This document shows, in pieces, positions 1 to 64,000 of a stretch of 64,000 bases of DNA. Each line of letters starts with the position of its first letter. Position 1 is the stretch's first letter. Position numbers and translations under genes: made by a program. Below the pieces are notes generated by a model. The model was not told the origin of the DNA and did not search any database. It was given only the letters and a program-made list of their open reading frames with translations. This stretch comes from Pseudomonadota bacterium (GTDB lineage: Bacteria > Pseudomonadota > Gammaproteobacteria > Burkholderiales > Burkholderiaceae_C): positions 1 through 64,000 of the forward strand of contig CAUJHQ010000159.1 in assembly GCA_963204815.1 (NCBI GenBank), in the 5' to 3' direction.

Positions 1-121
1 CGCTGCATCGCAGACACTCGCAGCAGGCGCGCGCACGGTTGCAAGTCGACCCTTGGCCGTGTCGGCGCACCTGTGCCCTCAATCAGTCGGGATCGGCGAT
101 GGCCATCGATACCGTGTCGCC

Positions 122-1441
122 TCAAGCCCGCACGGTCACGATCTCCTCAAGCCGCGTGGTGTACCGCGGCGACCGCCGCTCCTGTCGCGAAGCGTGCGCG
201 CTGGGCCCGTCCTTGCGAGTGGCGCTGGCCACCGTCACCGCCTGCCGCCCGAACCGCTCGTTCAGCGCGTCCATCGCGCTCATCAAGCCCGTGCGGCCCT
301 GGGCGGGCGGCGGTCCCGGCTCGTCGGCCCCGAACAGATCCAGCGTGTCCTGCACCTGGCCCGGCGACTGCAGGTCCACCAGCATCACGCCCGCCTTCAC
401 GTAGTTGAAGCCTGGTCGGTAGATGCTTCGCAGCGCGCGCACCGCCGCGCTCACGAGCACCCGCGTGTCGGCACTCGGGTGGGGCAAGGGCAGGGTGGCG
501 CTCGGCGCGTGGTGCCGGTCCTGCTGGCGGTACGAACTCGTGGTGATGAACACCTGCACCGCCCCCGCCACGCAGCCTTGCTCGCGCAGCTTGCGCGCCA
601 CTTGGCTGGCAAACTGGCTCACCACCTCGACCAGTTCGGGCAGTTCCGTCACCGGTGACCCGAAGGATCGGGAGCACATGATCTGCTGGTTGGCCGCCGG
701 TGCGTCGTTGACCTCCATGCACGGCGTGCCGCGCAGTTCGAGGATCGTCTTCTCGATGACGACGCTGAACTGGCGCCGCAGGATCGTGGCATCGGCGCGC
801 ACGAGATCGAGCACGCTGTGGATGCCACCTTGGTTCAGCCGCGCCGTGGTCTTGTGGCCGATGCCCCAGACATTGCCGACCTCGGTGGCCTGCATCACGG
901 CTTCGAGCGCTGGTGCCGGCAACTGGCCCAGGTCGCAGACCTGCGCCAGCGCGTGCGGGTAGCTGCTGGGCTTGCGGTCTGCCGTCTTGGCGACATGGTT
1001 GGCCAGCTTCGCCAGCGTCTTCGTCGCGCCGAAGCCCACGCTCGTGGGCAGGCCGGTCCAGCGCAGCACCTTGGCGCGCAGGTCGCAGCCGACGGCGACC
1101 CGGTCACCCGGCATGCCGTCGAAATCGAGGAAGCACTCGTCGATGCTGTAGATCTCCTGCAGTGGAGCGTACGCGGCGGCCAGCGACATCATCCGGCTGG
1201 ACATGTCGCCGTAGAGTTCGAAGTTGGCCGACAGCGCAATGAGGCCGGCCGAGCGCTCCAGGTGGCGCACCTCGAACCAGGGCTGCGCCATGCGCACCCC
1301 CAGGTCCTTCGCCTCGTTGCTGCGCGCGATGCACGCGCCGTCGTTGTTGGACAGCACCACCACGGGCCTGCCGATCAGCGACGGGCGGAACACCCGCTCG
1401 CAGCTGACGTACATGTTGTTGACGTCGACGAGCGCGAACAT
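122..1441 (-). CDS. umuC: UmuC, catalytic subunit of DNA polymerase V
   Basis: Y-family translesion polymerase that copies damaged DNA during the SOS response, working with processed UmuD. The 439 residues align end to end with E. coli UmuC. The N-terminal metal site [10 protein letters not shown] and the catalytic YSIDECFLD motif (about residues 99-107) are present, as are the helix-hairpin-helix VWGIGHKT region and the SRSFG motif of the little finger. A DTLDLFG segment near residue 366 matches the beta-clamp-binding motif, and the protein ends in the family-typical SPRYTTR region. It starts 6 nt after the umuD stop, so the two are co-transcribed and probably coupled. The fragment to its left (1-121) shows no gene. 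Confidence 0.95.
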
Positions 1442-1447
1442 GGGCCG

Positions 1448-1840
1448 CTATGCTGCGAGTGGGCGGATGACGTGGGTGACGACACCCCAGATCTGCAGTT
1501 CTTCGCCATCGCCCGGCACCCAGTCCGGGTAGGCCGGGTCGGCCGACTGCAGGCGCACGTCGCCGCCACGCCGGTGCAGGCGCCGGCAGACGAACTCGTC
1601 GTTCACGATCGCGATGACCACCTGGCCGTGCGATGCCGTCTGTGCGCGGTCGACGAGCGCCAGGTCGCCATCGTCCACGCCGGCCTGCCGCATCGAGTCG
1701 CCGGCGATGCGCATCAGGAAGGCGGCTTGCGGGTGGCGGACGAGGATGTCATTGAGGTCCAGACGCGTGACGCCGCTCTCGCTGGCCGGCGAGCCGAAGC
1801 TGATGGCGACGCTGCTGCGCGGCGATGACGGACTGGACAC
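1448..1840 (-). CDS. umuD: UmuD-like S24 protein with altered cleavage machinery
   Basis: Partner subunit of DNA polymerase V, 130 residues, GTG start. UmuD normally cuts itself at Cys24-Gly25 with a Ser60/Lys97 dyad when stimulated by RecA filaments. The catalytic serine is present (IAGDSM). The stretch aligned with the EFTVKKL segment of E. coli reads EFVCRRL, so arginine replaces the catalytic lysine. The segment FGSPASE aligns with FPSPAAD, which places Ile-Ser where the Cys-Gly cleavage site should be, and the N-terminal arm is about 11 residues shorter than in E. coli. It may therefore act as a permanently UmuD'-like or uncleavable form; that is inference. It begins 7 nt after the stop of the small upstream gene, so a longer N-terminus is unlikely. 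Confidence 0.88.
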   Translation of the reverse strand: MSSPSSPRSSVAISFGSPASESGVTRLDLNDILVRHPQAAFLMRIAGDSMRQAGVDDGDLALVDRAQTASHGQVVIAIVNDEFVCRRLHRRGGDVRLQSADPAYPDWVPGDGEELQIWGVVTHVIRPLAA

Positions 1841-1847
1841 GGCGGGG

Positions 1848-2156
1848 TCAGAGGTCGTGCGGCGTCACGCGTTTGCCGTTGACGAAGACATCGCCGCCGA
1901 TCACCTCGATCAGCATCTCGCCGAAGCGGCCGTTCCAGACCCAACGGAGGACGCCGTCGCTCGCCAGCGGCAGAGGCGGTTGCGCATCGTCGGTTCGGCC
2001 GACGACGTGGTCGATGGGGGCGGGCGGCAACGGGTTCACGATCACGACGGAAGCGATCAAGGTGATCGAGGTCTGGGAGGGTTGGGACGGGAGTACCCGG
2101 TGGCGCGATGGCACCGCATGAGTGGAGGCCAGAGCGTTCGTGTACTGTACAAACAT
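1848..2156 (-). CDS. Small unknown protein, first gene of the SOS operon
   Basis: Unrecognised protein of up to 102 residues. The C-terminal half reads as a compact folded unit (FGEMLIEVIGGDVFVNGKRV), while the N-terminal third is Pro/Ser-rich. Its stop lies 7 nt before the umuD start, so it belongs to the same transcript and should be SOS-induced. The first possible ATG lies inside the LexA box, so the real start is probably further in: GTG codons occur at about 2114 and in the SVVIV segment, and an ATG starts the MLIEV segment. No membrane segment or known motif is visible. A role linked to polymerase V is suggested only by position. Confidence 0.6.
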   Translation of the reverse strand: MFVQYTNALASTHAVPSRHRVLPSQPSQTSITLIASVVIVNPLPPAPIDHVVGRTDDAQPPLPLASDGVLRWVWNGRFGEMLIEVIGGDVFVNGKRVTPHDL

Positions 2157-2160
2157 ACAG
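2145..2160. promoter_or_regulatory. LexA (SOS) box upstream of the umuDC operon
   Basis: The sequence CTGTACAAACATACAG matches the CTGT-N8-ACAG consensus of proteobacterial LexA sites exactly. It sits directly in front of the leftward operon of the small unknown gene, umuD and umuC, as expected for a LexA-repressed polymerase V operon. Confidence 0.9.
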
Positions 2161-2211
2161 TCCAGAGCGCAACAGCGGATCTCGGCACAAGCTGGCCGTC
2201 CGCTGCGTGGA

Positions 2212-2502
2212 TCACCCCTTGAGCCAGCCTGGCCTCAGCGTGCCGTCATGGCCTTCGATCAATGCGACCCGGGGTGCGGTGCAGGCGCCTGTTGGCACTG
2301 CACGGTCTATGGCGGACTCGACAGCCGCAGGACCAACGCTGTGTGCTGGCATGACGCACCCGCCGTTCACATCCGTTCGTTGGCCCAGAACGGCTGCGTT
2401 CATTTCGTGCGCATGCCGGGCGTCGACGATGAGACTGCGCCGCCCAAGGAGTTCAGCGGCGGTGATCACGCTGGCTGGCGCAGGGGCCAGGCGATGGGCC
2501 AT
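2212..2502 (-). CDS. Possible small hypothetical protein
   Basis: A 96-residue reading frame in the otherwise empty stretch between the SOS operon and the integrase. It has an ATG start with AAAGGGA about 10 nt upstream, which could be a ribosome binding site. GC content and third-position bias are weaker than in neighbouring genes. No motif is recognised. It may be a cargo gene of the integrated element or a chance frame. Confidence 0.3.
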   Translation of the reverse strand: MAHRLAPAPASVITAAELLGRRSLIVDARHAHEMNAAVLGQRTDVNGGCVMPAHSVGPAAVESAIDRAVPTGACTAPRVALIEGHDGTLRPGWLKG

Positions 2503-2679
2503 CCTTCACTGTCCCTTTGCTGTACTTGGTTTGACTCTGACCTGTGCGAAGGTGCGCGTGAATTGCAGGACGGGATGGCTTCACGAAGGCAGCGAACGCG
2601 GCCGGTCTGCATGGCGGCCCAGGATCGACAGTCGCCAGCACCGCAACCGGTCATCGAGCACAAGAGACCAAAGCGTGGT

Positions 2680-3969
2680 TCAACGACGAATTGTGGTTGG
2701 GACCTTGGCTGTTCGAGGTGCGGTCGACCGCGACCTGCCTGTGGATGGCCGTTCGGCGCGCAATTGGTCAACGCGGTCAGCCCATGTCTGGAGCAAGTCG
2801 CGGCGTTCGGCCTGATAGGCGTGTCGGTTGTATGCAGCGCGCACGCGATTGCTAGGCACGTGGGCCAGGCAATGCTCGATCACGTCGATGCTTGCGCCGG
2901 TCGCGTTGAAGTGCGTGCTGAACGTCGCGCGCATGCCGTGCGGCGTGCCGTCACCGCTGAAGCCCAGCCGCTCCATCAGCGCATTGAGACTTCGATCGGC
3001 CATCGGCCGATCGGGATCGAGTCGATTGGGGAACAAGTAGACACTGCCCTCGGGAACGAGCGCCCGCAGCTCCTGCAGCAGCTTCACGCACTGACGGGAG
3101 AGCGGCACCCAGTGGGCGCGGCCGGCCTTCATCCGGTCGGCGGGGATCTCCCATTCGGCGGCCTTCAGGTCGATCTCGCTCCACTTGCCCCCGGTGACTT
3201 CGGCCTTGCGACAGGCCGTCAACACGACGAGCAGCATTGCGATCCGGGTCTGCTCGTGGATCGTGTCGATGGCCTCCAGCTTGCGCAGGAACTCGCCGAG
3301 CAAGTCGGGCGACAGGGCGGGGTGGTTCTCCTGGTTGCGCTTGCGGAGCACGCGAACCGGCGGCACGGGGTTGTCGGCGATCAGCCCGGAGTCGATGGCG
3401 TACTCGAAGATGCCCCACAGGTAGTTGCGCAGGTTTCGCGCGACCTCGGGCGCTCGTGCCTCAACCTCTTTCAGCGCAGTGGTCAGTTCGAGGCGCGTGA
3501 TCTTGGAGATCGGCCGGTCTTTGAAGCGGGGCGTCAGGTCCTTCTCGATCTCCCGGTTGCGCTGCAGGACCGTCGCTGGCCGAAGATCCGCACCCGTCGC
3601 GGCACTCCAGTCGGCACACACCGCGCCGAAGCTGCCCTTGACGCGGTGCAGTTCTGCCTGGGCGCGGCTCTCGCGTTCATCGCGCCGCGCTTGGACGGGG
3701 TGAACGCCCTTGGCGACCAGCTTGCGCGACTCTGCGTGGGCGTGCCGCGCGTCGGCGAGCGTGACCTCGGGGAACGCCCCAAGCGCCTGCAGACCTTCGA
3801 CGCCGTCCAGCCTGAACTTGTAGCGCCAGAGCTTCGAGCCGTTGGGCTGGACGAGGACGAACAGACCACCCGTGTCGGCCAGCTTGTAGGCACGTTCCGC
3901 CGGCTTGGCCGACTTGATCTGAAGGGTCGTCAGCACTGGGGGTATCGGTCGATCCGTACCCCCAACCAT
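2680..3969 (-). CDS. P4-type tyrosine recombinase/integrase
   Basis: Site-specific recombinase that integrates and excises a mobile element. The N-terminal arm-binding domain is of the DUF4102 type (IKSAKPAERAYKLADTGGLF), followed by a core-binding domain (about residues 110-200) and the catalytic domain. All tyrosine-recombinase residues can be placed: Arg in ACRKAEV, His-x-x-Arg in PHGMRAT, His in CLAHVPSNR and the nucleophile Tyr in AAYNR. The start is uncertain. A GTG at 3936 aligns best with the usual family start (VLTTLQIK), while the ATG at 3969 and a TTG at 4020 are alternatives. It points toward the umuDC operon, so the element probably extends left beyond the window, with its att site at about 3.97-4.2 kb. 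Confidence 0.9.
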   Translation of the reverse strand: MVGGTDRPIPPVLTTLQIKSAKPAERAYKLADTGGLFVLVQPNGSKLWRYKFRLDGVEGLQALGAFPEVTLADARHAHAESRKLVAKGVHPVQARRDERESRAQAELHRVKGSFGAVCADWSAATGADLRPATVLQRNREIEKDLTPRFKDRPISKITRLELTTALKEVEARAPEVARNLRNYLWGIFEYAIDSGLIADNPVPPVRVLRKRNQENHPALSPDLLGEFLRKLEAIDTIHEQTRIAMLLVVLTACRKAEVTGGKWSEIDLKAAEWEIPADRMKAGRAHWVPLSRQCVKLLQELRALVPEGSVYLFPNRLDPDRPMADRSLNALMERLGFSGDGTPHGMRATFSTHFNATGASIDVIEHCLAHVPSNRVRAAYNRHAYQAERRDLLQTWADRVDQLRAERPSTGRSRSTAPRTAKVPTTIRR

Positions 3970-3975
3970 ACCCCC
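3938..3975. repeat. Inverted and direct repeat at the integrase start
   Basis: GGGGGTA at 3938-3944 pairs with TACCCCC at 3957-3963, and TACCCCC recurs at 3969-3975. The repeats lie between the alternative integrase start codons. They could be an integrase arm site or operator; alternatively they lie within the coding sequence if the ATG at 3969 is used. Confidence 0.4.
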
Positions 3976-4209
3976 AGCCGATCGGGATCTCAAGAAATCG
4001 GCCGGAACGGCTTGAGACAAGGCGTGTCGCTAAGTCGTTGTCACGTATAGGGTATTCAGAACAACCTGGGACATCCTGAAATCGCCCGGGACCCCCATGC
4101 ACAGTTCAGGTGGCGAGTTTCAAGGCGGTCCTCGGTGGCGGCGCTCGTGGCGCGGGGCGGCGGCCACGATGCTACAAGCCCGGCGTGCCGGGTCTGGCCG
4201 GCTGCCGGG

Positions 4210-5436
4210 TCACAGCAGGTCCACGGCCTGCTGCAGACTGCGAGTGGTGCGCGACCACCACTGCGAAAAGCTCTCGCAGCGCCGCTCCACCGGTGGGAAC
4301 AGCGCGGCGGGCGCGTCCAGTTGCGCGCTGCGCAGCAGCCAGCGCGTGAGGTGCGGGTCGTCGACGCTGCGCACGCGCGCGGCGCCCGCCAGTGCCGCGG
4401 CCAGGCCGTCGGCGTCGCACCACCAGCGTTCGGGGGCCAGCGCGGCCATCGCGGCGTCGACCCAGCGCCAGCGCGCTTCGGGCCAGGGCCAGGCGGCGTG
4501 TTGCTCGCGCGCATACACGCCGATGACCACGGTGTGCGCCGGCAGGCCGGCTGGCGGCGCGCGCAGGGCCCACGGGTGCACCAGCCAGACCTCGCGGCCG
4601 CGCAGCCGTTCGGCGGTGTCGACCGCGGGCGCCCGCACGCCCAGGCCCTCGGGCGGCGCGCCGAGCAGTGCGGGCTCCGGCACGCCCGCGCCGCAGGCCC
4701 CCGAAGCGACCGCCTGCGCACCGCGCGCGATGCGCTCCAGCGCTTCGTACGGCTGGTCGACGACCGAGCCCGGGCTGTGCCAGCGCGCCGGCGCGTGGCG
4801 TGCCACGTTGTCGGCGTTGAACAGGTAGGGCTTGGCGCTGCCGGTGCCGGCCACCCACTGCCAGCTCAGGTGGTTGCTGGCGAGGTCGCCGTCGAGCAGG
4901 TGCGCCACCAGCCAGTCGGCGCCGGCGCGCCAGTGCACGTGGCGCAGGTGCACCACGTAGCTGGCCAGCCAGAGGCGGGCGTGGTTGTGCAGCGTGCCGG
5001 TGGCATAGAGCGTGCGCACGGCTTCGTCGATCACCGGCACGCCGGTGCGCGCTTCGCGGATGTCGGCCGGCAGCGACGCCGCGTACGCCGCTTCGGGCCT
5101 TGGGCCGGCGTGCCGCGACTGCAGGATGGCGTCGCCCAGGTGGCCCCAGGCGTGGCGGAAGTACGCGCGCCAGCCGAGCTCGAACACCAGCTTGTGCTGC
5201 ACGTCCAGCGCCTCGCCGGCGGGCACGCGGGCCAGCACGCCGCGCAACACGTCGGGCAGCGTGACGAGGCCGTGCGTGAGGTACGGCGACAGGCCGGTCA
5301 CCGCGCCGTCGAGGTGGTTGCGCGTGCGCGCGTACGCGGCCGGCCGCACGCGGGCGATGCGCTCCAGCGCGGCGCTGTGCGTCGGGGGCAGGGCGTCGGC
5401 CCAGGCCGGCGGTGCGTCGGCGAACAGGTCGTCCAC
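4210..5436 (-). CDS. Photolyase-related FAD-binding protein without N-terminal antenna domain
   Basis: The first 240 or so residues form a cryptochrome/photolyase FAD domain: TGLSPYLTHG, FELGWRAYFRHAWG, LHNHARLWLASY, DGDLASNHLSWQWVAGT and KPYLFNADN are its usual helices and flavin contacts. The usual N-terminal Rossmann antenna domain is missing; the protein starts almost directly with the helical domain. Residues 250-408 instead form an extra C-terminal region with an alpha/beta look (VWLVHPWAL, HTVVIGVYA, then WPWPEARWRWVDAAMAAL). It starts 6 nt after the stop of the (6-4) photolyase gene and is the last gene of that operon. DNA repair or light sensing is likely, but activity without an antenna domain is unproven. 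Confidence 0.85.
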   Translation of the reverse strand: MDDLFADAPPAWADALPPTHSAALERIARVRPAAYARTRNHLDGAVTGLSPYLTHGLVTLPDVLRGVLARVPAGEALDVQHKLVFELGWRAYFRHAWGHLGDAILQSRHAGPRPEAAYAASLPADIREARTGVPVIDEAVRTLYATGTLHNHARLWLASYVVHLRHVHWRAGADWLVAHLLDGDLASNHLSWQWVAGTGSAKPYLFNADNVARHAPARWHSPGSVVDQPYEALERIARGAQAVASGACGAGVPEPALLGAPPEGLGVRAPAVDTAERLRGREVWLVHPWALRAPPAGLPAHTVVIGVYAREQHAAWPWPEARWRWVDAAMAALAPERWWCDADGLAAALAGAARVRSVDDPHLTRWLLRSAQLDAPAALFPPVERRCESFSQWWSRTTRSLQQAVDLL

Positions 5437-5442
5437 GGCGCC

Positions 5443-6984
5443 TCAGGCCACGGCGCCGCTGCGGATGGCGGCGGCGCGGTCGCGCACGGCCTGCTTCTGG
5501 GTGTCGGACAGGCGCGCCAGGTTCTTCACCTGCAGCGCCATGCGGGGGTGGGCGGCCAGCATCGCCTCGTGCCGCATCAGGAAGTCCCAGTACAGCGTGG
5601 TGAAGGGGCAGGCGGTCTCGCCGCTGCGCTGCGCCGGGTCGTAGCGGCAGCCCTGGCAATGCGGGCTCATGCGCTGGATGTACTTGCCGGTGGCCACGTA
5701 GGGCTTGCTCGCCATCAGGCCGCCGTCGGCGTACTGGCTCATGCCCAGCGTGTTGGGCAGCTCCACCCACTCGACCGCGTCGACGTAGACCGCCAGGTAC
5801 CAGGCGTGCACCTGCTGCGGCTGCGCGCCGTACATCAGTGCGAAGAGGCCGGTCACCATCAGGCGCTGGATGTGGTGGGCGTAGCCGTGCTGCAGCGTCT
5901 GCCCGATCGCGTCGCGCAGGCAGGCCATGGCGGTCTCGCCGGTCCAGTACCAGGCGGGCAGGTCGGCGTGCGCGCGCAGCGCGTTCAGCGCGCCGTAGGC
6001 AGGCATGCGGGTCCAGTAGATGCCCCGCACGTACTCGCGCCAGCCGAGAATCTGGCGCACGAAGCCTTCCACGCCGGCCAGCGGCGCGGCGCCGGCGCGG
6101 TACGCGGCGACGGCCGCGTCCACCACCTCGCGCGGGTTGAGCAGCTTCAGGTTCAGCGCGGCCGCCAGGTGCGCGTGGTAGAGCCAGGGCTCGCCGGGCC
6201 ACATCGCGTCCTGGTAGCGGCCGAAGAGCGGCAGGCGTTCGGCGATGAATCGGTCGAGCGCCGCCAGCGCCTGTGCCCGCGTGACCGGCCAGGCGAAGTC
6301 GTCGAGCCGGCCGGGATGGCCGGCGAAGCGCTGTTCGACCAGCGCGATCACCTCGCGCGTGATCGTGTCGGGCTCGAAGCGCGTGCGCGGCGGCACGCGG
6401 CCCGGGCCTTCGGCGCCGAAGGCTTCGCGGTTGTCGGCGTCGAAGTTCCACTGGCCGCCTTCAGGCTCGTCGCCCTGCATCAGCACGCCGTGGCGGCGGC
6501 GCATCTCGCGGTAGAAGTTCTCCATGCGCAGCGACTTGCGGCCGCGCGCGTGGGCGGCGAATTCGCGCACGCTGCCGTAGAAGTGGCGGTCCTCGCGCAC
6601 GTCCAGCGGCAGGCCGTGCGCCTGCGCCACGCCCTTGACGGCCTGCAGCACGCGCCAGTCGCCCGGCGCGGTCATCACCAGGCCGGCGGGGCGCAGGCGT
6701 TCGATGTCGGCGTGCAGCTGCGCGGCCAGGCTGCCGCGGTTGGCGGGGTCTTCGAGCCGCATGTGGTGCAGCGGCCTGCCGGCGGCGCGCAGGGCCTGCG
6801 CGAAATGCCGCATCGCCGCCAGGAACAGCGCCGTGCGCGGCTTGCCGGACCACACGTGCGTCGACTCCTCGGCGACCTCGGCCATCCACGCCGCGTCGTG
6901 CCCGGCGTCGAAGCCGTCGAACGCGGCGGCGTCCAGGTCGAGCTGGTCGCCCAGCACGAGCACCAGGTGGCGCAGCTCAGGCAC
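5443..6984 (-). CDS. FeS-type (6-4) photolyase/bacterial cryptochrome
   Basis: FeS-BCP family enzyme (PhrB/CryB type) that repairs pyrimidine (6-4) photoproducts with FAD, a second chromophore and a 4Fe-4S cluster. The 513 residues cover the N-terminal Rossmann domain (LVLVLGDQLD) and the helical FAD domain. Cysteines 355, 443, 446 and 459 have the same spacing as the cluster ligands of Agrobacterium PhrB (350, 438, 441, 454). The GTG start overlaps the end of the DUF2256 gene by 8 nt, so the genes are translationally coupled. Confidence 0.93.
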   Translation of the reverse strand: MPELRHLVLVLGDQLDLDAAAFDGFDAGHDAAWMAEVAEESTHVWSGKPRTALFLAAMRHFAQALRAAGRPLHHMRLEDPANRGSLAAQLHADIERLRPAGLVMTAPGDWRVLQAVKGVAQAHGLPLDVREDRHFYGSVREFAAHARGRKSLRMENFYREMRRRHGVLMQGDEPEGGQWNFDADNREAFGAEGPGRVPPRTRFEPDTITREVIALVEQRFAGHPGRLDDFAWPVTRAQALAALDRFIAERLPLFGRYQDAMWPGEPWLYHAHLAAALNLKLLNPREVVDAAVAAYRAGAAPLAGVEGFVRQILGWREYVRGIYWTRMPAYGALNALRAHADLPAWYWTGETAMACLRDAIGQTLQHGYAHHIQRLMVTGLFALMYGAQPQQVHAWYLAVYVDAVEWVELPNTLGMSQYADGGLMASKPYVATGKYIQRMSPHCQGCRYDPAQRSGETACPFTTLYWDFLMRHEAMLAAHPRMALQVKNLARLSDTQKQAVRDRAAAIRSGAVA

Positions 6985-7144
6985 GGGCGGCCTTGGCGCG
7001 CCGGCAGGCGTCGGAGCAGTACTTCACCTCGCTCCAGGTGCGCGCCCAGCGGCGCCGCCAGCTCATCGGCCGGCCGCAGGCCGCGCACGGCTTGCTGGGC
7101 AGTGCCGACTTGTTGCCGCGGAAGGCGGGGGCGGGGGGCGACAT
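6977..7144 (-). CDS. DUF2256 small Cys-rich protein
   Basis: A 55-residue protein with paired cysteines in the DUF2256 pattern: CAACGRP near residue 20, then WSEVKYCSDAC near residue 43. The C-x2-C and C-x3-C pairs suggest a zinc or small metal site. DUF2256 genes are commonly found beside photolyase/cryptochrome genes. Here it is the first gene of the photolyase operon and overlaps the next start by 8 nt. ATG start at 7144; function unknown. Confidence 0.85.
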   Translation of the reverse strand: MSPPAPAFRGNKSALPSKPCAACGRPMSWRRRWARTWSEVKYCSDACRRAKAARA

Positions 7145-7273
7145 CGGCGATCGGGCACGGGGCTGACGAACGGCCCGCATGCTAAGTGCGTGCTGCCGGC
7201 GCGTGGCGCCAGGGGGCATCGGCGCGGCCAGCGCCGACAATGGCGCGAAGCCGCCAACGAGAGGAGATCGCGC

Positions 7274-7510
7274 GTGAAGCCCTACGACATCGAAGTGCAG
7301 CGCCTGAAGTCGATGAAGCACGACAAGGGCGTGATCGAGGTCGACCTGGACGCGCTGGTGATGGCGCGCCCGGCGCGCGACGCGCCCGACGGCGGCACCT
7401 GCCTGCGCCTGCCCGTGGAGCACGCGCGCACGATGCTGCTGCTGCTGCGCCAGCAGCTCGCCGAGCTCGACAAGCTGCAGCCGCGCAGCCGCCGTTCCGG
7501 CCGCGCCTGA
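7274..7510 (+). CDS. Small hypothetical protein
   Basis: A 78-residue acidic/basic protein with a GTG start and a good ribosome binding site (GAGGAGA ending 6 nt before the start). It contains VIEVDLDALVMAR in the first half and a helical leucine-rich tail (ARTMLLLLRQQLAELDKL). No signal peptide, membrane segment or known domain is seen. It converges with the serine hydrolase gene. Confidence 0.65.
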   Translation: MKPYDIEVQRLKSMKHDKGVIEVDLDALVMARPARDAPDGGTCLRLPVEHARTMLLLLRQQLAELDKLQPRSRRSGRA

Positions 7511-7551
7511 GGGCAGCCCTGGCGCGGCACCGTCGTGGCCCCGCCGTGGCG

Positions 7552-8760
7552 TCAGTGCGGCTTGGCCGCCGCCTCGCCGTCGACGGCCTGCTGCACCGCG
7601 CGGTAGAACGCGTCGCGCGCCGCGCTGGCCTTGGCGTCGCGCGCGCCGCCGGCCCAGTTGGCGTTGGACACGATGACGAGCTTGCGCTTGGGGTCGAGGA
7701 AGATGCCCTGGCCGAAGATGCCGCGCGCCGCGAAGCTGCCGTCGGCGTTCGTCCACCACTGGTAGCCGTAGCCGCGCCCGGGCTGGCCGATGCCCGTGCG
7801 TTCGGTGGTGGCCTGCTCGAGCCAGCCGTCGGGCACGATGGCCTGCCCGCCGACACGCGTGCCGTCGAGGATGAACTGGCCGAAGCGCGCGTAGTCGCGC
7901 GCCGCCGCCTGCACGCAGCAGCCGCTGATTTCCTGCCCGGTGCGGCTGAGGATCCAGGTCGCCTGCTGCTCCATGCCGGCGGGCACCCAGATCTTCTCCG
8001 ACAGGTACTGCGACAGCGGCTTCTTCGTCGCCGCGCTGACCAACACGCCCACCAGGTTGGTCTCGCCGGTGCTGTAGTGCCAGCGCGTGCCGGCCGGCGC
8101 CTCGCGCGGCAGGCGGCGCAGGTAGCTGACGATGGCGTCGACACCGTCCTCGGGCTGATGCTGGTTGAAGCGCGCGACGTCGGCGTTCGGGTCGGAGTAG
8201 TCCTCGTTCCAGCGCACGCCCGAGGTCATCGTCAGCAGCTGCCGCACGCTGACGTCGTCGTAGGCAGAGCCCTTCATCGCCGGCAGGTAGTCGCTGACCT
8301 TGTCGTCCATGCTGCGGATGTGGCCGTTGCGCACCGCCGCGCCCACCAGCGTGGAGGTGATGGACTTGGCGACCGAGAAGCTCGTCCAGCGCCCGCTGCC
8401 GTCGAAGCCGAGGCCGTAGCGTTCCAGGCGCAGGCGGCCGTCGTGCAGCACCAGCAGCGCGGCGCTGCGCTGGCCGGCCATGTAGGCGTCGACGTCCAGC
8501 GGCAGCGCCAGCGGCGGCCCCGGCGGCAGCGGGCGCGGCGTGGCGCCGGCCGGGACCACGCGCGACTTCGCCAGCACCGGCAGGCGGTCCAGCGCGCGGA
8601 AACCCGCGTCGCGCTGAGCTTCGCTCCAGAACAGCACGTCGGGCTTGGTCGGCAGCGTGCGCAGCAGGCCGCGCGTCTCGCGGTCCAGGCTGAACCAGCC
8701 GGCGGCGGCGGCGAGCGCCAGCGCGGCGAGCACGCCGAGGGCGACCTTCTTCAGCTTCAT
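7552..8760 (-). CDS. Beta-lactamase-family serine hydrolase
   Basis: Class C beta-lactamase/esterase fold, 402 residues, with an N-terminal signal or anchor segment (VALGVLAALALAAAAGWFSL). The catalytic Ser-x-x-Lys is in FSVAKS and the Tyr motif is HYSTGETN. C-terminal GYGYQWW and GIFGQGIFLDP segments follow the family pattern. It probably acts in the periplasm on an ester or peptide substrate that cannot be named from sequence. Its ATG overlaps the stop of the upstream phosphatase by 4 nt, so the pair is an operon. Confidence 0.88.
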   Translation of the reverse strand: MKLKKVALGVLAALALAAAAGWFSLDRETRGLLRTLPTKPDVLFWSEAQRDAGFRALDRLPVLAKSRVVPAGATPRPLPPGPPLALPLDVDAYMAGQRSAALLVLHDGRLRLERYGLGFDGSGRWTSFSVAKSITSTLVGAAVRNGHIRSMDDKVSDYLPAMKGSAYDDVSVRQLLTMTSGVRWNEDYSDPNADVARFNQHQPEDGVDAIVSYLRRLPREAPAGTRWHYSTGETNLVGVLVSAATKKPLSQYLSEKIWVPAGMEQQATWILSRTGQEISGCCVQAAARDYARFGQFILDGTRVGGQAIVPDGWLEQATTERTGIGQPGRGYGYQWWTNADGSFAARGIFGQGIFLDPKRKLVIVSNANWAGGARDAKASAARDAFYRAVQQAVDGEAAAKPH

Positions 8761-9506
8761 GCCGGCTCCAGGTAGTGCTTGGCAAGTTGCGCGAGGGCCG
8801 CGTCGCCCAGGCCCAGGCGCTGCCGCAGGTAGCGGTCGACGCCGCCGTGGTCGCGCTCGATGGCCGCGAACGCAGCGTCGAGGAACGAGGGCCGCACGGT
8901 CCACAGCACCTTCAGCGCGTCCGGGGGCGTGTCCGACGGCGGCGTGGGCGGTCGCCGGTAGTGCTCGTTGGTGAGCAGGTAGTCGGCGTCGACGACGGCG
9001 CGCGGCACGCCCAGCGCCAGCAGGATCAGCGCGGCGGCGACGCCGGTGCGGTCCTTGCCGGCGGTGCAGTGGAAGACCACCGGGCCGTCGGCCTGCAGCA
9101 GGTGGTCGAACAGCTCGGCGAAACGCTCGGCGCGGTCGTTCACGAGGCCGCGGTACAGGTCTTCCATCAGCGCCGACACGCGCTCCGGCGTGATCGACTG
9201 GCCGGCCTCGGCCATCGCCTGCATGCGCTGCGTGACGGTGGGCTCGATGGCCAGCGAATGCTGCACGACCCCGGCGATCTCGTACGGCACGGCGGCACGT
9301 TCCTCGACGCCGCGGAAGTCGAAGCTGCGCGTCAGGCCGAGCGGCGCGAGCGCGGCGCGATCCTCCGGCGTGAGGCCGGCGAAGTGGTCGGAGCGGAACA
9401 GCCGGCGCCAGCGCAGCGGCCGGCCGCTGTGGCCGCGGTAGCCGCCGAGGTCGCGGAAATTGGTGGCGCCCTGCAGCAGGCGGGCGCGTCGTGGGTCCTT
9501 CGTCAT
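8757..9506 (-). CDS. Tyrosine-specific protein phosphatase
   Basis: Cysteine-dependent phosphatase of the Y_phosphatase3 group, 249 residues. The N-terminus has the usual GATNFRDLGGY start. The P-loop HCTAGKDRTG (about residues 152-161) carries the nucleophilic Cys and the Arg that hold the phosphate. It has no signal peptide and is presumably cytosolic. Cotranscribed with the serine hydrolase; divergent from mobB. Lipid phosphate could also be a substrate in this family. Confidence 0.9.
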   Translation of the reverse strand: MTKDPRRARLLQGATNFRDLGGYRGHSGRPLRWRRLFRSDHFAGLTPEDRAALAPLGLTRSFDFRGVEERAAVPYEIAGVVQHSLAIEPTVTQRMQAMAEAGQSITPERVSALMEDLYRGLVNDRAERFAELFDHLLQADGPVVFHCTAGKDRTGVAAALILLALGVPRAVVDADYLLTNEHYRRPPTPPSDTPPDALKVLWTVRPSFLDAAFAAIERDHGGVDRYLRQRLGLGDAALAQLAKHYLEPA

Positions 9507-9576
9507 GGCCGGATTCTCGCCGCTGCGGCGCTACGATCGCCGCCATGACACCGCCCGCCCCCGCGCCCCGCCGCCG

Positions 9577-10092
9577 ATGAAGGTCTTCGGCATCGCCGGC
9601 TTCTCCGGCATGGGCAAGACGACGCTGCTCGAACGCCTGGTGCCGGTGCTCACGGCGCGCGGCCTCAGCGTGTCGCTCATCAAGCACAGCCACAAGGCGA
9701 TCGAGATCGACCGCCCGGGCAAGGACTCGTACCGCCTGCGCGAGGCCGGCTGCCAGGAGGTGCTGCTGCTCGGCGACCAGCGCTGGGCGCTGATGCACGA
9801 ACTGCGCGGCGCTCCCGAGCCCGACCTCGACTACCTGCTGAGCCGCCTGCAGCATTGCGACCTGGTGCTGGTCGAAGGCTTCAAGCACGGCGCCTTCCCG
9901 AAGCTGGAGGTCTGGCGGTCGAGCGAAGGGCGCGACACGCTGTGGCCGAACTGGCCTGGCATCGCCGGCATCGCCTGCGACGCGGCCGATGCGGCGCTGC
10001 TGGCCGCGCGCCCCGGTGCGCCGCCGGCGGTGCCGCTGCACGACACCGGCGCGGTGGCCGACTTCGTCTGCGCGCAGGCGCGGTCGCTCTAG
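9577..10092 (+). CDS. mobB: Molybdopterin-guanine dinucleotide biosynthesis adapter MobB
   Basis: GTP-binding protein that assists MobA in attaching GMP to molybdopterin. The 171 residues begin with the Walker A loop GFSGMGKTT, and LIKHSHKAIEIDRPGKDS and DLVLVEGFKHGAFPKLEV are family signatures. No mobA or moeA is nearby in the window. The stop lies 6 nt before the radical SAM gene, suggesting cotranscription. Confidence 0.93.
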   Translation: MKVFGIAGFSGMGKTTLLERLVPVLTARGLSVSLIKHSHKAIEIDRPGKDSYRLREAGCQEVLLLGDQRWALMHELRGAPEPDLDYLLSRLQHCDLVLVEGFKHGAFPKLEVWRSSEGRDTLWPNWPGIAGIACDAADAALLAARPGAPPAVPLHDTGAVADFVCAQARSL

Positions 10093-10098
10093 CGCGCC

Positions 10099-12003
10099 AT
10101 GCCCGCCACGCCCACGCTGCGCGTGCTCAGCGTCATCCCGCCGATGACGCAGCTGAACACGCCGTACCCGTCGACCGCCTACCTCACCGGCTTCCTGCGT
10201 TCACGCGGCATCGCGGCGGCGCAGGAAGACCTGGCGCTCGCGCTGGTGCTGCGGCTGCTGTCGCGCGAAGGCCTGGCGCGCCTGCAGGGCGCCGCGCTGG
10301 CGCAGCCGGCGCAGGAGCGCTCGGCGCCGGTGCGCCACTTCCTCGCCGAGTACGAGCGCTACGCCGCCACCATCGGGCCGGCGATCGCGTTCCTGCAGGG
10401 CCGCGACGCGACGTTGGCGCACCGCATCACCACGCGCGAGTTCCTGCCCGAGGGCGCGCGCTTCACGTCGCTCGAGGCCTACGTCGACGACGGCAGCGGC
10501 GACCCGCTGGCCTGGGCCTTCGGCGCCCTGGGCCTGCAGGACCGCGCGCGCCACCTCGCCACGCTGTACCTGAACGACCTCGCCGACGTGCTGCGCGACG
10601 CGGTCGACCCGCGCTTCGAGTTCGTGCGCTACGCCGAGCAGCTGGCCACCAGCCAGCCCACCTTCGAGCCGCTGGCGCAGGCGCTGGCGGCGCCGCCGAA
10701 CCTGGTCGACGAGACGCTGCGCGAGCTCACGCTGGCGGCGCTGCAGCGCCACCGGCCGCAGGTGCTGCTGCTGTCGGTGCCGTTTCCGGGCGCGGTGTAC
10801 GCGGCGCTGCGCATCGCGCAAGCGGTGAAGGCCAGCGCCCCCGAGGTCGCCATCGTGCTCGGCGGTGGCTTCGTCAACACCGAACTGCGTGAACTGCGCG
10901 AGCCGCGCCTGTTCGACTTCGTCGACTACGTGACGCTGGACGCCGGCGAGCGCCCGCTGCTTGCGCTGCTGGAGCACCTGGAAGGCCGGCGCTCGCGCCA
11001 GCGCCTGGTGCGCTGCTTCGTGCGCGAAGACGGCGCGGTGCGCTACCTGAACTTCGCCGAGCCCGACATCCCGTTCGACGAGGTCGGCACGCCCACCTGG
11101 GACGGCCTGCCGCTGGCGCAGTACCTGTCGCTGCTGGACATGCTGAACCCGATGAACCGGCTGTGGAGCGACGGCCGCTGGAACAAGCTGACGGTGGCGC
11201 ACGGCTGCTACTGGAAGAAGTGCAGCTTCTGCGACGTGAGCCTGGACTACATCTCGCGCTACGACGCCGCCAGCGCCACCACGCTGGTCGACCGCATCGA
11301 GGCGATCGTCGCCGAGACCGGGCAGACCGGCTTCCACTTCGTCGACGAGGCGGCGCCGCCGAAGTCGCTGAAGGCGCTGGCCGCCGAGATCCAGCGCCGC
11401 GGCACCGTGGTCAGCTGGTGGGGCAACGTGCGCTTCGAGAAGACCTTCACCCCGGAGCTGTGCCGCGCGCTCGCCGACAGCGGCTGCGTGGCCATCAGCG
11501 GCGGGCTGGAGGTGGCCTCCGACCGCCTGCTGAAGCTGATGAAGAAGGGCGTCTCGGTCGAGCAGGTGGCGCGCGTGACGAAGGCCTTCGCCGACGCCGG
11601 CATCCTGGTGCACGCCTACCTGATGTACGGTTTCCCGACGCAGACCGTGCAGGACACGGTCGACGCGCTGGAGTACGTGCGCCAGCTGTTCGAGAACGGC
11701 TGCCTGCACAGCGGCTTCTTCCACCGCTTCGCGTGCACCGTGCATTCGCCGGTGGGGAAGGCGCCGCAGGACTACGGCGTGACGCTGCTGCCGCTGCCCG
11801 ACAGCCCGTTCGCGAAGAACGACGTCGCCTTCGTCGACCCCACCGGCGTCGACCACGGCGTGCTCGGCGTGGCACTGAAGAAGGCCGTCTACAACTACAT
11901 GCACGGCATCGGCCTCGAGGAGGACGTGCGCAGCTGGTTCACGGTGCGCGTGCCGCGGCCCACGGTGGCGCGCCACCGCATCGCGCGCGCGCTGGCGGGC
12001 TGA
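10099..12003 (+). CDS. B12-binding-type radical SAM protein
   Basis: A 634-residue protein with an N-terminal region typical of cobalamin-binding radical SAM enzymes (VIPPMTQLNTPYPSTAYLTG, and VAIVLGGGFVNTELRE in the Rossmann part) and a central radical SAM barrel. The cluster motif GCYWKKCSFCD has C-x4-C-x2-C spacing, one residue longer than the usual C-x3-C-x2-C. VDEAAPPK, GGLEVASDRLLKLMKKG and YLMYGFPTQT follow the Elp3/MiaB-like barrel pattern. The classic Asp-x-His-x-x-Gly cobalamin motif is not evident, so B12 binding is uncertain. Substrate unknown. It follows mobB by 6 nt. Confidence 0.88.
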   Translation: MPATPTLRVLSVIPPMTQLNTPYPSTAYLTGFLRSRGIAAAQEDLALALVLRLLSREGLARLQGAALAQPAQERSAPVRHFLAEYERYAATIGPAIAFLQGRDATLAHRITTREFLPEGARFTSLEAYVDDGSGDPLAWAFGALGLQDRARHLATLYLNDLADVLRDAVDPRFEFVRYAEQLATSQPTFEPLAQALAAPPNLVDETLRELTLAALQRHRPQVLLLSVPFPGAVYAALRIAQAVKASAPEVAIVLGGGFVNTELRELREPRLFDFVDYVTLDAGERPLLALLEHLEGRRSRQRLVRCFVREDGAVRYLNFAEPDIPFDEVGTPTWDGLPLAQYLSLLDMLNPMNRLWSDGRWNKLTVAHGCYWKKCSFCDVSLDYISRYDAASATTLVDRIEAIVAETGQTGFHFVDEAAPPKSLKALAAEIQRRGTVVSWWGNVRFEKTFTPELCRALADSGCVAISGGLEVASDRLLKLMKKGVSVEQVARVTKAFADAGILVHAYLMYGFPTQTVQDTVDALEYVRQLFENGCLHSGFFHRFACTVHSPVGKAPQDYGVTLLPLPDSPFAKNDVAFVDPTGVDHGVLGVALKKAVYNYMHGIGLEEDVRSWFTVRVPRPTVARHRIARALAG

Positions 12004-12151
12004 GCCCGCTGGCGGGTACCCCTGAGGGCACCACCTGACGCAGCGCTGAAGCCAGCGCATTTCAGTGGTGCATGCCGCCCATGCATGGGGCAATGCTCGG
12101 GCAGAATATGGTGCACTCCATCCAAACATGCACCAGACAGGGTTGCGCGAC

Positions 12152-13495
12152 ATGAAATACGCCTCGAGCCACGACTTCCTCCGCCACGTCGCCGCGCGCA
12201 GCCCGGGCGAGCCGGAATACCTGCAGGCGGTGACCGAAGTCATCGACAGCCTGTGGCCCTTCATCGCCCAGCACCCGCGCTACGCCGAGCAGGGCCTGCT
12301 CGACCGCCTGGTCGAGCCCGAGCGCGTGGTGATGTTCCGCGTGTCCTGGGTCAACGATCACGGCGACGTGCAGGTCAACCGCGGCTACCGCATCCAGCAC
12401 AGCCTGGCGATCGGGCCGTACAAGGGCGGCCTGCGCTTCCACCCGTCGGTGAACCTGTCGATCCTGAAGTTCCTCGCCTTCGAGCAGACCTTCAAGAACG
12501 CGCTGACGACGCTGCCGATGGGCGGCGGCAAGGGCGGTTCGGACTTCGATCCCAAGGGCAAGAGCCCGGGCGAGGTGATGCGCTTCTGCCAGGCCTTCGC
12601 GACCGAGCTGTTCCGCCACGTCGGCGCCGACACCGACGTGCCGGCCGGTGACATCGGCGTCGGCGGCCGCGAGGTGGGCTACATCGCCGGCATGGTGAAG
12701 AAGCTGACGAACCGCGCCGACTGCGTGTTCACCGGCAAGGGCCTGTCCTTCGGCGGCTCGCTGATCCGCCCCGAGGCCACCGGCTACGGCACCGTCTACT
12801 TCGCCGAGGAAATGCTCCGGCAGAAGGGCCTGTCGTTCGACGGCCTGCGCGTCAGCGTCTCCGGCGCCGGCAACGTGGCGCAGTACGCGGTCGAGAAGGC
12901 GATGGCGATGGGGGCGAAGGTCGTCACCGTGTCCGACAGCGGCGGCACCGTCGTCGACGAACAGGGCTTCACGCCGGCCAAGCTGGCCGAGCTGATGGAG
13001 GTGAAGAACCACCTCTACGGCCGCGCCAGCGACTACGCCAAGCGTGTCGGCGCGACCTTCCTCGAAGGCGTGCGGCCGTGGCAGGTGCCGGTGGACGTGG
13101 CGCTGCCCTGCGCCACCCAGAACGAGCTCGACGGCCGCGACGCGCAGACGCTGGTGAACAACGGCGTGAAGTGCGTGGCCGAAGGCGCCAACATGCCCTC
13201 GACGCTGGACGCCGTGAAGACCTTCGAGGAATGCCGCGTGCTGTACGCGCCGGGCAAGGCCAGCAACGCCGGCGGCGTGGCGACCTCGGGCCTGGAGATG
13301 AGCCAGAACGCGATGCGCCTGGCCTGGGGCCGCGACGAGGTCGACGCGCGCCTGCACGGCATCATGCGCAGCATCCACGAAGCCTGCCTGCGCCATGGCA
13401 AGCGCGCCGACGGCAGCGTCAGCTACGTCGACGGCGCGAACGTAGCCGGCTTCGTGAAGGTGGCCGACGCGATGCTGGCGCAGGGCGTCGTCTGA
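12152..13495 (+). CDS. gdhA: NADP-specific glutamate dehydrogenase
   Basis: Catalyses the reversible amination of 2-oxoglutarate to glutamate. 447 residues from the ATG at 12152, the usual length for the hexameric bacterial enzyme; an in-frame ATG at 12128 would add 8 residues. The substrate-binding and catalytic region reads GPYKGGLRFHPSVN and TLPMGGGKGGSDFDPKGKS, and the nucleotide fold has SGAGNVAQYAVEKA. The upstream 148 nt contain no gene. Confidence 0.96.
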   Translation: MKYASSHDFLRHVAARSPGEPEYLQAVTEVIDSLWPFIAQHPRYAEQGLLDRLVEPERVVMFRVSWVNDHGDVQVNRGYRIQHSLAIGPYKGGLRFHPSVNLSILKFLAFEQTFKNALTTLPMGGGKGGSDFDPKGKSPGEVMRFCQAFATELFRHVGADTDVPAGDIGVGGREVGYIAGMVKKLTNRADCVFTGKGLSFGGSLIRPEATGYGTVYFAEEMLRQKGLSFDGLRVSVSGAGNVAQYAVEKAMAMGAKVVTVSDSGGTVVDEQGFTPAKLAELMEVKNHLYGRASDYAKRVGATFLEGVRPWQVPVDVALPCATQNELDGRDAQTLVNNGVKCVAEGANMPSTLDAVKTFEECRVLYAPGKASNAGGVATSGLEMSQNAMRLAWGRDEVDARLHGIMRSIHEACLRHGKRADGSVSYVDGANVAGFVKVADAMLAQGVV

Positions 13496-13511
13496 CGGCG
13501 CGCCCGGCGCG

Positions 13512-14087
13512 TCAGCCCCGCGGCTGCTGCAGCAGCCGCTCGACGAAGCGGCGGCGCTCCTCGCGCTGCGCCGCGCTGCCGCCGGCCACCAGCGACTCGG
13601 CGATCAGGTAGCTGTAGACCAGCCAGGCGCGCTGGCGCGCCTCGGCGATCGGAAAGCCGAGCGCGGAGAACACCTGCGCGATGTAGCCGATGCGCGCCGC
13701 GTCGGCCTCGTCGACCGCCTGGCGCGCCATCGCGTCGCGTCGCGCCCAGGCGCGGATCGCGAGCTCGATGCGCGCCGCCCGCACCGCCGCACGGCCGCGG
13801 AAGGGCAGTGACAGCACGTCCTTCACCTGCTCGCGCGGGTCGGTGGCGGCGCTTTCCAGGCGCGCCGTCAGCTGCTCCGTGGCGCGCTGGCGCCAGGCTT
13901 CGAGCACGTGGCGCAGCAGGTCTTCGCGGTCGCGGAAGTGCCAGTAGAAGCTGCCGCGCGTGACGCCCAGCTCGCGCGCCAGCAGGTCCACGCGCACGCG
14001 GTCGATGCCGCCGTCGACCAGCAGTTCGGTCGCGGCGTCGATCCAGCGTTCCGGCGTGAGCTGTTCTCGGGTGGCGGTCTCGGTCAT
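13512..14087 (-). CDS. TetR-family regulator, divergent to the CoA-ligase operon
   Basis: 191 residues from the ATG at 14087 (a GTG at 14114 would add nine). The N-terminal HTH reads VDLLARELGVTRGSFYWHFRDREDLL, shown here only as the family pattern, with the recognition helix at GVTRGSFYWHF. The variable C-terminal domain should bind a ligand, plausibly a CoA thioester made by the divergent ligase. The 135-nt divergent region contains a palindrome at 14178-14202. Confidence 0.9.
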   Translation of the reverse strand: MTETATREQLTPERWIDAATELLVDGGIDRVRVDLLARELGVTRGSFYWHFRDREDLLRHVLEAWRQRATEQLTARLESAATDPREQVKDVLSLPFRGRAAVRAARIELAIRAWARRDAMARQAVDEADAARIGYIAQVFSALGFPIAEARQRAWLVYSYLIAESLVAGGSAAQREERRRFVERLLQQPRG

Positions 14088-14177
14088 CGCGGCGCGCAGG
14101 ATGCTTCCATGCACATCTGTACGGAAGATGGTGGAAACCCCGATTCTGACCTATGCCGCGCTGTCTACCATCGCGCT

Positions 14178-14202
14178 CCATACAACATACAGCTGTGTAT
14201 GG
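14178..14202. promoter_or_regulatory. Probable operator between TetR gene and ligase operon
   Basis: CCATACA at 14178-14184 and TGTATGG at 14196-14202 form perfect 7-bp inverted arms around an 11-nt spacer that itself holds ACATACAG. It lies 20 nt before the ligase start codon. Position and symmetry fit a TetR-family operator; binding is inferred. Confidence 0.6.
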
Positions 14203-14221
14203 AAGAGACCGGGAGACCTGC

Positions 14222-16018
14222 ATGAGCCGCGACTTCTTCGACGACCCCGCGCTGCTGGCCCCGCCGCGCGCGGTGCGCATCGGCTTCGACGACGGCAGCT
14301 TCGTGCTGCGCAGCCCGGAGCCGCTGAAGCCCTACGCGCGCTGCATCGGCGAGTGGCTGGACCGCTGGGCCGCCGAGACGCCCGACGCCGAAGCCTTCGC
14401 CGAGCGCACGGCCGACGGCGGCTGGCGCCGCCTCACGTGGGCGCAGACGCGCGAACAGGTCGGCCGCATCGCCCAGAGCCTGCTCGGCCTGAAGCTGATG
14501 CCGCAGGCGCCGGTGGTGGTGCTGTCGGACAACGCCATCGACCACCTGCTGCTCGCGCTGGCCACCATGCACGTCGGCCGCGCGGTCTGCACCGTCAGCA
14601 GCGCCTACTCGCGGCTGACGAAGGACCACACCAAGATCCACGGCATCCTGAACACGCTGGGCCCGGCGCTCGTCTACGCGTCGGATGCCGAGGTCTACGG
14701 CCCCGCCATCGCCAGCGCCGGCCTGCATGCCGTCACGGTGTTCAGCCGCGGCGCGGAGAGTTTCCCCGGCGCGCTCTCGTTCGACAGCCTGACGCGCACC
14801 GCCGAAGGGCCGGCGGTGCGCCAGGCCTTCGAGGCCATCACGCCGGACACGCACGCCAAGTACCTGCTGACCTCGGGCTCCACCGGCCACCCGAAGGTGG
14901 TGATCAACACGCACCGCATGCTGTGCGCGAACCAGCAGATGATCGCCCAGGCCTGGCGCTTCCTGGACATCGAGAAGCCGGTCATCGTCGACTGGCTGCC
15001 CTGGAGCCACACCTTCGGCGGCAACCACAACCTGAACATGGTGCTGCGCAACGGCGGCACGCTCGTCATCGACGAAGGGCGGCCGGCGCCCGGCCTGGTG
15101 GAGAAGACGCTCGCCAACCTGGTGGAGGCGCGGCCCACGCTGCACTTCAACGTGCCGCGCGGCCTGGACATGCTGATGCCGCTGCTGGAAGCCGACGAGG
15201 CCAAGGCCCGCGCCTTCTTCTCGCGTCTGCGCGCCGTGTTCTACGCCGGCGCCGCGCTGCCGCAGGCGAGCTGGGAACGGCTGCAGAAGCTGGCCGTGAA
15301 AGTGACCGGACACGAGATCTGGCTCACCACCTCATGGGGCTCGACCGAGACCTCGCCGGCCATCACCAGCGCGCACTGGAAGCTCGAACGCGCCGGCAAC
15401 ATCGGCGTGCCGCTGCCCGGCGCCGAGCTGAAGTTCGTGCCGAACGGCGAGAAGCTCGAGATGCGCGTGCGCGGCGTCAACGTCTTCCCCGGCTACCGCG
15501 ACGCGCCGCACCTCACGGCGCAGGCCTTCGACGCCGAGGGCTACTACTGCATCGGCGACGCCGGCCTCGTGGCCGACCCCGCGCGCCCCGAGTCGGGCGT
15601 GGTCTTCAACGGCCGCGTCGCCGAGGACTTCAAGCTCACCACCGGCACCTGGGTGTCGGTGGGCACGCTGCGCGTGCGCGTGGTGTCGGCGCTGGCGCCG
15701 CTGGCGCAGGACGTCGTCGTCACCGGCCACGACCGCGACGAGGTCGGCGTGCTGGTCTTCCCGAGCGCGGCCGCGGCCACGCTGGCGCCCGAAGAACTGG
15801 CGCGCCAGATCGGCGAGGCGCTGAAGGCGCTGAAGGCCGAAGGCGGCGGCTCGTCGCAGGCACCGGCACGCGCGCTCGTGCTGAAGGAACCGCCCAGCGC
15901 CGACGCCGGCGAGATCACCGACAAGGGCTACATCAACCAGACCGCCGTGCTGAAGCGCCGCGCCGCCGACGTGCAGGCGCTGTACGCCGGCGGCCCCGGC
16001 GTCGTGAAGGCGGGCTGA
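14222..16018 (+). CDS. Feruloyl-CoA synthase-type acyl-CoA ligase
   Basis: Adenylate-forming ligase of 598 residues that joins CoA to an aromatic or phenylpropanoid acid using ATP. The P-loop LTSGSTGHPKVV and the A5 motif TTSWGSTETSP are intact. The segment WLPWSHTFGGNHNLNM is characteristic of feruloyl-CoA synthases. A ribosome binding site (GGGAG) precedes the ATG by 7 nt. The acyl-CoA dehydrogenase gene follows after 4 nt. Together they suggest activation and then side-chain oxidation of a (dihydro)cinnamate, though the exact acid is unknown. Confidence 0.88.
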   Translation: MSRDFFDDPALLAPPRAVRIGFDDGSFVLRSPEPLKPYARCIGEWLDRWAAETPDAEAFAERTADGGWRRLTWAQTREQVGRIAQSLLGLKLMPQAPVVVLSDNAIDHLLLALATMHVGRAVCTVSSAYSRLTKDHTKIHGILNTLGPALVYASDAEVYGPAIASAGLHAVTVFSRGAESFPGALSFDSLTRTAEGPAVRQAFEAITPDTHAKYLLTSGSTGHPKVVINTHRMLCANQQMIAQAWRFLDIEKPVIVDWLPWSHTFGGNHNLNMVLRNGGTLVIDEGRPAPGLVEKTLANLVEARPTLHFNVPRGLDMLMPLLEADEAKARAFFSRLRAVFYAGAALPQASWERLQKLAVKVTGHEIWLTTSWGSTETSPAITSAHWKLERAGNIGVPLPGAELKFVPNGEKLEMRVRGVNVFPGYRDAPHLTAQAFDAEGYYCIGDAGLVADPARPESGVVFNGRVAEDFKLTTGTWVSVGTLRVRVVSALAPLAQDVVVTGHDRDEVGVLVFPSAAAATLAPEELARQIGEALKALKAEGGGSSQAPARALVLKEPPSADAGEITDKGYINQTAVLKRRAADVQALYAGGPGVVKAG

Positions 16019-16022
16019 CACC

Positions 16023-17759
16023 ATGTGGAGCTACCAAGCCCCGCTGCGCGAGATGCGCTTCGTCATCGAAGATGTGCTGCGCGCCCCCGACGCGTGGCGC
16101 GCCACGCCGGCCTTCGCCGATCTCGACGCCGACACCGCCGCCGAAGTGCTTCAGCAGGCGGCGCGCTTCGCCACCGAGGTGCTGCTGCCGATCAACGCCG
16201 CCGGCGACCGCGAGGGCTGCCGCCTCGAAGGGCGCGACGTGAAGACGCCCGCCGGCTACGCCGCCGCCTACGCCGCCTTCGTCGAAGGCGGCTGGCCGGC
16301 GCTGGCCTGCGACCCCGCGCTCGGCGGCCAGGGCCTGCCGCAGCTGCTGAACGCAGCGCTCTACGAGATGCTGGTCGCCACCAACCACGGCTGGACCATG
16401 TACCCGGGCCTGCTGCACGGCGCCTACGAGACCGTGAAGGCGCACGGCAGCGCCTTCCTGCGCGACACCTACCTGCCGAAGATCGCCAGCGGCGAATGGC
16501 TGGCCGCGATGGCGCTCACCGAGCCGCAGGCCGGCAGCGACCTGGGCCTCGTGCGCACGAAGGCCGAGCCGCGCGCCGACGGCACGCTGGCCGTCAGCGG
16601 CGGCAAGATCTTCATCTCCGGCGCCGACCACGACATGAGCGCCAACATCGTGCACCTGGTGCTGTGCCGCCTGCCCGATGCACCGCCCGGCACCAAGGGC
16701 CTGTCGCTCGCGCTGGTGCCCAAGTTCCTGCCCGACGGCACGCGCAACGCCATTCATGTCGACGGCCTCGAGCACAAGATGGGCATCCACGGCAGCGCGA
16801 CCTGCGTGCTGCACTATGAGGCCGCCACCGGCTGGCTGGTCGGCGAGCCGAACCGCGGCCTCGCGGCGATGTTCCTGATGATGAACGCGGCGCGCCTGCA
16901 CGTGGCGCTGCAGGGCCTGGGCCACCTGGAGATGGCGGCGCAGAACGCGCGCCGCCAGGCGCACGAACGGCTGCAGCTGCGCGCCGCCGTGCGCCCGGCC
17001 GGCGCCGCGCCGGCCGCCGCCGACCCCATCGCCTGGCACCCGGCCATGCGCCGCACGCTCGGCAATCTGCAGGCGATGGCCGAAGGCCTGCGCGTGGTCG
17101 CCTACCGCGCCGCGCTGCGGCTCGACGAGGCCGAGCACGACGAGGACCCGGCGCGCCGCGAAGCCGCGAGCGCCGAAGCCGCGCTGCTGACGCCGGTGCT
17201 GAAGGCCTTCGCCACCGAGCAGGGCTTCCGCGGCGCGAGCGACGCGCTGCAGGTCTGGGGCGGCTACGGCTACGTGCGCGAAGCCGGCATCGAGCAGACC
17301 GTGCGCGACGCCCGCATCGCGATGGTCTACGAGGGCACCAACGAGATCCAGGCCATCGACCTGCTGCAGCGCAAGGTGCTGGGTTCGATGGCGCCGGCCT
17401 TCGACCGCCTGCTCGATGCGCTGGCCGCCGACGCCGACGGCAGCGACGCCGGCCGCGCGCTGGCGGCGCAGGTGCAGGCCGCACGCGAGGTGGTGGCCGC
17501 GGTGCGCGCGCGCAGCGCCGACCCCGAAGCCGCGCTGGCCGTGGCCGACGATTTCCTCGCCGGCTGCGCCCACCTGCTGCTGGCCTGGGCCTGGGGCGCG
17601 ATCGAACGCGCCGCCACGCAGGCGCGCGAGCGCGACGCGGCCTGGATGGACGAGCGCATCCGCCTGGTCCGCCACGGCCGCGAATGGCTGCTGCCGCAGG
17701 CGACGGTGCACTGGGCGCGCGTGCGCGCCGGGGCGGCGCTGGGGGCGGTGGCGGCCTGA
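16023..17759 (+). CDS. DmdC-like acyl-CoA dehydrogenase
   Basis: FAD-dependent dehydrogenase of 578 residues in the long subfamily that includes 3-methylmercaptopropionyl-CoA dehydrogenase. Flavin and substrate motifs are present: AMALTEPQAGSDLG, GGKIFISGADHDMS and the catalytic-glutamate region MVYEGTNEIQAIDLL, followed by the extra C-terminal helical domain. It introduces a double bond alpha-beta to the CoA ester. Its position after the ligase suggests the substrate is the CoA ester of a saturated aromatic side chain. Confidence 0.9.
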   Translation: MWSYQAPLREMRFVIEDVLRAPDAWRATPAFADLDADTAAEVLQQAARFATEVLLPINAAGDREGCRLEGRDVKTPAGYAAAYAAFVEGGWPALACDPALGGQGLPQLLNAALYEMLVATNHGWTMYPGLLHGAYETVKAHGSAFLRDTYLPKIASGEWLAAMALTEPQAGSDLGLVRTKAEPRADGTLAVSGGKIFISGADHDMSANIVHLVLCRLPDAPPGTKGLSLALVPKFLPDGTRNAIHVDGLEHKMGIHGSATCVLHYEAATGWLVGEPNRGLAAMFLMMNAARLHVALQGLGHLEMAAQNARRQAHERLQLRAAVRPAGAAPAAADPIAWHPAMRRTLGNLQAMAEGLRVVAYRAALRLDEAEHDEDPARREAASAEAALLTPVLKAFATEQGFRGASDALQVWGGYGYVREAGIEQTVRDARIAMVYEGTNEIQAIDLLQRKVLGSMAPAFDRLLDALAADADGSDAGRALAAQVQAAREVVAAVRARSADPEAALAVADDFLAGCAHLLLAWAWGAIERAATQARERDAAWMDERIRLVRHGREWLLPQATVHWARVRAGAALGAVAA

Positions 17760-17886
17760 CCGCTGCGCGCTCTGCGGTGACCTGAACGGGTGCCGCCGGC
17801 GTGTATCTGGCGGGTGTCGGGCCGCTCTGTCGGCTGGTGGGCGCAGCCGCGTGGCGCTGCTGTCCGCCTTCCCCAAAGGACACCCC

Positions 17887-18864
17887 ATGACTGCGAGACC
17901 CATTGCCGGCCGGGCACTTTCCACGCTGCTGGTCAGCGCCCTGCTGGCCGCCTGCGGCGGTGGCGACGAGGGCGGCTCGCCTGCCGCGACCCAAGCGGCA
18001 GACGGCCCGCGCGCCCACGTGCTGAAGGGCGGCGACTGCACTGGCTCCTGCACCGGCGGCGGTGGCACCCCGGTGCCGGGTGCGACGAACCCGCTGCCGA
18101 CCTCGGCGCCGGCACCCGACATCGTCTACCGCGAGTCCTTCGGCCCCGGGCCGCAGGGCCTGCGCCCGAAGGGCGGCAAGGGCGACATGCGCTCCACCTT
18201 CATCGGCACCACCCTCGGCGGCTTCTGGACCGAATGGCCGGGCAACAAGAACAACGCCTGGATCACGGGTTCCGGCGAGGCGACGTGGAAGTTCACCGCC
18301 GGCTCGAACGGCGGCCCGAACTTCAACACCAACGAACTGCCGTCTCCGCTGGAAGTGGACCAGGGCTTCGGGGTGGTGGCCGGCCAGGTGTTCTCCGACG
18401 TCTCCGATGGCACTTCGGGCGGCCTGCCGACGGCCCTGCTGCCGGTGACCTGGCCGACGACCGCGTGGTCGGTGTCGATCGACAGCATGCTGTGGGTGAA
18501 CACCGCCAGCAGCTACGTCGCCCTGGGGCTGACGGACAGCAGCGCCACGCTGAGCAACCTGCTGACCGCCTCGACGGTGACGGTGCTCATCCGCCGCACG
18601 CCCCTGGCCTCCACGCTCGACTGGGAGCTGTGGAAGTCGGGCACGCCGCGCGTGCTGCTGGCCAGCGGCATGGTGGACGAGTTCGGCCTCAACGAGCTGC
18701 GACTGAGCTACGACCCGGTGGCCAAGCAGCTGGCGGTGCAGGTGAACGGCACGCCGGGCGGCACGTTCGCGGTCGACATCGGCCGGCCCCGCTACGCCGC
18801 CTTCGAAGGCATCGGCATGGTCGACAACTTCGTCGTCCGCAAGCTGCCCGGCGGCGCGCTGTAG
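17887..18864 (+). CDS. Secreted lipoprotein of unknown function
   Basis: 325 residues with a signal peptide and lipobox (LLVSALLAAC), then a flexible Gly/Thr/Pro linker with two cysteines (GGDCTGSCTGGG). The remainder is beta-rich (WSVSIDSMLWVNTASSYVALGL, LRLSYDPVAKQLAVQVNG), resembling a lectin-like jelly-roll, but no family is recognised. Ribosome binding site AAAGGA before the ATG. It stands alone, converging with the GGDEF-EAL gene. Confidence 0.75.
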   Translation: MTARPIAGRALSTLLVSALLAACGGGDEGGSPAATQAADGPRAHVLKGGDCTGSCTGGGGTPVPGATNPLPTSAPAPDIVYRESFGPGPQGLRPKGGKGDMRSTFIGTTLGGFWTEWPGNKNNAWITGSGEATWKFTAGSNGGPNFNTNELPSPLEVDQGFGVVAGQVFSDVSDGTSGGLPTALLPVTWPTTAWSVSIDSMLWVNTASSYVALGLTDSSATLSNLLTASTVTVLIRRTPLASTLDWELWKSGTPRVLLASGMVDEFGLNELRLSYDPVAKQLAVQVNGTPGGTFAVDIGRPRYAAFEGIGMVDNFVVRKLPGGAL

Positions 18865-18904
18865 CGCCACCAACGGCTGCCGCCGGGCGCCTCCGGCGCC
18901 GCGC

Positions 18905-20638
18905 TCAGAGCGCGGCCGCCAGCTCCGCTTCGGGCCGCGCGTGCGCCGCGATGTCGCCGGCGGCCATCGGCCGACCGAGCAGGTAGCCCTGGCCGCAGTC
19001 GCAGCCCAGCGCGTGCAGGTGGTCGCGCTGCGCGACGGTCTCGACGCCTTCGGCGATGACGCGGCACTGCAGCGCATGGGCCATGCCGATGATCGCGCGC
19101 ACGATGGCGTCGGCGCGCGGGTCGACGCCGAGGTCGCTCACCAGCGAACGGTCGACCTTCAGGATGTCCAGCGGCAGCCGCGACAGCTGCGAGAGGTTGG
19201 AGAAGCCGATGCCGAAGTCGTCCAGCGCGATCATCACCCCGGCGGCGCGCAGGCGCCGCAGGCGTGACGCGGTGGCGGCGAAGTCGGTCATCGCCATCGA
19301 CTCGGTGATCTCGATCGACAGCAGCTCGGCCGGGATGCGCGCATCGTCGATGGCGCTCAGCACGTCGGCGCAGAAGTTCGGATCGGTGAACTGCGTCGGC
19401 GACACGTTGACCGCGACGTTCATCGCGACGCCGCGGTCCAGCCACTGCCGGCACTGCGCCACCGCCATCGTCAGCACCTGGCGCCCGAGCAGGCTCATCA
19501 GGCCGTTGCGCTCGGCGACGTCGATGAACTCCGCCGGCGCCAGCAGTCCGCGCTGCTGGTGCGCCCAGCGCACCAGCGCCTCGACGCCGCTGAGCCGGCC
19601 GTCGGCGAGCTGGAACTTGGGCTGGAAGTGCAGCAGCAGCTGGCCCTCGGACAGCGCCACGCGAAGCTCGGCCTCGATGCGGGTGGCGTCCAGCATCGCC
19701 TGCCGCGCCTGCTGGTCGAAGAACTGGTAGCGGCCCTTGCCCGCCTGCTTGGAGCCGTACATCGCCAGGTCGGCGAAGGCGAGGATCTCCTTCGGGTCCG
19801 TGGTGTCGTCCGGGGCGATCGCGATGCCCACGCTGGCGCTCACCCGAACGTCCTGGCCGTGGATGTAGAACGGGGCCGCCAGCGAACCGACGATGCGCTC
19901 GCCGATGCGCGCCAGCTGGTCGCGGTCGGTGGCGCCGGGCAGGATGGCGACGAACTCGTCGCCCGCGAAGCGCGCGAACACCACGTCCTTGGGCAGGCGG
20001 TCGCAGGGCACGCCGAAGGCGTCCAGGCAGGTGTCGATGGACTGCAGGTCGCGGCCCAGGCCCTGGCGCAGCAGGCGGTCGGCGGCCTGCGCCAGCAGCG
20101 CGTCGCCGCCGGCGTGGCCCAGCGTGTCGTTGATGCGCTTGAAGCCGTCGAGGTCGATGAACACGATCGCCGCCCGGAAGCCGGCGCGGTTCTGCGGCGC
20201 GAGCGCGTAGTTCAGCAGGCGGTCGATCACGCTGCGGTTCGGCAGGCCGGTGATCGCGTCGGTGTAGGCCAGCAGATTGATGCGCAGCACGTTGTCGTTG
20301 AGCCGCGAGCGCATCTTGCGGAAGCTGTTGGCGAGACCGCCGATCTCGCACGCGCAGTCGACGTCGACCGGTGCCTCGAAGTCGCCCTCGGCGATGGCGT
20401 CGGTGCTGCGGCGTAGCGCATCCACCAGGCCCGTGAGCCGCTGCGCCATCCAGTAGATCGCGGCCCCCACGGCGGCGGCGGCCACGGCCATCACCCCCCA
20501 GGTGCGGCCATGCGCCAGCGCGCCCGCGCCGAGCGCGGCGGCGGCGCCCCCGCTGGCCACCGCGCCGAGCAGGCCGCCGGCGAGGGCGAAACGCCAGCGG
20601 ATGCTGTTCAGCCCCTGGCCAGGATCGAAGATGCTCAT
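18905..20638 (-). CDS. Membrane GGDEF-EAL cyclic-di-GMP protein
   Basis: 577 residues: two N-terminal membrane segments (about 14-37 and 47-66), a HAMP-like linker (RRSTDAIAEGDFEAPV), a GGDEF domain and an EAL domain. The synthesis motif reads FAGDEF, within the tolerated A/S/G-GDEF range, and the domain carries an insertion before it. The EAL domain keeps GVEALVRW, VNVSPTQF, ITESM, LDDFGIGFSNL and EGVET, so phosphodiesterase activity is plausible. Divergent from the electron-transfer operon across a 340-nt regulatory region. Confidence 0.92.
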   Translation of the reverse strand: MSIFDPGQGLNSIRWRFALAGGLLGAVASGGAAAALGAGALAHGRTWGVMAVAAAAVGAAIYWMAQRLTGLVDALRRSTDAIAEGDFEAPVDVDCACEIGGLANSFRKMRSRLNDNVLRINLLAYTDAITGLPNRSVIDRLLNYALAPQNRAGFRAAIVFIDLDGFKRINDTLGHAGGDALLAQAADRLLRQGLGRDLQSIDTCLDAFGVPCDRLPKDVVFARFAGDEFVAILPGATDRDQLARIGERIVGSLAAPFYIHGQDVRVSASVGIAIAPDDTTDPKEILAFADLAMYGSKQAGKGRYQFFDQQARQAMLDATRIEAELRVALSEGQLLLHFQPKFQLADGRLSGVEALVRWAHQQRGLLAPAEFIDVAERNGLMSLLGRQVLTMAVAQCRQWLDRGVAMNVAVNVSPTQFTDPNFCADVLSAIDDARIPAELLSIEITESMAMTDFAATASRLRRLRAAGVMIALDDFGIGFSNLSQLSRLPLDILKVDRSLVSDLGVDPRADAIVRAIIGMAHALQCRVIAEGVETVAQRDHLHALGCDCGQGYLLGRPMAAGDIAAHARPEAELAAAL

Positions 20639-20881
20639 GTCGTGCCGAGGGCTTTCGCGCGCAGACCGGGTCGAAGGACAGCCGCGGGCCGGCGCCCGCT
20701 ACAACGTGTCACCCTCCGCATCGGCACGCGGCCGCCGAACTTGAGCGCCGCGGCGCGACCGGCCGCGATTCGTGCCAACTCCGTTGCACTGCGCCGGGGC
20801 CCGTCGTCAGGCCACACCCGACATCGCCGCGGCGGCCGCGGCTTAAGGATTCCTGAGCAAGGCTCGCGCGGGCCGCCCGCC

Positions 20882-20895
20882 TTGATCGCCCTCAA
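20882..20895. promoter_or_regulatory. FNR/ANR-like box
   Basis: TTGATCGCCCTCAA matches the TTGAT-N4-ATCAA consensus at nine of ten positions. A -10-like CAGAAT lies at 20918-20923, giving a predicted start site near 20930. The box centre (20888.5) is then at -41.5, the class II activation position for FNR-family regulators. It precedes the electron-transfer operon. The rest of the 20639-20978 gap holds no other gene. Confidence 0.6.
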
Positions 20896-20978
20896 GCGGC
20901 AGGTTCCAGCGGCTGCCCAGAATCGACGCGAAGCGGTGTTCAAGCCCTGCGGGCGCGACCCCTGCTGCCATCCTGCCG

Positions 20979-22223
20979 ATGACCGCCATTGAACTGCTGG
21001 GACTGATCGTTGCCGCGCTGCTGCTGCAGTTGACGGCCGGCATCGGCGTGGCGCTGCTGCGCCGGCGGGCCGCCGCGGCCACGGCGCCCGCGCTCCCCGG
21101 GCCCGGCGCAGCGGCGCCGTCGAAGAGCGCATGGGCCGGGTGGCGCGAGTTCCGCGTCGTGCAGCGCGCCTACGAGGACGCGGCGCAGACGCAGTGCTCG
21201 TTCTACCTGCAGCCCGTCGATGGCCAGCCGCTGCCGGCCTTCAAGCCCGGCCAGTTCCTGACCTTCACGCTGGACGTCGACCCGCCCGCGTCGCACGCCG
21301 CGGCCGAGCCGCGCACCATCACGCGCTGCTACTCCTTGTCCGACCGACCCGATCCGGCGGGCTACCGCGTGACGATCAAGCGCGTGCCCGCGCCGGCGGA
21401 CCGCCCCGGGTTCGAGCCGGGCCTGTCGTCGAACCATTTCCACGACCGCGTGCAGGTCGGAGACCTGCTGCGCGTGAAGGCCCCGGCCGGCCACTTCTTC
21501 ATCGATCCCGACCCGAACGTGCCCGTGGTGCTGGTCGGCGGCGGCATCGGCATCACGCCGATGATGAGCATGCTGCGCTGGTGCCTGGCCGAACAGCCGC
21601 AGCGCACGGTGCACCTCTACTACGGGCTGCGCAACAGCCGCGAGCATGCGTTCAAGGCGGTGCTCGAAGGCATCGCCGCAGCACACCCGGCACTGCGCCT
21701 GAACGTCGTCTACAGCCGGCCCGGCGAGGGCGACGTCGAGGGCCGCGACTACCAGCACCGCGGCCACGTCGATGTCGACCTGCTGCGGCGCACGCTGCCG
21801 CATGGGCGCCACCAGTTCTACGTCTGCGGTCCGCCGGCGATGATGGAGACGCTGGTGCCCGCGCTCGCCGCCTGGGGCGTGCCGCGGCCGGACATCCACT
21901 ACGAGGCCTTCGGCCCCGCCTCCGTCAAGCTGCCCGGGGCGCCCGAGGCCGCCGCGCCGACGGCCGCGGAAGTCGAGGTCCGGTTCCAGCGCGCCGGCCG
22001 GACGCTGGTCTGGGACGGGCGGGACGCTTCGCTGCTCGACTTCGCCGAGCGCCATGGCATCGCGGTCGAGTCCGGCTGCCGGTCGGGCGGCTGCGGAAGC
22101 TGCGAGACGCGCCTGGTGGAAGGCGCGGTGCAGTACGAGCACGCGCCGGACCACGAGGTGGCGCCGGGCCATTGCCTGCTTTGCGTGGGCCGGCCGTCGT
22201 CGGCCGTGGTGCTGGAGGCCTGA
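20979..22223 (+). CDS. Membrane-anchored FAD/NAD(P)H reductase with C-terminal 2Fe-2S ferredoxin domain
   Basis: 414 residues. One N-terminal membrane helix is followed by RRR, which places the enzyme domains in the cytoplasm. The FNR-type domains follow: FAD motif RCYSLSD (about 112), NAD(P)-binding GGGIGITPMMSML and YVCGPPAMM. The C-terminal ferredoxin domain has CRSGGCGSC and a final Cys in HCLLC, the plant-type C-x4-C-x2-C...C pattern. It should pass electrons between NAD(P)H and the membrane cytochrome encoded next, whose start overlaps its stop by 1 nt. Confidence 0.9.
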   Translation: MTAIELLGLIVAALLLQLTAGIGVALLRRRAAAATAPALPGPGAAAPSKSAWAGWREFRVVQRAYEDAAQTQCSFYLQPVDGQPLPAFKPGQFLTFTLDVDPPASHAAAEPRTITRCYSLSDRPDPAGYRVTIKRVPAPADRPGFEPGLSSNHFHDRVQVGDLLRVKAPAGHFFIDPDPNVPVVLVGGGIGITPMMSMLRWCLAEQPQRTVHLYYGLRNSREHAFKAVLEGIAAAHPALRLNVVYSRPGEGDVEGRDYQHRGHVDVDLLRRTLPHGRHQFYVCGPPAMMETLVPALAAWGVPRPDIHYEAFGPASVKLPGAPEAAAPTAAEVEVRFQRAGRTLVWDGRDASLLDFAERHGIAVESGCRSGGCGSCETRLVEGAVQYEHAPDHEVAPGHCLLCVGRPSSAVVLEA

Positions 22224-22807
22224 TGCCGCAGCGCCCGAAGCTCCTGACGCGCGAGGTGCTGCCCTTCCTGGGCAGCTTCGTCGCGCTGGCCCTGATCGCG
22301 CTCGCCTTCGACGGCCTGCTGCACCTGTTCGACCTGCTGTGGGTCGGCCGCTGGCTGGGCATTCCCGGCACGCTGATGATCATCGGGTCCACCGCCTACT
22401 CGCTGCGCAAGCGCAAGCTCATCCGCAGCGGTCATCCGGCGAAGCTGCTGCGCTGGCACGAGTGGCTGGCCTGGCTCGGGTCGCTGCTGGTGCTGGTGCA
22501 CGCGGGGGTCCACTTCAACGCCATCCTCGGCTGGCTGGCGGTGTGGGCGATGCTGATCAACGTGGGCAGCGGGCTGACCGGCAAGTTCCTGCTCGACCGC
22601 GCGCGCCGGCGCATGGAAGAGGCGCGCCAGCGCATGCGCGACCGCGGCCTGAGCGAGGCCGAGCTCGAGGACCGCCTCTACTGGGACAGCCTGACCTTCG
22701 ACGTGGTCAAGCAGTGGCGCGTGGTGCACTTCCCGATCACGCTCGCGTTCAGCGTGCTGGCGACGGCCCACATCGTGGCCATCTTCCTGTTCTGGGGCTG
22801 GAAGTGA
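22223..22807 (+). CDS. Integral membrane cytochrome b-like protein
   Basis: 194 residues with about four or five membrane segments. Histidines placed in or near the helices (LLRWHEWLAW, LVHAGVHF, WRVVHFPITLAF, TAHIVAIF) could hold two b hemes. Between the helices is a charged cytoplasmic stretch (RARRRMEEARQRMRD). It resembles small cytochrome-b561/ferric-reductase-like membrane proteins, but the family is not certain. It is coupled by overlap to the reductase before it and the octaheme cytochrome after it, so it probably carries electrons across the membrane. Confidence 0.8.
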   Translation: MPQRPKLLTREVLPFLGSFVALALIALAFDGLLHLFDLLWVGRWLGIPGTLMIIGSTAYSLRKRKLIRSGHPAKLLRWHEWLAWLGSLLVLVHAGVHFNAILGWLAVWAMLINVGSGLTGKFLLDRARRRMEEARQRMRDRGLSEAELEDRLYWDSLTFDVVKQWRVVHFPITLAFSVLATAHIVAIFLFWGWK

Positions 22808-23541
22808 AGCAGCGACCCGTCCTGCTGATCGTCATCGCGCTCAACCTGCTCGTGCTGGTGGCGCTCGCCTTCGCCTACCCGCACCTGATGGTGAGCCCGG
22901 GGCCGCTGGTGAAGGGCCACGCCGAACTCACCACCGATTGCTTCGCCTGCCATGCCGCCCTGCGCGGCGCCTCTTCACTGCGCTGCACCGAGTGCCACGT
23001 GACGGCCGACGTGGGGCTGAAGACCACCCAGGGCGTGCCCATTCCAAGCCGCTCCATCAAGGTGTCCTTCCACCAGGAACTCATCGAGCAGGACTGCATG
23101 GCCTGCCACAGCGACCACCAGGGGCCGAAGCTCACCAAGCGCAGCCGGAAGCCGTTCTCGCACGGGCTGCTGAAGGTTTCGGTGCGCGACACCTGCTCGT
23201 CGTGCCACGCGGCGCCCGAGGACACGCTGCACCGCGATCTGAAGGTCGAGTGCTCGAAGTGCCACGGCAGCGAGGCCTGGAAGCCGGCCACCTTCGACCA
23301 CGCCGAGTACTTCGTGCTCGACCGGGATCACGACGCCACCTGCGAGACCTGCCACAAGAACAACGACTTCAGCCGCTACACCTGCTACGGCTGCCACGAG
23401 CACTCGGAAGCCAAGGTTCGGCGCGAGCACCTCGAGGAAGGTATCCGCGATTTCCAGGACTGCGTGGAGTGCCACCGGGACCCGCGCGCCGAACCGCGCA
23501 GGCCGGGCGGGCGCGAGCGCGGCGGCAAGTCGAAGGACTGA
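22804..23541 (+). CDS. Eight-heme c-type cytochrome (cytochrome c3-like)
   Basis: 245 residues with an N-terminal membrane anchor or signal (PVLLIVIALNLLVLVALAFA) and eight heme-binding motifs: CFACH, CTECH, CMACH, CSSCH, CSKCH, CETCH, CYGCH and CVECH. The spacing and extra histidines resemble multiheme class III cytochromes. The GTG start overlaps the cytochrome b stop by 4 nt. The C-terminus is basic. It should sit on the periplasmic side and accept or donate electrons for the membrane cytochrome; the terminal partner is unknown. Confidence 0.92.
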   Translation: MKQRPVLLIVIALNLLVLVALAFAYPHLMVSPGPLVKGHAELTTDCFACHAALRGASSLRCTECHVTADVGLKTTQGVPIPSRSIKVSFHQELIEQDCMACHSDHQGPKLTKRSRKPFSHGLLKVSVRDTCSSCHAAPEDTLHRDLKVECSKCHGSEAWKPATFDHAEYFVLDRDHDATCETCHKNNDFSRYTCYGCHEHSEAKVRREHLEEGIRDFQDCVECHRDPRAEPRRPGGRERGGKSKD

Positions 23542-23562
23542 ACGGCCGGTCCGACGACGCCG

Positions 23563-24042
23563 TCAGGCGTCGCTCGGCGCCCGGCTCAGCTCGTTGTTCG
23601 CGGTGACCAGCGTGCGCAGCATGCGCATGAACTCGGCGCGTTCGCCTTCGGGCAGCGGCGCCAGCATGCGCAACTGCGCGCGCTGCATGGCCGGCACCAC
23701 CTGCGCGAGCAGCGCGTCGCCGGCCGGCGTCAGCGTCAGGCGGCGCACGCGGCGGTCGTCGGGGTCGGCGTTGCGCTGCACCAGCGCGCGCGCTTCCAGG
23801 CGGTCGATGACGCCGCCGATGGTGCTGGTGTCGAAGCCGATCGTGCGCGCCAGCGTGCGCTGGTCGACGTTCGGCGCGTCGGCGATGGCCTGCAGCGCCG
23901 CGTACTGCACCGGCGTCACGTTGAGGCCCTCGGCCTCCTGCAGGAAGATGGCCACCGCGATCTGCTGCAGGCGGCGGATGTGGTGGCCGGGCAGGTCGTC
24001 CAGGTCGACGGTGCGGCGGGCGCGGGCAGGGGGGGCGGCCAT
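23563..24042 (-). CDS. MarR-family regulator
   Basis: 159 residues with a winged helix: recognition region RTLARTIGFDTSTIGGVIDRL (DNA-reading helix at FDTSTIGG) and wing DPDDRRVRRLTLT. Divergent from the Bug-protein gene across 125 nt, which it may control. It converges with the octaheme cytochrome gene. Confidence 0.92.
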   Translation of the reverse strand: MAAPPARARRTVDLDDLPGHHIRRLQQIAVAIFLQEAEGLNVTPVQYAALQAIADAPNVDQRTLARTIGFDTSTIGGVIDRLEARALVQRNADPDDRRVRRLTLTPAGDALLAQVVPAMQRAQLRMLAPLPEGERAEFMRMLRTLVTANNELSRAPSDA

Positions 24043-24167
24043 CCTCGGGCAGGGGTCCAGCGGTGGGGGCGCGGGATGCTAACACCCGGGTCACGGGCCG
24101 CCGGCGAAGGTCTATGCTCCGCGGCGCGCCCGCGCCAGACGGGCGGTTCACAACCACCGGAGACACG

Positions 24168-25124
24168 ATGCGACTGACCTCCTTCCTGCTCGGCGCGCTG
24201 CTGGGCATCGCGAGCCTCGGCGCCCACGCGCAGGGCTTCCCCAACAAGCCCGTGCGCCTGGTCGTCACCTTTCCGCCCGGCGGCGCGCCCGACATCCTGG
24301 CGCGCCTGTTCAGCGACAAGGCGCAGCTCGGCCAGCCGGTCGTCGTCGAGAACAAGCCGGGCGCGGGCGGCAACCTCGGCGCCGACTTCGTCGCCAAGAG
24401 CCCGGCCGACGGCCACACGCTGGTGATGGGCACGGTGGGCACGCACGCCATCAACGGCGCGCTGTACGCGAAGCTGCCCTACGACATGGTGAAGGACTTC
24501 GTGCCGCTGGGCCACGTGGCGTCGGCGCCGAACCTGCTGGTCGTCACGAACGACCTGCCGGTGAAGAACGTGGCCGAGCTCATCGCCTACATGAAGGCCA
24601 ACCCGAACAAGCTGAGCTTCGGCTCGCCGGGCATCGGCACCTCGGTGCATGTGTCGGGCGAGCTGTTCAAGTCGCTCACCGGCACGACGATGACGCACGT
24701 GCCGTACAAGGGCCGGCAGTTCGCCATCCCCGACCTCGTCGGCGGCCAGATCCAGCTGATGTTCGACAACATGCCCTCGGCGCTGCCGATGGCCCGGGAA
24801 GGCAAGATCCGCGCGCTGGCGCAGACCACCGCGAAGCGCTCGGCCGCCGCACCCGACGTGCCCACCGTCGCCGAGACCGTGCCCGGCTTCGAGGCGACCA
24901 CGTGGTTCGCGATGTTCGCGCCCGCCGGCACGCCGAAGGACGTGGTCGCCAAGCTAAACGCCGAGATGAAGCGCGTCTTCGCGCTGCCCGAGGTGGTGGA
25001 CAAGATGAAGTCGCTCGGCCTCGAGGCCTGGATCTCGTCGCCCGAGGAACTGGCGCAGTTCCAGGCCGGCGAGATCACCAAGTGGGCCAAGGTGGTGAAG
25101 GACTCGGGGGCGAAGGCGGACTGA
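24168..25124 (+). CDS. Bug-family tripartite tricarboxylate binding protein
   Basis: 318-residue periplasmic solute receptor. The signal peptide ends near AHAQ. Family signatures are VRLVVTFPPGGAPDILAR, VVENKPGAGGNLGADFVAKSP in part, and FGSPGIGTSVH. No TctA/TctB membrane genes are nearby, which is typical for the many orphan Bug proteins of Burkholderiales. The ligand is probably a carboxylate. Ribosome binding site GGAG upstream of the ATG. Confidence 0.92.
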   Translation: MRLTSFLLGALLGIASLGAHAQGFPNKPVRLVVTFPPGGAPDILARLFSDKAQLGQPVVVENKPGAGGNLGADFVAKSPADGHTLVMGTVGTHAINGALYAKLPYDMVKDFVPLGHVASAPNLLVVTNDLPVKNVAELIAYMKANPNKLSFGSPGIGTSVHVSGELFKSLTGTTMTHVPYKGRQFAIPDLVGGQIQLMFDNMPSALPMAREGKIRALAQTTAKRSAAAPDVPTVAETVPGFEATTWFAMFAPAGTPKDVVAKLNAEMKRVFALPEVVDKMKSLGLEAWISSPEELAQFQAGEITKWAKVVKDSGAKAD

Positions 25125-25220
25125 CGCCCGGCCGCCAAACGGGGGCGTTGCAACCGGTAGCGCCACGCGGCGGCGGCGCTGGCCATACTGCACGGCCTTC
25201 ACTTGACCGGGAAGACGAGC

Positions 25221-26429
25221 ATGGCGCCGCTGAACCCCCAACCCCGACGCCGCATGCTGGCGTGCCTGCTGGCCCTGGCCGGCGTTGTCGCGGGCTGCGG
25301 CAACGGCAGCGACGAGGCCACGCCGGTGGCCGGGCCGACGCCGAGCCCCACGCCGTCACCGTCGACCGGCCCGATCACCGCCACCACCTTCGCCAGCAAC
25401 CTCGACAGCCCCTGGGGCATGGCCTTCCTGCCCGACGCGCGCCTGCTCGTCACGCTGAAGGGCGGCAGCCTGCTGCTGCTGAGCGCCGACGGGCAGACCG
25501 TGACGCCCGTCAGCGGCGTGCCCGCCGTCAACAGCGTCGGCCAGGGCGGCCTGCTCGACATCGCCATCGACCCCGACTTCGCGACCACGCCCTGGGTCTA
25601 CCTCAGCTATGCCGAAGACGGAAGCGGCGGCACCGGCACGGCCGTGGCGCGCGCGCAGCTGGTCGGCGCGGCGCTGCAGAGCCTGCAGGTCATCTTCCAG
25701 CAGCAGCCGAAGGTGGGCGGCAGCGGGCACTTCGGCTCGCGGCTCGTCTTCCGCGGTGACAAGACGCTGTTCGTCACGCTCGGCGAACGGCAGCAGGGCA
25801 GCCCGGCGCAGGACCTCACCAAGACCCTCGGCAAGGTGGTGCGCATCAACCGCGACGGCAGCATCCCCGGCGACAACCCGAACCTCGGCGCCGGTGCGCG
25901 CGCGGGCATCTGGAGCTACGGCCACCGCAACCCGCAGGGCGCGGCGCTGCACCCCACCACCGGCGAACTCTGGCAGAGCGAACACGGCCCGCAGGGCGGC
26001 GACGAGATCAACATCTCGCGCGCCGGCCAGAACCACGGCTGGCCGAACGTCAGCTACGGCTGCAACTACGGCGACCCGTACACCGGCAACGACAACACCA
26101 CCTGCCGCATCGGCGGCACCGGCGGCGTGCATGCGCCGAACTACGTCGAGCCGCTGACGTACTGGGTGCCGACCTCGCAGGCGCCGTCGGGCCTGGCCTT
26201 CTACACCGGCAGCATGTTCCCCGAGTGGCAGGGCCAGCTGTTCAGCGGCGCGCTCGCCGGCGCCGGCGTCTGGCGCCTCACGCTCAGCGGCGACACCGTG
26301 GCGGCGCGCGAGCGGCTGCCGTACAGCGCGCTCGACACGCGCATCCGCGACGTGCGCCAGGGCCCGGACGGCGCGCTCTACGTGTTGACCGACGGCAGCG
26401 GCGGCCGCATCGTGCGCGTCGCGCGCTGA
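25221..26429 (+). CDS. PQQ-dependent aldose sugar dehydrogenase lipoprotein
   Basis: 402 residues from the ATG at 25221. The lipobox is in LALAGVVAGCGNG, followed by a Thr/Pro/Ser linker (PTPSPTPSPSTG). The beta-propeller matches soluble PQQ glucose dehydrogenase and YliI/Asd enzymes: DSPWGMAFLPD, GGSGHFGSRLVF with the catalytic His, GKVVRINRDGSIPGDNP, GHRNPQG and GQNHGWPNVSYG. It oxidises sugars at the cell surface and passes electrons to the respiratory chain. No pqq biosynthesis genes are in the window. Confidence 0.9.
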   Translation: MAPLNPQPRRRMLACLLALAGVVAGCGNGSDEATPVAGPTPSPTPSPSTGPITATTFASNLDSPWGMAFLPDARLLVTLKGGSLLLLSADGQTVTPVSGVPAVNSVGQGGLLDIAIDPDFATTPWVYLSYAEDGSGGTGTAVARAQLVGAALQSLQVIFQQQPKVGGSGHFGSRLVFRGDKTLFVTLGERQQGSPAQDLTKTLGKVVRINRDGSIPGDNPNLGAGARAGIWSYGHRNPQGAALHPTTGELWQSEHGPQGGDEINISRAGQNHGWPNVSYGCNYGDPYTGNDNTTCRIGGTGGVHAPNYVEPLTYWVPTSQAPSGLAFYTGSMFPEWQGQLFSGALAGAGVWRLTLSGDTVAARERLPYSALDTRIRDVRQGPDGALYVLTDGSGGRIVRVAR

Positions 26430-26439
26430 CCGGCCGCCG

Positions 26440-26949
26440 TCAGGCCGCGCCGGCGCGGCGGCGGTAGCGCACGAAGGCGAAGCCGAAGTCGTTCGGCGCC
26501 GCCGCCTGCTGCGGGCTGCGGTCCACCTCCTCGAAGACCGTGCGGTCGAGCGCCGGAAAGCGCGTCGTGCCGTCGAAGTCGCGCGCGATCTCGGTCAGCA
26601 GCACTTCGTCGGCCTGCGGCAGCGCCGCCGCGTACAGCGCGCCGCCGCCGATGACGAAGACGCGCGGCGCACCGGCGACGAGCTTCAGCGCCGCTTCCGG
26701 CGAGGGCACGGCCTCGGCGCCATCGGCGCGCCATGCGGCGTTGCGCGTGACCACGACGTTGCGGCGCCCCGGCAGCGGGCGGAACTTGGCCGGCAGCGAC
26801 TCCCAGGTGCGCCGGCCCATGATGACCGGGCAGCCCAGCGTGGCGCGGCGGAAGTGCGCCAGGTCTTCCGGCAGGTGCCAGGGCATCTTCTCGCCGTCGC
26901 CGATGACGCCGTTGCGCGCCACCGCGGCGATCAGCACCACTTCCGTCAT
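26440..26949 (-). CDS. folA: Dihydrofolate reductase
   Basis: 169 residues; reduces dihydrofolate with NADPH. Recognised by VARNGVIGDGEKMPWHLPED, MGRRTWESLP, NVVVTRN and VIGGGALYAAAL. The ATG follows directly after the thyA stop with no gap, the common thyA-folA arrangement in which FolA recycles the dihydrofolate made by ThyA. Confidence 0.97.
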   Translation of the reverse strand: MTEVVLIAAVARNGVIGDGEKMPWHLPEDLAHFRRATLGCPVIMGRRTWESLPAKFRPLPGRRNVVVTRNAAWRADGAEAVPSPEAALKLVAGAPRVFVIGGGALYAAALPQADEVLLTEIARDFDGTTRFPALDRTVFEEVDRSPQQAAAPNDFGFAFVRYRRRAGAA

Positions 26950-27759
26950 CTAAACCGCCACCGGCGCCTTGATGGCCGGGTGGTGCTGGTACTCGAGAAC
27001 CTCGAAGTCCTCGTATTCGTAGTCGAAGATCGACGGCGGCCGGCGCTTGATGTTCAGCACGGGGTAGGGGTGCGGCGCGCGAGAGAGCTGCTGCTCGACC
27101 TGCTCGAAGTGGTTGTTGTAGATGTGGCAGTCGCCGCCGGTCCAGATGAACTCGCCCGGCTGCAGGTCGCACTGCTGCGCCAGCATGTGCGTCAGCAGCG
27201 CGTAGCTCGCGATGTTGAACGGCACGCCCAGGAAGATGTCGGCGCTGCGCTGGTAGAGCTGGCAGCTGAGCCGGCCTTCGGCGACGTAGAACTGGAAGAA
27301 CGCGTGGCAGGGCATCAGTGCCATCTGCGGCAGGTCGGCCACGTTCCAGGCGCTGACGATGATGCGGCGGCTGTCGGGGTTGGTCCTCAGCGTCTTGACC
27401 ACTTCGGCGATCTGGTCGATGTGGCCGCCGCCGGGCGTGGGCCAGCTGCGCCACTGCACGCCGTACACCGGGCCGAGGTCACCGTCGGGCTTGGCCCATT
27501 CGTCCCAGATCGTGACGCCGCGTTCCTGCAGCCACTTCGCGTTGCCGTCGCCGCGCAGGAACCACAGCAGCTCGAGGATGATGCTCTTCAGGTGCACCTT
27601 CTTCGTCGTCACCAGCGGGAAGCCCTCGGCGAGGTCGAAGCGCATCTGGTGGCCGAACACGCTCTTCGTGCCGGTGCCGGTGCGGTCGCTCTTCTGCACG
27701 CCCGTGGCGTACACGTGGCGCATGAAGTCCTCGTACTGGGAACGGATCGGTCGGCTCAT
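26950..27759 (-). CDS. thyA: Thymidylate synthase
   Basis: 269 residues; methylates dUMP to dTMP with methylene-tetrahydrofolate. [12 protein letters not shown], the nucleophile region [30 protein letters not shown] and the C-terminal IKAPVAV are diagnostic. The start overlaps the stop of the ABC exporter by 4 nt, and folA follows at once, forming a three-gene operon. Confidence 0.98.
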
Positions 27760-29609
27760 GGCGCCGGATTATCCGCGGCCGGCGCGAGGTCGAACTGCAT
27801 CGCGGCCAGCCGTGCATACAGCCCGCCGGCGGCCACCAGCTCGGCGTGGGTGCCGGTCTCGACGATGCGCCCGCGGTCCAGCACGACGATGCGGTCGGCG
27901 CGCAGCACGGTGGCCAGGCGGTGCGCGATGACGAGCGTGGTGCGGTCCTTCATCGCCGCCTCCAGGGCCGCCTGCACCATGCGTTCGCTCTCGGCGTCCA
28001 GCGCGCTCGTCGCCTCGTCCAGCAGCAGCAGCGGCGGGTTCTTCAGCATCGCGCGGGCGATCGCGATGCGCTGGCGCTGGCCGCCGCTGATGCGCACGCC
28101 GCGCTCGCCCAGGAAGGTGGCGTAGCCCTCGGGCAGGGCGCTGATGAAGTCGTGCGCGAAGGCCGCCTTCGCGGCGGCGTGGACTTCCTCGTCGCTGGCG
28201 CCCGGGCGGCCGTAGCGGATGTTCTCCAGCGCGCTCGTCGAGAACACCGTGCTGTCCTGCGGCACGATGCCGATGCGCGCGCGCAAGTCGGCCAGCGCCG
28301 CCTGCGGCACCGGCACGCCGTCGATGCGCAGCGTGCCCTGCTGGGCGTCGTAGAAGCGCAGCAGCAGCTGCAACACCGTGCTCTTGCCGGCGCCGCTGGG
28401 GCCGACCAGCGCCACCGTCTCGCCGGGTTTCACGCTCAGCGAGAAGTCGGCCAGCGCCGCCTGTTTGGGGCGCGACGGGTAGTGGAAGGTCACGTGCTCG
28501 AAGGCCAGCGCCGAGCCGCCGCGCGCCGGCGGCAGCGCCAGCGGCTGCGCGGGGTCGGCCACCGGCGAGCGCGTGGCCAGCAGTTCCATCAGGCGCTCGG
28601 TGGCACCGGCGGCGCGCAGCAGGTCCCCGTACACCTCGGACAGCACCGCCACGGCGCCGACGAAGATGATCACGTAGACCACCGTCTGCCCCAGGTGGCC
28701 GGCGCTGATCTCGCCGGCGATGACCGCCTGCGTGCCCTGGTACAGGCCCCACAGCAGCGCGCCGAAGGTGGCGGTGATCATGAAGCCGACGAGGTACGAG
28801 CGCACCAGCGTGCGCCGGCGCGCCGTCTCGAACGCGTTCTCGGTCGACTCGTCGAAGCGCGTCGCCTCGCGCCCTTCCTGCACGTAGGCCTGCACGACCG
28901 GGATGGCGTTCAGCACCTCGGCGGCGATGGCGCTCGAATCGGCCACGCGGTCCTGGCTGGCGCGGCTCAGCTTGCGCACGCGGCGCCCGAAGTACAGCGA
29001 GGGCAGCACCACCAGCACCAGCACGCCCAGCACCTGCGTCATCACGTAAGGGTTGGTGACGACGAGGGCGCCGAGCGCGCCGATGCCCATCACCGTGTTG
29101 CGCAGCCCCATGCTGAGGCTGGAGCCGACCACCGTCTGCACGAGCGTGGTGTCGGTGGTCAGGCGGCTCAGCACCTCGCCGGTCTGCGTGGTCTCGAAGA
29201 ACTCCGGGCTCTGGCGCACCACGTGCGCGTAGACGGCATTGCGCAGGTCGGCGGTGATGCGCTCGCCGAGCCAGGTGACCATGTAGAAGCGCGCCGCCGA
29301 GAACACGCCGAGCGCGGCACCGACCGCGAACAGCGCCAGGAAGTGGTCGCGCAGCGCCATCACGCGCGCGCCGGGGTCGGCGGCGACGAGGCCCTGGTCG
29401 ATCAGCGTCTTGAGCGCCACCGGGAACACCAGCGTGCTGGCCGCCGCCATGACGAGGAAGAACACCGCCAGGGCGATGCGGCCACGGTACGGCCGCACGA
29501 AGGGCAGCAGGCCCGACAGCGACTTCACGCGCTGGCCGGGTGGCGGCTCGGGCTTCTCGCGGGTGGGGTCGGGGCGCGCGGCGGCGGCGGTGGAAACGGT
29601 GGAAGCCAT
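27756..29609 (-). CDS. MsbA-like ABC exporter (fused membrane and ATPase domains)
   Basis: 617 residues from the ATG at 29609 (an in-frame start at 29636 is possible). Six membrane helices (about residues 40-320) are followed by an ATPase domain: Walker [10 protein letters not shown], signature [15 protein letters not shown], Walker [13 protein letters not shown] and switch IAHRLATV. The half-size architecture fits homodimeric lipid or drug exporters. The substrate is unknown. It heads the thyA-folA operon. Confidence 0.92.
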
Positions 29610-29745
29610 GCGCGCGAGTGTAGGCATGCACGCCACGGGCCCCCCTGTCTGCGTGGTGCACGGCCTTTCGCCGCGCGCGCACCGGGCTTACGATGCCCGG
29701 GCCTCAAGTCGGCCGCGGAATGGCCGATGACAGCGCATCCACCCG

Positions 29746-30582
29746 ATGTCGATGATCCCGCCCAGCCTTCCAGACCTGCCCGACGCGGCGCCGGCCGCGC
29801 GCCGCGTGCGCCTGTGGGTCGTCGCCGCCGTCTCCGGCGCCATCGTCATCGCGGCCGCGGCCACGCTGGCGTGGGCGCTGAACCTGCTGCTCGCCGGCAC
29901 CGGCCTGGCGGCGGCACCGATCGCCGCCGCGGTGGCCGTCACCATCGTCTCGGTGCCGATGGCGCTGCTGGTGGCGCGCCTGCTGCGCGAACTGGCCGCC
30001 AACCGCGAGCGCCTGGCCCGCCTGGACACCATCGACCTCGTCACCGGCGCATCCAACCGCGCGCCGTTCATCGCCCTCGCCGAACGCGAATGGGCGCGCG
30101 TGCGCCGCTACGGCGGCGAACCGGCGCTGGTGGTCGTCGACGTCGACCGCTTCGCGCGCCTGAACGAGCAACGCGGTGCCGGCGTCGGCGACGAGATCCT
30201 GCGCGCCCTGGTGCGCGAGGTGGCGCCCACGCTGCGCGGCGCCGACGTGCTGGCGCGCTTCGGCGGGTCGCAGCTGGCGGTGTGGCTGGCGCAGGTCGAT
30301 GCCATCGGCGTGCTCGACGTCGCCGACCGCATCCGCGAACGCACCGAGAACCTCGACGTCGAGTGGCAGGGCCAGAAGCTGCGCGTCACCGCCAGCGTCG
30401 GCGTGGCCGTGCTGCGGCCCACGCACCTGAACCTGAGCTCGCTGATCGCCGACGCCGAAGCCGCCGTGCAGGCGGCGCGCCAGGCCGGCGGCAACTGCGT
30501 GCGCGCGGCGCCGGTGGACCCGGCGCGCACGCAGCGCATCGGGCCTTCGGTGGGCGACAACCAGGCCGCCGGGCCGCTGTAG
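29746..30582 (+). CDS. Membrane protein with degenerate GGDEF domain
   Basis: 278 residues: two membrane segments (about 22-50 and 54-78) and a GGDEF fold with the usual DLVTGASNRAPF and VVDVDRFARLNEQRG start. The active-site motif reads FGGSQLAVW instead of GGDEF, so metal and catalytic residues are lost and cyclic-di-GMP synthesis is unlikely. It may bind nucleotide or act by dimerising. Divergent from the ABC exporter; converges on the attH gene with a 2-nt gap. Confidence 0.85.
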   Translation: MSMIPPSLPDLPDAAPAARRVRLWVVAAVSGAIVIAAAATLAWALNLLLAGTGLAAAPIAAAVAVTIVSVPMALLVARLLRELAANRERLARLDTIDLVTGASNRAPFIALAEREWARVRRYGGEPALVVVDVDRFARLNEQRGAGVGDEILRALVREVAPTLRGADVLARFGGSQLAVWLAQVDAIGVLDVADRIRERTENLDVEWQGQKLRVTASVGVAVLRPTHLNLSSLIADAEAAVQAARQAGGNCVRAAPVDPARTQRIGPSVGDNQAAGPL

Positions 30583-30584
30583 CG

Positions 30585-31646
30585 TCAGCTCATGCGCAGC
30601 CGGCCCGCGTAGCCGGTCATCTCCAGGTACCCCAGGCCGATGCGCCGCCCCGCGGCGTCGGTCAGCTCCGACAAGCCTTCCCAGTAGACCGCTCCGGTGT
30701 TGCCGCGGCTGTCGAGTTCCTGCGCGTCCAGCAGTGCCTTCAGGCCGAAGCGCCCGGCGGGCGACTCCAGGGTCCATTCCACCGGGTAGGCGCCCTGCGA
30801 CTGCGGGCTCGTCCAGCGGCGGCCGGGCGTGAAGCGCACCTCGTCGGCGCCGAAGGCGCGCATCGCGCCGCCGGGCGGGCGCCAGCCGCCACCGGCCCAC
30901 AGCGCGCTGCCGTCGGCACGGCGGATGCGAAAGAGCATCAGCGCGCTGCCGTCGAACAGGTTGACGCCCAGCCAGTCCCAGCCCACTGCGTCGGGCGCGA
31001 GGTAGGCGTCGCTCCATTCGCGGTCGAGCCAGGCGCGGCCCTGCACCGGCACGGCCTGCCGGTCGACCGTGAGCGTGCCCTGCGCGGCGAGCTGCGGCTC
31101 GCTGTAGTAGTGGCTGGCCTGCGATTCGAGCGGGCCCTTGCGCGAGAAGCCGGCGTCGCCCTGCAGCAGCATCGGCTGCGTCGGCGCGAGTGCGAGGTCG
31201 AGCGCGAAGTCGGCCGCGGGCGTGCGCGTGCGGTAGCCGGCGCCTTCGCGCACGAACGACCAGTCGGCCAGGCGCACGCGGGCGTCGTCCACCGCCGCGA
31301 AGGCCGGGCCTTCGGCGGCGTCGCCCGACCAGCGCGCGAGGCGCTGCGCGTGCAGGTGGCGCCCGGCCTGCAGGTCCGTGATGGCCGCATGCGCGAACAG
31401 CACGTGGCGCGCGGCAAAGCGGCCCTTGACGCCCTCGGCCACGCCGGTACGGCTGCGGAAGAAGGTGACCTGGAAGCCGAAGCGCGGCGCTTCGGGCGTG
31501 CCGGTCCAGCCGGTGGCGTACCACCACTCGGTGCCGGCCTCGTTGTGCGTGCCATGGTCGCGCGGAAACGCGAATGGCCGGCCGCGGCGGATCTCGGCCA
31601 GCGCCGGCAGTGGCAGCGCGGCGAGCAGCAGGGCGCGGCGTTTCAT
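30585..31646 (-). CDS. AttH/CrtC-like secreted lipocalin-domain protein
   Basis: 353 residues from the ATG at 31646 with ribosome binding site GGGAG. The signal peptide is RRALLLAALPLPALA. HNEAGTEWWYATG, GRAWLDREWSDAYL, GWDWLGVNLFDG and YWEGLSEL are hallmarks of the AttH/hydroxyneurosporene-synthase-like family. No carotenoid genes are nearby, so carotenoid hydratase activity is unlikely. AttH proteins normally sit beside an FtsX permease and ABC ATPase; here those lie at 57.0-60.2 kb on the same strand, separated by the catabolic island. Confidence 0.9.
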   Translation of the reverse strand: MKRRALLLAALPLPALAEIRRGRPFAFPRDHGTHNEAGTEWWYATGWTGTPEAPRFGFQVTFFRSRTGVAEGVKGRFAARHVLFAHAAITDLQAGRHLHAQRLARWSGDAAEGPAFAAVDDARVRLADWSFVREGAGYRTRTPAADFALDLALAPTQPMLLQGDAGFSRKGPLESQASHYYSEPQLAAQGTLTVDRQAVPVQGRAWLDREWSDAYLAPDAVGWDWLGVNLFDGSALMLFRIRRADGSALWAGGGWRPPGGAMRAFGADEVRFTPGRRWTSPQSQGAYPVEWTLESPAGRFGLKALLDAQELDSRGNTGAVYWEGLSELTDAAGRRIGLGYLEMTGYAGRLRMS

Positions 31647-31876
31647 CGATCTCCCATCAACAGTTCGTCTGAATGCCACTCAGGATAGGTATCACGTAAG
31701 ACTTCAACTTCATGGGCGTTCCTCCCGCCAGCGGCCTTCGAGGTGCGCAGGCGTTCGCGCAGGCCGCCAAGCATTGTCTTGGGGTGCAGTCTCACCCAGT
31801 TGAACAACTCGCGCTCCATCAGTGCCAAGTGCCGGTTCGTGTCGGGCAGGGTGGATTGGGGCGCTGTCGGACCCAT
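31643..31876 (-). CDS. Small unknown reading frame at the island edge
   Basis: A 77-residue frame (ERELFNWVRLHPKTMLGGL; DTYPEWHSDELLMGDR at the end) whose TGA overlaps the attH ATG by 4 nt. Base composition is clearly lower in GC than neighbours and it uses codons such as TTA, TAT and CCT that are rare here. It has no recognised domain. It may be a foreign gene or a gene fragment left at the island junction. It shares its promoter region with the divergent TetR gene. Confidence 0.4.
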   Translation of the reverse strand: MGPTAPQSTLPDTNRHLALMERELFNWVRLHPKTMLGGLRERLRTSKAAGGRNAHEVEVLRDTYPEWHSDELLMGDR

Positions 31877-31883
31877 GAATATG

Positions 31884-31899
31884 ATGATCGTAATATCAT
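31884..31899. promoter_or_regulatory. Possible TetR operator
   Basis: ATGAT at 31884-31888 and ATCAT at 31895-31899 flank CGTAAT in an AT-rich patch that reaches the TetR start codon at 31898. A related ATGA-CGAGCA-TCAT lies at 32527-32540 before the efflux gene, though with a different spacing. Autoregulation is inferred. Confidence 0.4.
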
Positions 31900-32482
31900 G
31901 CCCATCGTGCCCCCAACCACCACCCGCAAGGAACTGACCCACGACCGCATCCTGGACGTGGCGTCTCGGGCCATTCGCCGCGCCGGCTACGGCGGTGTCG
32001 GCCTGGCCACGATCATGAAGGAGGCTGGCCTGACGCATGGCGGCTTCTACGCCCACTTCGCGTCCCGCGACGCGCTGCTGGCCGAGGCCACGCAGCGTGC
32101 GGGCCGAGACACCGGGGCCGTTCTCGCCGAACGCTTGCGTCAGGCGCAGGCCCAAGGGTCGAGTCCCTTCGCCGCGCTGGTGCAGACCTACCTGGCCGAC
32201 GCGCAACTCGACAACACCGAGTGCGGCTGCGTGGTGGCCGCGTTGGCCTCGGAGATTCCGCGCCAGGCCGAAGAAGTGGCGAACGCCGCCCGTGCCCGCG
32301 TGCTGGGGTTGGTCGACCTGGTGCGCCGCAGCCTGCCGGCCGGGGCCGACGCGGCGCAGGCGCAGATGGTCGCCGCCACGCTGGTCGGCACGGTTCAGCT
32401 GGCGCGCACGCTCCAGGGCAAGGCCGCCAAGGCCTGGCTGGCAAACGCACGGGACAGCCTCATCCGGCAGTACAGCGCCTGA
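31898..32482 (+). CDS. TetR-family regulator with NemR-position cysteine
   Basis: 194 residues. The HTH contains IMKEAGLTHGGFYAHFASRD. The ligand domain has TECGCVVAALASEI, in which the second Cys aligns with the redox-sensing Cys106 region of E. coli NemR (GCLTVKLSAEV). It probably controls the efflux pump gene that follows 74 nt later. An electrophile-sensing role is inferred from that alignment only. Confidence 0.85.
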   Translation: MPIVPPTTTRKELTHDRILDVASRAIRRAGYGGVGLATIMKEAGLTHGGFYAHFASRDALLAEATQRAGRDTGAVLAERLRQAQAQGSSPFAALVQTYLADAQLDNTECGCVVAALASEIPRQAEEVANAARARVLGLVDLVRRSLPAGADAAQAQMVAATLVGTVQLARTLQGKAAKAWLANARDSLIRQYSA

Positions 32483-32556
32483 TGCGCCGACGGTGCCTTC
32501 CGGCATGCCGACGCGCGACGCCGAATATGACGAGCATCATTTCGTGAGACGCCTCC

Positions 32557-33981
32557 TTGAAACCCAGCAACACCGCTGTCTCCGCCGCCGGCGCTGACGT
32601 GGCCGTGACCCGGCCCGCACGCCCGTGGCCGGTGTTCTGGGTCGCCAGCGTCGCCACCTTCCTCGTGTCGCTGGACACGACGATGCTGTTCGCTGCCTTC
32701 GACCCGCTGCGGCACGCGTTCAGCGACGCATCGGCGGCCGACCTGTCGTGGGTGCTGAACGCCTACACGGTGGTCTACGCCACGCTGTTGATCCCTTCGG
32801 GGGGCCTGGCCGACACGTATGGCCGCAAGCGTGTCTTCCTGATCGGCGTGGCCTTGTTCCTGGCGGCGTCGGCGGCCTGCGGCCTCGCCGGCAGCGTGAG
32901 TTGGCTGGTCGCGGCCCGCGTGCTGCAGGCGGTGGGCGCGGCCCTGCTGACGCCGGCCTCGCTGTCGATCGTGCTGGCCGCGTTCCCGCAGACGCAGCGC
33001 GCCGTGATGGTCAGCCTCTGGGGCGCGGTCGGGGGCCTCGCGGCTGCGGTGGGGCCGAGCGCCGGCAGCTTCGTGATCGACCGCTTCGGCTGGCCCTGGG
33101 CGTTCTACATCAACCTGCCGCTCGGTGGCCTGGCCTTGTGGCGCGGTGCCGCGCTGTTGACCGAATCGATCAAATCCGGCGAGCGCCGAAGGGTCGATGG
33201 CGTCGGCATGGCCTTGCTGATGCTGGCGGTGGGCGCGGTCACGCTGGCCATCGTCGAGTCCGATGCGCCGAACTGGAGTCGCGTGGAACTCAAGGCCATG
33301 GGTGCCACCGGCATCGTCGCCGCCGCTGCCTTCGTCGTGTGGGCACGCAGGACCCCGGCGCCGCTGGTGGACCTGGCGCTGTTCCGCCACCGCACCTACC
33401 GTTTCGTCAACCTCGCGACGCTCGCCTTCGGCACGGCGTTCTCGATGATGTTCCTGTCCCTGTTCTTCTACATGATGAACGTCTGGCACTTCAGCCTGCC
33501 GCAGGCCGGGTTGGCGGTCACACCGGGGCCGCTGCTCGTGATGCCGACCGCCATCGTCACCGGCCGCCTCGCGTCGCGCCTGGGCCATCGCCGCTTCCTG
33601 GTGGGCGGGTCGCTGCTGTACGCGTGCAGCAGCCTGTGGTTCCTGCTCGTGCCCGGTGACGAGCCCCGGTACCTGTCGCACTGGCTGCCCGGGCTGATGA
33701 TGAGCGGCATCGCGGTCGGTCTCGTGCTGCCGTCGCTGTCGGCCGCGGCCGTGAGCCGCCTGCCCGTGGCGCACTACGCCGTGGGCAGCGCGGTCAACCA
33801 GGCCACGCGGCAGATCGGCTCGGTGCTCGGCGTGGCGCTCACCGTGGCGCTGCTGGGCCATGCGGCCTTGCAGCGCGCCGACTTCGATGCGCTCTACCTC
33901 GTGCACGGAGCGCTCGCGCTGCTGACGGGGCTGTTGTGCCTGCCGGTGGACACCAAGCCGCAAGCTTCCAACCGGACATAG
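32557..33981 (+). CDS. DHA2-family (14-helix) MFS efflux transporter
   Basis: 474 residues with a TTG start. The motif LDTTMLFAAFDPL in helix 1, GGLADTYGRKRVFLIG (MFS motif A) and GPSAGSFVIDRFGWPWAFYINLPLG (antiporter motif C region; only part quoted from a longer stretch) place it with EmrB/QacA pumps. It probably exports a toxic organic compound using the proton gradient. It lies between the TetR gene and a thioesterase gene that starts 10 nt after its stop. Confidence 0.88.
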   Translation: MKPSNTAVSAAGADVAVTRPARPWPVFWVASVATFLVSLDTTMLFAAFDPLRHAFSDASAADLSWVLNAYTVVYATLLIPSGGLADTYGRKRVFLIGVALFLAASAACGLAGSVSWLVAARVLQAVGAALLTPASLSIVLAAFPQTQRAVMVSLWGAVGGLAAAVGPSAGSFVIDRFGWPWAFYINLPLGGLALWRGAALLTESIKSGERRRVDGVGMALLMLAVGAVTLAIVESDAPNWSRVELKAMGATGIVAAAAFVVWARRTPAPLVDLALFRHRTYRFVNLATLAFGTAFSMMFLSLFFYMMNVWHFSLPQAGLAVTPGPLLVMPTAIVTGRLASRLGHRRFLVGGSLLYACSSLWFLLVPGDEPRYLSHWLPGLMMSGIAVGLVLPSLSAAAVSRLPVAHYAVGSAVNQATRQIGSVLGVALTVALLGHAALQRADFDALYLVHGALALLTGLLCLPVDTKPQASNRT

Positions 33982-33991
33982 CGATCCCCCC

Positions 33992-34558
33992 ATGACGAAT
34001 GACAGCACGGTCGAATCCACGTTGAGCGCCTGGCAGGCGCAGCTGGAACAGGTTCGCGCGCGTAGGCTCGAGCGCGGCGGCGGGCATGCCGGCCTGGCCA
34101 CACCCCAGCAGGTTCACGGCAAGACCGGCCTGCAGGTGATGACGGCCCTGCTCGAAGGTGAGCTGCCCCATCCCTACATGGCGGACACCTTCGACTGCGA
34201 ACTGGTCGAGCTGGGTGACGGGCTCGCCGTCTTCCAGGCCACGCCGCAGCTCAAGCACTACAACCCCTTGGGCTCCGTGCATGGCGGCTGGTACGCGACC
34301 CTGCTGGACTTCGCGCTCGGCTGCGCGGTGCAGACCAAACTGCCCGCCGGGCGCAGCTACACCACGAGCCAGATCAATCTCAACATCGTGCGGGCGGACA
34401 GCACCCGGACCGGGCCGCTGCGCTGCGTGGGCACCGCGCTGCATGTCGGACGCCAGGTGGGCACGTCGGAAGCCAGGATCGTCGGCCCCGACGGCAAGCT
34501 GTACGCGCATGCGACGACCACCTGCGCCATCTTCGAGTCGCCGCCGCCGGCGGCATGA
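33992..34558 (+). CDS. PaaI-type hotdog thioesterase
   Basis: 188 residues with a hotdog domain in the second half; HYNPLGSVHGGWYATLLDF carries the family HGG motif and the catalytic acidic residue. It hydrolyses acyl-CoA thioesters, plausibly of an aromatic or short acyl chain. It is cotranscribed with the efflux gene. In carnitine breakdown a thioesterase acts after a BKACE enzyme, so a link to the BKACE operon at 39.5 kb is possible. Confidence 0.85.
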   Translation: MTNDSTVESTLSAWQAQLEQVRARRLERGGGHAGLATPQQVHGKTGLQVMTALLEGELPHPYMADTFDCELVELGDGLAVFQATPQLKHYNPLGSVHGGWYATLLDFALGCAVQTKLPAGRSYTTSQINLNIVRADSTRTGPLRCVGTALHVGRQVGTSEARIVGPDGKLYAHATTTCAIFESPPPAA

Positions 34559-34579
34559 CCGCCGGCCGTTGGCAATGCG

Positions 34580-34596
34580 GGCATATGCACGTAAAG
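34580..34596. promoter_or_regulatory. Motif upstream of MarR gene (copy 1)
   Basis: GGCATATGCACGTAAAG, 15 of 17 bases identical to a second copy exactly 500 bp downstream at 35080-35096. It lies 34 nt before the MarR start. A shared operator for autoregulation and control of the MFS gene is the simplest reading. Confidence 0.5.
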
Positions 34597-34629
34597 TCGG
34601 GATCTTCTCCCCGCCGCGCACCGCCCGCC

Positions 34630-35037
34630 ATGCTTGACGTCGCCTGCTACTGCACCCAGAGCCGCCGGATCGCGAGGGCGCTGACCGACACCTACGACCA
34701 GGCGCTCGCGCCTTCCGGGCTGAAGGTGACCCAGTTCTCGCTGCTTCGCATGGTGGCGCGCCTCGGGTCACCCACCATCGGCGCGCTGGCCGAGGCCACG
34801 GGCCTGGACCGCAGCACGCTGGGGCGCAATCTCAGGGTGGTGCAGAAGGACGGCTGGGCCACGATGAGTGCCGGAAGCGATGAACGCACGCGCGTCGTCA
34901 CGCTCACGAAGGCGGGCGAGCTCGCCGTGCAGCGTGCGGTGCCGTTGTGGGACGGCGCCCAGGCCGAGGTTCGCGCGAAGTTCCCGCCGGCGCTGCTCAA
35001 GGCCTTGGCGACGGCCTCCGCGCGCCTCGACGCCTGA
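34630..35037 (+). CDS. MarR-family regulator
   Basis: 135 residues with a winged helix: GALAEATGLDRSTLGRNL (recognition helix LDRSTLGRN) and wing SDERTRVVTLT. It contains two N-terminal cysteines (VACYCTQ) that could sense oxidants. The start is chosen at the ATG before LDVACYC; a further ATG at 34585 lies inside the repeated motif. It precedes the MFS gene on the same strand. Confidence 0.88.
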   Translation: MLDVACYCTQSRRIARALTDTYDQALAPSGLKVTQFSLLRMVARLGSPTIGALAEATGLDRSTLGRNLRVVQKDGWATMSAGSDERTRVVTLTKAGELAVQRAVPLWDGAQAEVRAKFPPALLKALATASARLDA

Positions 35038-35079
35038 CAGCCGCCCGTTCGCCTTCCGCCCGTTTGTCGCCCATGTAGT

Positions 35080-35096
35080 GGCATATACCCGTAAAG
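35080..35096. promoter_or_regulatory. Motif upstream of MFS gene (copy 2)
   Basis: GGCATATACCCGTAAAG, second copy of the 17-bp motif. It ends 8 nt before the MFS start and overlaps its ribosome binding site (AAAGGA), so a bound regulator would block expression directly. Confidence 0.5.
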
Positions 35097-35104
35097 GACC
35101 CGCC

Positions 35105-36322
35105 ATGACCCTCTCCAAGAGTGCCCGCAACATCCTGATCAGCGGCTCGCTGATCCTCGCGCTGTCGCTCGGGCTGCGGCATGCCTTCGGCCTGTTCCTG
35201 CAGCCCGTCAGCATGGACAACGGTTGGGGGCGCGAGGTCTTCGGTTTCGCGATCGCGTTGCAGAACCTGGTGTGGGGCCTGGCGCAGCCGTTCGCCGGCA
35301 TGCTGTCCGACCGCTTCGGCGCGGGCCGCATCATCCTCGTCGGTGCGGTGCTCTACCTGCTCGGGCTGCTCGGCATGGCGGTCGCATCGACCACCGCCAC
35401 CTTCACGCTGGCGGCGGGCGTGCTGGTCGGCCTGGGGCTGGCCGGCACCACGATGCCGATCGTCTTCGGCGCCGTGAGCCGCGCGATGCCGGCCGAGAAG
35501 CGGTCGATGGCGTTCGGCATCGCGATGGCGCTGGGCTCGCTCGGGCAGTTCGCCATGCTGCCGGCGGCGCTCCGGCTGATCGACAGCATCGGCTGGGCGC
35601 AGACGCTGGTGCTGATGTCGGCGCTGGCCGCGCTGATGCTGCCGCTGGCCTTCGGCGGCCTGATGGAGCGCCGCGACGCGCCCGCGCCGGCGGCGGCGGC
35701 CACCGGCCCCACCGCCGGCCAGGCGGCGCGCATGGCGCTGGCCGACCGCGGCTTCTGGCTCCTCGCCCTCGGCTTCTTCGTCTGCGGCTTCCAGGTGGTG
35801 TTCATCGCCACGCACATGCCGGCCTTCCTGGCCGACAAGGGGCTGCCGGCCTGGGTCGGCTCGGCGGTGCTCGCGCTGATCGGCCTGTTCAACATCTTCG
35901 GCTCGCTGGCCGCGGGCTGGCTCGGCTCGCGCTTTCCCAAGCCCTGGCTCCTGTGCGGCATCTATTCGGGCCGGGCCGTCGCGATCGCGCTGTTCCTCGC
36001 GGTGCCCGTGACGCCGGTGACGGCCTTCGTCTTCGCCGCCGCCATGGGCGTGTTCTGGCTGTCCACGGTGCCGCTCACCAACGGCGTGGTGGCCTCGCTC
36101 TTCGGCGTCAAGAACCTCGCGATGCTCGGCGGAATCGTGTTCTTCGCCCACCAGGTGGGTTCATTCCTCGGCGGCTGGCTGGGCGGCCTGATCTACGACC
36201 GCACCGGCTCCTACGACATCGCCTGGGGCATTGCCATCGCACTCAGCGTGATCGCCACCTTGCTCAATCTCCCGATCAAGGAGCAGCCGGTCGCCGGCAT
36301 CGGATCACCGGCCAAGGCCTGA
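35105..36322 (+). CDS. MFS transporter (12 helices, monocarboxylate/OFA-like)
   Basis: 405 residues with twelve predicted helices. SDRFGAGRIILVG is the first cytoplasmic-loop motif, and LSLGLRHAFGLFLQPV at the N-terminus resembles oxalate/formate and monocarboxylate transporters. It may import the organic acid degraded by the neighbouring genes. Its end overlaps the convergent hydrolase gene by 18 nt. Confidence 0.88.
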   Translation: MTLSKSARNILISGSLILALSLGLRHAFGLFLQPVSMDNGWGREVFGFAIALQNLVWGLAQPFAGMLSDRFGAGRIILVGAVLYLLGLLGMAVASTTATFTLAAGVLVGLGLAGTTMPIVFGAVSRAMPAEKRSMAFGIAMALGSLGQFAMLPAALRLIDSIGWAQTLVLMSALAALMLPLAFGGLMERRDAPAPAAAATGPTAGQAARMALADRGFWLLALGFFVCGFQVVFIATHMPAFLADKGLPAWVGSAVLALIGLFNIFGSLAAGWLGSRFPKPWLLCGIYSGRAVAIALFLAVPVTPVTAFVFAAAMGVFWLSTVPLTNGVVASLFGVKNLAMLGGIVFFAHQVGSFLGGWLGGLIYDRTGSYDIAWGIAIALSVIATLLNLPIKEQPVAGIGSPAKA

Positions 36323-37261
36323 CGATGCGCGGGGCCCCGACGGACGGGCGCGAATCCAGGCGCAGGCCTCGCGCATGGCCTCCTGGGCCTGCGGGTGAAG
36401 GTCGGTCTGCGCCATGAAGCCGTGCAGCATGCCGTCGACGCAGCGGTACGCGCAGGCCACGCCCGAGGCACGCAGGCGGTCGGCGTAGGCTTGGCCTTCG
36501 TCACGCAAGGGGTCGCACTCGGCCGTGAGGATCAGCGCGGGTGGCAACCCGTGCAGGTCCGCGGCGTCCAACGGAAAGGCATCGGCCGGCGACTGCGCTG
36601 CGCCGAGGTAAAGATCGATGAACCAGCGCATCGCGTCCCGGGTCAGGAAGTGACCTTCGGCGAACTCGCCGTACGACGCGGTCGGCGGGTCGTAGTGGGC
36701 CGTGACCGGGTAGAACAGGAGCTGGCCCCGGATCGGCGGGTCGCGGCCTTCGCGCGCCCGCAGGCACACCATCGCGGCCAGATTGGCGCCTGCGCTGTCG
36801 CCCGCCACCAGCAGACAGCGGGCGTCGCCGCGCAGGGCCGCGGCGTTGGCGTGGGCCCATCGTGTGGCGAAGAGGCAGTCGTCGAGGGCCGCGGGGTACG
36901 GGTGCTCGGGAGCCAGCCGGTAGTCGACCGACACCACCAGGCTTTCGGCCGCCGCGCAGAGCTCGCGGCACACGTGGTCGTGCGTGTCGAGGTCGCCGCG
37001 GACGAAGCCGCCGCCGTGGGCGTAGACCAGCATGCGGTGCGGGGCCGGCGCGCCCGGCCAGTACAGGCGCACGGCCAAGGGCCCGCCCGGCCCGGGCAAC
37101 AGCCGGTCTTCGACCTGGCCCACCGGGATGACGACGGCGCGCCTGGCCGCCAGGTCCCGGGCCATCTGGCGCGACTGCGCCAAGGGCAGCCGTTGGATCG
37201 GCGGCAGACCTGCCGCGATCATCTGGTCGAGCCAGGCCCGGGCCGTGGGCGCCAGCGGCAT
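36305..37261 (-). CDS. HSL-family alpha/beta hydrolase (esterase)
   Basis: 318 residues of the hormone-sensitive-lipase type. The oxyanion motif VYAHGGGFVRGD, the nucleophile motif VAGDSAGANLAA, the acid in AECDPLRDEG and the catalytic His in GMLHGFMAQ are all present. It cleaves short-chain esters. It is the last gene of an AraC-Bug-hydrolase operon, 20 nt after the Bug gene. Confidence 0.92.
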   Translation of the reverse strand: MPLAPTARAWLDQMIAAGLPPIQRLPLAQSRQMARDLAARRAVVIPVGQVEDRLLPGPGGPLAVRLYWPGAPAPHRMLVYAHGGGFVRGDLDTHDHVCRELCAAAESLVVSVDYRLAPEHPYPAALDDCLFATRWAHANAAALRGDARCLLVAGDSAGANLAAMVCLRAREGRDPPIRGQLLFYPVTAHYDPPTASYGEFAEGHFLTRDAMRWFIDLYLGAAQSPADAFPLDAADLHGLPPALILTAECDPLRDEGQAYADRLRASGVACAYRCVDGMLHGFMAQTDLHPQAQEAMREACAWIRARPSGPRASSGLGR

Positions 37262-37281
37262 GAGGCTTCCTTGCCGCGGGT

Positions 37282-38259
37282 TCAGGACTCGGCCGTGAAG
37301 CCGATCCTCTTGATGTCGGTGCGCCACTGCTCGGTCTCGGCACGGATCAGTTCCGCAAAGGCCTGCGGGGTCATCGTCTTGGGTGTCATGCCCAGCTCGG
37401 CCAGGAACTTGGCGAAGTCGGGCTGCGCCACCACGGCCGACACCGCGCTGCCCACGCGCTGCAGCACCGCCGGCGGGGTGCCCTTGGGCGCGAAGATGCC
37501 CGTCCACTCGATGAGGTCGATCGGGTAACCCTGCTCGCGGAAGGTGGGAACGTCCGGTGCGATGGGATTGCGCGATGCACCGGAAACGGCGAGCAGCCGC
37601 AGCCGCCCGCTCTTCATGTGCGGGCTGAACGAACCGGTCGTCGACAAGTAGGCCGGCACCTGGCCGCCGAGCAGGTCCTGGATGCCCGGAGCGTCGCCGC
37701 GGTAGGGCACATGGGTCAGCTCGACCCCCGAGGCCTTCGACAGCAGCATGCCGACGAGGTGCGGCGTCGCGCCCGCCGCGGGCGACCCGAAGACGGCGTT
37801 CGCCTTGTTGCTGCTCGCCCAGGCCAGGTAGTCCTTCAGGTTGCGCACGCTCTCGGGCACGGCCGGTCCGACCGCCAAGACGAACGCAAAGGTGCTGACC
37901 ATGGCGACGGGCACGACATCGTCAGGCTTGTAGGGCAACGACTTGAAGGTGAACTGGGCCACGGTGATCGGCCCCGGCACGGAGAGCAGCAGCGTGTTGC
38001 CATCGGGCGCGCTGTTCTTGAGTGCGCTCACCGCGATCTGACTGCCGGCGCCCGCCCGGTTCTCGACAATGACCGTCGGCGCAAGGGTGCCCTGCAGGCG
38101 TTCGGCAAGACGGCGCGCGATGTTGTCGCTGCCGCCGCCGGCCGGGAACCCGACGAGGATGCGGACGGTGTCGGCGGCTTGCGCCCGGGCCAGGCTCGGC
38201 AGCAGCCCGGCCGCGGACATCAGGCCCAGTGTCGTCGTGAATTGGCGGCGGTTCGTCAT
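37282..38259 (-). CDS. Bug-family tripartite tricarboxylate binding protein
   Basis: 325 residues with a twin-arginine-like N-terminus (TNRRQFTTTLG) and a signal peptide ending near ARAQA. VRILVGFPAGGGSDNIAR, VIVENRAGAGSQIA and VPYRGDAPGIQDLLGGQVP are family marks. It has no membrane partner genes nearby. Its place between an AraC regulator and an esterase suggests that it binds an ester-derived or aromatic acid. Confidence 0.93.
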   Translation of the reverse strand: MTNRRQFTTTLGLMSAAGLLPSLARAQAADTVRILVGFPAGGGSDNIARRLAERLQGTLAPTVIVENRAGAGSQIAVSALKNSAPDGNTLLLSVPGPITVAQFTFKSLPYKPDDVVPVAMVSTFAFVLAVGPAVPESVRNLKDYLAWASSNKANAVFGSPAAGATPHLVGMLLSKASGVELTHVPYRGDAPGIQDLLGGQVPAYLSTTGSFSPHMKSGRLRLLAVSGASRNPIAPDVPTFREQGYPIDLIEWTGIFAPKGTPPAVLQRVGSAVSAVVAQPDFAKFLAELGMTPKTMTPQAFAELIRAETEQWRTDIKRIGFTAES

Positions 38260-38326
38260 GGTGTGTCTCCAGGTGTCGGATCGCGTGGTTGCGACGTCGC
38301 GGCAGTGTCGAGGTGCTCGCCGCGAA

Positions 38327-39319
38327 TCACTGTCGTGTGTTTGCGCGACTGTCCGGTTCTTGCGGCAGCGGGCGGGCGCCCGACGCGTGGCCCAGCCGCG
38401 CCTCTCGCGGCGTGACGCCCCAGTGGCGCCGGAACGCCTGCGAGAAATGCGCCGCCGTCGAGTAGCCGGTGTCGAGCGCGATGTCGAAGACCGGGCGCGA
38501 GGTCGAACGCAGCAGACGCAGCGCTTCTTCCATGCGCAGCCGGGTCACGTAGGCATGGGGACTCTGCCCGCTGGCCGCCTTGAAGCTGCGGCAGAAGTGG
38601 AAGCTGCTCAGGCCCACGGCATCGGCCAGTTGGCGCACCGACCAGCGCTGCTGCAGATCGCCCTGCACCATCGCGGTGATGCGGTCGAGCTCGCGCCGCG
38701 ACAGCGCGGCCGACGATCGCTCGCGCCGGTCGGCCTGCGCGTAGTGCTCCAGCAGGTGGGCCGCCAGGCTCAGCGAGATGCCGTCCGAGAAACTGGGATG
38801 GAGCGAAGCATTGGTGTGCAGCGACGCCATCAGGGCCGCCGCCAGCGCCGACAGCACGGGATCGGGCTGGCCGAAGCAACTGCGCAGTTCGACCTGCCCG
38901 CCACCGACCACGCGCTGCAGCCAGGCCGGGTCGAGGTCGATGTGGATGTTGTCGCGGGGCGACTCGCTGCGCCAGAACGTGGGCACGCCGCTCGGCACGA
39001 TGATGGCTTCGCCCGGCAGCCAGTGCCGGCGCTGCACGGTCCCGCCGTGCCGCTGGACCAGTTCGGTGGGGCCGGCACGACGCACGAGGATCGTGTGCGC
39101 GCTGATGCGGGGGATGTAGAGGTCGCCCGGCGGCCCGACCTGGTGCCAGACGGCCAGGCCGCGCCACGGCCGCCCCCTGCTGTGGCTGCGCACCTGCTCG
39201 GGCAGGGCGTCGCAGGGGTCGCAGAACGCTGCGGCCGCGGTGGCGGACCAACGGTCTGCGTCGATGTCTTGCCCAAAGTGCGCCACGCTGCCCATGTCGA
39301 GGGTCTCCGTTGTCGCCAT
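38327..39319 (-). CDS. AraC-family regulator with cupin sensing domain
   Basis: 330 residues: an N-terminal AraC-binding domain (PGEAIIVPSGVPTFWR) and two C-terminal HTHs (SVRQLADAVGLSSFHFCRSF and the second reading AALDTGYS-like DIALDTGYSTAAHFSQAF). Divergent from the BKACE operon and first in its own operon with the Bug gene 67 nt away, so it probably controls both directions. Confidence 0.92.
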   Translation of the reverse strand: MATTETLDMGSVAHFGQDIDADRWSATAAAAFCDPCDALPEQVRSHSRGRPWRGLAVWHQVGPPGDLYIPRISAHTILVRRAGPTELVQRHGGTVQRRHWLPGEAIIVPSGVPTFWRSESPRDNIHIDLDPAWLQRVVGGGQVELRSCFGQPDPVLSALAAALMASLHTNASLHPSFSDGISLSLAAHLLEHYAQADRRERSSAALSRRELDRITAMVQGDLQQRWSVRQLADAVGLSSFHFCRSFKAASGQSPHAYVTRLRMEEALRLLRSTSRPVFDIALDTGYSTAAHFSQAFRRHWGVTPREARLGHASGARPLPQEPDSRANTRQ

Positions 39320-39409
39320 GCCGTGATGACCTGTCGATTTTTCCGTGCGGCCCGCGGTGTGCCTGCCTGCGCGGCCCGCGGACCCTTGGGTGAATACCCG
39401 CGGCCTTGA

Positions 39410-39437
39410 GCGAAACCCACAACTGCGGCGGTTTCGC
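39410..39437. promoter_or_regulatory. Palindrome between AraC gene and BKACE operon
   Basis: GCGAAACC at 39410-39417 and GGTTTCGC at 39430-39437 are perfect 8-bp inverted arms separated by 12 nt, in the 202-nt divergent region. It is a candidate operator for the AraC protein or another regulator. Confidence 0.5.
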
Positions 39438-39521
39438 GCAAGCGGCGTGCAGGCGCACGAATCCGACAGCGGCGCAGCTTGCCGACATTGCGAAGCGGGC
39501 GCCCTGCCTACGATCGTTCGC

Positions 39522-40466
39522 ATGCAAGACACCCTCATCGTCACCTGTGCCCTCACGGGGGCCGGACCCCTGTCGAAGAACCCGGCGCAGCCGGTCACGC
39601 CCCGGCAGATCGCCCAGTCGGGCCTGGAAGCGGCCGAGGCCGGCGCGGCCGTGCTGCACGTGCACGTGCGCGATCCGCAGACCGGCGCGTTCTCTGGCGA
39701 ACTCGCACTGTACGAAGAGGCCGTGGGCCTGATCCGCGAGCAGAACCCGGACGTGATCCTCAACCTGACGACCGGGCTCGGATCGGGCTTCTATCCGAAG
39801 GACCCGCTGCTGCCCGGCGAGGCCGGGCCCGGCACGCACATCTGGCCGGCGGAACAGCGTGTCGCGCACGTGCTGAAGTTGAAGCCCGAGATCTGCACGC
39901 TCGACCTGGTGACGGCGCAGGTCTTCGGCGGCATCGTGATCAGCACCGAGCAGGTGCTCACCCGCATGGCCGCGCTGATCCGCGATGCGGGCGTCAAGCC
40001 GGAGATCGAGCTCTTCGATACCGGCGATGCGGTGCTCGCCAGGCACCTGATCGCCAACGGCGTGCTCGACGGTCCGGGCCTCTACTCCTTCGTGATGGGC
40101 CTGAACTTCACGATGCCGGCCGACACGCAGACGATGAGCCACATGCGCAGCCTGCTGCCGCCAGGGGCCCAGTGGCAGGGCTTCGGCATCGGCCGCAACC
40201 AGTTCCCGATGGCGATGCAGTCGGCCCTGCTCGGCGGCCACGTTCGCGTCGGCATGGAAGACAACGCGTTCATCTCCAAGGGCGAACTTGCGCAGAGCAA
40301 CGCCCAGCAAGTACGCAAGGTGCGCCGCATGGTCGAAGACATGGGTTCGACGATCGCCACCCCTTCAGAAGCTCGCTCCATCCTGGGACTGAGCCCGCGC
40401 ACGCAAGGCCAGCAGGCCTTGCGTGGCTGGCGAAGGCCCGAGGCCGATTTCACCTCCGAGGGCTGA
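39522..40466 (+). CDS. BKACE-family beta-keto acid cleavage enzyme (DUF849)
   Basis: 314 residues. BKACE enzymes condense a beta-keto acid with acetyl-CoA and release acetoacetate plus a new CoA ester. The zinc-binding HVHVRDPQTG motif (about residue 46), NLTTGLGSGF, and GMEDNAF near the C-terminus are family signatures. The specific keto acid cannot be read from sequence. It is followed by an esterase, a hydroxyacyl dehydrogenase and an SDR on the same strand, suggesting ester cleavage, oxidation to a keto acid and then thiolysis-like cleavage. Confidence 0.92.
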   Translation: MQDTLIVTCALTGAGPLSKNPAQPVTPRQIAQSGLEAAEAGAAVLHVHVRDPQTGAFSGELALYEEAVGLIREQNPDVILNLTTGLGSGFYPKDPLLPGEAGPGTHIWPAEQRVAHVLKLKPEICTLDLVTAQVFGGIVISTEQVLTRMAALIRDAGVKPEIELFDTGDAVLARHLIANGVLDGPGLYSFVMGLNFTMPADTQTMSHMRSLLPPGAQWQGFGIGRNQFPMAMQSALLGGHVRVGMEDNAFISKGELAQSNAQQVRKVRRMVEDMGSTIATPSEARSILGLSPRTQGQQALRGWRRPEADFTSEG

Positions 40467-40470
40467 CCGC

Positions 40471-42204
40471 ATGAACCATCGATTCGAACTCCCGGCGCTC
40501 GTCGCCTGCATCGGCACCGCGGTCGCGGCGCTGCAAGGCTGCGGCGGCTCCGACGCCCCCCGCCCGCCTTCGGCTTCATTCGACTGCGCGGCCATCGCGA
40601 GCAGCGCGCTCGGTGCCGACGTCAAGGTGATGCAGAGCACCAAGGTCGAAGCCCACACGACCAAGCCCGCGGACCCCTTCACCGGCGCGCCGGTGGGCGA
40701 CTTCCTGCCCGCGCACTGCCTCGTCCAGGGCCAGATCAACGCCCGCACCGGCAAGGCCTTCTCCGTCGACCCGGTCACCCGCGCGGTGTCGACGGTGGAT
40801 GCGCCGTACGCGATCGGCTTCGAGCTGCGCCTGCCGAAGGACTGGAACGGGCGCTTCTTCTTCCAGGGCGGCGGCGGGCTGGACGGCGTGCTCACGCCGG
40901 CATTCGGCATCTACGACCCGCAGCAGGGGGCCGCAACGAACGCGTTGTCGCGCGGCTTCGCGGTCGTGTCGACCGATGGCGGCCACCGCGGCACGAGCGC
41001 CTTCGACGGCAACTTCGGCGCCGACCCGCAGGCCCGGCTCGACTACGCCTACAACGCGATCGACAAGGTCACGCTGACCGCCAAGGACGCGCTGCAGCGC
41101 TACTACGGCAAGCCGCCCGAGAAGTCGTACTTCGTCGGCTGCTCCAACGGCGGGCGCCAGGCGATGATCATGTCGCAGCGCTTCCCGAGCCACTTCGACG
41201 GCATCGTGGCCGGCGATCCCGGGTTCAACTTCATGAACGCGGTCGGCAACACGTTGGCCGATGTGAAGACGCTGGCCGCGATCGTTCCCGCCGGGCAGGC
41301 GACACCCTTCGGCCCCGACCTCGGCAAGGCCTACTCGCCGGCCGACCGTGCGCTCATCGGCTCGGCCATCGTCGCCAAGTGCGACGTGAAGGGCCGCGAC
41401 AACGCCGCCGACGGCATCATCTCCGACCCCCAGGCGTGCGACTTCGATCCGCAGGTGGACGTCCCCACCTGCACCGGCGCCAACGACGGCACCTGCCTGT
41501 CCGTCGCGCAGAAGACGGCGCTCGCCGCCATGACGGCGGGTGGCAAGACCTCATCGGGCGCCGCGCTCTACAGCGACTACTTCTACGACGCAGGCGTCGC
41601 CAGCCCGGCGTGGAGCGTCTGGAAGCTCGACGGCATTCCGGTGCCCTTGTCGCCGACGCTGACCTTGAGTCTCGGTCTGAACCAGCTGGCCGGAATGGAT
41701 GGCCCGGGCAAGGTGTTCTCGACGCCGGTGAACCCGGTCTTCGATCCGTTCGGCTTCGACGCCGATGCCGATCCGGCCCGGTTTCGCGAGTTCGGCCGGC
41801 TGGCCGACGCGACGTCGGTCGACCTCTCGAGCTTCAAGGCGCGCGGCGGCAAGCTGATGATCTACAACGGCAACAGCGACCCGCTGTTCTCGTCGAAGGA
41901 CATCGCCCGGTACTACGAGTCTCTGGCCACCGCCAACGGCGGCAACGCCAGCGACTTCGCGCGGCTGTTCCTGGTGCCCGGCATGGGCCATTGCTCGGGC
42001 GGCCCCGCGACCGACGGGTTCGATCCGCTGACGGCCGTGCAGGCCTGGGTCGAACAAGGCGTGGCGCCCGACGCGCTGCTGGCCAAGGCCGGCCCGTTCA
42101 CGCCGTGGCCGGGCCGCACGCGGCCGCTGTGCGCGCACCCCAAGGTGGCCGTCTACAAGGGCAGCGGCAGTCTCGAAGACGCGGCGAACTTCGCATGCCA
42201 ATGA
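40471..42204 (+). CDS. Tannase/feruloyl-esterase-family lipoprotein
   Basis: 577 residues from the ATG 4 nt after the BKACE stop. A signal peptide and lipobox-like ALQGCGG suggest outer-surface attachment. The serine motif VGCSNGGRQA, an Asp in NGNSDPLFS and the His in GMGHCSGGPATDGFD make a complete triad typical of tannases and feruloyl esterases, and paired cysteines could form the conserved bridge. It would release a hydroxy or aromatic acid from a plant ester outside the cytoplasm for use by the other operon enzymes. Confidence 0.88.
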   Translation: MNHRFELPALVACIGTAVAALQGCGGSDAPRPPSASFDCAAIASSALGADVKVMQSTKVEAHTTKPADPFTGAPVGDFLPAHCLVQGQINARTGKAFSVDPVTRAVSTVDAPYAIGFELRLPKDWNGRFFFQGGGGLDGVLTPAFGIYDPQQGAATNALSRGFAVVSTDGGHRGTSAFDGNFGADPQARLDYAYNAIDKVTLTAKDALQRYYGKPPEKSYFVGCSNGGRQAMIMSQRFPSHFDGIVAGDPGFNFMNAVGNTLADVKTLAAIVPAGQATPFGPDLGKAYSPADRALIGSAIVAKCDVKGRDNAADGIISDPQACDFDPQVDVPTCTGANDGTCLSVAQKTALAAMTAGGKTSSGAALYSDYFYDAGVASPAWSVWKLDGIPVPLSPTLTLSLGLNQLAGMDGPGKVFSTPVNPVFDPFGFDADADPARFREFGRLADATSVDLSSFKARGGKLMIYNGNSDPLFSSKDIARYYESLATANGGNASDFARLFLVPGMGHCSGGPATDGFDPLTAVQAWVEQGVAPDALLAKAGPFTPWPGRTRPLCAHPKVAVYKGSGSLEDAANFACQ

Positions 42205-43112
42205 GCATCCGGCACGTTGCCGTCGTCGGGCTCGGCGTCATCGGCGCCAGCTGGGTGGCGCAGTTTCTCGGCGCGGGACTGCAGGTGCGCTGCTTCGATT
42301 CCTCGGTCGAGGCACGCGCGGCCCTGAAGGCCTTTCTGGTGCGAGCGCTGGGCGATGGCCCGGAATGGCAGGCCCGCCTGCACGTGGCCCGCGACCTGCG
42401 CGACGCCGTGCGAGGCGTCGACCTCGTGCAGGAGAACGGCCCTGAGGCGCCGCAGCTGAAGCGCGCGTTGATCGAGGCCATCGACCTGGCCGCGGAGCCG
42501 TCGGCGCTGATCGCGTCCAGCACGTCGGGCCACCGGCCTTCGGACCTGCAGGCGATGGCGTGCGCCTTCCCGCAGCGCGTGCTGGTGGCGCACCCGCTGA
42601 ACCCGCCGCACCTGATTCCGCTGCTGGAGGTCGTGCCGGGCCGCTTGACCGCCGCCGCGGACCTGGCGCGCGCCGTCGCGTTCTATGAATCGCTCGGCAA
42701 GAAGGTGATCGTGCCGAAGCACGAGCGCGTCGGGCACGCCGCCAACCGCCTTCAGGCCGCGCTGCTGCGCGAAGCCTTCGCGCTGGCCATCGACGGCACG
42801 CTGGAGGCGCCGGAGATCGACACCATCCTCACCCACGGCCTGGCGCTGCGCTGGGCCGCCGCCGGCCCGTTCGCGCTCACCGAGCTGGGGGGCGGTGCGG
42901 CGGGAAGCCGCGCGATGTTGGAGCGGCTCGGGCCTGCGCTCGACGGCTGGTGGGGCGATCTGTCGCGGCTGGCACTCGACGCGCCGGCGCGCGAAGCCCT
43001 GCTCGACGCGATGGCGCGGCATCCTTCGAAGCCCTGCACGGCGGACGAGATGCAGCGGCTCGTGCAGCAGACGCTGCAGGTCCAGGCGTTCTGCGCGCAT
43101 GCCGACACTTGA
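42195..43112 (+). CDS. 3-hydroxyacyl-CoA dehydrogenase/carnitine-dehydrogenase-like enzyme
   Basis: 305 residues (a second ATG at 42201 overlaps the esterase stop by 4 nt). NAD-binding GLGVIGASWVAQF at the N-terminus, STSGHRPSD, and the catalytic-His segment VAHPLNPPHLIPLLEVV match the 3HCDH fold in its short single-unit form, as in L-carnitine 3-dehydrogenase. Next to a BKACE it most likely oxidises a free beta-hydroxy acid to the beta-keto acid that BKACE cleaves. The substrate need not be carnitine. Confidence 0.87.
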   Translation: MPMSIRHVAVVGLGVIGASWVAQFLGAGLQVRCFDSSVEARAALKAFLVRALGDGPEWQARLHVARDLRDAVRGVDLVQENGPEAPQLKRALIEAIDLAAEPSALIASSTSGHRPSDLQAMACAFPQRVLVAHPLNPPHLIPLLEVVPGRLTAAADLARAVAFYESLGKKVIVPKHERVGHAANRLQAALLREAFALAIDGTLEAPEIDTILTHGLALRWAAAGPFALTELGGGAAGSRAMLERLGPALDGWWGDLSRLALDAPAREALLDAMARHPSKPCTADEMQRLVQQTLQVQAFCAHADT

Positions 43113-43135
43113 ATCGACTCTCTGGGGCACAGGTG

Positions 43136-43912
43136 ATGGCAGACATCCAGGGTAGGCAGCGCGTGCTGGTCACGGCCGGCGCCGCGGGAATCGGGCTGGA
43201 CATTGCGCGTGCCTTCGTGCGTGCGGGCGACGCCGTGGCGGTGTGCGACGTCGACGAGGCCGCGCTCGCGGCCGTGCGCGGCCGCGGCGACGCGATGCAC
43301 GCGCTGGCCTGCGACGTGGCCGACCGGGACGCCTGCGGCCGCATGGTGGCGCAGGCGGCACAGGCGCTCGGCGGGCTGGACGTGCTGGTCAACAACGCGG
43401 GCATTGCCGGGCCCACCGGAGCGCTCGAAGAGATCGACGCGGCCGCATGGGACCGAACGCTCGCCGTCAATCTGACCGGCACGTTCAACGTCACGCGGGC
43501 GGTCATCCCCTGGCTCAAGCCGCAGCGAAGCGGCGCCATCGTCAACATCGGCTCGGTCGCCGGTCGCCTCGGTTTTGCGCTGCGTTCGCCCTACTCGGCC
43601 AGCAAGTGGGCGCTCGTCGGCCTGACGAAGACGCTCGCCGTCGAACTGGGCCCGTGGAACGTGCGCGTGAACGCGGTGCTGCCCGGCGCGGTCGACGGCG
43701 AGCGCGTTCGCCGGGTCATCGAGGCCAAGGCCGCGTCGCGCGGCGTCGCGCAGGACGTGGTCCTGCGCGAGATGCTGGCCGGCATGTCGATCAAGCGCCT
43801 GGTGCCGCCGAGCCAGGTCGCGGCGATGGTGGCATTCCTGGCCGCAGCCGAGAACGACACGGTGACCGGGCAGGTGATCTCGATCGACGGTGACGCACAG
43901 ATGATGGCTTGA
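43136..43912 (+). CDS. Short-chain dehydrogenase/reductase
   Basis: 258 residues of classical SDR type: TAGAAGIG cofactor loop, NNAG motif in LVNNAGIAGPTG, catalytic Ser in NIGSVAGR and Tyr-x-x-x-Lys in YSASKWALVG. It is the last gene of the BKACE operon, 23 nt after the hydroxyacyl dehydrogenase, and converges with the AraC gene. It probably handles an alcohol/ketone step of the same pathway. Confidence 0.93.
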   Translation: MADIQGRQRVLVTAGAAGIGLDIARAFVRAGDAVAVCDVDEAALAAVRGRGDAMHALACDVADRDACGRMVAQAAQALGGLDVLVNNAGIAGPTGALEEIDAAAWDRTLAVNLTGTFNVTRAVIPWLKPQRSGAIVNIGSVAGRLGFALRSPYSASKWALVGLTKTLAVELGPWNVRVNAVLPGAVDGERVRRVIEAKAASRGVAQDVVLREMLAGMSIKRLVPPSQVAAMVAFLAAAENDTVTGQVISIDGDAQMMA

Positions 43913-43941
43913 TCGGACTCGGCGGCCGGGGCCGCGTGGCG

Positions 43942-44886
43942 CTATCCGCGCCGCAGGCGGGTCGGCGCCACGCCCCAGTGCTTGCGGAACGTGTTGGTGA
44001 AGTGCGCCAGGTCGGAGAAGCCGACCGCGGTGGCGATCTCACCGATCGGCGTGCTGGTGCCTTCGACCAGGTCGCGCGCACGGCGCATGCGCAACTGCTG
44101 GCTGTAGCGCAGGGGCGGCAAGCCCGTGGCCGCCTTGAAGGCGCGGTGGAAGCCCTGCGGGCTCAGGTCCACGATCTGGGCCAGCTCCTGCAGCGACGTC
44201 GGCTTGTCCACCTGGGCGGCAAGGTACTCGTCGACGCGGGCGATTTGCGCCGCGGTGAGCGTACGTCGCGAAAGCTTGTCGTCGGTGCCGAAGCGCTCGA
44301 GCAGCCGCACGGCGAGCGCGACGCTGGCGGCCTCCATGAAGGCTCGGGCGTTGCCGCCCGGCGCCTTCACGTACTCGAGCAGCGTGCGGCCCATGCCGGC
44401 GATGACTTCGTCCCGTTCGCCGAAGCAGGTCCGCAGGCGGATGTCCGCCTTCGGGCGGTCGTGTCCGGCCGCGCGCATCAGCGCACCGGGCGCGATGCTC
44501 AGGTGCAGGTTCTGGCCGGGCCCGAAAGTCCGGAAGTAGGCGGCCCGGTACGGCGGCACGACAACGATCTGCCCGGTCGCGTCGTGGCGGATGTCCAGGC
44601 ACCCCTCGCGCCACTGCACCACCGGCGAGGCCGCGGCGAGCCGGATGAAGACGTCGTACGAATGGTTCGGCGGGATGTAGTACTCCTGCGCCAGCGCCGA
44701 CTGTTCCCAGACCATGAGGTCTTTGAACGCGGCGACCTCGCTGCTGGCCGTCACCATCGAGCGCACGGCGCGGGTCGGATCGCCCGGTGCCTCGTCGGCG
44801 AGCTGGCGCAGGCGCGTCATGTCGATGACGCGCAGCGCCTCGAGGTAGCTGGTGGGCGGACCGTGTCCGATGGCCTGGGCCGTCAT
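43942..44886 (-). CDS. AraC-family regulator
   Basis: 314 residues with an N-terminal sensing domain (QIVVVPPYRAAYFRTFGPG) and a C-terminal double HTH (LQELAQIVDLSPQGFHRAFK; IATAVGFSDLAHFTNTFRKH). Last gene of a leftward seven-gene run; it starts 7 nt after the stop of the SCP2-like gene, so it may give feedback control of that operon. Confidence 0.9.
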   Translation of the reverse strand: MTAQAIGHGPPTSYLEALRVIDMTRLRQLADEAPGDPTRAVRSMVTASSEVAAFKDLMVWEQSALAQEYYIPPNHSYDVFIRLAAASPVVQWREGCLDIRHDATGQIVVVPPYRAAYFRTFGPGQNLHLSIAPGALMRAAGHDRPKADIRLRTCFGERDEVIAGMGRTLLEYVKAPGGNARAFMEAASVALAVRLLERFGTDDKLSRRTLTAAQIARVDEYLAAQVDKPTSLQELAQIVDLSPQGFHRAFKAATGLPPLRYSQQLRMRRARDLVEGTSTPIGEIATAVGFSDLAHFTNTFRKHWGVAPTRLRRG

Positions 44887-44893
44887 GGGTGCT

Positions 44894-45304
44894 TCATTGT
44901 CGCGCGTGGGTGCCCGGGGAGTCCCGTGACGAACCTCCTGGGTTCGGCTTCAGATACTCCGTGAAGCCCTGGAACCACATCACCTCGACGAAGTCGCCGC
45001 TGAGAGTCAGGTCTTCGTCGTGCAGCGCCGCCAGGAACGCTTCCTTGCCGTCCTTGGCCGACAGGATCTGGAAGCCCTTGGCCGCGTTGCGGAAGGTCAT
45101 CGTGAACTGCGGCGCCGGGGCGAGGCCGGGGAACGACTTCACCTGGCCGTCCTGGATGCGGAAGTGGCGCCCGATGCGGTCCACCGTCTGGATCTGGAAC
45201 TCCAGGCGCTTGCCGGCCACGTAGGTCGCGCAGGCCGCGTTGGTGGCGATGGCCCGCTGCATGAGCTTGGTCATCACCCAGAGCAGGAACTTGAACTTCA
45301 GCAT
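44894..45304 (-). CDS. SCP2-like small protein
   Basis: 136 residues. The central part (FTMTFRNAAKGFQILSAKDG, then LTLSGDFVEVMWFQ) resembles a sterol-carrier-protein-2 fold that binds hydrophobic ligands. The first 20 residues are hydrophobic. Family assignment is by pattern only. It lies in the reductase/hydrolase operon, which suggests binding of a lipophilic substrate. Confidence 0.65.
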   Translation of the reverse strand: MLKFKFLLWVMTKLMQRAIATNAACATYVAGKRLEFQIQTVDRIGRHFRIQDGQVKSFPGLAPAPQFTMTFRNAAKGFQILSAKDGKEAFLAALHDEDLTLSGDFVEVMWFQGFTEYLKPNPGGSSRDSPGTHARQ

Positions 45305-45317
45305 GTGCCTGGGCCCT

Positions 45318-46163
45318 TCACTCGGCGAGGAACTGGGTCGCGTGCTTCAGGAAGCGCTCGGGGTACTGGAAGTGCGGCGCGTGGCCGGCGTCCGGGTAGA
45401 GGAACAGCTGGGCGTTCGGGATGTGCTGCGCCATGTGCCATGAATTGATGGTCGGGATCATCACGTCGTCGACGCCGTTGAGGATGAAGGTCGGCTGGCG
45501 GATCTCGCGCAGGTGGGCGAACGGGGCCTGGCGGTCGAGCTTGGGCAGGTAATACATGTTGGCCTCGATCTGGGCCTGGATCACCTCCGGTGAACTCGGC
45601 GGGTCGGCGTTCACGCGCTGGTGCCGGCGCGCCCAGAACGCGCGGCCGGCTTGCTGCGCGGCTTCCGAGCGGCCGAAGAACAGGAACAGGAAGTCCTCCA
45701 GCGTCGGCACCGGGCGCGGCGCACGTTCCAGAACGCCGGGGTCCGAATCGGGGTTGCCGCCGCGCGGACCCGTGCCGATGAGCATGAGCTTGCGCACCAG
45801 GTCGGGGTGGCGCCGCGCGAGGTCCTGGGCCTGATACCCGCCGAGCGAGAACCCGAGCACGTCGACCTCGCGCAGGCCGATGGCCCGGATGACCGCGGCC
45901 GCATCGTCGGCCATGTGTTCGATCCGGGTGCGCGGACGACCGGACGACGATGCCACGCCGCGACCGTTGAACAGAATGACCTCGCGCCCGGCGGCCAGGC
46001 CATCGGTCATGAGCGGATCCCAGTGATCCATGCCGCCCCTGAAGTGCTGCAGGAAGAACAGCGGCGGCTGGCCCGAGGTGGCGTTGCCCCAGCGGCGATA
46101 GGCGAAGGTTTCGCCATCGACCCGCACGAAGCGGGTCGGCGCGGTCGCGTGTGTGTCGGTCAT
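45318..46163 (-). CDS. Alpha/beta hydrolase (paralog 1)
   Basis: 281 residues. The nucleophile elbow is LGFSLGGYQAQD, the acid lies in LNGVDDVMIP and the His in DAGHAPHFQYP. It is clearly related to the hydrolase at 48493-49398 of the same operon (both share LGFSLGG and LIGTGPRGG-like or LAGTGPAGG segments), so the two arose by duplication. It starts 5 nt after the OYE gene's stop. It probably hydrolyses an ester or lactone. Confidence 0.9.
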   Translation of the reverse strand: MTDTHATAPTRFVRVDGETFAYRRWGNATSGQPPLFFLQHFRGGMDHWDPLMTDGLAAGREVILFNGRGVASSSGRPRTRIEHMADDAAAVIRAIGLREVDVLGFSLGGYQAQDLARRHPDLVRKLMLIGTGPRGGNPDSDPGVLERAPRPVPTLEDFLFLFFGRSEAAQQAGRAFWARRHQRVNADPPSSPEVIQAQIEANMYYLPKLDRQAPFAHLREIRQPTFILNGVDDVMIPTINSWHMAQHIPNAQLFLYPDAGHAPHFQYPERFLKHATQFLAE

Positions 46164-46168
46164 GAGGT

Positions 46169-47437
46169 TCAAGCCCGCATCCGCCTGGTTCGGTAGGTGC
46201 CCCACTGGCTCTTCAGCAGGCTCTTCAGAAAGGCCGCCAGGCCGCTCTCGCCGGGGCGGGGGTTGCCGCCCTGGGCGATGCGCGCGAGCTGGCGCGAATA
46301 CCAGAGAACCTCCATGAGACCCATGCGGTCCACCGGCTTGATGCCGGTGGTGATGGCGCGCACGCGGTGCGGGCTGTCGCGGCCTTGCAGCAGGGCGGCC
46401 GGGGCGTCGGGGTCGATGGCCATCAGCCGCGCGAGGCCGACGATGTCCAGCGCGCCCGAGCGCAGCGCCGCGTTCATGCCGGCGGCGGTGCGGAAGCCGC
46501 CGGTCACCATGAGCGGCACGTTGACGCTTGCACGGACCTTCTCTGCGAACTCCAGGAAGTACGCCTCGCGCGCCGCGGTCGATGCCTTCTGCGGCTTGTG
46601 GAAGCCGCCGCTCATGGCCGGCGCCTCGTAGGTGCCGCCGGAGATCTCGATCAGGTCGATGCCGGCCTCGGCGAGGGCGACGAGGGTCGCCATCGACTCT
46701 TCCTCGGTGAAGCCGCCCCGCTGGAAGTCGGCCGAGTTCAGCTTGATGCCCACCGGAAAGTGGGCCCCGACGCGACGGCGGATTTCCGTGTAGACGGCCA
46801 TCACGAAGCGGCGCCGGTTCTCGGCGCTGCCGCCCCATTCGTCGGTGCGCTGGTTGTGGTGGGGCGAGAGGAACTGGCTGACCAGGTAGCCGTGGGCACC
46901 GTGGATCTGCACGCCGCTGAACCCGGCCTTCTTGCAGATGGCCGCGCTTTCGCCGAAGCGCCGGACGATGTCGTGGATCTCGGCGCCCGTGGCTTCGCGC
47001 GGGGTCTCGAAGAACGCCGCCATGTCCTCGCGGAAGGGCACGGCGGACGGCGCGAGGGTGCCGACGTTCAGGCCCTTCGGCGCCTGCTTGCCGGGGTGGT
47101 TGAGCTGCACCCACAGCGCAGCGCCCTGGTCGGTGGCCGAACGGGCCCACTGCTGCAGGATCGGCAGATCGGCTTCGTCTTCGATCACCACGTTGCCGGG
47201 CTCGCCGAGCGCACGCCGGTCGATCATGACGTTGCCGGTGAACAGCAGCCCGATGCCCGAGGCGGCCCAGCGCGTGTAGAGCTCGACGAGCTTGGCCGTC
47301 GCGTGGTTGTCGTAGGTGGCCAGCGCTTCGCTCATGGCCGACTTGGCCAGGCGGTTGCGCAGCACGCTGCCGTTCGGCAGGCGCATGGGTTGCGCGAGGA
47401 GGTGGGTCTCAGGCATGGGGAAGGTGGCGATCGGCAT
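46169..47437 (-). CDS. Old-yellow-enzyme-type NADH:flavin oxidoreductase
   Basis: 422 residues; FMN barrel that reduces activated C=C bonds. GVQIHGAHGYLVSQFLSPHH, NQRTDEWGGSAENRRRF and VTGGFRTAAGM are family signatures. It lacks the extra C-terminal FAD/NAD domains of 2,4-dienoyl-CoA reductase but has a basic tail of about 40 residues (FLKSLLKSQWGTYRTRRMRA). In a run with a quinone-reductase-like protein, an SDR and hydrolases it suggests detoxification or reductive breakdown of an unsaturated ketone. Confidence 0.92.
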   Translation of the reverse strand: MPIATFPMPETHLLAQPMRLPNGSVLRNRLAKSAMSEALATYDNHATAKLVELYTRWAASGIGLLFTGNVMIDRRALGEPGNVVIEDEADLPILQQWARSATDQGAALWVQLNHPGKQAPKGLNVGTLAPSAVPFREDMAAFFETPREATGAEIHDIVRRFGESAAICKKAGFSGVQIHGAHGYLVSQFLSPHHNQRTDEWGGSAENRRRFVMAVYTEIRRRVGAHFPVGIKLNSADFQRGGFTEEESMATLVALAEAGIDLIEISGGTYEAPAMSGGFHKPQKASTAAREAYFLEFAEKVRASVNVPLMVTGGFRTAAGMNAALRSGALDIVGLARLMAIDPDAPAALLQGRDSPHRVRAITTGIKPVDRMGLMEVLWYSRQLARIAQGGNPRPGESGLAAFLKSLLKSQWGTYRTRRMRA

Positions 47438-47461
47438 GTTCTCGAACCGTTCTGCGGCCGC

Positions 47462-48463
47462 TCACTTGAGCTGTACGACGACCTTGCCCTTGGATCGGCC
47501 CTGCGCCACGTAGGCGAGCGCTTCCGGGGCCTGCTCGAAGGCGAAGACCTTGTCGAGCACGGGCCGGACGGTGCCGGTCTGGAGCAGCTTGCCGATGTCG
47601 GCCAGCTGGTCACCGTCCGGGCGCACGAAGAGGAACGAGTAGTCGACCTCGTGCCTGGCGGCAAGCCGCATGACCTTGCGGCTCATCAGGCCGAAGACGA
47701 GCTTCAGGACGAAGTTCAGCTTGCGGGCTTGCGCGAACGCCGCGTCCAGCGGCCCGACCAGCGAGACCAGCTTGCCGCCGGGCTTGAGGATGCCGATGGC
47801 CTTCTCGATCTCGGCATCCCTCAGCGTGCCCAGCGCCATGTCGTAGCCGCGCAGTTGCTTCTCGAACGCCTGCTGCTTGTAGTCGATGACTTCGTCCGCA
47901 CCCAGGCCGCGCACCAGCGGCACGTTGCCGGTGCTGGTGGTGGTGCCGACCTTGGCGCCGAAGTGCTTGGCCAACTGGATGGCGATGCTGCCGATGCCGC
48001 CGGCACCGGCGGGAATGAAGACCTTCTGACCGGGGCGCACGCCGGCGCGTTCCTTCATCGCCTGCCACGCCGTGAGGCCGACCATGGGCACCGAGGCCGC
48101 CTGCACGAAGTCGAGATTCGTCGGCTTCGGCGCGGCCACACGCTCGGGCACCACCGCGAACTCGGCGAGCGATCCGGTGCCCAGGTCGAACAGGCTGGCG
48201 AAGACGGCGTCGCCCGGCTTGAAGCGCGTCACGCGCGGGCCGACTTCCTTCACCACGCCTGCCAGGTCGCTGCCCATCGTGGCCGGCAACTGGAACTTCA
48301 GCACCGGCTTGAACATGCCGGTGGTGATCATGTTGTCGATCGGGTTCAGACCGACCGCGTGAACCTCGACGAGCATCTCGTCGTCCCGCAAGGTGGGACG
48401 GGGCAGATCGGAGAAGCCGATGTCCGGCGACTTGCCGTAGCGCTTGAAGGTGAGGGCTTTCAT
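47462..48463 (-). CDS. NADP-dependent quinone-oxidoreductase-type dehydrogenase
   Basis: 333 residues of the medium-chain dehydrogenase group, zeta-crystallin-like without structural zinc cysteines. N-terminal GroES-like part (VEVHAVGLNPIDNMIT), then the cofactor fold IPAGAGGIGSIAIQLAKHFG. It reduces enones or quinones. It lies 24 nt before the OYE gene in the same operon. Confidence 0.92.
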   Translation of the reverse strand: MKALTFKRYGKSPDIGFSDLPRPTLRDDEMLVEVHAVGLNPIDNMITTGMFKPVLKFQLPATMGSDLAGVVKEVGPRVTRFKPGDAVFASLFDLGTGSLAEFAVVPERVAAPKPTNLDFVQAASVPMVGLTAWQAMKERAGVRPGQKVFIPAGAGGIGSIAIQLAKHFGAKVGTTTSTGNVPLVRGLGADEVIDYKQQAFEKQLRGYDMALGTLRDAEIEKAIGILKPGGKLVSLVGPLDAAFAQARKLNFVLKLVFGLMSRKVMRLAARHEVDYSFLFVRPDGDQLADIGKLLQTGTVRPVLDKVFAFEQAPEALAYVAQGRSKGKVVVQLK

Positions 48464-48492
48464 GTTCCGGGTGTTCCTGGGAATGGATCGAG

Positions 48493-49398
48493 TCAGGCGA
48501 GGAAGGCGAGCGCCTGGCGAACGAAGTCGGTGTGGTGCTGGAAGATGCCGCCATGCCCCGCGTCGTCGTAGATGACGAGCTGCGCCTGCGGCAGGCGGCG
48601 CGCCATGTCGTGGCTGAGCGCGGTGGGCACCATGACGTCGTGGTCCCCGTTGGCGATCAGCACCGGGATGCGGAGGTTCTCCAGCGGCTGCGGCGCCTGG
48701 CGTTCCCAGGCGTGGATCGCCTTCAGCTGGCGCAGGAAGGCGCGCGGTGTGGCCGCCTTGTCGCGACCGGACCGGCGTTCCTTCAGGCGTTGCAGGAATT
48801 CGCGGGCCGCGCGACGTCCGTTCGCGGACGAGGTGAAGAACAGGTGCGTCTTGGGGTCGCGCAGCGTCAGCAGGCCCTTGAGGATGAGCGGCCGCGAGAC
48901 GGCACCGACCCGGTCGATGCCCGCGCCGCCCGCCGGGCCGGTGCCGGCGAGGATGAGCCTGCGCACGAGGCCCGGGGCCTTCAGCGCCACGTCCTGCGCG
49001 ACGAAGCCGCCCAGCGAGAAGCCGAGCAGGTCGACTTCGGCAAAGCCGAGGGCGCGGATCATGGCCAGCGTGTCGCGCGCCATCTCGTCGACCGTGAGCG
49101 GCGCCGTGCCGCCGGAGCCCCCGATGCCGCGGTAGTCGATCGCGATGACGCGATGCCGGCTCGCCAGGCCGTCGACGACGCGGGGATCGAAGTCGTCGAG
49201 CACGGCGCCCCAGTGGTTCAGCAGGAACAGCGGTGTGCCCTCGCGCGGACCGAGTTCCCGGTAGGCCAGCGCGACCCCGTTGACCGTGATGACCTGGTTC
49301 GGCGCTTCGGTGAAGCGCGCTGCCCCGCCTGGGTGGGGCGGCGAGTCGACCCGTGGAGTGGAGACCGCGCCGGCGGCCAGTCGTGCCTTGAGAGTCAT
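48493..49398 (-). CDS. Alpha/beta hydrolase (paralog 2)
   Basis: 301 residues. Triad motifs: LGFSLGGFVAQD, NGDHDVMVPT and DAGHGGIFQHH. Related to the hydrolase at 45318-46163. Located between the SDR and the quinone-reductase-like gene in the leftward operon. Confidence 0.9.
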   Translation of the reverse strand: MTLKARLAAGAVSTPRVDSPPHPGGAARFTEAPNQVITVNGVALAYRELGPREGTPLFLLNHWGAVLDDFDPRVVDGLASRHRVIAIDYRGIGGSGGTAPLTVDEMARDTLAMIRALGFAEVDLLGFSLGGFVAQDVALKAPGLVRRLILAGTGPAGGAGIDRVGAVSRPLILKGLLTLRDPKTHLFFTSSANGRRAAREFLQRLKERRSGRDKAATPRAFLRQLKAIHAWERQAPQPLENLRIPVLIANGDHDVMVPTALSHDMARRLPQAQLVIYDDAGHGGIFQHHTDFVRQALAFLA

Positions 49399-49442
49399 GT
49401 ATCGATCCTTGAACGCAGGGGTCGCGGCCTGGAGCCGAGGGC

Positions 49443-50231
49443 TCAGGCGGCGCTCAGGTAGCGCTCGGCGGCATGGGCCTGCTGGATCTCGGACAGCAGC
49501 ACCATCCGGGCGGACTCGAGCGCTTCCCAGCGCCGGGCGTCGTGCAGCGGCGGGATCGTGACCGGCTCACGGTTGTCGAAGCCGACCAGGGCTGCATCCA
49601 CCAGTTCGCCGACGTCCATCAGATCGCTCATGCCGCTGGCGTCGATGCCGGCGCGCTCCCAGATCTCGGTGCGTGTGCCGGCGGGCAGCACGGCCTGCAC
49701 GTACACGCCCCTGGGCGACAGCTCCTGGCTCAGCCCTTGAGAGAGGAACTGCCCGAAGACCTTGGTCGCGCCGTAGATCGACATGCCGAACTCCGGCGCC
49801 AGGCCGACGACAGAGCTGATGTTGACGATCGCGCCGCTGCCGGACTGGGCGAACCGCGGTGCGACCGCGGCCGCGAGCCGTGTCGGCGCGGTGGTGTTGA
49901 GGGCGATCAGCGTCTCGATGCTGTCCGCGGTCTGCTGCAGGATGCCGCCGGACTGCGCCGCGCCTGCGTTGTTGATCAGGATGCCGATGCGGGTGTCGTC
50001 GCGCAGACGCGCTTCGACGGCGGCCAGGTCGGACGGCTTCGTCAGGTCGGCCTGCAGCACGTCGACGGCCACCTGGCACTCGGCCCGCAGCCGGGCGGCG
50101 AGCGTTTCGAGGCGCGCCTTGTCCCGCGCCACGAGCACCAGGTCGTGGCCGCGCCGCGCGAAGCGGTCGGCATAGGTGGCGCCGATGCCCGAGGAGGCGC
50201 CGGTGATGAGGACCGCGGGAACTGTTGCCAT
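49443..50231 (-). CDS. Short-chain dehydrogenase/reductase
   Basis: 262 residues, classical SDR: TGASSGIGATYADRF, LINNAGAAQSGG, NISSVVGL and YGATKVFGQF. First gene of the seven-gene leftward operon; the palindrome at 50261-50278 lies 30 nt upstream of its start. Confidence 0.93.
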   Translation of the reverse strand: MATVPAVLITGASSGIGATYADRFARRGHDLVLVARDKARLETLAARLRAECQVAVDVLQADLTKPSDLAAVEARLRDDTRIGILINNAGAAQSGGILQQTADSIETLIALNTTAPTRLAAAVAPRFAQSGSGAIVNISSVVGLAPEFGMSIYGATKVFGQFLSQGLSQELSPRGVYVQAVLPAGTRTEIWERAGIDASGMSDLMDVGELVDAALVGFDNREPVTIPPLHDARRWEALESARMVLLSEIQQAHAAERYLSAA

Positions 50232-50260
50232 GTCGTTGCCTTCGGAGGGAGGGAATGGCT

Positions 50261-50278
50261 TTATGATGTCAGTCATAA
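50261..50278. promoter_or_regulatory. Palindromic operator candidate
   Basis: TTATGA at 50261-50266 and TCATAA at 50273-50278 are perfect inverted arms around TGTCAG. It lies between the SDR-led operon and the divergent phospholipase gene. The TetR gene at 52065 is the nearest regulator of fitting type. Confidence 0.55.
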
Positions 50279-50389
50279 TCAAACATGTCAACGGTTTTGA
50301 GGTCGAATGACATCCATCACTCGCGGGGTGCTGCTGCCGGTGCTCCGGGCGCACCCGATCACGGCTCCCGGACCGGGGGTCACGGGCAC

Positions 50390-51964
50390 ATGAAGCGGTC
50401 GAACCTGTTCTGGCCCGGGCTGCTGGTGCTCGCCGCCCTGCTGTCCGCCTGCGGCTCATTGCCGCCCCGCGGCGAGGTGCCCGCATCGCGCGCCCACGCG
50501 GCGTCCGAGGTCGCCGGCACGACGCTCGCGCGGGTGGCGGCCTCGAGCCGGCCGCCGGAGGAGACCGCGCCCTCGGGCTTCCGCCTGCTGCCCGTGGGTG
50601 AATACGCCTTCGACGCGCGCGTGGCGCTGGCGCGTCGGGCCGAGCGCTCGCTGGACCTGCAGTACTACCACGTGCATCGCGACGAGGCGGGGCGCACCCT
50701 GCTGCGTGAGCTGCGCGATGCCGCGCGCCGCGGCGTGCGCGTGCGCCTGCTGGTGGACGACTTCCATGCGGCGGAGATCGACGACCTGCTGGTCGGGCTG
50801 GCGTCCTACCCGGACGCGCAGGTGCGCCTGTTCAACCCGATGCCGATGCGCCGCGGCGCGCCGGTGCTCCGGCTCCTGCTGTCGCCGGGCCCGTTCCAGC
50901 TTCACAACCACCGCATGCACAACAAGCTGTTCGTGGCCGACAACGCGGTGGCCGTCTACGGCGGGCGCAACATCGCCGACGAGTACTTCATGAAGAACCG
51001 CGAGGCCAACTTCATCGACATGGACGTGCTCTCCACCGGCCGCGTGGTGACCGACCTGTCGGCGGTGTTCGACCGCTACTGGAACAGCGAACTCTCGTGG
51101 CCCGTGCACACCGTGCTGGGCCGGCCGGCCGACGCCGAAGCGGCACGCCGGCAGTTCGACCGTGCGGTGGACGATGCGCGCGTCGACGCCCCGCAGGTGC
51201 CGGCCGATCCCTTCGGCCAGTCGACCGTCGGGGCCCAGTTGCACGAAGGCCGGCTGACGATGAGCTACGCGACGGCGCAGGTGCATGCCGACCCGCCCGA
51301 GAAGGCCGCCGACCCGACACCCGGCACCGAGCCGACGCAGGCGGTGAGCGGCCTGCTGGCCGCGCTCAGCGCGGCACGGCAGGAGGTGGCGATGGTGTCG
51401 CCCTACTTCGTGCCCGGCGCGGTCGGCATGCCGTTGATGCGGACGGCGCGCGCGAACGGCATCCGGGTCGTGCTGTTCACGAACTCACTGGGGTCCACCG
51501 ACGAGCCGCTCGTGCACGACCGCTATGCGGCCTACCGCGTCGAGATGCTGCGCATGGGCGTGGAGCTGTACGAGGTCAGCCCCACGCAGACGCGCCGCGT
51601 GCGGCGTTTCGGCGACTTCGGCCGCTCCACGCCGCGGCTGCACGCCAAGGTGGCGGTCGTCGACCGACAGCGCCTGCTGGTCGGGTCGGCCAACCTCGAC
51701 GGCCGCTCGGCCGTGGGCAACACCGAGATGGGCGTCGTCATCGACAGTCCTGCGCTGGCCGAGGCGTTCACCAGCAGGATCGACAGCGACCGCCTCGCCA
51801 GTGTCTACAGGCTCCGCCTGCGGCCGGACGACACGACCATCGAATGGAGCCAGGTCGACGAGCAGGGCCGGACCGTCGCCACCACCGACGAGCCGGACAC
51901 CGGTTGGTGGCTGCGCACGAAGCTCTGGCTGCAGTCGCTGCTGGTGGATGAACGCGACCTCTGA
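50390..51964 (+). CDS. Phospholipase D/cardiolipin-synthase-like lipoprotein
   Basis: 524 residues from the ATG at 50390, with a lipobox in LLVLAALLSACGS. Both PLD catalytic motifs are present: HNKLFVADNAVAVYGGRN (about residue 182) and HAKVAVVDRQRLLVGSANLD (about residue 420). It probably transfers phosphatidyl groups at the cell envelope, as in bacterial cardiolipin synthases. Divergent from the SDR-led operon. Confidence 0.9.
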   Translation: MKRSNLFWPGLLVLAALLSACGSLPPRGEVPASRAHAASEVAGTTLARVAASSRPPEETAPSGFRLLPVGEYAFDARVALARRAERSLDLQYYHVHRDEAGRTLLRELRDAARRGVRVRLLVDDFHAAEIDDLLVGLASYPDAQVRLFNPMPMRRGAPVLRLLLSPGPFQLHNHRMHNKLFVADNAVAVYGGRNIADEYFMKNREANFIDMDVLSTGRVVTDLSAVFDRYWNSELSWPVHTVLGRPADAEAARRQFDRAVDDARVDAPQVPADPFGQSTVGAQLHEGRLTMSYATAQVHADPPEKAADPTPGTEPTQAVSGLLAALSAARQEVAMVSPYFVPGAVGMPLMRTARANGIRVVLFTNSLGSTDEPLVHDRYAAYRVEMLRMGVELYEVSPTQTRRVRRFGDFGRSTPRLHAKVAVVDRQRLLVGSANLDGRSAVGNTEMGVVIDSPALAEAFTSRIDSDRLASVYRLRLRPDDTTIEWSQVDEQGRTVATTDEPDTGWWLRTKLWLQSLLVDERDL

Positions 51965-52064
51965 TGCACGGGTCGCGCGTTGCAGGCGTGGTCGGGGTCG
52001 CGCCGTGTTTGATTGCGAGTAGCATCAATCTGAAGTTTGGCGTTGTGGTCTGCCGAGGCAAGAG

Positions 52065-52691
52065 ATGAAGATTTCGAAGGCGCAATCGCAGGAGAACCGG
52101 GCCCGTGTCGTGCAGACCGCCGCGGCGCTGTTCCGCGAGCGTGGTTACGACGGCGTGAGCGTGGCCGACCTGATGCTCGCCGCGGGTCTCACGCATGGGG
52201 GCTTCTACAAGCACTTCGGCTCGAAGGCCGACCTGATGGCCGAAGCGACCGCACAAGCGCTCGCCGGAAAGATGCGCGAGTACGAAGGCCTGGACATGCG
52301 CGGATTCGTGGAGCGCTACCTGTCCCGGGAGCACCGGGACGGGCGTGGCGACGGCTGCCCGATGGCAGCCTTGTCCGGCGACGCCGCGCGTCAGCCCGCG
52401 GAAGTTCAGGCCCAGTTCGTGTCGGGCATCGCCACCATGCTGGCAGCGGTCGAGCGCGGCGCGATGGCGGCCGCCACGCCCCCGGCCGCCGCCCGTGCCC
52501 AGGCGATCGGCCTGTTCTCACAGATGGTGGGTGCGGTGGTGCTGTCGCGAGCCTGCGCCGATGACCCGGCGCTGTCCGACGAGATTCTCGACACCTGCCG
52601 CACGCAGATCCTCGCGGCGCTGGTGCCGCCATCATCCGCCGGTGGCCGGGCCGTGTCGAAGCGGCGCGGGCGAGGGTCTGGCGACGCTTGA
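52065..52691 (+). CDS. TetR-family regulator with NemR-position cysteine
   Basis: 208 residues. HTH LMLAAGLTHGGFYKHFGSKA is nearly the same as in the TetR protein at 31898. DGCPMAALSGD places a Cys at the NemR Cys106 position. A near-palindrome TTGATTGC...GCATCAA lies 37-57 nt upstream (52009-52028) and could be its own operator. It may repress the SDR/OYE operon, paralleling NemR control of the OYE NemA in E. coli. Confidence 0.85.
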   Translation: MKISKAQSQENRARVVQTAAALFRERGYDGVSVADLMLAAGLTHGGFYKHFGSKADLMAEATAQALAGKMREYEGLDMRGFVERYLSREHRDGRGDGCPMAALSGDAARQPAEVQAQFVSGIATMLAAVERGAMAAATPPAAARAQAIGLFSQMVGAVVLSRACADDPALSDEILDTCRTQILAALVPPSSAGGRAVSKRRGRGSGDA

Positions 52692-52864
52692 GGGTGTCGA
52701 TACGGTCGACGCACGGTCGACGTTCGCCCGAGACAAGGCCTGACCTTTGGCAACGCTGGGTCGATTTGCGGTGCTGGCGAAGTCAAGCAGGTGGTGCAGG
52801 TCTGTCGCCGTTCCTCGCCGATGCGCCGCCAAGCCGCCCGCCGATGTCGGGTCACCCCGGCAAG

Positions 52865-53791
52865 TCAACGAGAAAGCGGCGAAAGCGCCTCGGAGGTCGT
52901 GCGGGGTCTGCTGCCGTCCGGCCCGAAACGCCTTTCCGGCAAACCGGACACGTCCACCTCGATGGCCAGTACCGATCCAGCCAGGGGCTCCTGACTCAGC
53001 CTCTCGGCGCTGAGGAACTTTCGCGCCGTGGTGATGAACAGCGTCCGGTACGCGGGCCCGCCGAGACAGACGCAGGTCGGGTTGGTCACCGGCAGCGCGA
53101 TGCTGCGCTCGACGCGTCCATCGGGTGTGTAGCGCTCGACCCGTGCCCCCGCGAAGATCGCCACCCAGAGCGCCCCCTCGCTGTCCACGCAGGCGCCGTC
53201 CGGACGTTCCCGGCGTTCGCGATGGTCCACGAAGATGCGGCGATTCGACAGCGTGCCGCCCTCGGGATCGAGGTCGAAGGCCCAGGTCACGTAGCGGCGG
53301 GTGTCGGAGAAGTACAGCGTGCGCTGGTCCGGCGACACCGCCACGGTGTTCGAGACGATGACGTCTCCGAACTGCCGCGCGACGGTGCCGTCCGCACCGA
53401 CACGGTAGAACGACCCGGTCGGCGTCGCGAGGCCGTTGTCCATGGTGCCGATCCAGAGGTTGCCGTTCGCGTCGCAGCGCCCGTCGTTGAGCCGGGTGTC
53501 CAGCGCCGGGGGCTCCACCTCGGTCAGCAAGGTGAGGCGCCCGCTGCCCATGTCGAATTCATGCAAGGCCGTGCCGAGCGCCAGGACCACGCAACCGGGC
53601 TGGCGACGAAGCGCCAGCCCGCCAAGGAAGCGGGCGTCGAACCGGAACGTGTCGCGCCGGCCGCTGGCCAGGTGGGCCCGATGCAGCGTCGCACGGTCGA
53701 CGTCGATCCACAGCAGGCACTGCGTCGATTCGCACCACAGCGGCGTCTCGCCGAGGATGTCCTCTGAAGCCGCCACGCACCGGATGTCCAT
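52865..53791 (-). CDS. SMP-30/gluconolactonase-family protein
   Basis: 308 residues; six-bladed propeller that hydrolyses lactones. Metal ligands are visible in ILGETPLW (Glu), RLNDGRCDANGNLWIGTM (Asn/Asp), VSNTVAVSPDQRTLYFSD (Asn) and RPDGACVDSEGALWVA (Asp). It forms part of a leftward cluster with the EthD-like, dehydroquinase and TRAP-binding-protein genes. The 52692-52864 gap before it shows no gene. Confidence 0.9.
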   Translation of the reverse strand: MDIRCVAASEDILGETPLWCESTQCLLWIDVDRATLHRAHLASGRRDTFRFDARFLGGLALRRQPGCVVLALGTALHEFDMGSGRLTLLTEVEPPALDTRLNDGRCDANGNLWIGTMDNGLATPTGSFYRVGADGTVARQFGDVIVSNTVAVSPDQRTLYFSDTRRYVTWAFDLDPEGGTLSNRRIFVDHRERRERPDGACVDSEGALWVAIFAGARVERYTPDGRVERSIALPVTNPTCVCLGGPAYRTLFITTARKFLSAERLSQEPLAGSVLAIEVDVSGLPERRFGPDGSRPRTTSEALSPLSR

Positions 53792-53828
53792 GGATGCCCT
53801 CGGTGTCGCAGCTGGCGCCGGCCGCGTG

Positions 53829-54548
53829 TCAGGTTGTGGGGCCGGCGGCGGCCGGCAGCGAGATCCCGGCGACGTCGCTGCCGATGGCCGCATAGGCCAG
53901 GTCGAAGATGCCGACGGTGGCGCCGGGCGCAGCACCCATGTCCAGCAGGGACGGCGCGCCCAGTTCCGCGGCGGCCAGATCGGCGAGCGCGCCGCGGTCG
54001 TAGCCGCTGGCGACGATCACCCATGCGGCTGCCTCGTCGGCCAGGCCGCGCAGGAGCTGCTCGGTCGTCGCCGCGATCGGCGGAACCTCGTGCCGCAGCA
54101 GGTGCAACCCGGCAATGCCCGGCCGAAAAGGGGTGGACTCCGTCAGGCGACGCAGCGTGCGTTGAAGGTCGGCCTCACGGCCGGCCGCCGGCGCCAGGCG
54201 CACGGTGAGCGCGCAGCATGCGGTCACGCCGCCGCGGCTCTCGAGCACATGGCACTGGCTGCGAACCATGTTGCGGTGGTGCGGCATCAGCCGCGTCGAC
54301 CACGGGGTGGGGGCGTTCAGGCGGGCCAGATAGGCGGGCGAGCCCAGCACCTCATGGCCCGCCAGTTCGTAGAGCACGAACATGCCGTCGCCGCCGTCGG
54401 CGCTGCGCCAGCGCGAGGCGCGCAGGAACCCGGGGATCGCCAGCCGCTCGGGAAAGTGCTCGTGGGCATGCCAGTGCTCGAAGTCCGCGCGGACCTGGGG
54501 CGCGATGTCCCACCACATCGCGAGGGCCGCCTTGCCCGCCAGCGCCAA
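53829..54548 (-). CDS. EthD/dimeric alpha-beta-barrel-like protein
   Basis: 239 residues, no firm family. Two similar ferredoxin-like halves seem present; FEHWHAHEHFPERLAIPGF resembles the substrate-side strand and helix of EthD or NIPSNAP dimeric barrels. No signal peptide. It starts 4 nt after the dehydroquinase stop, so it is in the same operon. Such domains often handle aromatic or cyclic intermediates. Confidence 0.6.
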   Translation of the reverse strand: MALAGKAALAMWWDIAPQVRADFEHWHAHEHFPERLAIPGFLRASRWRSADGGDGMFVLYELAGHEVLGSPAYLARLNAPTPWSTRLMPHHRNMVRSQCHVLESRGGVTACCALTVRLAPAAGREADLQRTLRRLTESTPFRPGIAGLHLLRHEVPPIAATTEQLLRGLADEAAAWVIVASGYDRGALADLAAAELGAPSLLDMGAAPGATVGIFDLAYAAIGSDVAGISLPAAAGPTT

Positions 54549-54552
54549 GCGG

Positions 54553-55014
54553 TCAGCTCCCGGCGGCGCCAGCGGCCGTTTCGGCCGCCAGCTCGGCCAG
54601 CGCCCGCAGCGCGGCCGTGTACGAGCGCCAGCCCAGCCCCTGCACGGTGCCGCGAACCGCAGGCGAGATGATCGAGTGCGCCCGCCATGCTTCGCGTGCG
54701 GCGATGTTGCTCATGTGCACTTCGATCACCGGGAACGGCATCGCCTTGATCGCGTCGTGCAAGGGCACGCCGTGCTGGGTCAGGCCGGCTGGATTGACCA
54801 GGGCACCGGCCGCCGTGTCGATGCGCTCGTGCAGCTTGTCGATCAGCGCGCCTTCGTGGTTGGACTGGAAGATCTCCAGACCGACGCCCAGTTCGCCGGC
54901 GAGTTCTCGCAGGCGGGCGTCGATCTCGGAGAGCGTGGTGCGGCCGTAGATGTGCGGCTCGCGGCGACCGAACAGGTTGAGGTTCGGCCCGTGCAGGACC
55001 AGCAGCTGGATCAT
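54553..55014 (-). CDS. aroQ: Type II 3-dehydroquinate dehydratase
   Basis: 153 residues; dehydrates 3-dehydroquinate to 3-dehydroshikimate. GPNLNLFGRREPHIYG gives the catalytic Arg and Tyr, and IEVHMSNIAAREAWR the catalytic His. The segment normally NPGAxTHTS reads NPAGLTQHG, an unusual variation in the substrate pocket. It lies between the TRAP protein and EthD-like genes under a probable IclR promoter, so it is likely a catabolic paralog (quinate/shikimate or analogue) rather than the biosynthetic enzyme. Confidence 0.9.
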   Translation of the reverse strand: MIQLLVLHGPNLNLFGRREPHIYGRTTLSEIDARLRELAGELGVGLEIFQSNHEGALIDKLHERIDTAAGALVNPAGLTQHGVPLHDAIKAMPFPVIEVHMSNIAAREAWRAHSIISPAVRGTVQGLGWRSYTAALRALAELAAETAAGAAGS

Positions 55015-55018
55015 GGGG

Positions 55019-56035
55019 TCACAGCTTGGAGACGCGTTCGAGCTCGCTCCTGAAGAGCGTCATCACCGCGGGGTCGTACGAGGCGGCGAACTTGTCGTGC
55101 ACGGGCTTGACGGCCGCGCGCATGCGCGCCACCTCTGCCGGCGCAATCTCGTTGAAATTCATGCCCTTGGCCTTGAGTTCGCCGAGCGCCTTGCTCGCGG
55201 CTTCGCGGCTGACGGTGCGCTGGAAGTTCTGCGCCTCGATCGCGGCGTCCTGCAGCAGCTTCTGCTCCGTGGCCGACAGCGAGTCCCAGAAGCGCTTGCT
55301 GATCTGCACGGGGTTCATCGCGATGACGTGGTTCGTCGCGCTGACGTACTTGTTCACCTCGTAGAACTTGTTCGACAGGATCACCGAATACGGGTTCTCC
55401 TGACCATCGACCGCCTTGCTCTCCAGGGCGTTGTAGAGCTCGGCGAAGGCCATCGGCACCGGGTTGGCCTTGAAGGTCTTGAAGGTGTCCAGGAACACCG
55501 GGTTGGGGATCACGCGCAGCTTCAGGCCGTCGAGGTCCTCGGCCTTGGTGATGGGGCGCTTGCTGTTGGTGACGTTGCGCGCGCCGAGGTCGAAGAACGC
55601 GAGGATGACGATGCCCTTCTCGGCCAGCCGGCCGGCGAGCAGCTTGCCCAGCGGGCCGTCGACCATCGCGTCGGCCTGGTTGGAGTTGCTGAAGAGGAAC
55701 GGAAAGTCGAAGACACCGAACTCCTTCACCACGCCGGCCAGCGAGGTGGTCGACGCCACGAACATCTCCTGCACGCCACCCTGCATGGCCGCCTGCTGCT
55801 GCAGTTCGCTGCCGAGCTGGCTGCTGGCGAACTCCTGCACCTTCAACTTGCCGCCGCTCCTGGCCGCCACGATCTCGGCGAACTTGCGGACGCCGGTGCT
55901 GGTGGGGTGGCCGACGTTGTTCAGGTGGCCGAAGCGGATCGTGCGTTCCTGGATGTCCTGGGCGGCGGCGGGCAGCGACAGGCCCGTGGCGGCGAGCAGG
56001 GCAAGGGCGAGCAAAGGGCGGCGCATGGGCGGCAC
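55019..56035 (-). CDS. TRAP transporter solute-binding protein (DctP type)
   Basis: 338 residues (an ATG at 56026 is an alternative start) with signal peptide LLALALLAATGLSLPAAAQ. IRFGHLNNVGHPTSTG, FPFLFSNSNQADAM and the ligand-Arg segment LRVIPNPVFLDTFK identify a DctP receptor. No dctQ or dctM gene is in the window. It is the first gene of the cluster and 4 nt from aroQ. The ligand is probably the acid fed to the dehydroquinase branch. Confidence 0.93.
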   Translation of the reverse strand: MPPMRRPLLALALLAATGLSLPAAAQDIQERTIRFGHLNNVGHPTSTGVRKFAEIVAARSGGKLKVQEFASSQLGSELQQQAAMQGGVQEMFVASTTSLAGVVKEFGVFDFPFLFSNSNQADAMVDGPLGKLLAGRLAEKGIVILAFFDLGARNVTNSKRPITKAEDLDGLKLRVIPNPVFLDTFKTFKANPVPMAFAELYNALESKAVDGQENPYSVILSNKFYEVNKYVSATNHVIAMNPVQISKRFWDSLSATEQKLLQDAAIEAQNFQRTVSREAASKALGELKAKGMNFNEIAPAEVARMRAAVKPVHDKFAASYDPAVMTLFRSELERVSKL

Positions 56036-56065
56036 TCCGGCGATGAGGAGCGTTGATCATTGTTT

Positions 56066-56086
56066 GATTGGAAAGACTTTCCAATC
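56066..56086. promoter_or_regulatory. Perfect palindrome, probable IclR operator
   Basis: GATTGGAAA at 56066-56074 and TTTCCAATC at 56078-56086 are perfect 9-bp arms around GAC. A half-site-like TGGAAAACA follows at 56087-56095. It lies in the 90-nt divergent region between the TRAP gene and the IclR gene. Confidence 0.7.
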
Positions 56087-56125
56087 TGGAAAACACTTAG
56101 CGCAGCGGCTACGATCCGCGCTGAC

Positions 56126-56917
56126 ATGACCACCCAGATCGAACGCGGCCTCGCGGTGCTCGAGCACCTGGCGAGCCGCCCCGAAGGTGCGCCGCTGTCG
56201 GACATCGCCGTCGCGTTGGGGCTGCCGCTGAGTGCCGCGCACCGCCTGCTGACGGAGCTGGTCCGCAGCGGCTACGTGCGCCAGCTGCGCGACCAGGGCG
56301 ACTACGGCCTGACCATCAAGCTCGTCGCGCTGGGGCTGGGCTACCTGGGGGCGACCGGGGTGGTCGATGTCGCGCAGCCGTCGCTCGACCGGCTGGCGCT
56401 GGACTCGGCCGAACTGGTGCGCCTGGCCATCGTCGACGGCGAGGACCTCGTCTTCGTCGCCAAGGCCCAGGGGGCGACGCGCGGCCTGCGCTACGACCCC
56501 GACATGGGATTGTCCGTGCGGCTGTCGTGCAGCGCCGCGGGGCATGCCTGGCTGTCGACGCTGGACGACGAGACGGCGATCCAGAAGGTCGCGCGCCAGG
56601 GCTTCGGTTCACCCGGCGCGTACGGCCCCAAGGCGCCGACCACCGTGAAGGCGCTGCTGGCCCACGTGCATGCCGCCCGCAAGCGCGGCTACTCGGTCAT
56701 CAGCGAGGTGTTCGCGCCGGCGATGGCGGCGATGGCGGCGCCCGTCGTGGTTCGCGGCGAAGCGATCGGCGTCGTGACGATCGCCGGCCCCTCCGTGCGG
56801 CTGGACGAGGCGCGCATGCAGCAACTGGGCGGCGCACTGGTGGAGACGGCGCGCGAGCTCGCAGCGCTCAGCACGGCCTCGACCCTGTTCCGGCGCCGAG
56901 CGGCAACGGCGGTGTGA
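56126..56917 (+). CDS. IclR-family regulator
   Basis: 263 residues: N-terminal winged helix (LSDIAVALGLPLSAAHRLL) and C-terminal effector domain (KAPTTVKALLAHVHAARKRG, YSVISEVFAPAMAAMAAPV). IclR proteins often control aromatic acid and quinate/protocatechuate pathways. Divergent from the TRAP-aroQ-EthD-SMP30 cluster with the palindrome between them. Confidence 0.94.
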   Translation: MTTQIERGLAVLEHLASRPEGAPLSDIAVALGLPLSAAHRLLTELVRSGYVRQLRDQGDYGLTIKLVALGLGYLGATGVVDVAQPSLDRLALDSAELVRLAIVDGEDLVFVAKAQGATRGLRYDPDMGLSVRLSCSAAGHAWLSTLDDETAIQKVARQGFGSPGAYGPKAPTTVKALLAHVHAARKRGYSVISEVFAPAMAAMAAPVVVRGEAIGVVTIAGPSVRLDEARMQQLGGALVETARELAALSTASTLFRRRAATAV

Positions 56918-56999
56918 AGTTGCCGCCGCGCTGCCGAACGCGGCCACCGGAGGCAGCGCCCGACAACGACAACTTGCCCGCCAGCAGCACGAGGTCTTC

Positions 57000-59507
57000 C
57001 TACCAGTCTTCCTTCACCGACAGCACGGCGCTGCGGCCGGCCGCGCTGCGCGCGCTGAACGCGGCCGTCGCGATACCGGCGGCCAGCACCGCGGCGGCCA
57101 GCAGGGCGAGCCGGCCCCACGGCAGCACGAGCTTCATGGTCCAGTGGAAGCTCTGCGGGTTGACGACGAACACCAGCACCAGGCTGACGGCGATGCCCAG
57201 CACCAGCCCGATCAGCGTGCCGGCGGCCAGCCAGGCCGCGCCTTCGCCGGCGACGACGCCGATCACCTGGCCGCGTGTCAGCCCCAGGTGCGCGAGCAGG
57301 CCGAACTCCTTGCGCCGCGCCAGCACCTGCGCCGACAGGCTGGCGGCGATGCCGACGAGCCCGATCGCGATCGCCACCGCCTGCAGGTAGTAGGTGACGG
57401 CGAAGCTGCGGTCGAAGATGCGCAGCGACACGACGCGCAGCTCTCCGGTGGCGGCGAACTCCAGCATCGACGGGTCGGGCAGCAGGGCGCGAAGGCGCCG
57501 CTGCACGTCGGCCATGTCGGCGCCGGGCGCGAGCCAGAGCGCGAGGTCGTTGATGCGCACGTCACCCGTCAGGCGGCGGTAGTCGGCGGCGTCGATCGCG
57601 ACGGCGCCGAACTGGCGCGCGTTGTCGCGCCAGACGCCGAGCACGCGCGTGCTCACGGTTTGCCCGCCCAACGGCAGTGCCAGCGTGTCGCCGACGCGCG
57701 CGCCGTACAGCGACACCATCGCCTCGCTGACCCACACGCCGACCTCGCCCGGCGCGCGCGGCCGCGGCGTCTCCAGCATCGGCAGCTCGGCCGCGGGGTC
57801 GGCCAGTTCGCGCGCGATCAGCGCCACCGCCGGCCGCCCCGGCGCGAGCTGCAGCGCGCGCGTGCGCGCGGCGGTGACACGCGCCACGCCGGGCAGCTGC
57901 GCCACCTGCAAGGCGAATCCGGGTTCGAACCAGGCCTGCTCGGCGGCGCTCGAGTTGCCGGCGCTGCGCGCGTACAGGTCGGCCGGCAGGATGGCGTCGA
58001 GCCAGTCGGCAACGCCCTGGCGGAAGCTCGTCACCATCACCGTCAGAGCGACCGACAGTGCCAAGCTCGCCACCACGCCGGCCACCGCCGCGGTGGCGGT
58101 GCGGCGCTGGAAGCGCGCACGCTGCAGCGCCAGCAGCATCAGCGCCGAGCGCGGCACCGGCCAGGCCGCGAGCAGCGTCTGCACCGCCGCCGGCACGAGC
58201 GCGACGCCGCCGAACAGCAGCGCCGCCACCGCCAGGTAGGCCGCCAGCGGCAGCCCGGCGACCGGCGGCGCGAAGGCGAGCGCGGTGCCCAGTGCCAGCA
58301 GCGCGAGGCCGGGCCAGGCCGGCGCGCCGCGCGCGTCGACGCTGCCCAGGCCTTTCAGCGCCTGCGCCGGCGCCAGCTGCTCGGCCTGGCGCGCCGGCCA
58401 CCAGCCGCCGACCAGCGCCGACAGCACGCCGAGCGCGCCGAACACGGCCGTGCCCGCCGCGCCTACCTGCACCTGCGGCGCGATGCCGGGGAAGTAGCCG
58501 CCGCCGAGGTCGCCCGCCAGCAGGCGCAGCGCCGCCACCGCCATGCCGAAGCCGAGCACCAGGCCGAGCATGCTGCCGGCGGCGCCGAGCAGCGCGCACT
58601 CGGCCAGCACCAGGCCGCGCCGCTCGCCGGCGGTGAGGCCCAGCACGCCCAGCAGCGCGAACGTGGGCGTGCGCTGCGCGACCGACAGCGAGACGACCGA
58701 GAAGACGAGGAAGGCGCCGACGAACAGCGCCACCAGCGCCAGCACCGTGAGGTTCACGCGGTAGGCGCGTGACAGGTTGGACACACGCTGCTCGGCTTCG
58801 TCGGCCGGCATCGCGACGACGCCGGCGGGCAGCGCCAGCCGCGCCAGCAGCGCGGCGGTGTCGGTGCCGGGCTCGAGGCGCAGGTCGATGCGCGACAGCC
58901 GCCCTTCGAAGCCGAAGCGCGCCTGCGCGCCGGCGATGTCCATCACTGCCAGCGGCGTGCCGGCGGTGGGCACGCTGCCGGCCACGCGCAGCGTCGTCCA
59001 GGCGGGGCCGGCCTGCACGTCGAGGCGGCCGAGGTCGGCGACGCCGGTGCGCTCGCGTGCGGCCGCGTTGACGAAGACGACCCCCGGGTCCAGCACCGCC
59101 AGCCGGTCGGCCCCCTCCGCCGGCCGCGGCAGCAGCGCGGCGGCCAGCGGCGCGATGCGCAGCGCGTCGATGCCCAGCACGCGCAGCGCGACGCGGCCGC
59201 CGTCGGCCGCCTTCGCGTAGGTGTCGACCTCGACGACCGGGCTCGCGGCGGTGACGGCGGCGTCGCTGGCGGCACGGTCGAAGATCGCGTCGTCGAAGCC
59301 TTCGCGCGCGCCGCGCAGCGTGAGGTCGGGTTCGCCGTTGGCGGCGCGCACGGCGGCCGAGAACTCGGACAGCGCCGAGCGGTTGATCAGGTGCACCGAA
59401 TACGCCAGCGCCACGCCCAGCGCCACCGCGACGAGCGCGATCGCGTGCCGCCACGGGTGGTGGCGCCACTCGCGGGCGGCGAGCGACAGCACCAGGGACA
59501 GGTTCAT
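57000..59507 (-). CDS. FtsX-type ABC permease (AttF/G, LolC/E-like)
   Basis: 835 residues with an N-terminal helix, a large periplasmic domain and two FtsX transmembrane units (about residues 255-480 and 700-835), ending in AVLSVKEDW. Permease subunit of a MacB/LolCDE-like mechanotransmission ABC system; it works with the ATPase encoded just upstream (4-nt overlap). The family normally pairs with an AttH-like secreted protein, which here is 25 kb away at 30585. The 82 nt after its stop hold no gene. Confidence 0.92.
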   Translation of the reverse strand: MNLSLVLSLAAREWRHHPWRHAIALVAVALGVALAYSVHLINRSALSEFSAAVRAANGEPDLTLRGAREGFDDAIFDRAASDAAVTAASPVVEVDTYAKAADGGRVALRVLGIDALRIAPLAAALLPRPAEGADRLAVLDPGVVFVNAAARERTGVADLGRLDVQAGPAWTTLRVAGSVPTAGTPLAVMDIAGAQARFGFEGRLSRIDLRLEPGTDTAALLARLALPAGVVAMPADEAEQRVSNLSRAYRVNLTVLALVALFVGAFLVFSVVSLSVAQRTPTFALLGVLGLTAGERRGLVLAECALLGAAGSMLGLVLGFGMAVAALRLLAGDLGGGYFPGIAPQVQVGAAGTAVFGALGVLSALVGGWWPARQAEQLAPAQALKGLGSVDARGAPAWPGLALLALGTALAFAPPVAGLPLAAYLAVAALLFGGVALVPAAVQTLLAAWPVPRSALMLLALQRARFQRRTATAAVAGVVASLALSVALTVMVTSFRQGVADWLDAILPADLYARSAGNSSAAEQAWFEPGFALQVAQLPGVARVTAARTRALQLAPGRPAVALIARELADPAAELPMLETPRPRAPGEVGVWVSEAMVSLYGARVGDTLALPLGGQTVSTRVLGVWRDNARQFGAVAIDAADYRRLTGDVRINDLALWLAPGADMADVQRRLRALLPDPSMLEFAATGELRVVSLRIFDRSFAVTYYLQAVAIAIGLVGIAASLSAQVLARRKEFGLLAHLGLTRGQVIGVVAGEGAAWLAAGTLIGLVLGIAVSLVLVFVVNPQSFHWTMKLVLPWGRLALLAAAVLAAGIATAAFSARSAAGRSAVLSVKEDW

Positions 59508-60151
59508 GCCGCGCGCACGCCGTCCGGCGACAGGATCAGCACGCGGTCGGCGCGCGCCGCGGCGGCCTGCGAGTGGGTGACGAGCAGGCAGGCGGCGCCG
59601 GCCTCGTGCACCTGGGCGTGCAGCACGCCGAGCACGCGCTCGGCGGTCTGCGGGTCGAGGTTGCCGGTGGGCTCGTCGGCGAGGATCAGGCCGGGCGCAT
59701 GCACGACCGCGCGCGCGATCGCCACCCGTTGCAGTTGCCCGCCCGACAGTTGCGCCGGATGGCGCGCGCCCAGCCCCGTGAGGCCCACCTGGTCCAGCAG
59801 CGCGGCCACGCGCGTGGCGTCGGGCCGGCCCTGCAGCAGCAGCGGCAGTGCCACGTTCTCGGCCACCGTCAGGTGCGGCAGCACGTGGAAGGCCTGGAAG
59901 ACGAAGCCGAGCTTCTCGCGCCGCAGGCGGGCGCGGCCGGCCTCGTCGAGCGTGGCGAGGTCGCGGCCGGCGACGACGACGCGCCCGCGGTCGGCCGCTT
60001 CGAGGCCGGCGATGCAGTTCAGCAGCGTCGACTTGCCGACGCCCGACTCGCCCAGCAGCGCGACGAACTCGCCCGCCTTCAGCGTGAGCGACACGTCGTG
60101 GAACACCGGCACCTCGCCGAAGGACTTGCCGAGCGCTTCGAGTGTCAGCAT
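59504..60151 (-). CDS. LolD/MacB-type ABC ATPase
   Basis: 215 residues. Walker [10 protein letters not shown], signature [14 protein letters not shown], Walker [13 protein letters not shown] and switch [10 protein letters not shown]. It powers the FtsX permease whose start it overlaps by 4 nt, and its own start overlaps the miaA stop by 7 nt. Confidence 0.95.
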
Positions 60152-61062
60152 GCGGCCTCCAGCGCGGCGATGGCTTGCGCGACGGCGTCGGGGGCGTCGG
60201 CCGCGACGACGGTGCGCGGGTTCATCGAACGCAGCCAGGTCAGCTGGCGCTTGGCGAGCTGGCGCGTGGCGGCGATGCCTTCGTCGCGCAGGGCGGCGAG
60301 GTCGCCCGCCTCCAGTGCTGCCCACGCCTGGCGGTAGCCCACGCAGCGCATCGACGGCAGCTCGGGCCGCAGGTCGCCGCGCGCGCGCAGCGCCTGCACC
60401 TCGGCCACGAAGCCCGCCGCCAGCATGGCGTCGAAGCGCTCGGCGATGCGCGCGTGCAGCCAGGCGCGCGAGGCGGGTTCCAGCGACACCAGCGGCAGGT
60501 CGCCGGCGGTGGCGCGCCCGGCGCGGTGCCAGGCCGACAGCGGCCGGCCGCTGACCTCGAAGACCTCGAGCGCGCGCTGGATGCGCTGGGCGTCGTTCGG
60601 CGCCAGCCGCGCCGCGGTGGCGGGGTCGACGCGCGCGAGCTCGGCGTGCAGCGCCGGCCAGCCGTCGCGCGCAGCGCGTGCGTCGATCGCGGCGCGCACC
60701 GCGGGCTGCGCCGACGGCATCTCGTCCAGGCCTTCGCGCAGCGCCTTGAAGTACAGCATCGTGCCGCCCACCAGCAGCGGCACGCGGCCGCGCGCGCGGA
60801 TCGCGTCGATCAGCCGGTTCGCGTCGGCCACGAAGCGCGCGGCGGAGTAGGGCTCCGTGGGGTCGGCGATGTCGATCAGGTGGTGCGGCACCGCGGCGCG
60901 CTCGGCGGCGCTGGGCTTGGCGGTGCCGATGTCCATGCCGCGGTAGACGAGTGCGGAATCGACGCTGACGATCTCCACCGCGTGGCGCGCCGCGAAGGCG
61001 AGCGCCACCGCCGTCTTGCCGGCCGCCGTGGGGCCGGCCAGGCACAACGCGCGCGGCGTCAC
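60145..61062 (-). CDS. miaA: tRNA dimethylallyltransferase
   Basis: 305 residues from a GTG that overlaps the stop of the MFS gene. It adds an isopentenyl group to A37 of tRNAs reading UNN codons. P-loop [40 protein letters not shown] and [10 protein letters not shown] are diagnostic. Confidence 0.97.
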
Positions 61063-62285
61063 GGCCGTTCGAGCCGGCGCACCAGCGTCCACGCGACGGC
61101 GGCGGTGGCCAGCGACCAGAAGCCCACCGTCAGCGCGAAGGGCAGCACCTCGCCGCGCAGCGCGAAGCCGAGCCAGCGCCCATCGAGGAAGGCGACGAGC
61201 GACAGCACGAAGCCCGCGAGCGCCGACGCCGCGCCGGCGGCGTGCGGGAACGGCCCGACCGCACCCGACTGCCCGCAGGGCTGGTGGATGCCGTGGCCGA
61301 ACGCGAACAGCCACTGCGGCAGCAGCACCGCGGCGACCGTGTACCAGCCCGCCATCGCGCAGGCGACGATCAGCGCGCCGGCGGCCAGCGTGAACAGCGC
61401 GCCGCGCTGCACCGCGCGCACCACGCCGACGCGGATGATCCAGCGCCGGCAGGCGAAGGTGCCGGCCAGGTACGCCACCGAGCCCGAGGCCATCGCCAGC
61501 CCGTAGGCGCCCGGGCTCACGCCGAGGATGTCGATGTAGATGAACGACGAGCCGGCGAGGAACGTGAACAGCCCGCCGTAGGTGAACGAGGTCAGCAGCG
61601 CCCACGCCAGGAAGGTCGGGTGGCGGGCGATGCGGCTCCAGCTGCGCGCCAGCGGCGCGATCGCGGTGGCGCGCGGGTTCGGCTGGCGCAGCGTTTCCGG
61701 CAGGCGCAGCGCGATGAAGCCGAGCGTCAGCGCGCCGGCCAGCGCGACCAGACTGAGCGTCGCGCGCCAGCCCCACACGCCGGCGACCCAGCCGCCGAGC
61801 GAGGGCGACGCGAACGCGATGACCGCCAGCCCCGACAGCGCGATCGACATCACGCGCGCGCCTTCCAGCGGCTCGTACAGGTCGCGCACGATGGCGCGTG
61901 CCACCACCACCGCGGCAGCCAGGCAGGCGCCCTGCACGGTGCGCCAGACGATCAGCAGCTCGATGTCCGCGGCCAGTGCCGCGCCCGCGCTGGCGGCGGT
62001 GTAGAGCGCCAGCCCGGCGATCAGCACCGGCCGCCGCCCGACGCGGTCGGCCACCGGGCCCCAGACGAGCTGCGCCACGCCGAAGGCGAGGATCAGCGCT
62101 GCCATCGTCATCTGCGCGGCGGACATCGGCGCGCCGAGCTCGCGCGTGAGCATCGGCAGCGCCGGCAGGTAGGCATCGGTGGTGATGGGCTGCAGGCCGA
62201 GCAGCAGCGCCAACGCGAAGGCGGCGAATCCGGCGCCGACCCGCACCGGGGCTGCGACCACGCCCGGTCGCGAGGGAGAATCCAT
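61059..62285 (-). CDS. Bcr/CflA-family MFS drug efflux pump
   Basis: 408 residues, twelve helices. [17 protein letters not shown] in helix 1, [16 protein letters not shown] (motif A) and [11 protein letters not shown] are typical of the Bcr/CflA group exporting bicyclomycin-like drugs and other compounds. First gene before miaA. Confidence 0.92.
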
Positions 62286-62331
62286 GCCGGCGAGATTAAC
62301 AGGCCCCCGAGGCCGACCAGGGAGAACCGCG

Positions 62332-63327
62332 ATGCGCACCTCGACGAACGCGACCTTGCCTTTGCTGTTGCCGTTGCTGCTGATGGCCGGCGCACCGGCC
62401 GCGCAGGCGCAGATGTTCAAGGACGGCGCGCTTGACGCGCTGTACGCCGCCGAGCGCTTCGACGATCTCGACCGCGCCGGCCGCCAGCGCCCGGCGGACG
62501 ACGCGCAAGGGCTGCTGGCGCGCGCGCTCGCGGCGCTGCAGGCGAACGACGGGCCGCGCCGCCAGGCCGTGATCGACCAGGCCGAGGGCTGCGTGCAGCG
62601 CCAGCCGAAGGCCGCCGCCTGCCACTACGCGCTCGGCGCGGTGCTCGGCGTGCACGCCGCCACCGAAGGCATGCTGAAGCTGGCGTCGAGCATCGGCCGC
62701 GTGAAGGACTCGCTGCACGAGGCGCTGGCGCTGGAACCGAAGTGGTACGCCGCGCGCGGTGCCGTCGTCGAGTACTACGCGCTGGTGCCCGGCATGCTGG
62801 GCGGCAGCACGACGAAGGCGCTCGAGATTGCGCGCGCAGCGCCGCGGCCCGAGGAGACGAAGGCGCTGGAAGCGCGTGTCGCGCTGCAGGACGGCAAGCT
62901 CGAGGCGGCGCTGGACGCGCTGGTCGCGCTGCAGCCGGTGGCCGACAGCGCGCTCGCCGCCGACGTCGACGCCTGGGCGCGCCAGGCCGCCTTCGGCCTG
63001 CTGAACAAGGGCCAGCATGCGCGGGCGCGCACGCACTTCGAGCGCGTGATGAAGCAGCGCCCCGAGGCGGCCTACGCACCCTACGGCCTGGGCCGCGTGC
63101 TCGCCGAGACCGGCGCGCCGGCCGAGGCGCTGAAGCACTACGACGCCGCCACGAAGCTGAAGGGCGCCGCCGAACTGCCGATCGACTACCGCGCCGGCAT
63201 CGCCCACCAGGCGCTCGGCAGCGCCGAGGCGGCGCGCGCCGCGTTCAAGCGCTTCGTCGCGGCGGGCAAGGGCTCGAAGGGCAACCTCGAAGACGCGAAG
63301 AAGCGGCTCGAGCAGCTGGGCGGCTGA
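62332..63327 (+). CDS. Periplasmic TPR-repeat protein
   Basis: 331 residues with a signal peptide (LPLLLPLLLMAGAPAAQAQ) and several tetratricopeptide units, clearest at about residues 220-300 (GQHARARTHFERVMKQRPEA; GAPAEALKHYDAATKL). It has conserved Cys in GCVQRQPKAAACHYALG. Ribosome binding site AGGGAG before the ATG. It probably serves as a protein-interaction scaffold in the envelope; partner unknown. Confidence 0.82.
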   Translation: MRTSTNATLPLLLPLLLMAGAPAAQAQMFKDGALDALYAAERFDDLDRAGRQRPADDAQGLLARALAALQANDGPRRQAVIDQAEGCVQRQPKAAACHYALGAVLGVHAATEGMLKLASSIGRVKDSLHEALALEPKWYAARGAVVEYYALVPGMLGGSTTKALEIARAAPRPEETKALEARVALQDGKLEAALDALVALQPVADSALAADVDAWARQAAFGLLNKGQHARARTHFERVMKQRPEAAYAPYGLGRVLAETGAPAEALKHYDAATKLKGAAELPIDYRAGIAHQALGSAEAARAAFKRFVAAGKGSKGNLEDAKKRLEQLGG

Positions 63328-63334
63328 GCGGCGG

Positions 63335-64000
63335 CTAGAAGCGCTCGTTCTCGCCCAGGTAGCGCCACTGTCCCACCGGCAGCGCGCCGAGCGACACGCT
63401 GCCGATGCGCACGCGCTTCAGCCCCACCACCTTCAGGCCGACCAGTTCGCACATGCGGCGGATCTGCCGCTTGCGGCCTTCGCGCAGCACGAATCGCAGC
63501 TGGTCCTCGTTCTGCCAGCTCACGCGCGCCGGGCGCAGCGGCTTGCCGTCGAGTTCGAGGCCGTGGCGCAGGCGCTGCAGGTCGCTGTCGGGCAGGCGGT
63601 CGGGGCGCAGGTGCTGCACGCGCACGAGGTACTCCTTCTCGACGCGCGTCTCGTCGCCGATCAGCATCTTGGCGATGCGGCCGTCCTGCGTCATCACGAG
63701 CAGGCCGGTGGAGTCGATGTCCAGCCGGCCGGCGGGCGCCAGGCCGCGCAGGTGGCCGGTGTGGAAGTCCAGCCGCGTCGGGTCCTGTGGCCAGCGATTC
63801 TTCGGCAGAACCAGCACCGAGGCCGGCTCGTGGCCGTCCTCGGCCTGGCCGCTGACGTAGCCCAGCGGCTTGTTCAGCAGCACCGTCACGCGGCGCGCCT
63901 GCTGGGCGCGGGCGCGCGGGTCGATCTCGATGCGCACGTCGGGCAGGGCGCGCTGGCCCAGCACGGCGGGCGCGCCGTTCACGCGCACCCAGCCGGCCTC
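63335..64000 (-). CDS. RluB/RluF-type rRNA pseudouridine synthase (5' part cut by window edge)
   Basis: 221 visible residues of an RsuA-family enzyme that converts a uridine in 23S rRNA (or a tRNA) to pseudouridine. [19 protein letters not shown], the catalytic Asp in [15 protein letters not shown] and [17 protein letters not shown] are diagnostic. The N-terminal S4 domain continues past the window. The [13 protein letters not shown] ending resembles RluF. Confidence 0.92.

Follow-up and report, generated by a model that had tools for sequence, protein, structure and literature searches.

The window, by which we mean the whole 64-kb stretch of DNA that was analysed, contains three adjacent and overlapping genes on the + strand between positions 20979 and 23541, which we call A, B and C. 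Gene A overlaps gene B by 1 nt and gene B overlaps gene C by 4 nt, and in all three alike the third codon position is the most divergent in comparison with each of four relatives. A first-pass annotation of this DNA, which had described three overlapping genes, is thereby borne out. The genes, their principal domains and the predicted promoter elements are located as follows.

20882..20895, + strand: FNR-type box TTGATCGCCCTCAA, agreeing with 9/10 consensus bases
20918..20923, + strand: -10-like element CAGAAT, 22 nt past the box, a spacing that recurs in 17/25 boxed upstreams
20930, + strand: predicted transcription start, placed from the box and the -10 spacing, with the box centre at -41.5
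20979..22223, + strand: gene A, predicted membrane-anchored FAD/NAD(P)H/[2Fe-2S] reductase of 414 aa (Pfam domains, motifs)
21003..21059, + strand: N-terminal transmembrane segment of A, residues 9-27, with RRR next to it (hydropathy)
21996..22196, + strand: [2Fe-2S] domain at the C terminus of A, residues 340-406 (PF00111, E 6e-12)
22223..22807, + strand: gene B, membrane protein of 194 aa, predicted diheme cytochrome b (model, invariant His)
22436..22513, + strand: helix 3 of B, residues 72-96, with HX13H (His79, His93) and with His97 right after it (alignment, model)
22691..22801, + strand: helix 5 of B, residues 157-193, with WX3HX13H (Trp165, His169, His183) (alignment, model)
22804..23541, + strand: gene C, predicted anchored octaheme cytochrome c of 245 aa with a GTG start (eight CXXCH, Pfam)
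22819..22875, + strand: N-terminal membrane anchor of C, residues 6-24 (hydropathy)
22939..23475, + strand: heme region of C, CXXCH one to eight (alignment of 51)

The three predicted proteins

Protein A matches the Pfam families PF00970 (FAD_binding_6), PF00175 (NAD_binding_1) and PF00111 (Fer2). Its motifs RxYS and CX4CX2CXnC are each present in 49/49 A proteins, GGxGx[ST]P in 47/49 and CGPP in 32/49. Since the transmembrane segment is followed by RRR, the bulk of A would lie on the cytoplasmic side by the positive-inside rule. The Pfam domains and this segment support the earlier reading of A as an anchored NAD(P)H FAD/2Fe-2S reductase that faces the cytoplasm. The best NCBIfam matches, among the matches listed, were of the Hcr/PaaE type and flavohaemoglobin-reductase-like, all below the cut-offs. 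The Hcr/PaaE reductases and the flavohaemoglobin reductase domain have FAD, NAD(P) and [2Fe-2S] domains as A does, whereas A also carries a membrane anchor at its N terminus and is linked to B and C.

Protein B matched no Pfam family at E 0.1, the ferric reductase domain included. Its residues His79, His93, His169 and His183 are invariant in 32/32 sequences, a comparison that takes in a Desulfobacteraceae relative with 24% identity, and they form two HX13H motifs; SGXXG (116-120) is also kept. An AlphaFold model of B (pLDDT 77.9) shows five principal helices, of which numbers 3 and 5 hold the His pairs, whereas hydropathy at the chosen cut-off marked four segments. Helix 5 keeps the motif Trp before His169; in helix 3 the corresponding residue is Leu75. 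On account of the basic loops SLRKRK and RARRRMEEARQRMRDR, the N terminus of B is predicted to be inside, with helices 3 and 5 parallel and one His pair at each membrane face.

A diheme His pattern has been described for ferric reductases and NADPH oxidases (PMC3591440), and the relevant passages of PMC5566968 give HX13H pairs both for the ferric reductase/NOX domain and for the inner-membrane proteins of PCC3 and PCC4. Protein B and the ferric reductase (FRD)/NADPH oxidase (NOX) superfamily are alike in the four predicted heme His on helices 3 and 5 and in a cytoplasmic-side FAD/NAD(P)H domain that would supply the electrons. Unlike that superfamily, the trio splits this arrangement into two genes and adds a [2Fe-2S] domain and a multiheme periplasmic head, and B is without a Pfam match. 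PDB sequences searched with a B profile gave no match, even at E 10, and a Foldseek search with the B model gave none at E 0.001. In the VIA-align rows for the model, NOX5, NOX2 and STEAP were present and scored no higher than unrelated bundles, and for this reason we withhold any claim about the fold of B. At the level of sequence, the invariant histidines support a step resembling that of diheme b cytochromes, in agreement with the initial description of B as a membrane cytochrome b.

A further residue, His97, is almost invariant in B and lies four residues past His93, as does the extra histidine of NOX2 (His-119 versus His-115; PMC3591440). It would suit a protein that itself reduces O2 in the manner of NOX enzymes, with C serving as an electron sink or scavenger. 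We regard such an activity as highly improbable: His97 is missing in L062, the most distant relative, the same operon makes an eight-heme acceptor, and the FNR-type control considered below would make an oxidase of this kind unlikely.

Protein C matches the Pfam families Cytochrom_CIII and Cytochrome_C7. The eight hemes attributed to it by the first-pass annotation correspond to eight CXXCH motifs that, together with nine other His, are invariant in 51/51 C proteins (57, window included, minus L062, L055, L012, L023, L040 and L046). Most relatives have 8 or 10 CXXCH. No obvious signal peptidase site was seen in C by eye. Because the nine further conserved His are enough to serve eight hemes, C suits the role of an electron wire in which all eight hemes would be bis-His; a catalytic heme, of which there was no sign, was considered and rejected on the same count. 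The predicted model of C was poor.

Conservation of the gene set and of the upstream box

A scan of genome contigs with B recovered 57 related loci, which belong mainly to Burkholderiales and other Betaproteobacteria, the remainder being from Alphaproteobacteria, one Lysobacterales and one Desulfobacteraceae (taxon labels are as recorded, and some labels of MAGs are odd). The gene order, which the earlier annotation proposed to seek in other genomes, is kept as A-B-C in 49/57 of these loci, a few of them truncated at contig ends. At one of the others the contig ends within B (L059), at the Desulfobacteraceae locus (L062) a lone [2Fe-2S] ferredoxin replaces A, and at six (L031, L034, L052, L055, L056 and L061) A is absent, with no close A protein in the genomes of these six. 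Genes A and B overlap or are closely spaced at most related loci, and the 4-nt overlap of B and C recurs in 55 of the 57 rows having C (window counted; start codons partly picked by alignment). B-like proteins were found in 24/398 genomes of the phylum at E 1e-58 or better and in 21/399 genomes of the family at 3e-71 or better. In a family sample of 20 loci, the window aside, A-B-C is kept in 20/20 (two ends cut by contigs); 13 of these loci are on contigs outside the 57 and 7 repeat contigs among the 57. A plasmid search with B gave no match. Judged by its gene order, the trio is a conserved set.

The exceptions to this order bear on how electrons might reach B. Because L062 has only a ferredoxin for A, the 2Fe-2S domain of A may be the contact with, or gate to, B, and the loci without A suggest that B and C can have another donor. 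A rather unlikely alternative is that B trades electrons with the quinone pool, leaving A as an accessory reductase or an alternative entry. This would accommodate the six loci that have B and C in genomes without a close A, and a quinone-active cytochrome b is suggested for the two-HX13H proteins of PCC3 and PCC4 in the passages of PMC5566968 that deal with them. The overlap or close spacing of A and B at most loci, the order kept throughout the family sample and the substitution of a ferredoxin for A in Desulfobacteraceae argue against it.

Upstream of gene A, TTGATCGCCCTCAA is the sole site with at most one mismatch in the 64-kb window. The match of this single box is modest evidence, because 12/100 shuffles of the window also hold at least one such near-match; it is its conservation across orthologous upstreams that leads us to judge the box real. 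An exact TTGA-N6-TCAA is present in 25/49 upstreams of 150 nt (window included), against an expected mean of 0.06 and a maximum of 1 in 200 first-order resamplings, and each of two controls gave 0, one being the reversed pattern and the other the initial 150 nt of A. These 49 upstreams remain from the 52 that have A, the window among them, after removal of L062, with a ferredoxin alone, L013, whose A is truncated, and L046, a duplicate of L045. The 24 upstreams without the exact box have weaker sites or none, 10 of them matching 7/8. In 17/25 boxed upstreams, a hexamer whose second base is A and whose sixth is T starts exactly 22 nt downstream of the box. Both the FNR-like box of nine out of ten bases that had been noted at first and its centring at -41.5 from a predicted start near 20930 agree with these data, the former being confirmed by the exact boxes and the latter matching the recurrent 22-nt gap. 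Among the family loci, the exact box is present in 9/19 testable ones and in 4/12 on contigs not previously counted.

Across the window's genome, TTGAYN4RTCAA occurs at 12 sites and its reversed form at 1. Genes read by eye as napD, hemN, hemA and ccoN adjoin 4/12 of the sites, a Tat-signal protein with an NrfD-like one after it (also read by eye) adjoins 1/12, and the genes adjoining the other 7/12 were not linked to low oxygen on the same inspection. An ORF of the Crp family (L091) has CX2CX5C near its N terminus and a LETVSR helix, a cysteine pattern and helix that we take to be those of FNR. The trio is probably under FNR-type control and induced at low oxygen.

Neighbouring genes and PCC3-like clusters

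Neighbouring genes were called with a simple custom gene caller at 55 loci, L062 and L046 being excluded. At most two called genes upstream and one downstream were taken per locus within 2.5 kb, and those encoding 110 to 1000 aa make up a set of 130 proteins. These proteins represent 140 families, and among the 25 most common of them cation P-type ATPases come first (Cation_ATPase_C, 16/130), accompanied by histidine-kinase-type ATPases (5/130), VIT-family proteins (4/130), cytochrome b561 (4/130), several families with 3/130 each, Usp among them, and Cation_efflux (2/130). At two Rhodocyclaceae loci (L027 and L057), the trio is preceded, on its own strand, by genes read as ccoO-Q-P-G-H (cbb3 oxidase, FixG/FixH). 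The neighbours point to micro-oxic life generally, with no single acceptor indicated. That FNR control is shared with the neighbours as a general rule was considered and rejected, since exact boxes lie upstream of just 2/18 neighbour P-type ATPases; near the other neighbours they number 0/5 for VIT, 0/4 for CDF and 0/6 for b561.

The cation-related families in this set (Cation_ATPase_C, VIT and Cation_efflux) would be in keeping with a trio that acts as a periplasmic metal (ferric) reductase for the handling of iron or other cations. We consider this role quite improbable, given the scarcity of exact boxes at the P-type ATPases and the fact that at the window's own trio no cation-transport neighbour was recognised by eye. 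A reductase of soluble metal would, moreover, need no eight-heme wire.

Elsewhere in the same genome (G000:C29), the B profile finds a 324-aa protein (E 8e-19) whose gene adjoins ORFs with 24 and 26 CXXCH and lies near a 4Fe-4S pyridine-nucleotide oxidoreductase. This cluster resembles PCC3 as described by He et al. 2017 (PMC5566968), where the relevant passages give the inner-membrane protein two WX3HX13H motifs and SGXXG. By profile and motif, B is distantly related to the inner-membrane protein of PCC3, a type of cluster that is itself uncharacterised: B has two HX13H, in helices 3 and 5, as well as an SGXXG in helix 4, and its partner C matches the PCC3 multiheme cytochrome at E 7e-8, which is weak evidence given that both proteins are rich in CXXCH. 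The trio differs from PCC3 in that B has 194 aa versus about 300 and is without the Trp of WX3HX13H in helix 3, C has 8 hemes versus 20 or more, and the operon includes its own FAD/[2Fe-2S] reductase.

PCC3-like clusters are commoner in trio genomes, at 10/21 versus 21/378 (p 4e-7) and, by genus, 8/16 versus 11/125 (p 2e-4, hand tally), in counts that take in the window's own genome and with statistics that ignore shared descent. Of 33 genomes assigned to the PCC3 type by weak match, 31 were retained, the two dropped being without a cytochrome ORF of at least 20 motifs (one of them cut by a contig end); at 33/35 loci such an ORF lies near the PCC3-like membrane gene. This co-occurrence is the one hint of the extracellular acceptor that the first-pass annotation had put forward as an option. 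Beside the trio, inspection of the window's gene list by eye recognised no porin and no gene for an outer-membrane or extracellular cytochrome, and no porin family is among the 25 commonest of the 140 families in the 130 neighbour proteins from 55 loci. If the hint were borne out, the trio might feed electrons from NAD(P)H into extracellular electron transfer independently of quinones, as a split engine of the NADPH-oxidase type with an octaheme head that would dock the giant PCC3 cytochromes coming from another locus. Low-oxygen cells would then discharge NADH directly outside, helped by the membrane potential. We view this arrangement as unlikely.

Predicted path of electrons

Starting from the observed gene set, motifs, conservation and FNR-site footprint, we infer the cofactors, the formation of a complex, the direction of flow and the acceptor. 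Our preferred reading, to which we assign a probability of roughly 0.6, takes the trio for an NAD(P)H:periplasmic-cytochrome reductase of the inner membrane that low oxygen would induce and that would work as an outward and quinone-independent overflow valve. On the cytoplasmic side, A would transfer a hydride from NAD(P)H to FAD and then pass single electrons to its [2Fe-2S] cluster. Two stacked b hemes in B, presumably ligated by His79 and His169 near the cytoplasm and by His93 and His183 near the periplasm, would carry these electrons across the membrane in the manner of NADPH oxidases. From there the electrons would spread over the eight bis-His c hemes of protein C, which would be held in the membrane by its N-terminal helix, and pass on to partners in the periplasm. 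The probable recipients are soluble c-type cytochromes supplying cbb3 oxidase or periplasmic reductases; where PCC3 is present, its giant cytochromes may be recipients too. Such a valve would shed surplus reducing power outward with no pumping of ions.

Outward flow from NAD(P)H is downhill in potential and aided by the membrane potential, whereas inward flow to NAD(P)+ is uphill in potential and opposed by the membrane potential. For this reason the option of running in reverse, which the original description had left in place, appears unlikely. In its most explicit form the trio would run inward from periplasmic or extracellular donors, for example Fe(II) by way of PCC3, to NAD(P)+. We think this very unlikely, since from Fe(II)-range potentials to NAD+ the path would be uphill and against the membrane potential, and the trio is without an ion-coupling subunit. 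The greater frequency of PCC3-like clusters in trio genomes is in its favour, and passages of PMC5566968 and PMC10734462 consider PCC3 as a candidate machinery for the oxidation of Fe(II).

In the models of PMC5566968 considered here, the two-HX13H inner-membrane protein is drawn as a likely quinone enzyme. A conserved operon that couples a protein of this type to an NAD(P)H/[2Fe-2S] reductase would open a direct path, amenable to testing, by which NAD(P)H could reduce periplasmic heme; with outward flow along it, cells at low oxygen could rid themselves of reducing power while bypassing the quinone pool. The trio is also a small three-gene system in which the heme, the direction and the partner of the Pfam-less B family could be studied.

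The first-pass annotation did not recognise the trio as a described respiratory complex. No characterisation of the trio was found in the literature searched, and to this extent the statement holds; however, the kind of trio has probably been noticed before. He et al. 2017 (PMC5566968) mention, in a passage that gives no function, porin-less clusters of a multiheme cytochrome and a short five-helix protein with two HX13H, in most cases together with another redox protein. The trio is like these clusters in its short two-HX13H membrane protein, multiheme cytochrome, further redox protein and lack of a porin. It is unlike them in two respects: the inner-membrane gene is downstream of the cytochrome gene in the clusters and upstream of it in the trio, and most of the short proteins of the clusters are stated to have no significant similarity to PCC3 or PCC4 proteins, whereas B has a profile match to a PCC3-like protein. 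That earlier notice, as far as the passage goes, comes without regulation or a link to NAD(P)H. An unnamed decaheme cytochrome with no porin nearby is also mentioned for relatives of Leptothrix in a passage of PMC13386937, and our guess is that it may be a ten-heme form of C.

Histidines of B and heme number of C

The predicted diheme cytochrome b of the trio, B, retains His97 (window:22511-22513) four residues past His93, a spacing equal to that reported in PMC3591440 for the extra histidine of NOX enzymes. The octaheme cytochrome, C, also occurs in a ten-heme form, in which an insert carries two additional CXXCH motifs; these forms are interspersed among close relatives of eight-heme forms, and the loci listed are examples, with others found besides.

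Ten-heme C at loci related to the trio
L006:6582-7454, ten-heme C
L007:6582-7454, ten-heme C
L010:6582-7484, ten-heme C
L022:6567-7433, ten-heme C

Genes adjoining B and the trio

At L034, a locus lacking the reductase A, the reading frame of B follows directly on an apparent N-terminal membrane helix of A without the catalytic part (L034:5767-6576); this may reflect gene decay, a truncated version or a mistake in the assembly. Neighbors of the trio at L022:1598-3239 and L025:1879-3667 read as cytochrome b561, diheme cytochrome c and monoheme cytochrome genes, and in two Rhodocyclaceae loci (L027:190-4389 and L057:67-4274) genes read as ccoO, ccoQ, ccoP, ccoG and FixH lie upstream on the same strand.

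A PCC3-like cluster in the same genome

The window's own genome also contains a cluster resembling PCC3 of He et al. 2017.

L063 (G000:C29:44000-60000) and L090, PCC3-like cluster

Its members include a 324-aa membrane protein with two HX13H motifs, ORFs with 24 and 26 CXXCH motifs, and a 971-aa protein whose sole match is a weak one to TPR; a membrane-anchored 4Fe-4S pyridine-nucleotide oxidoreductase lies near the other genes.
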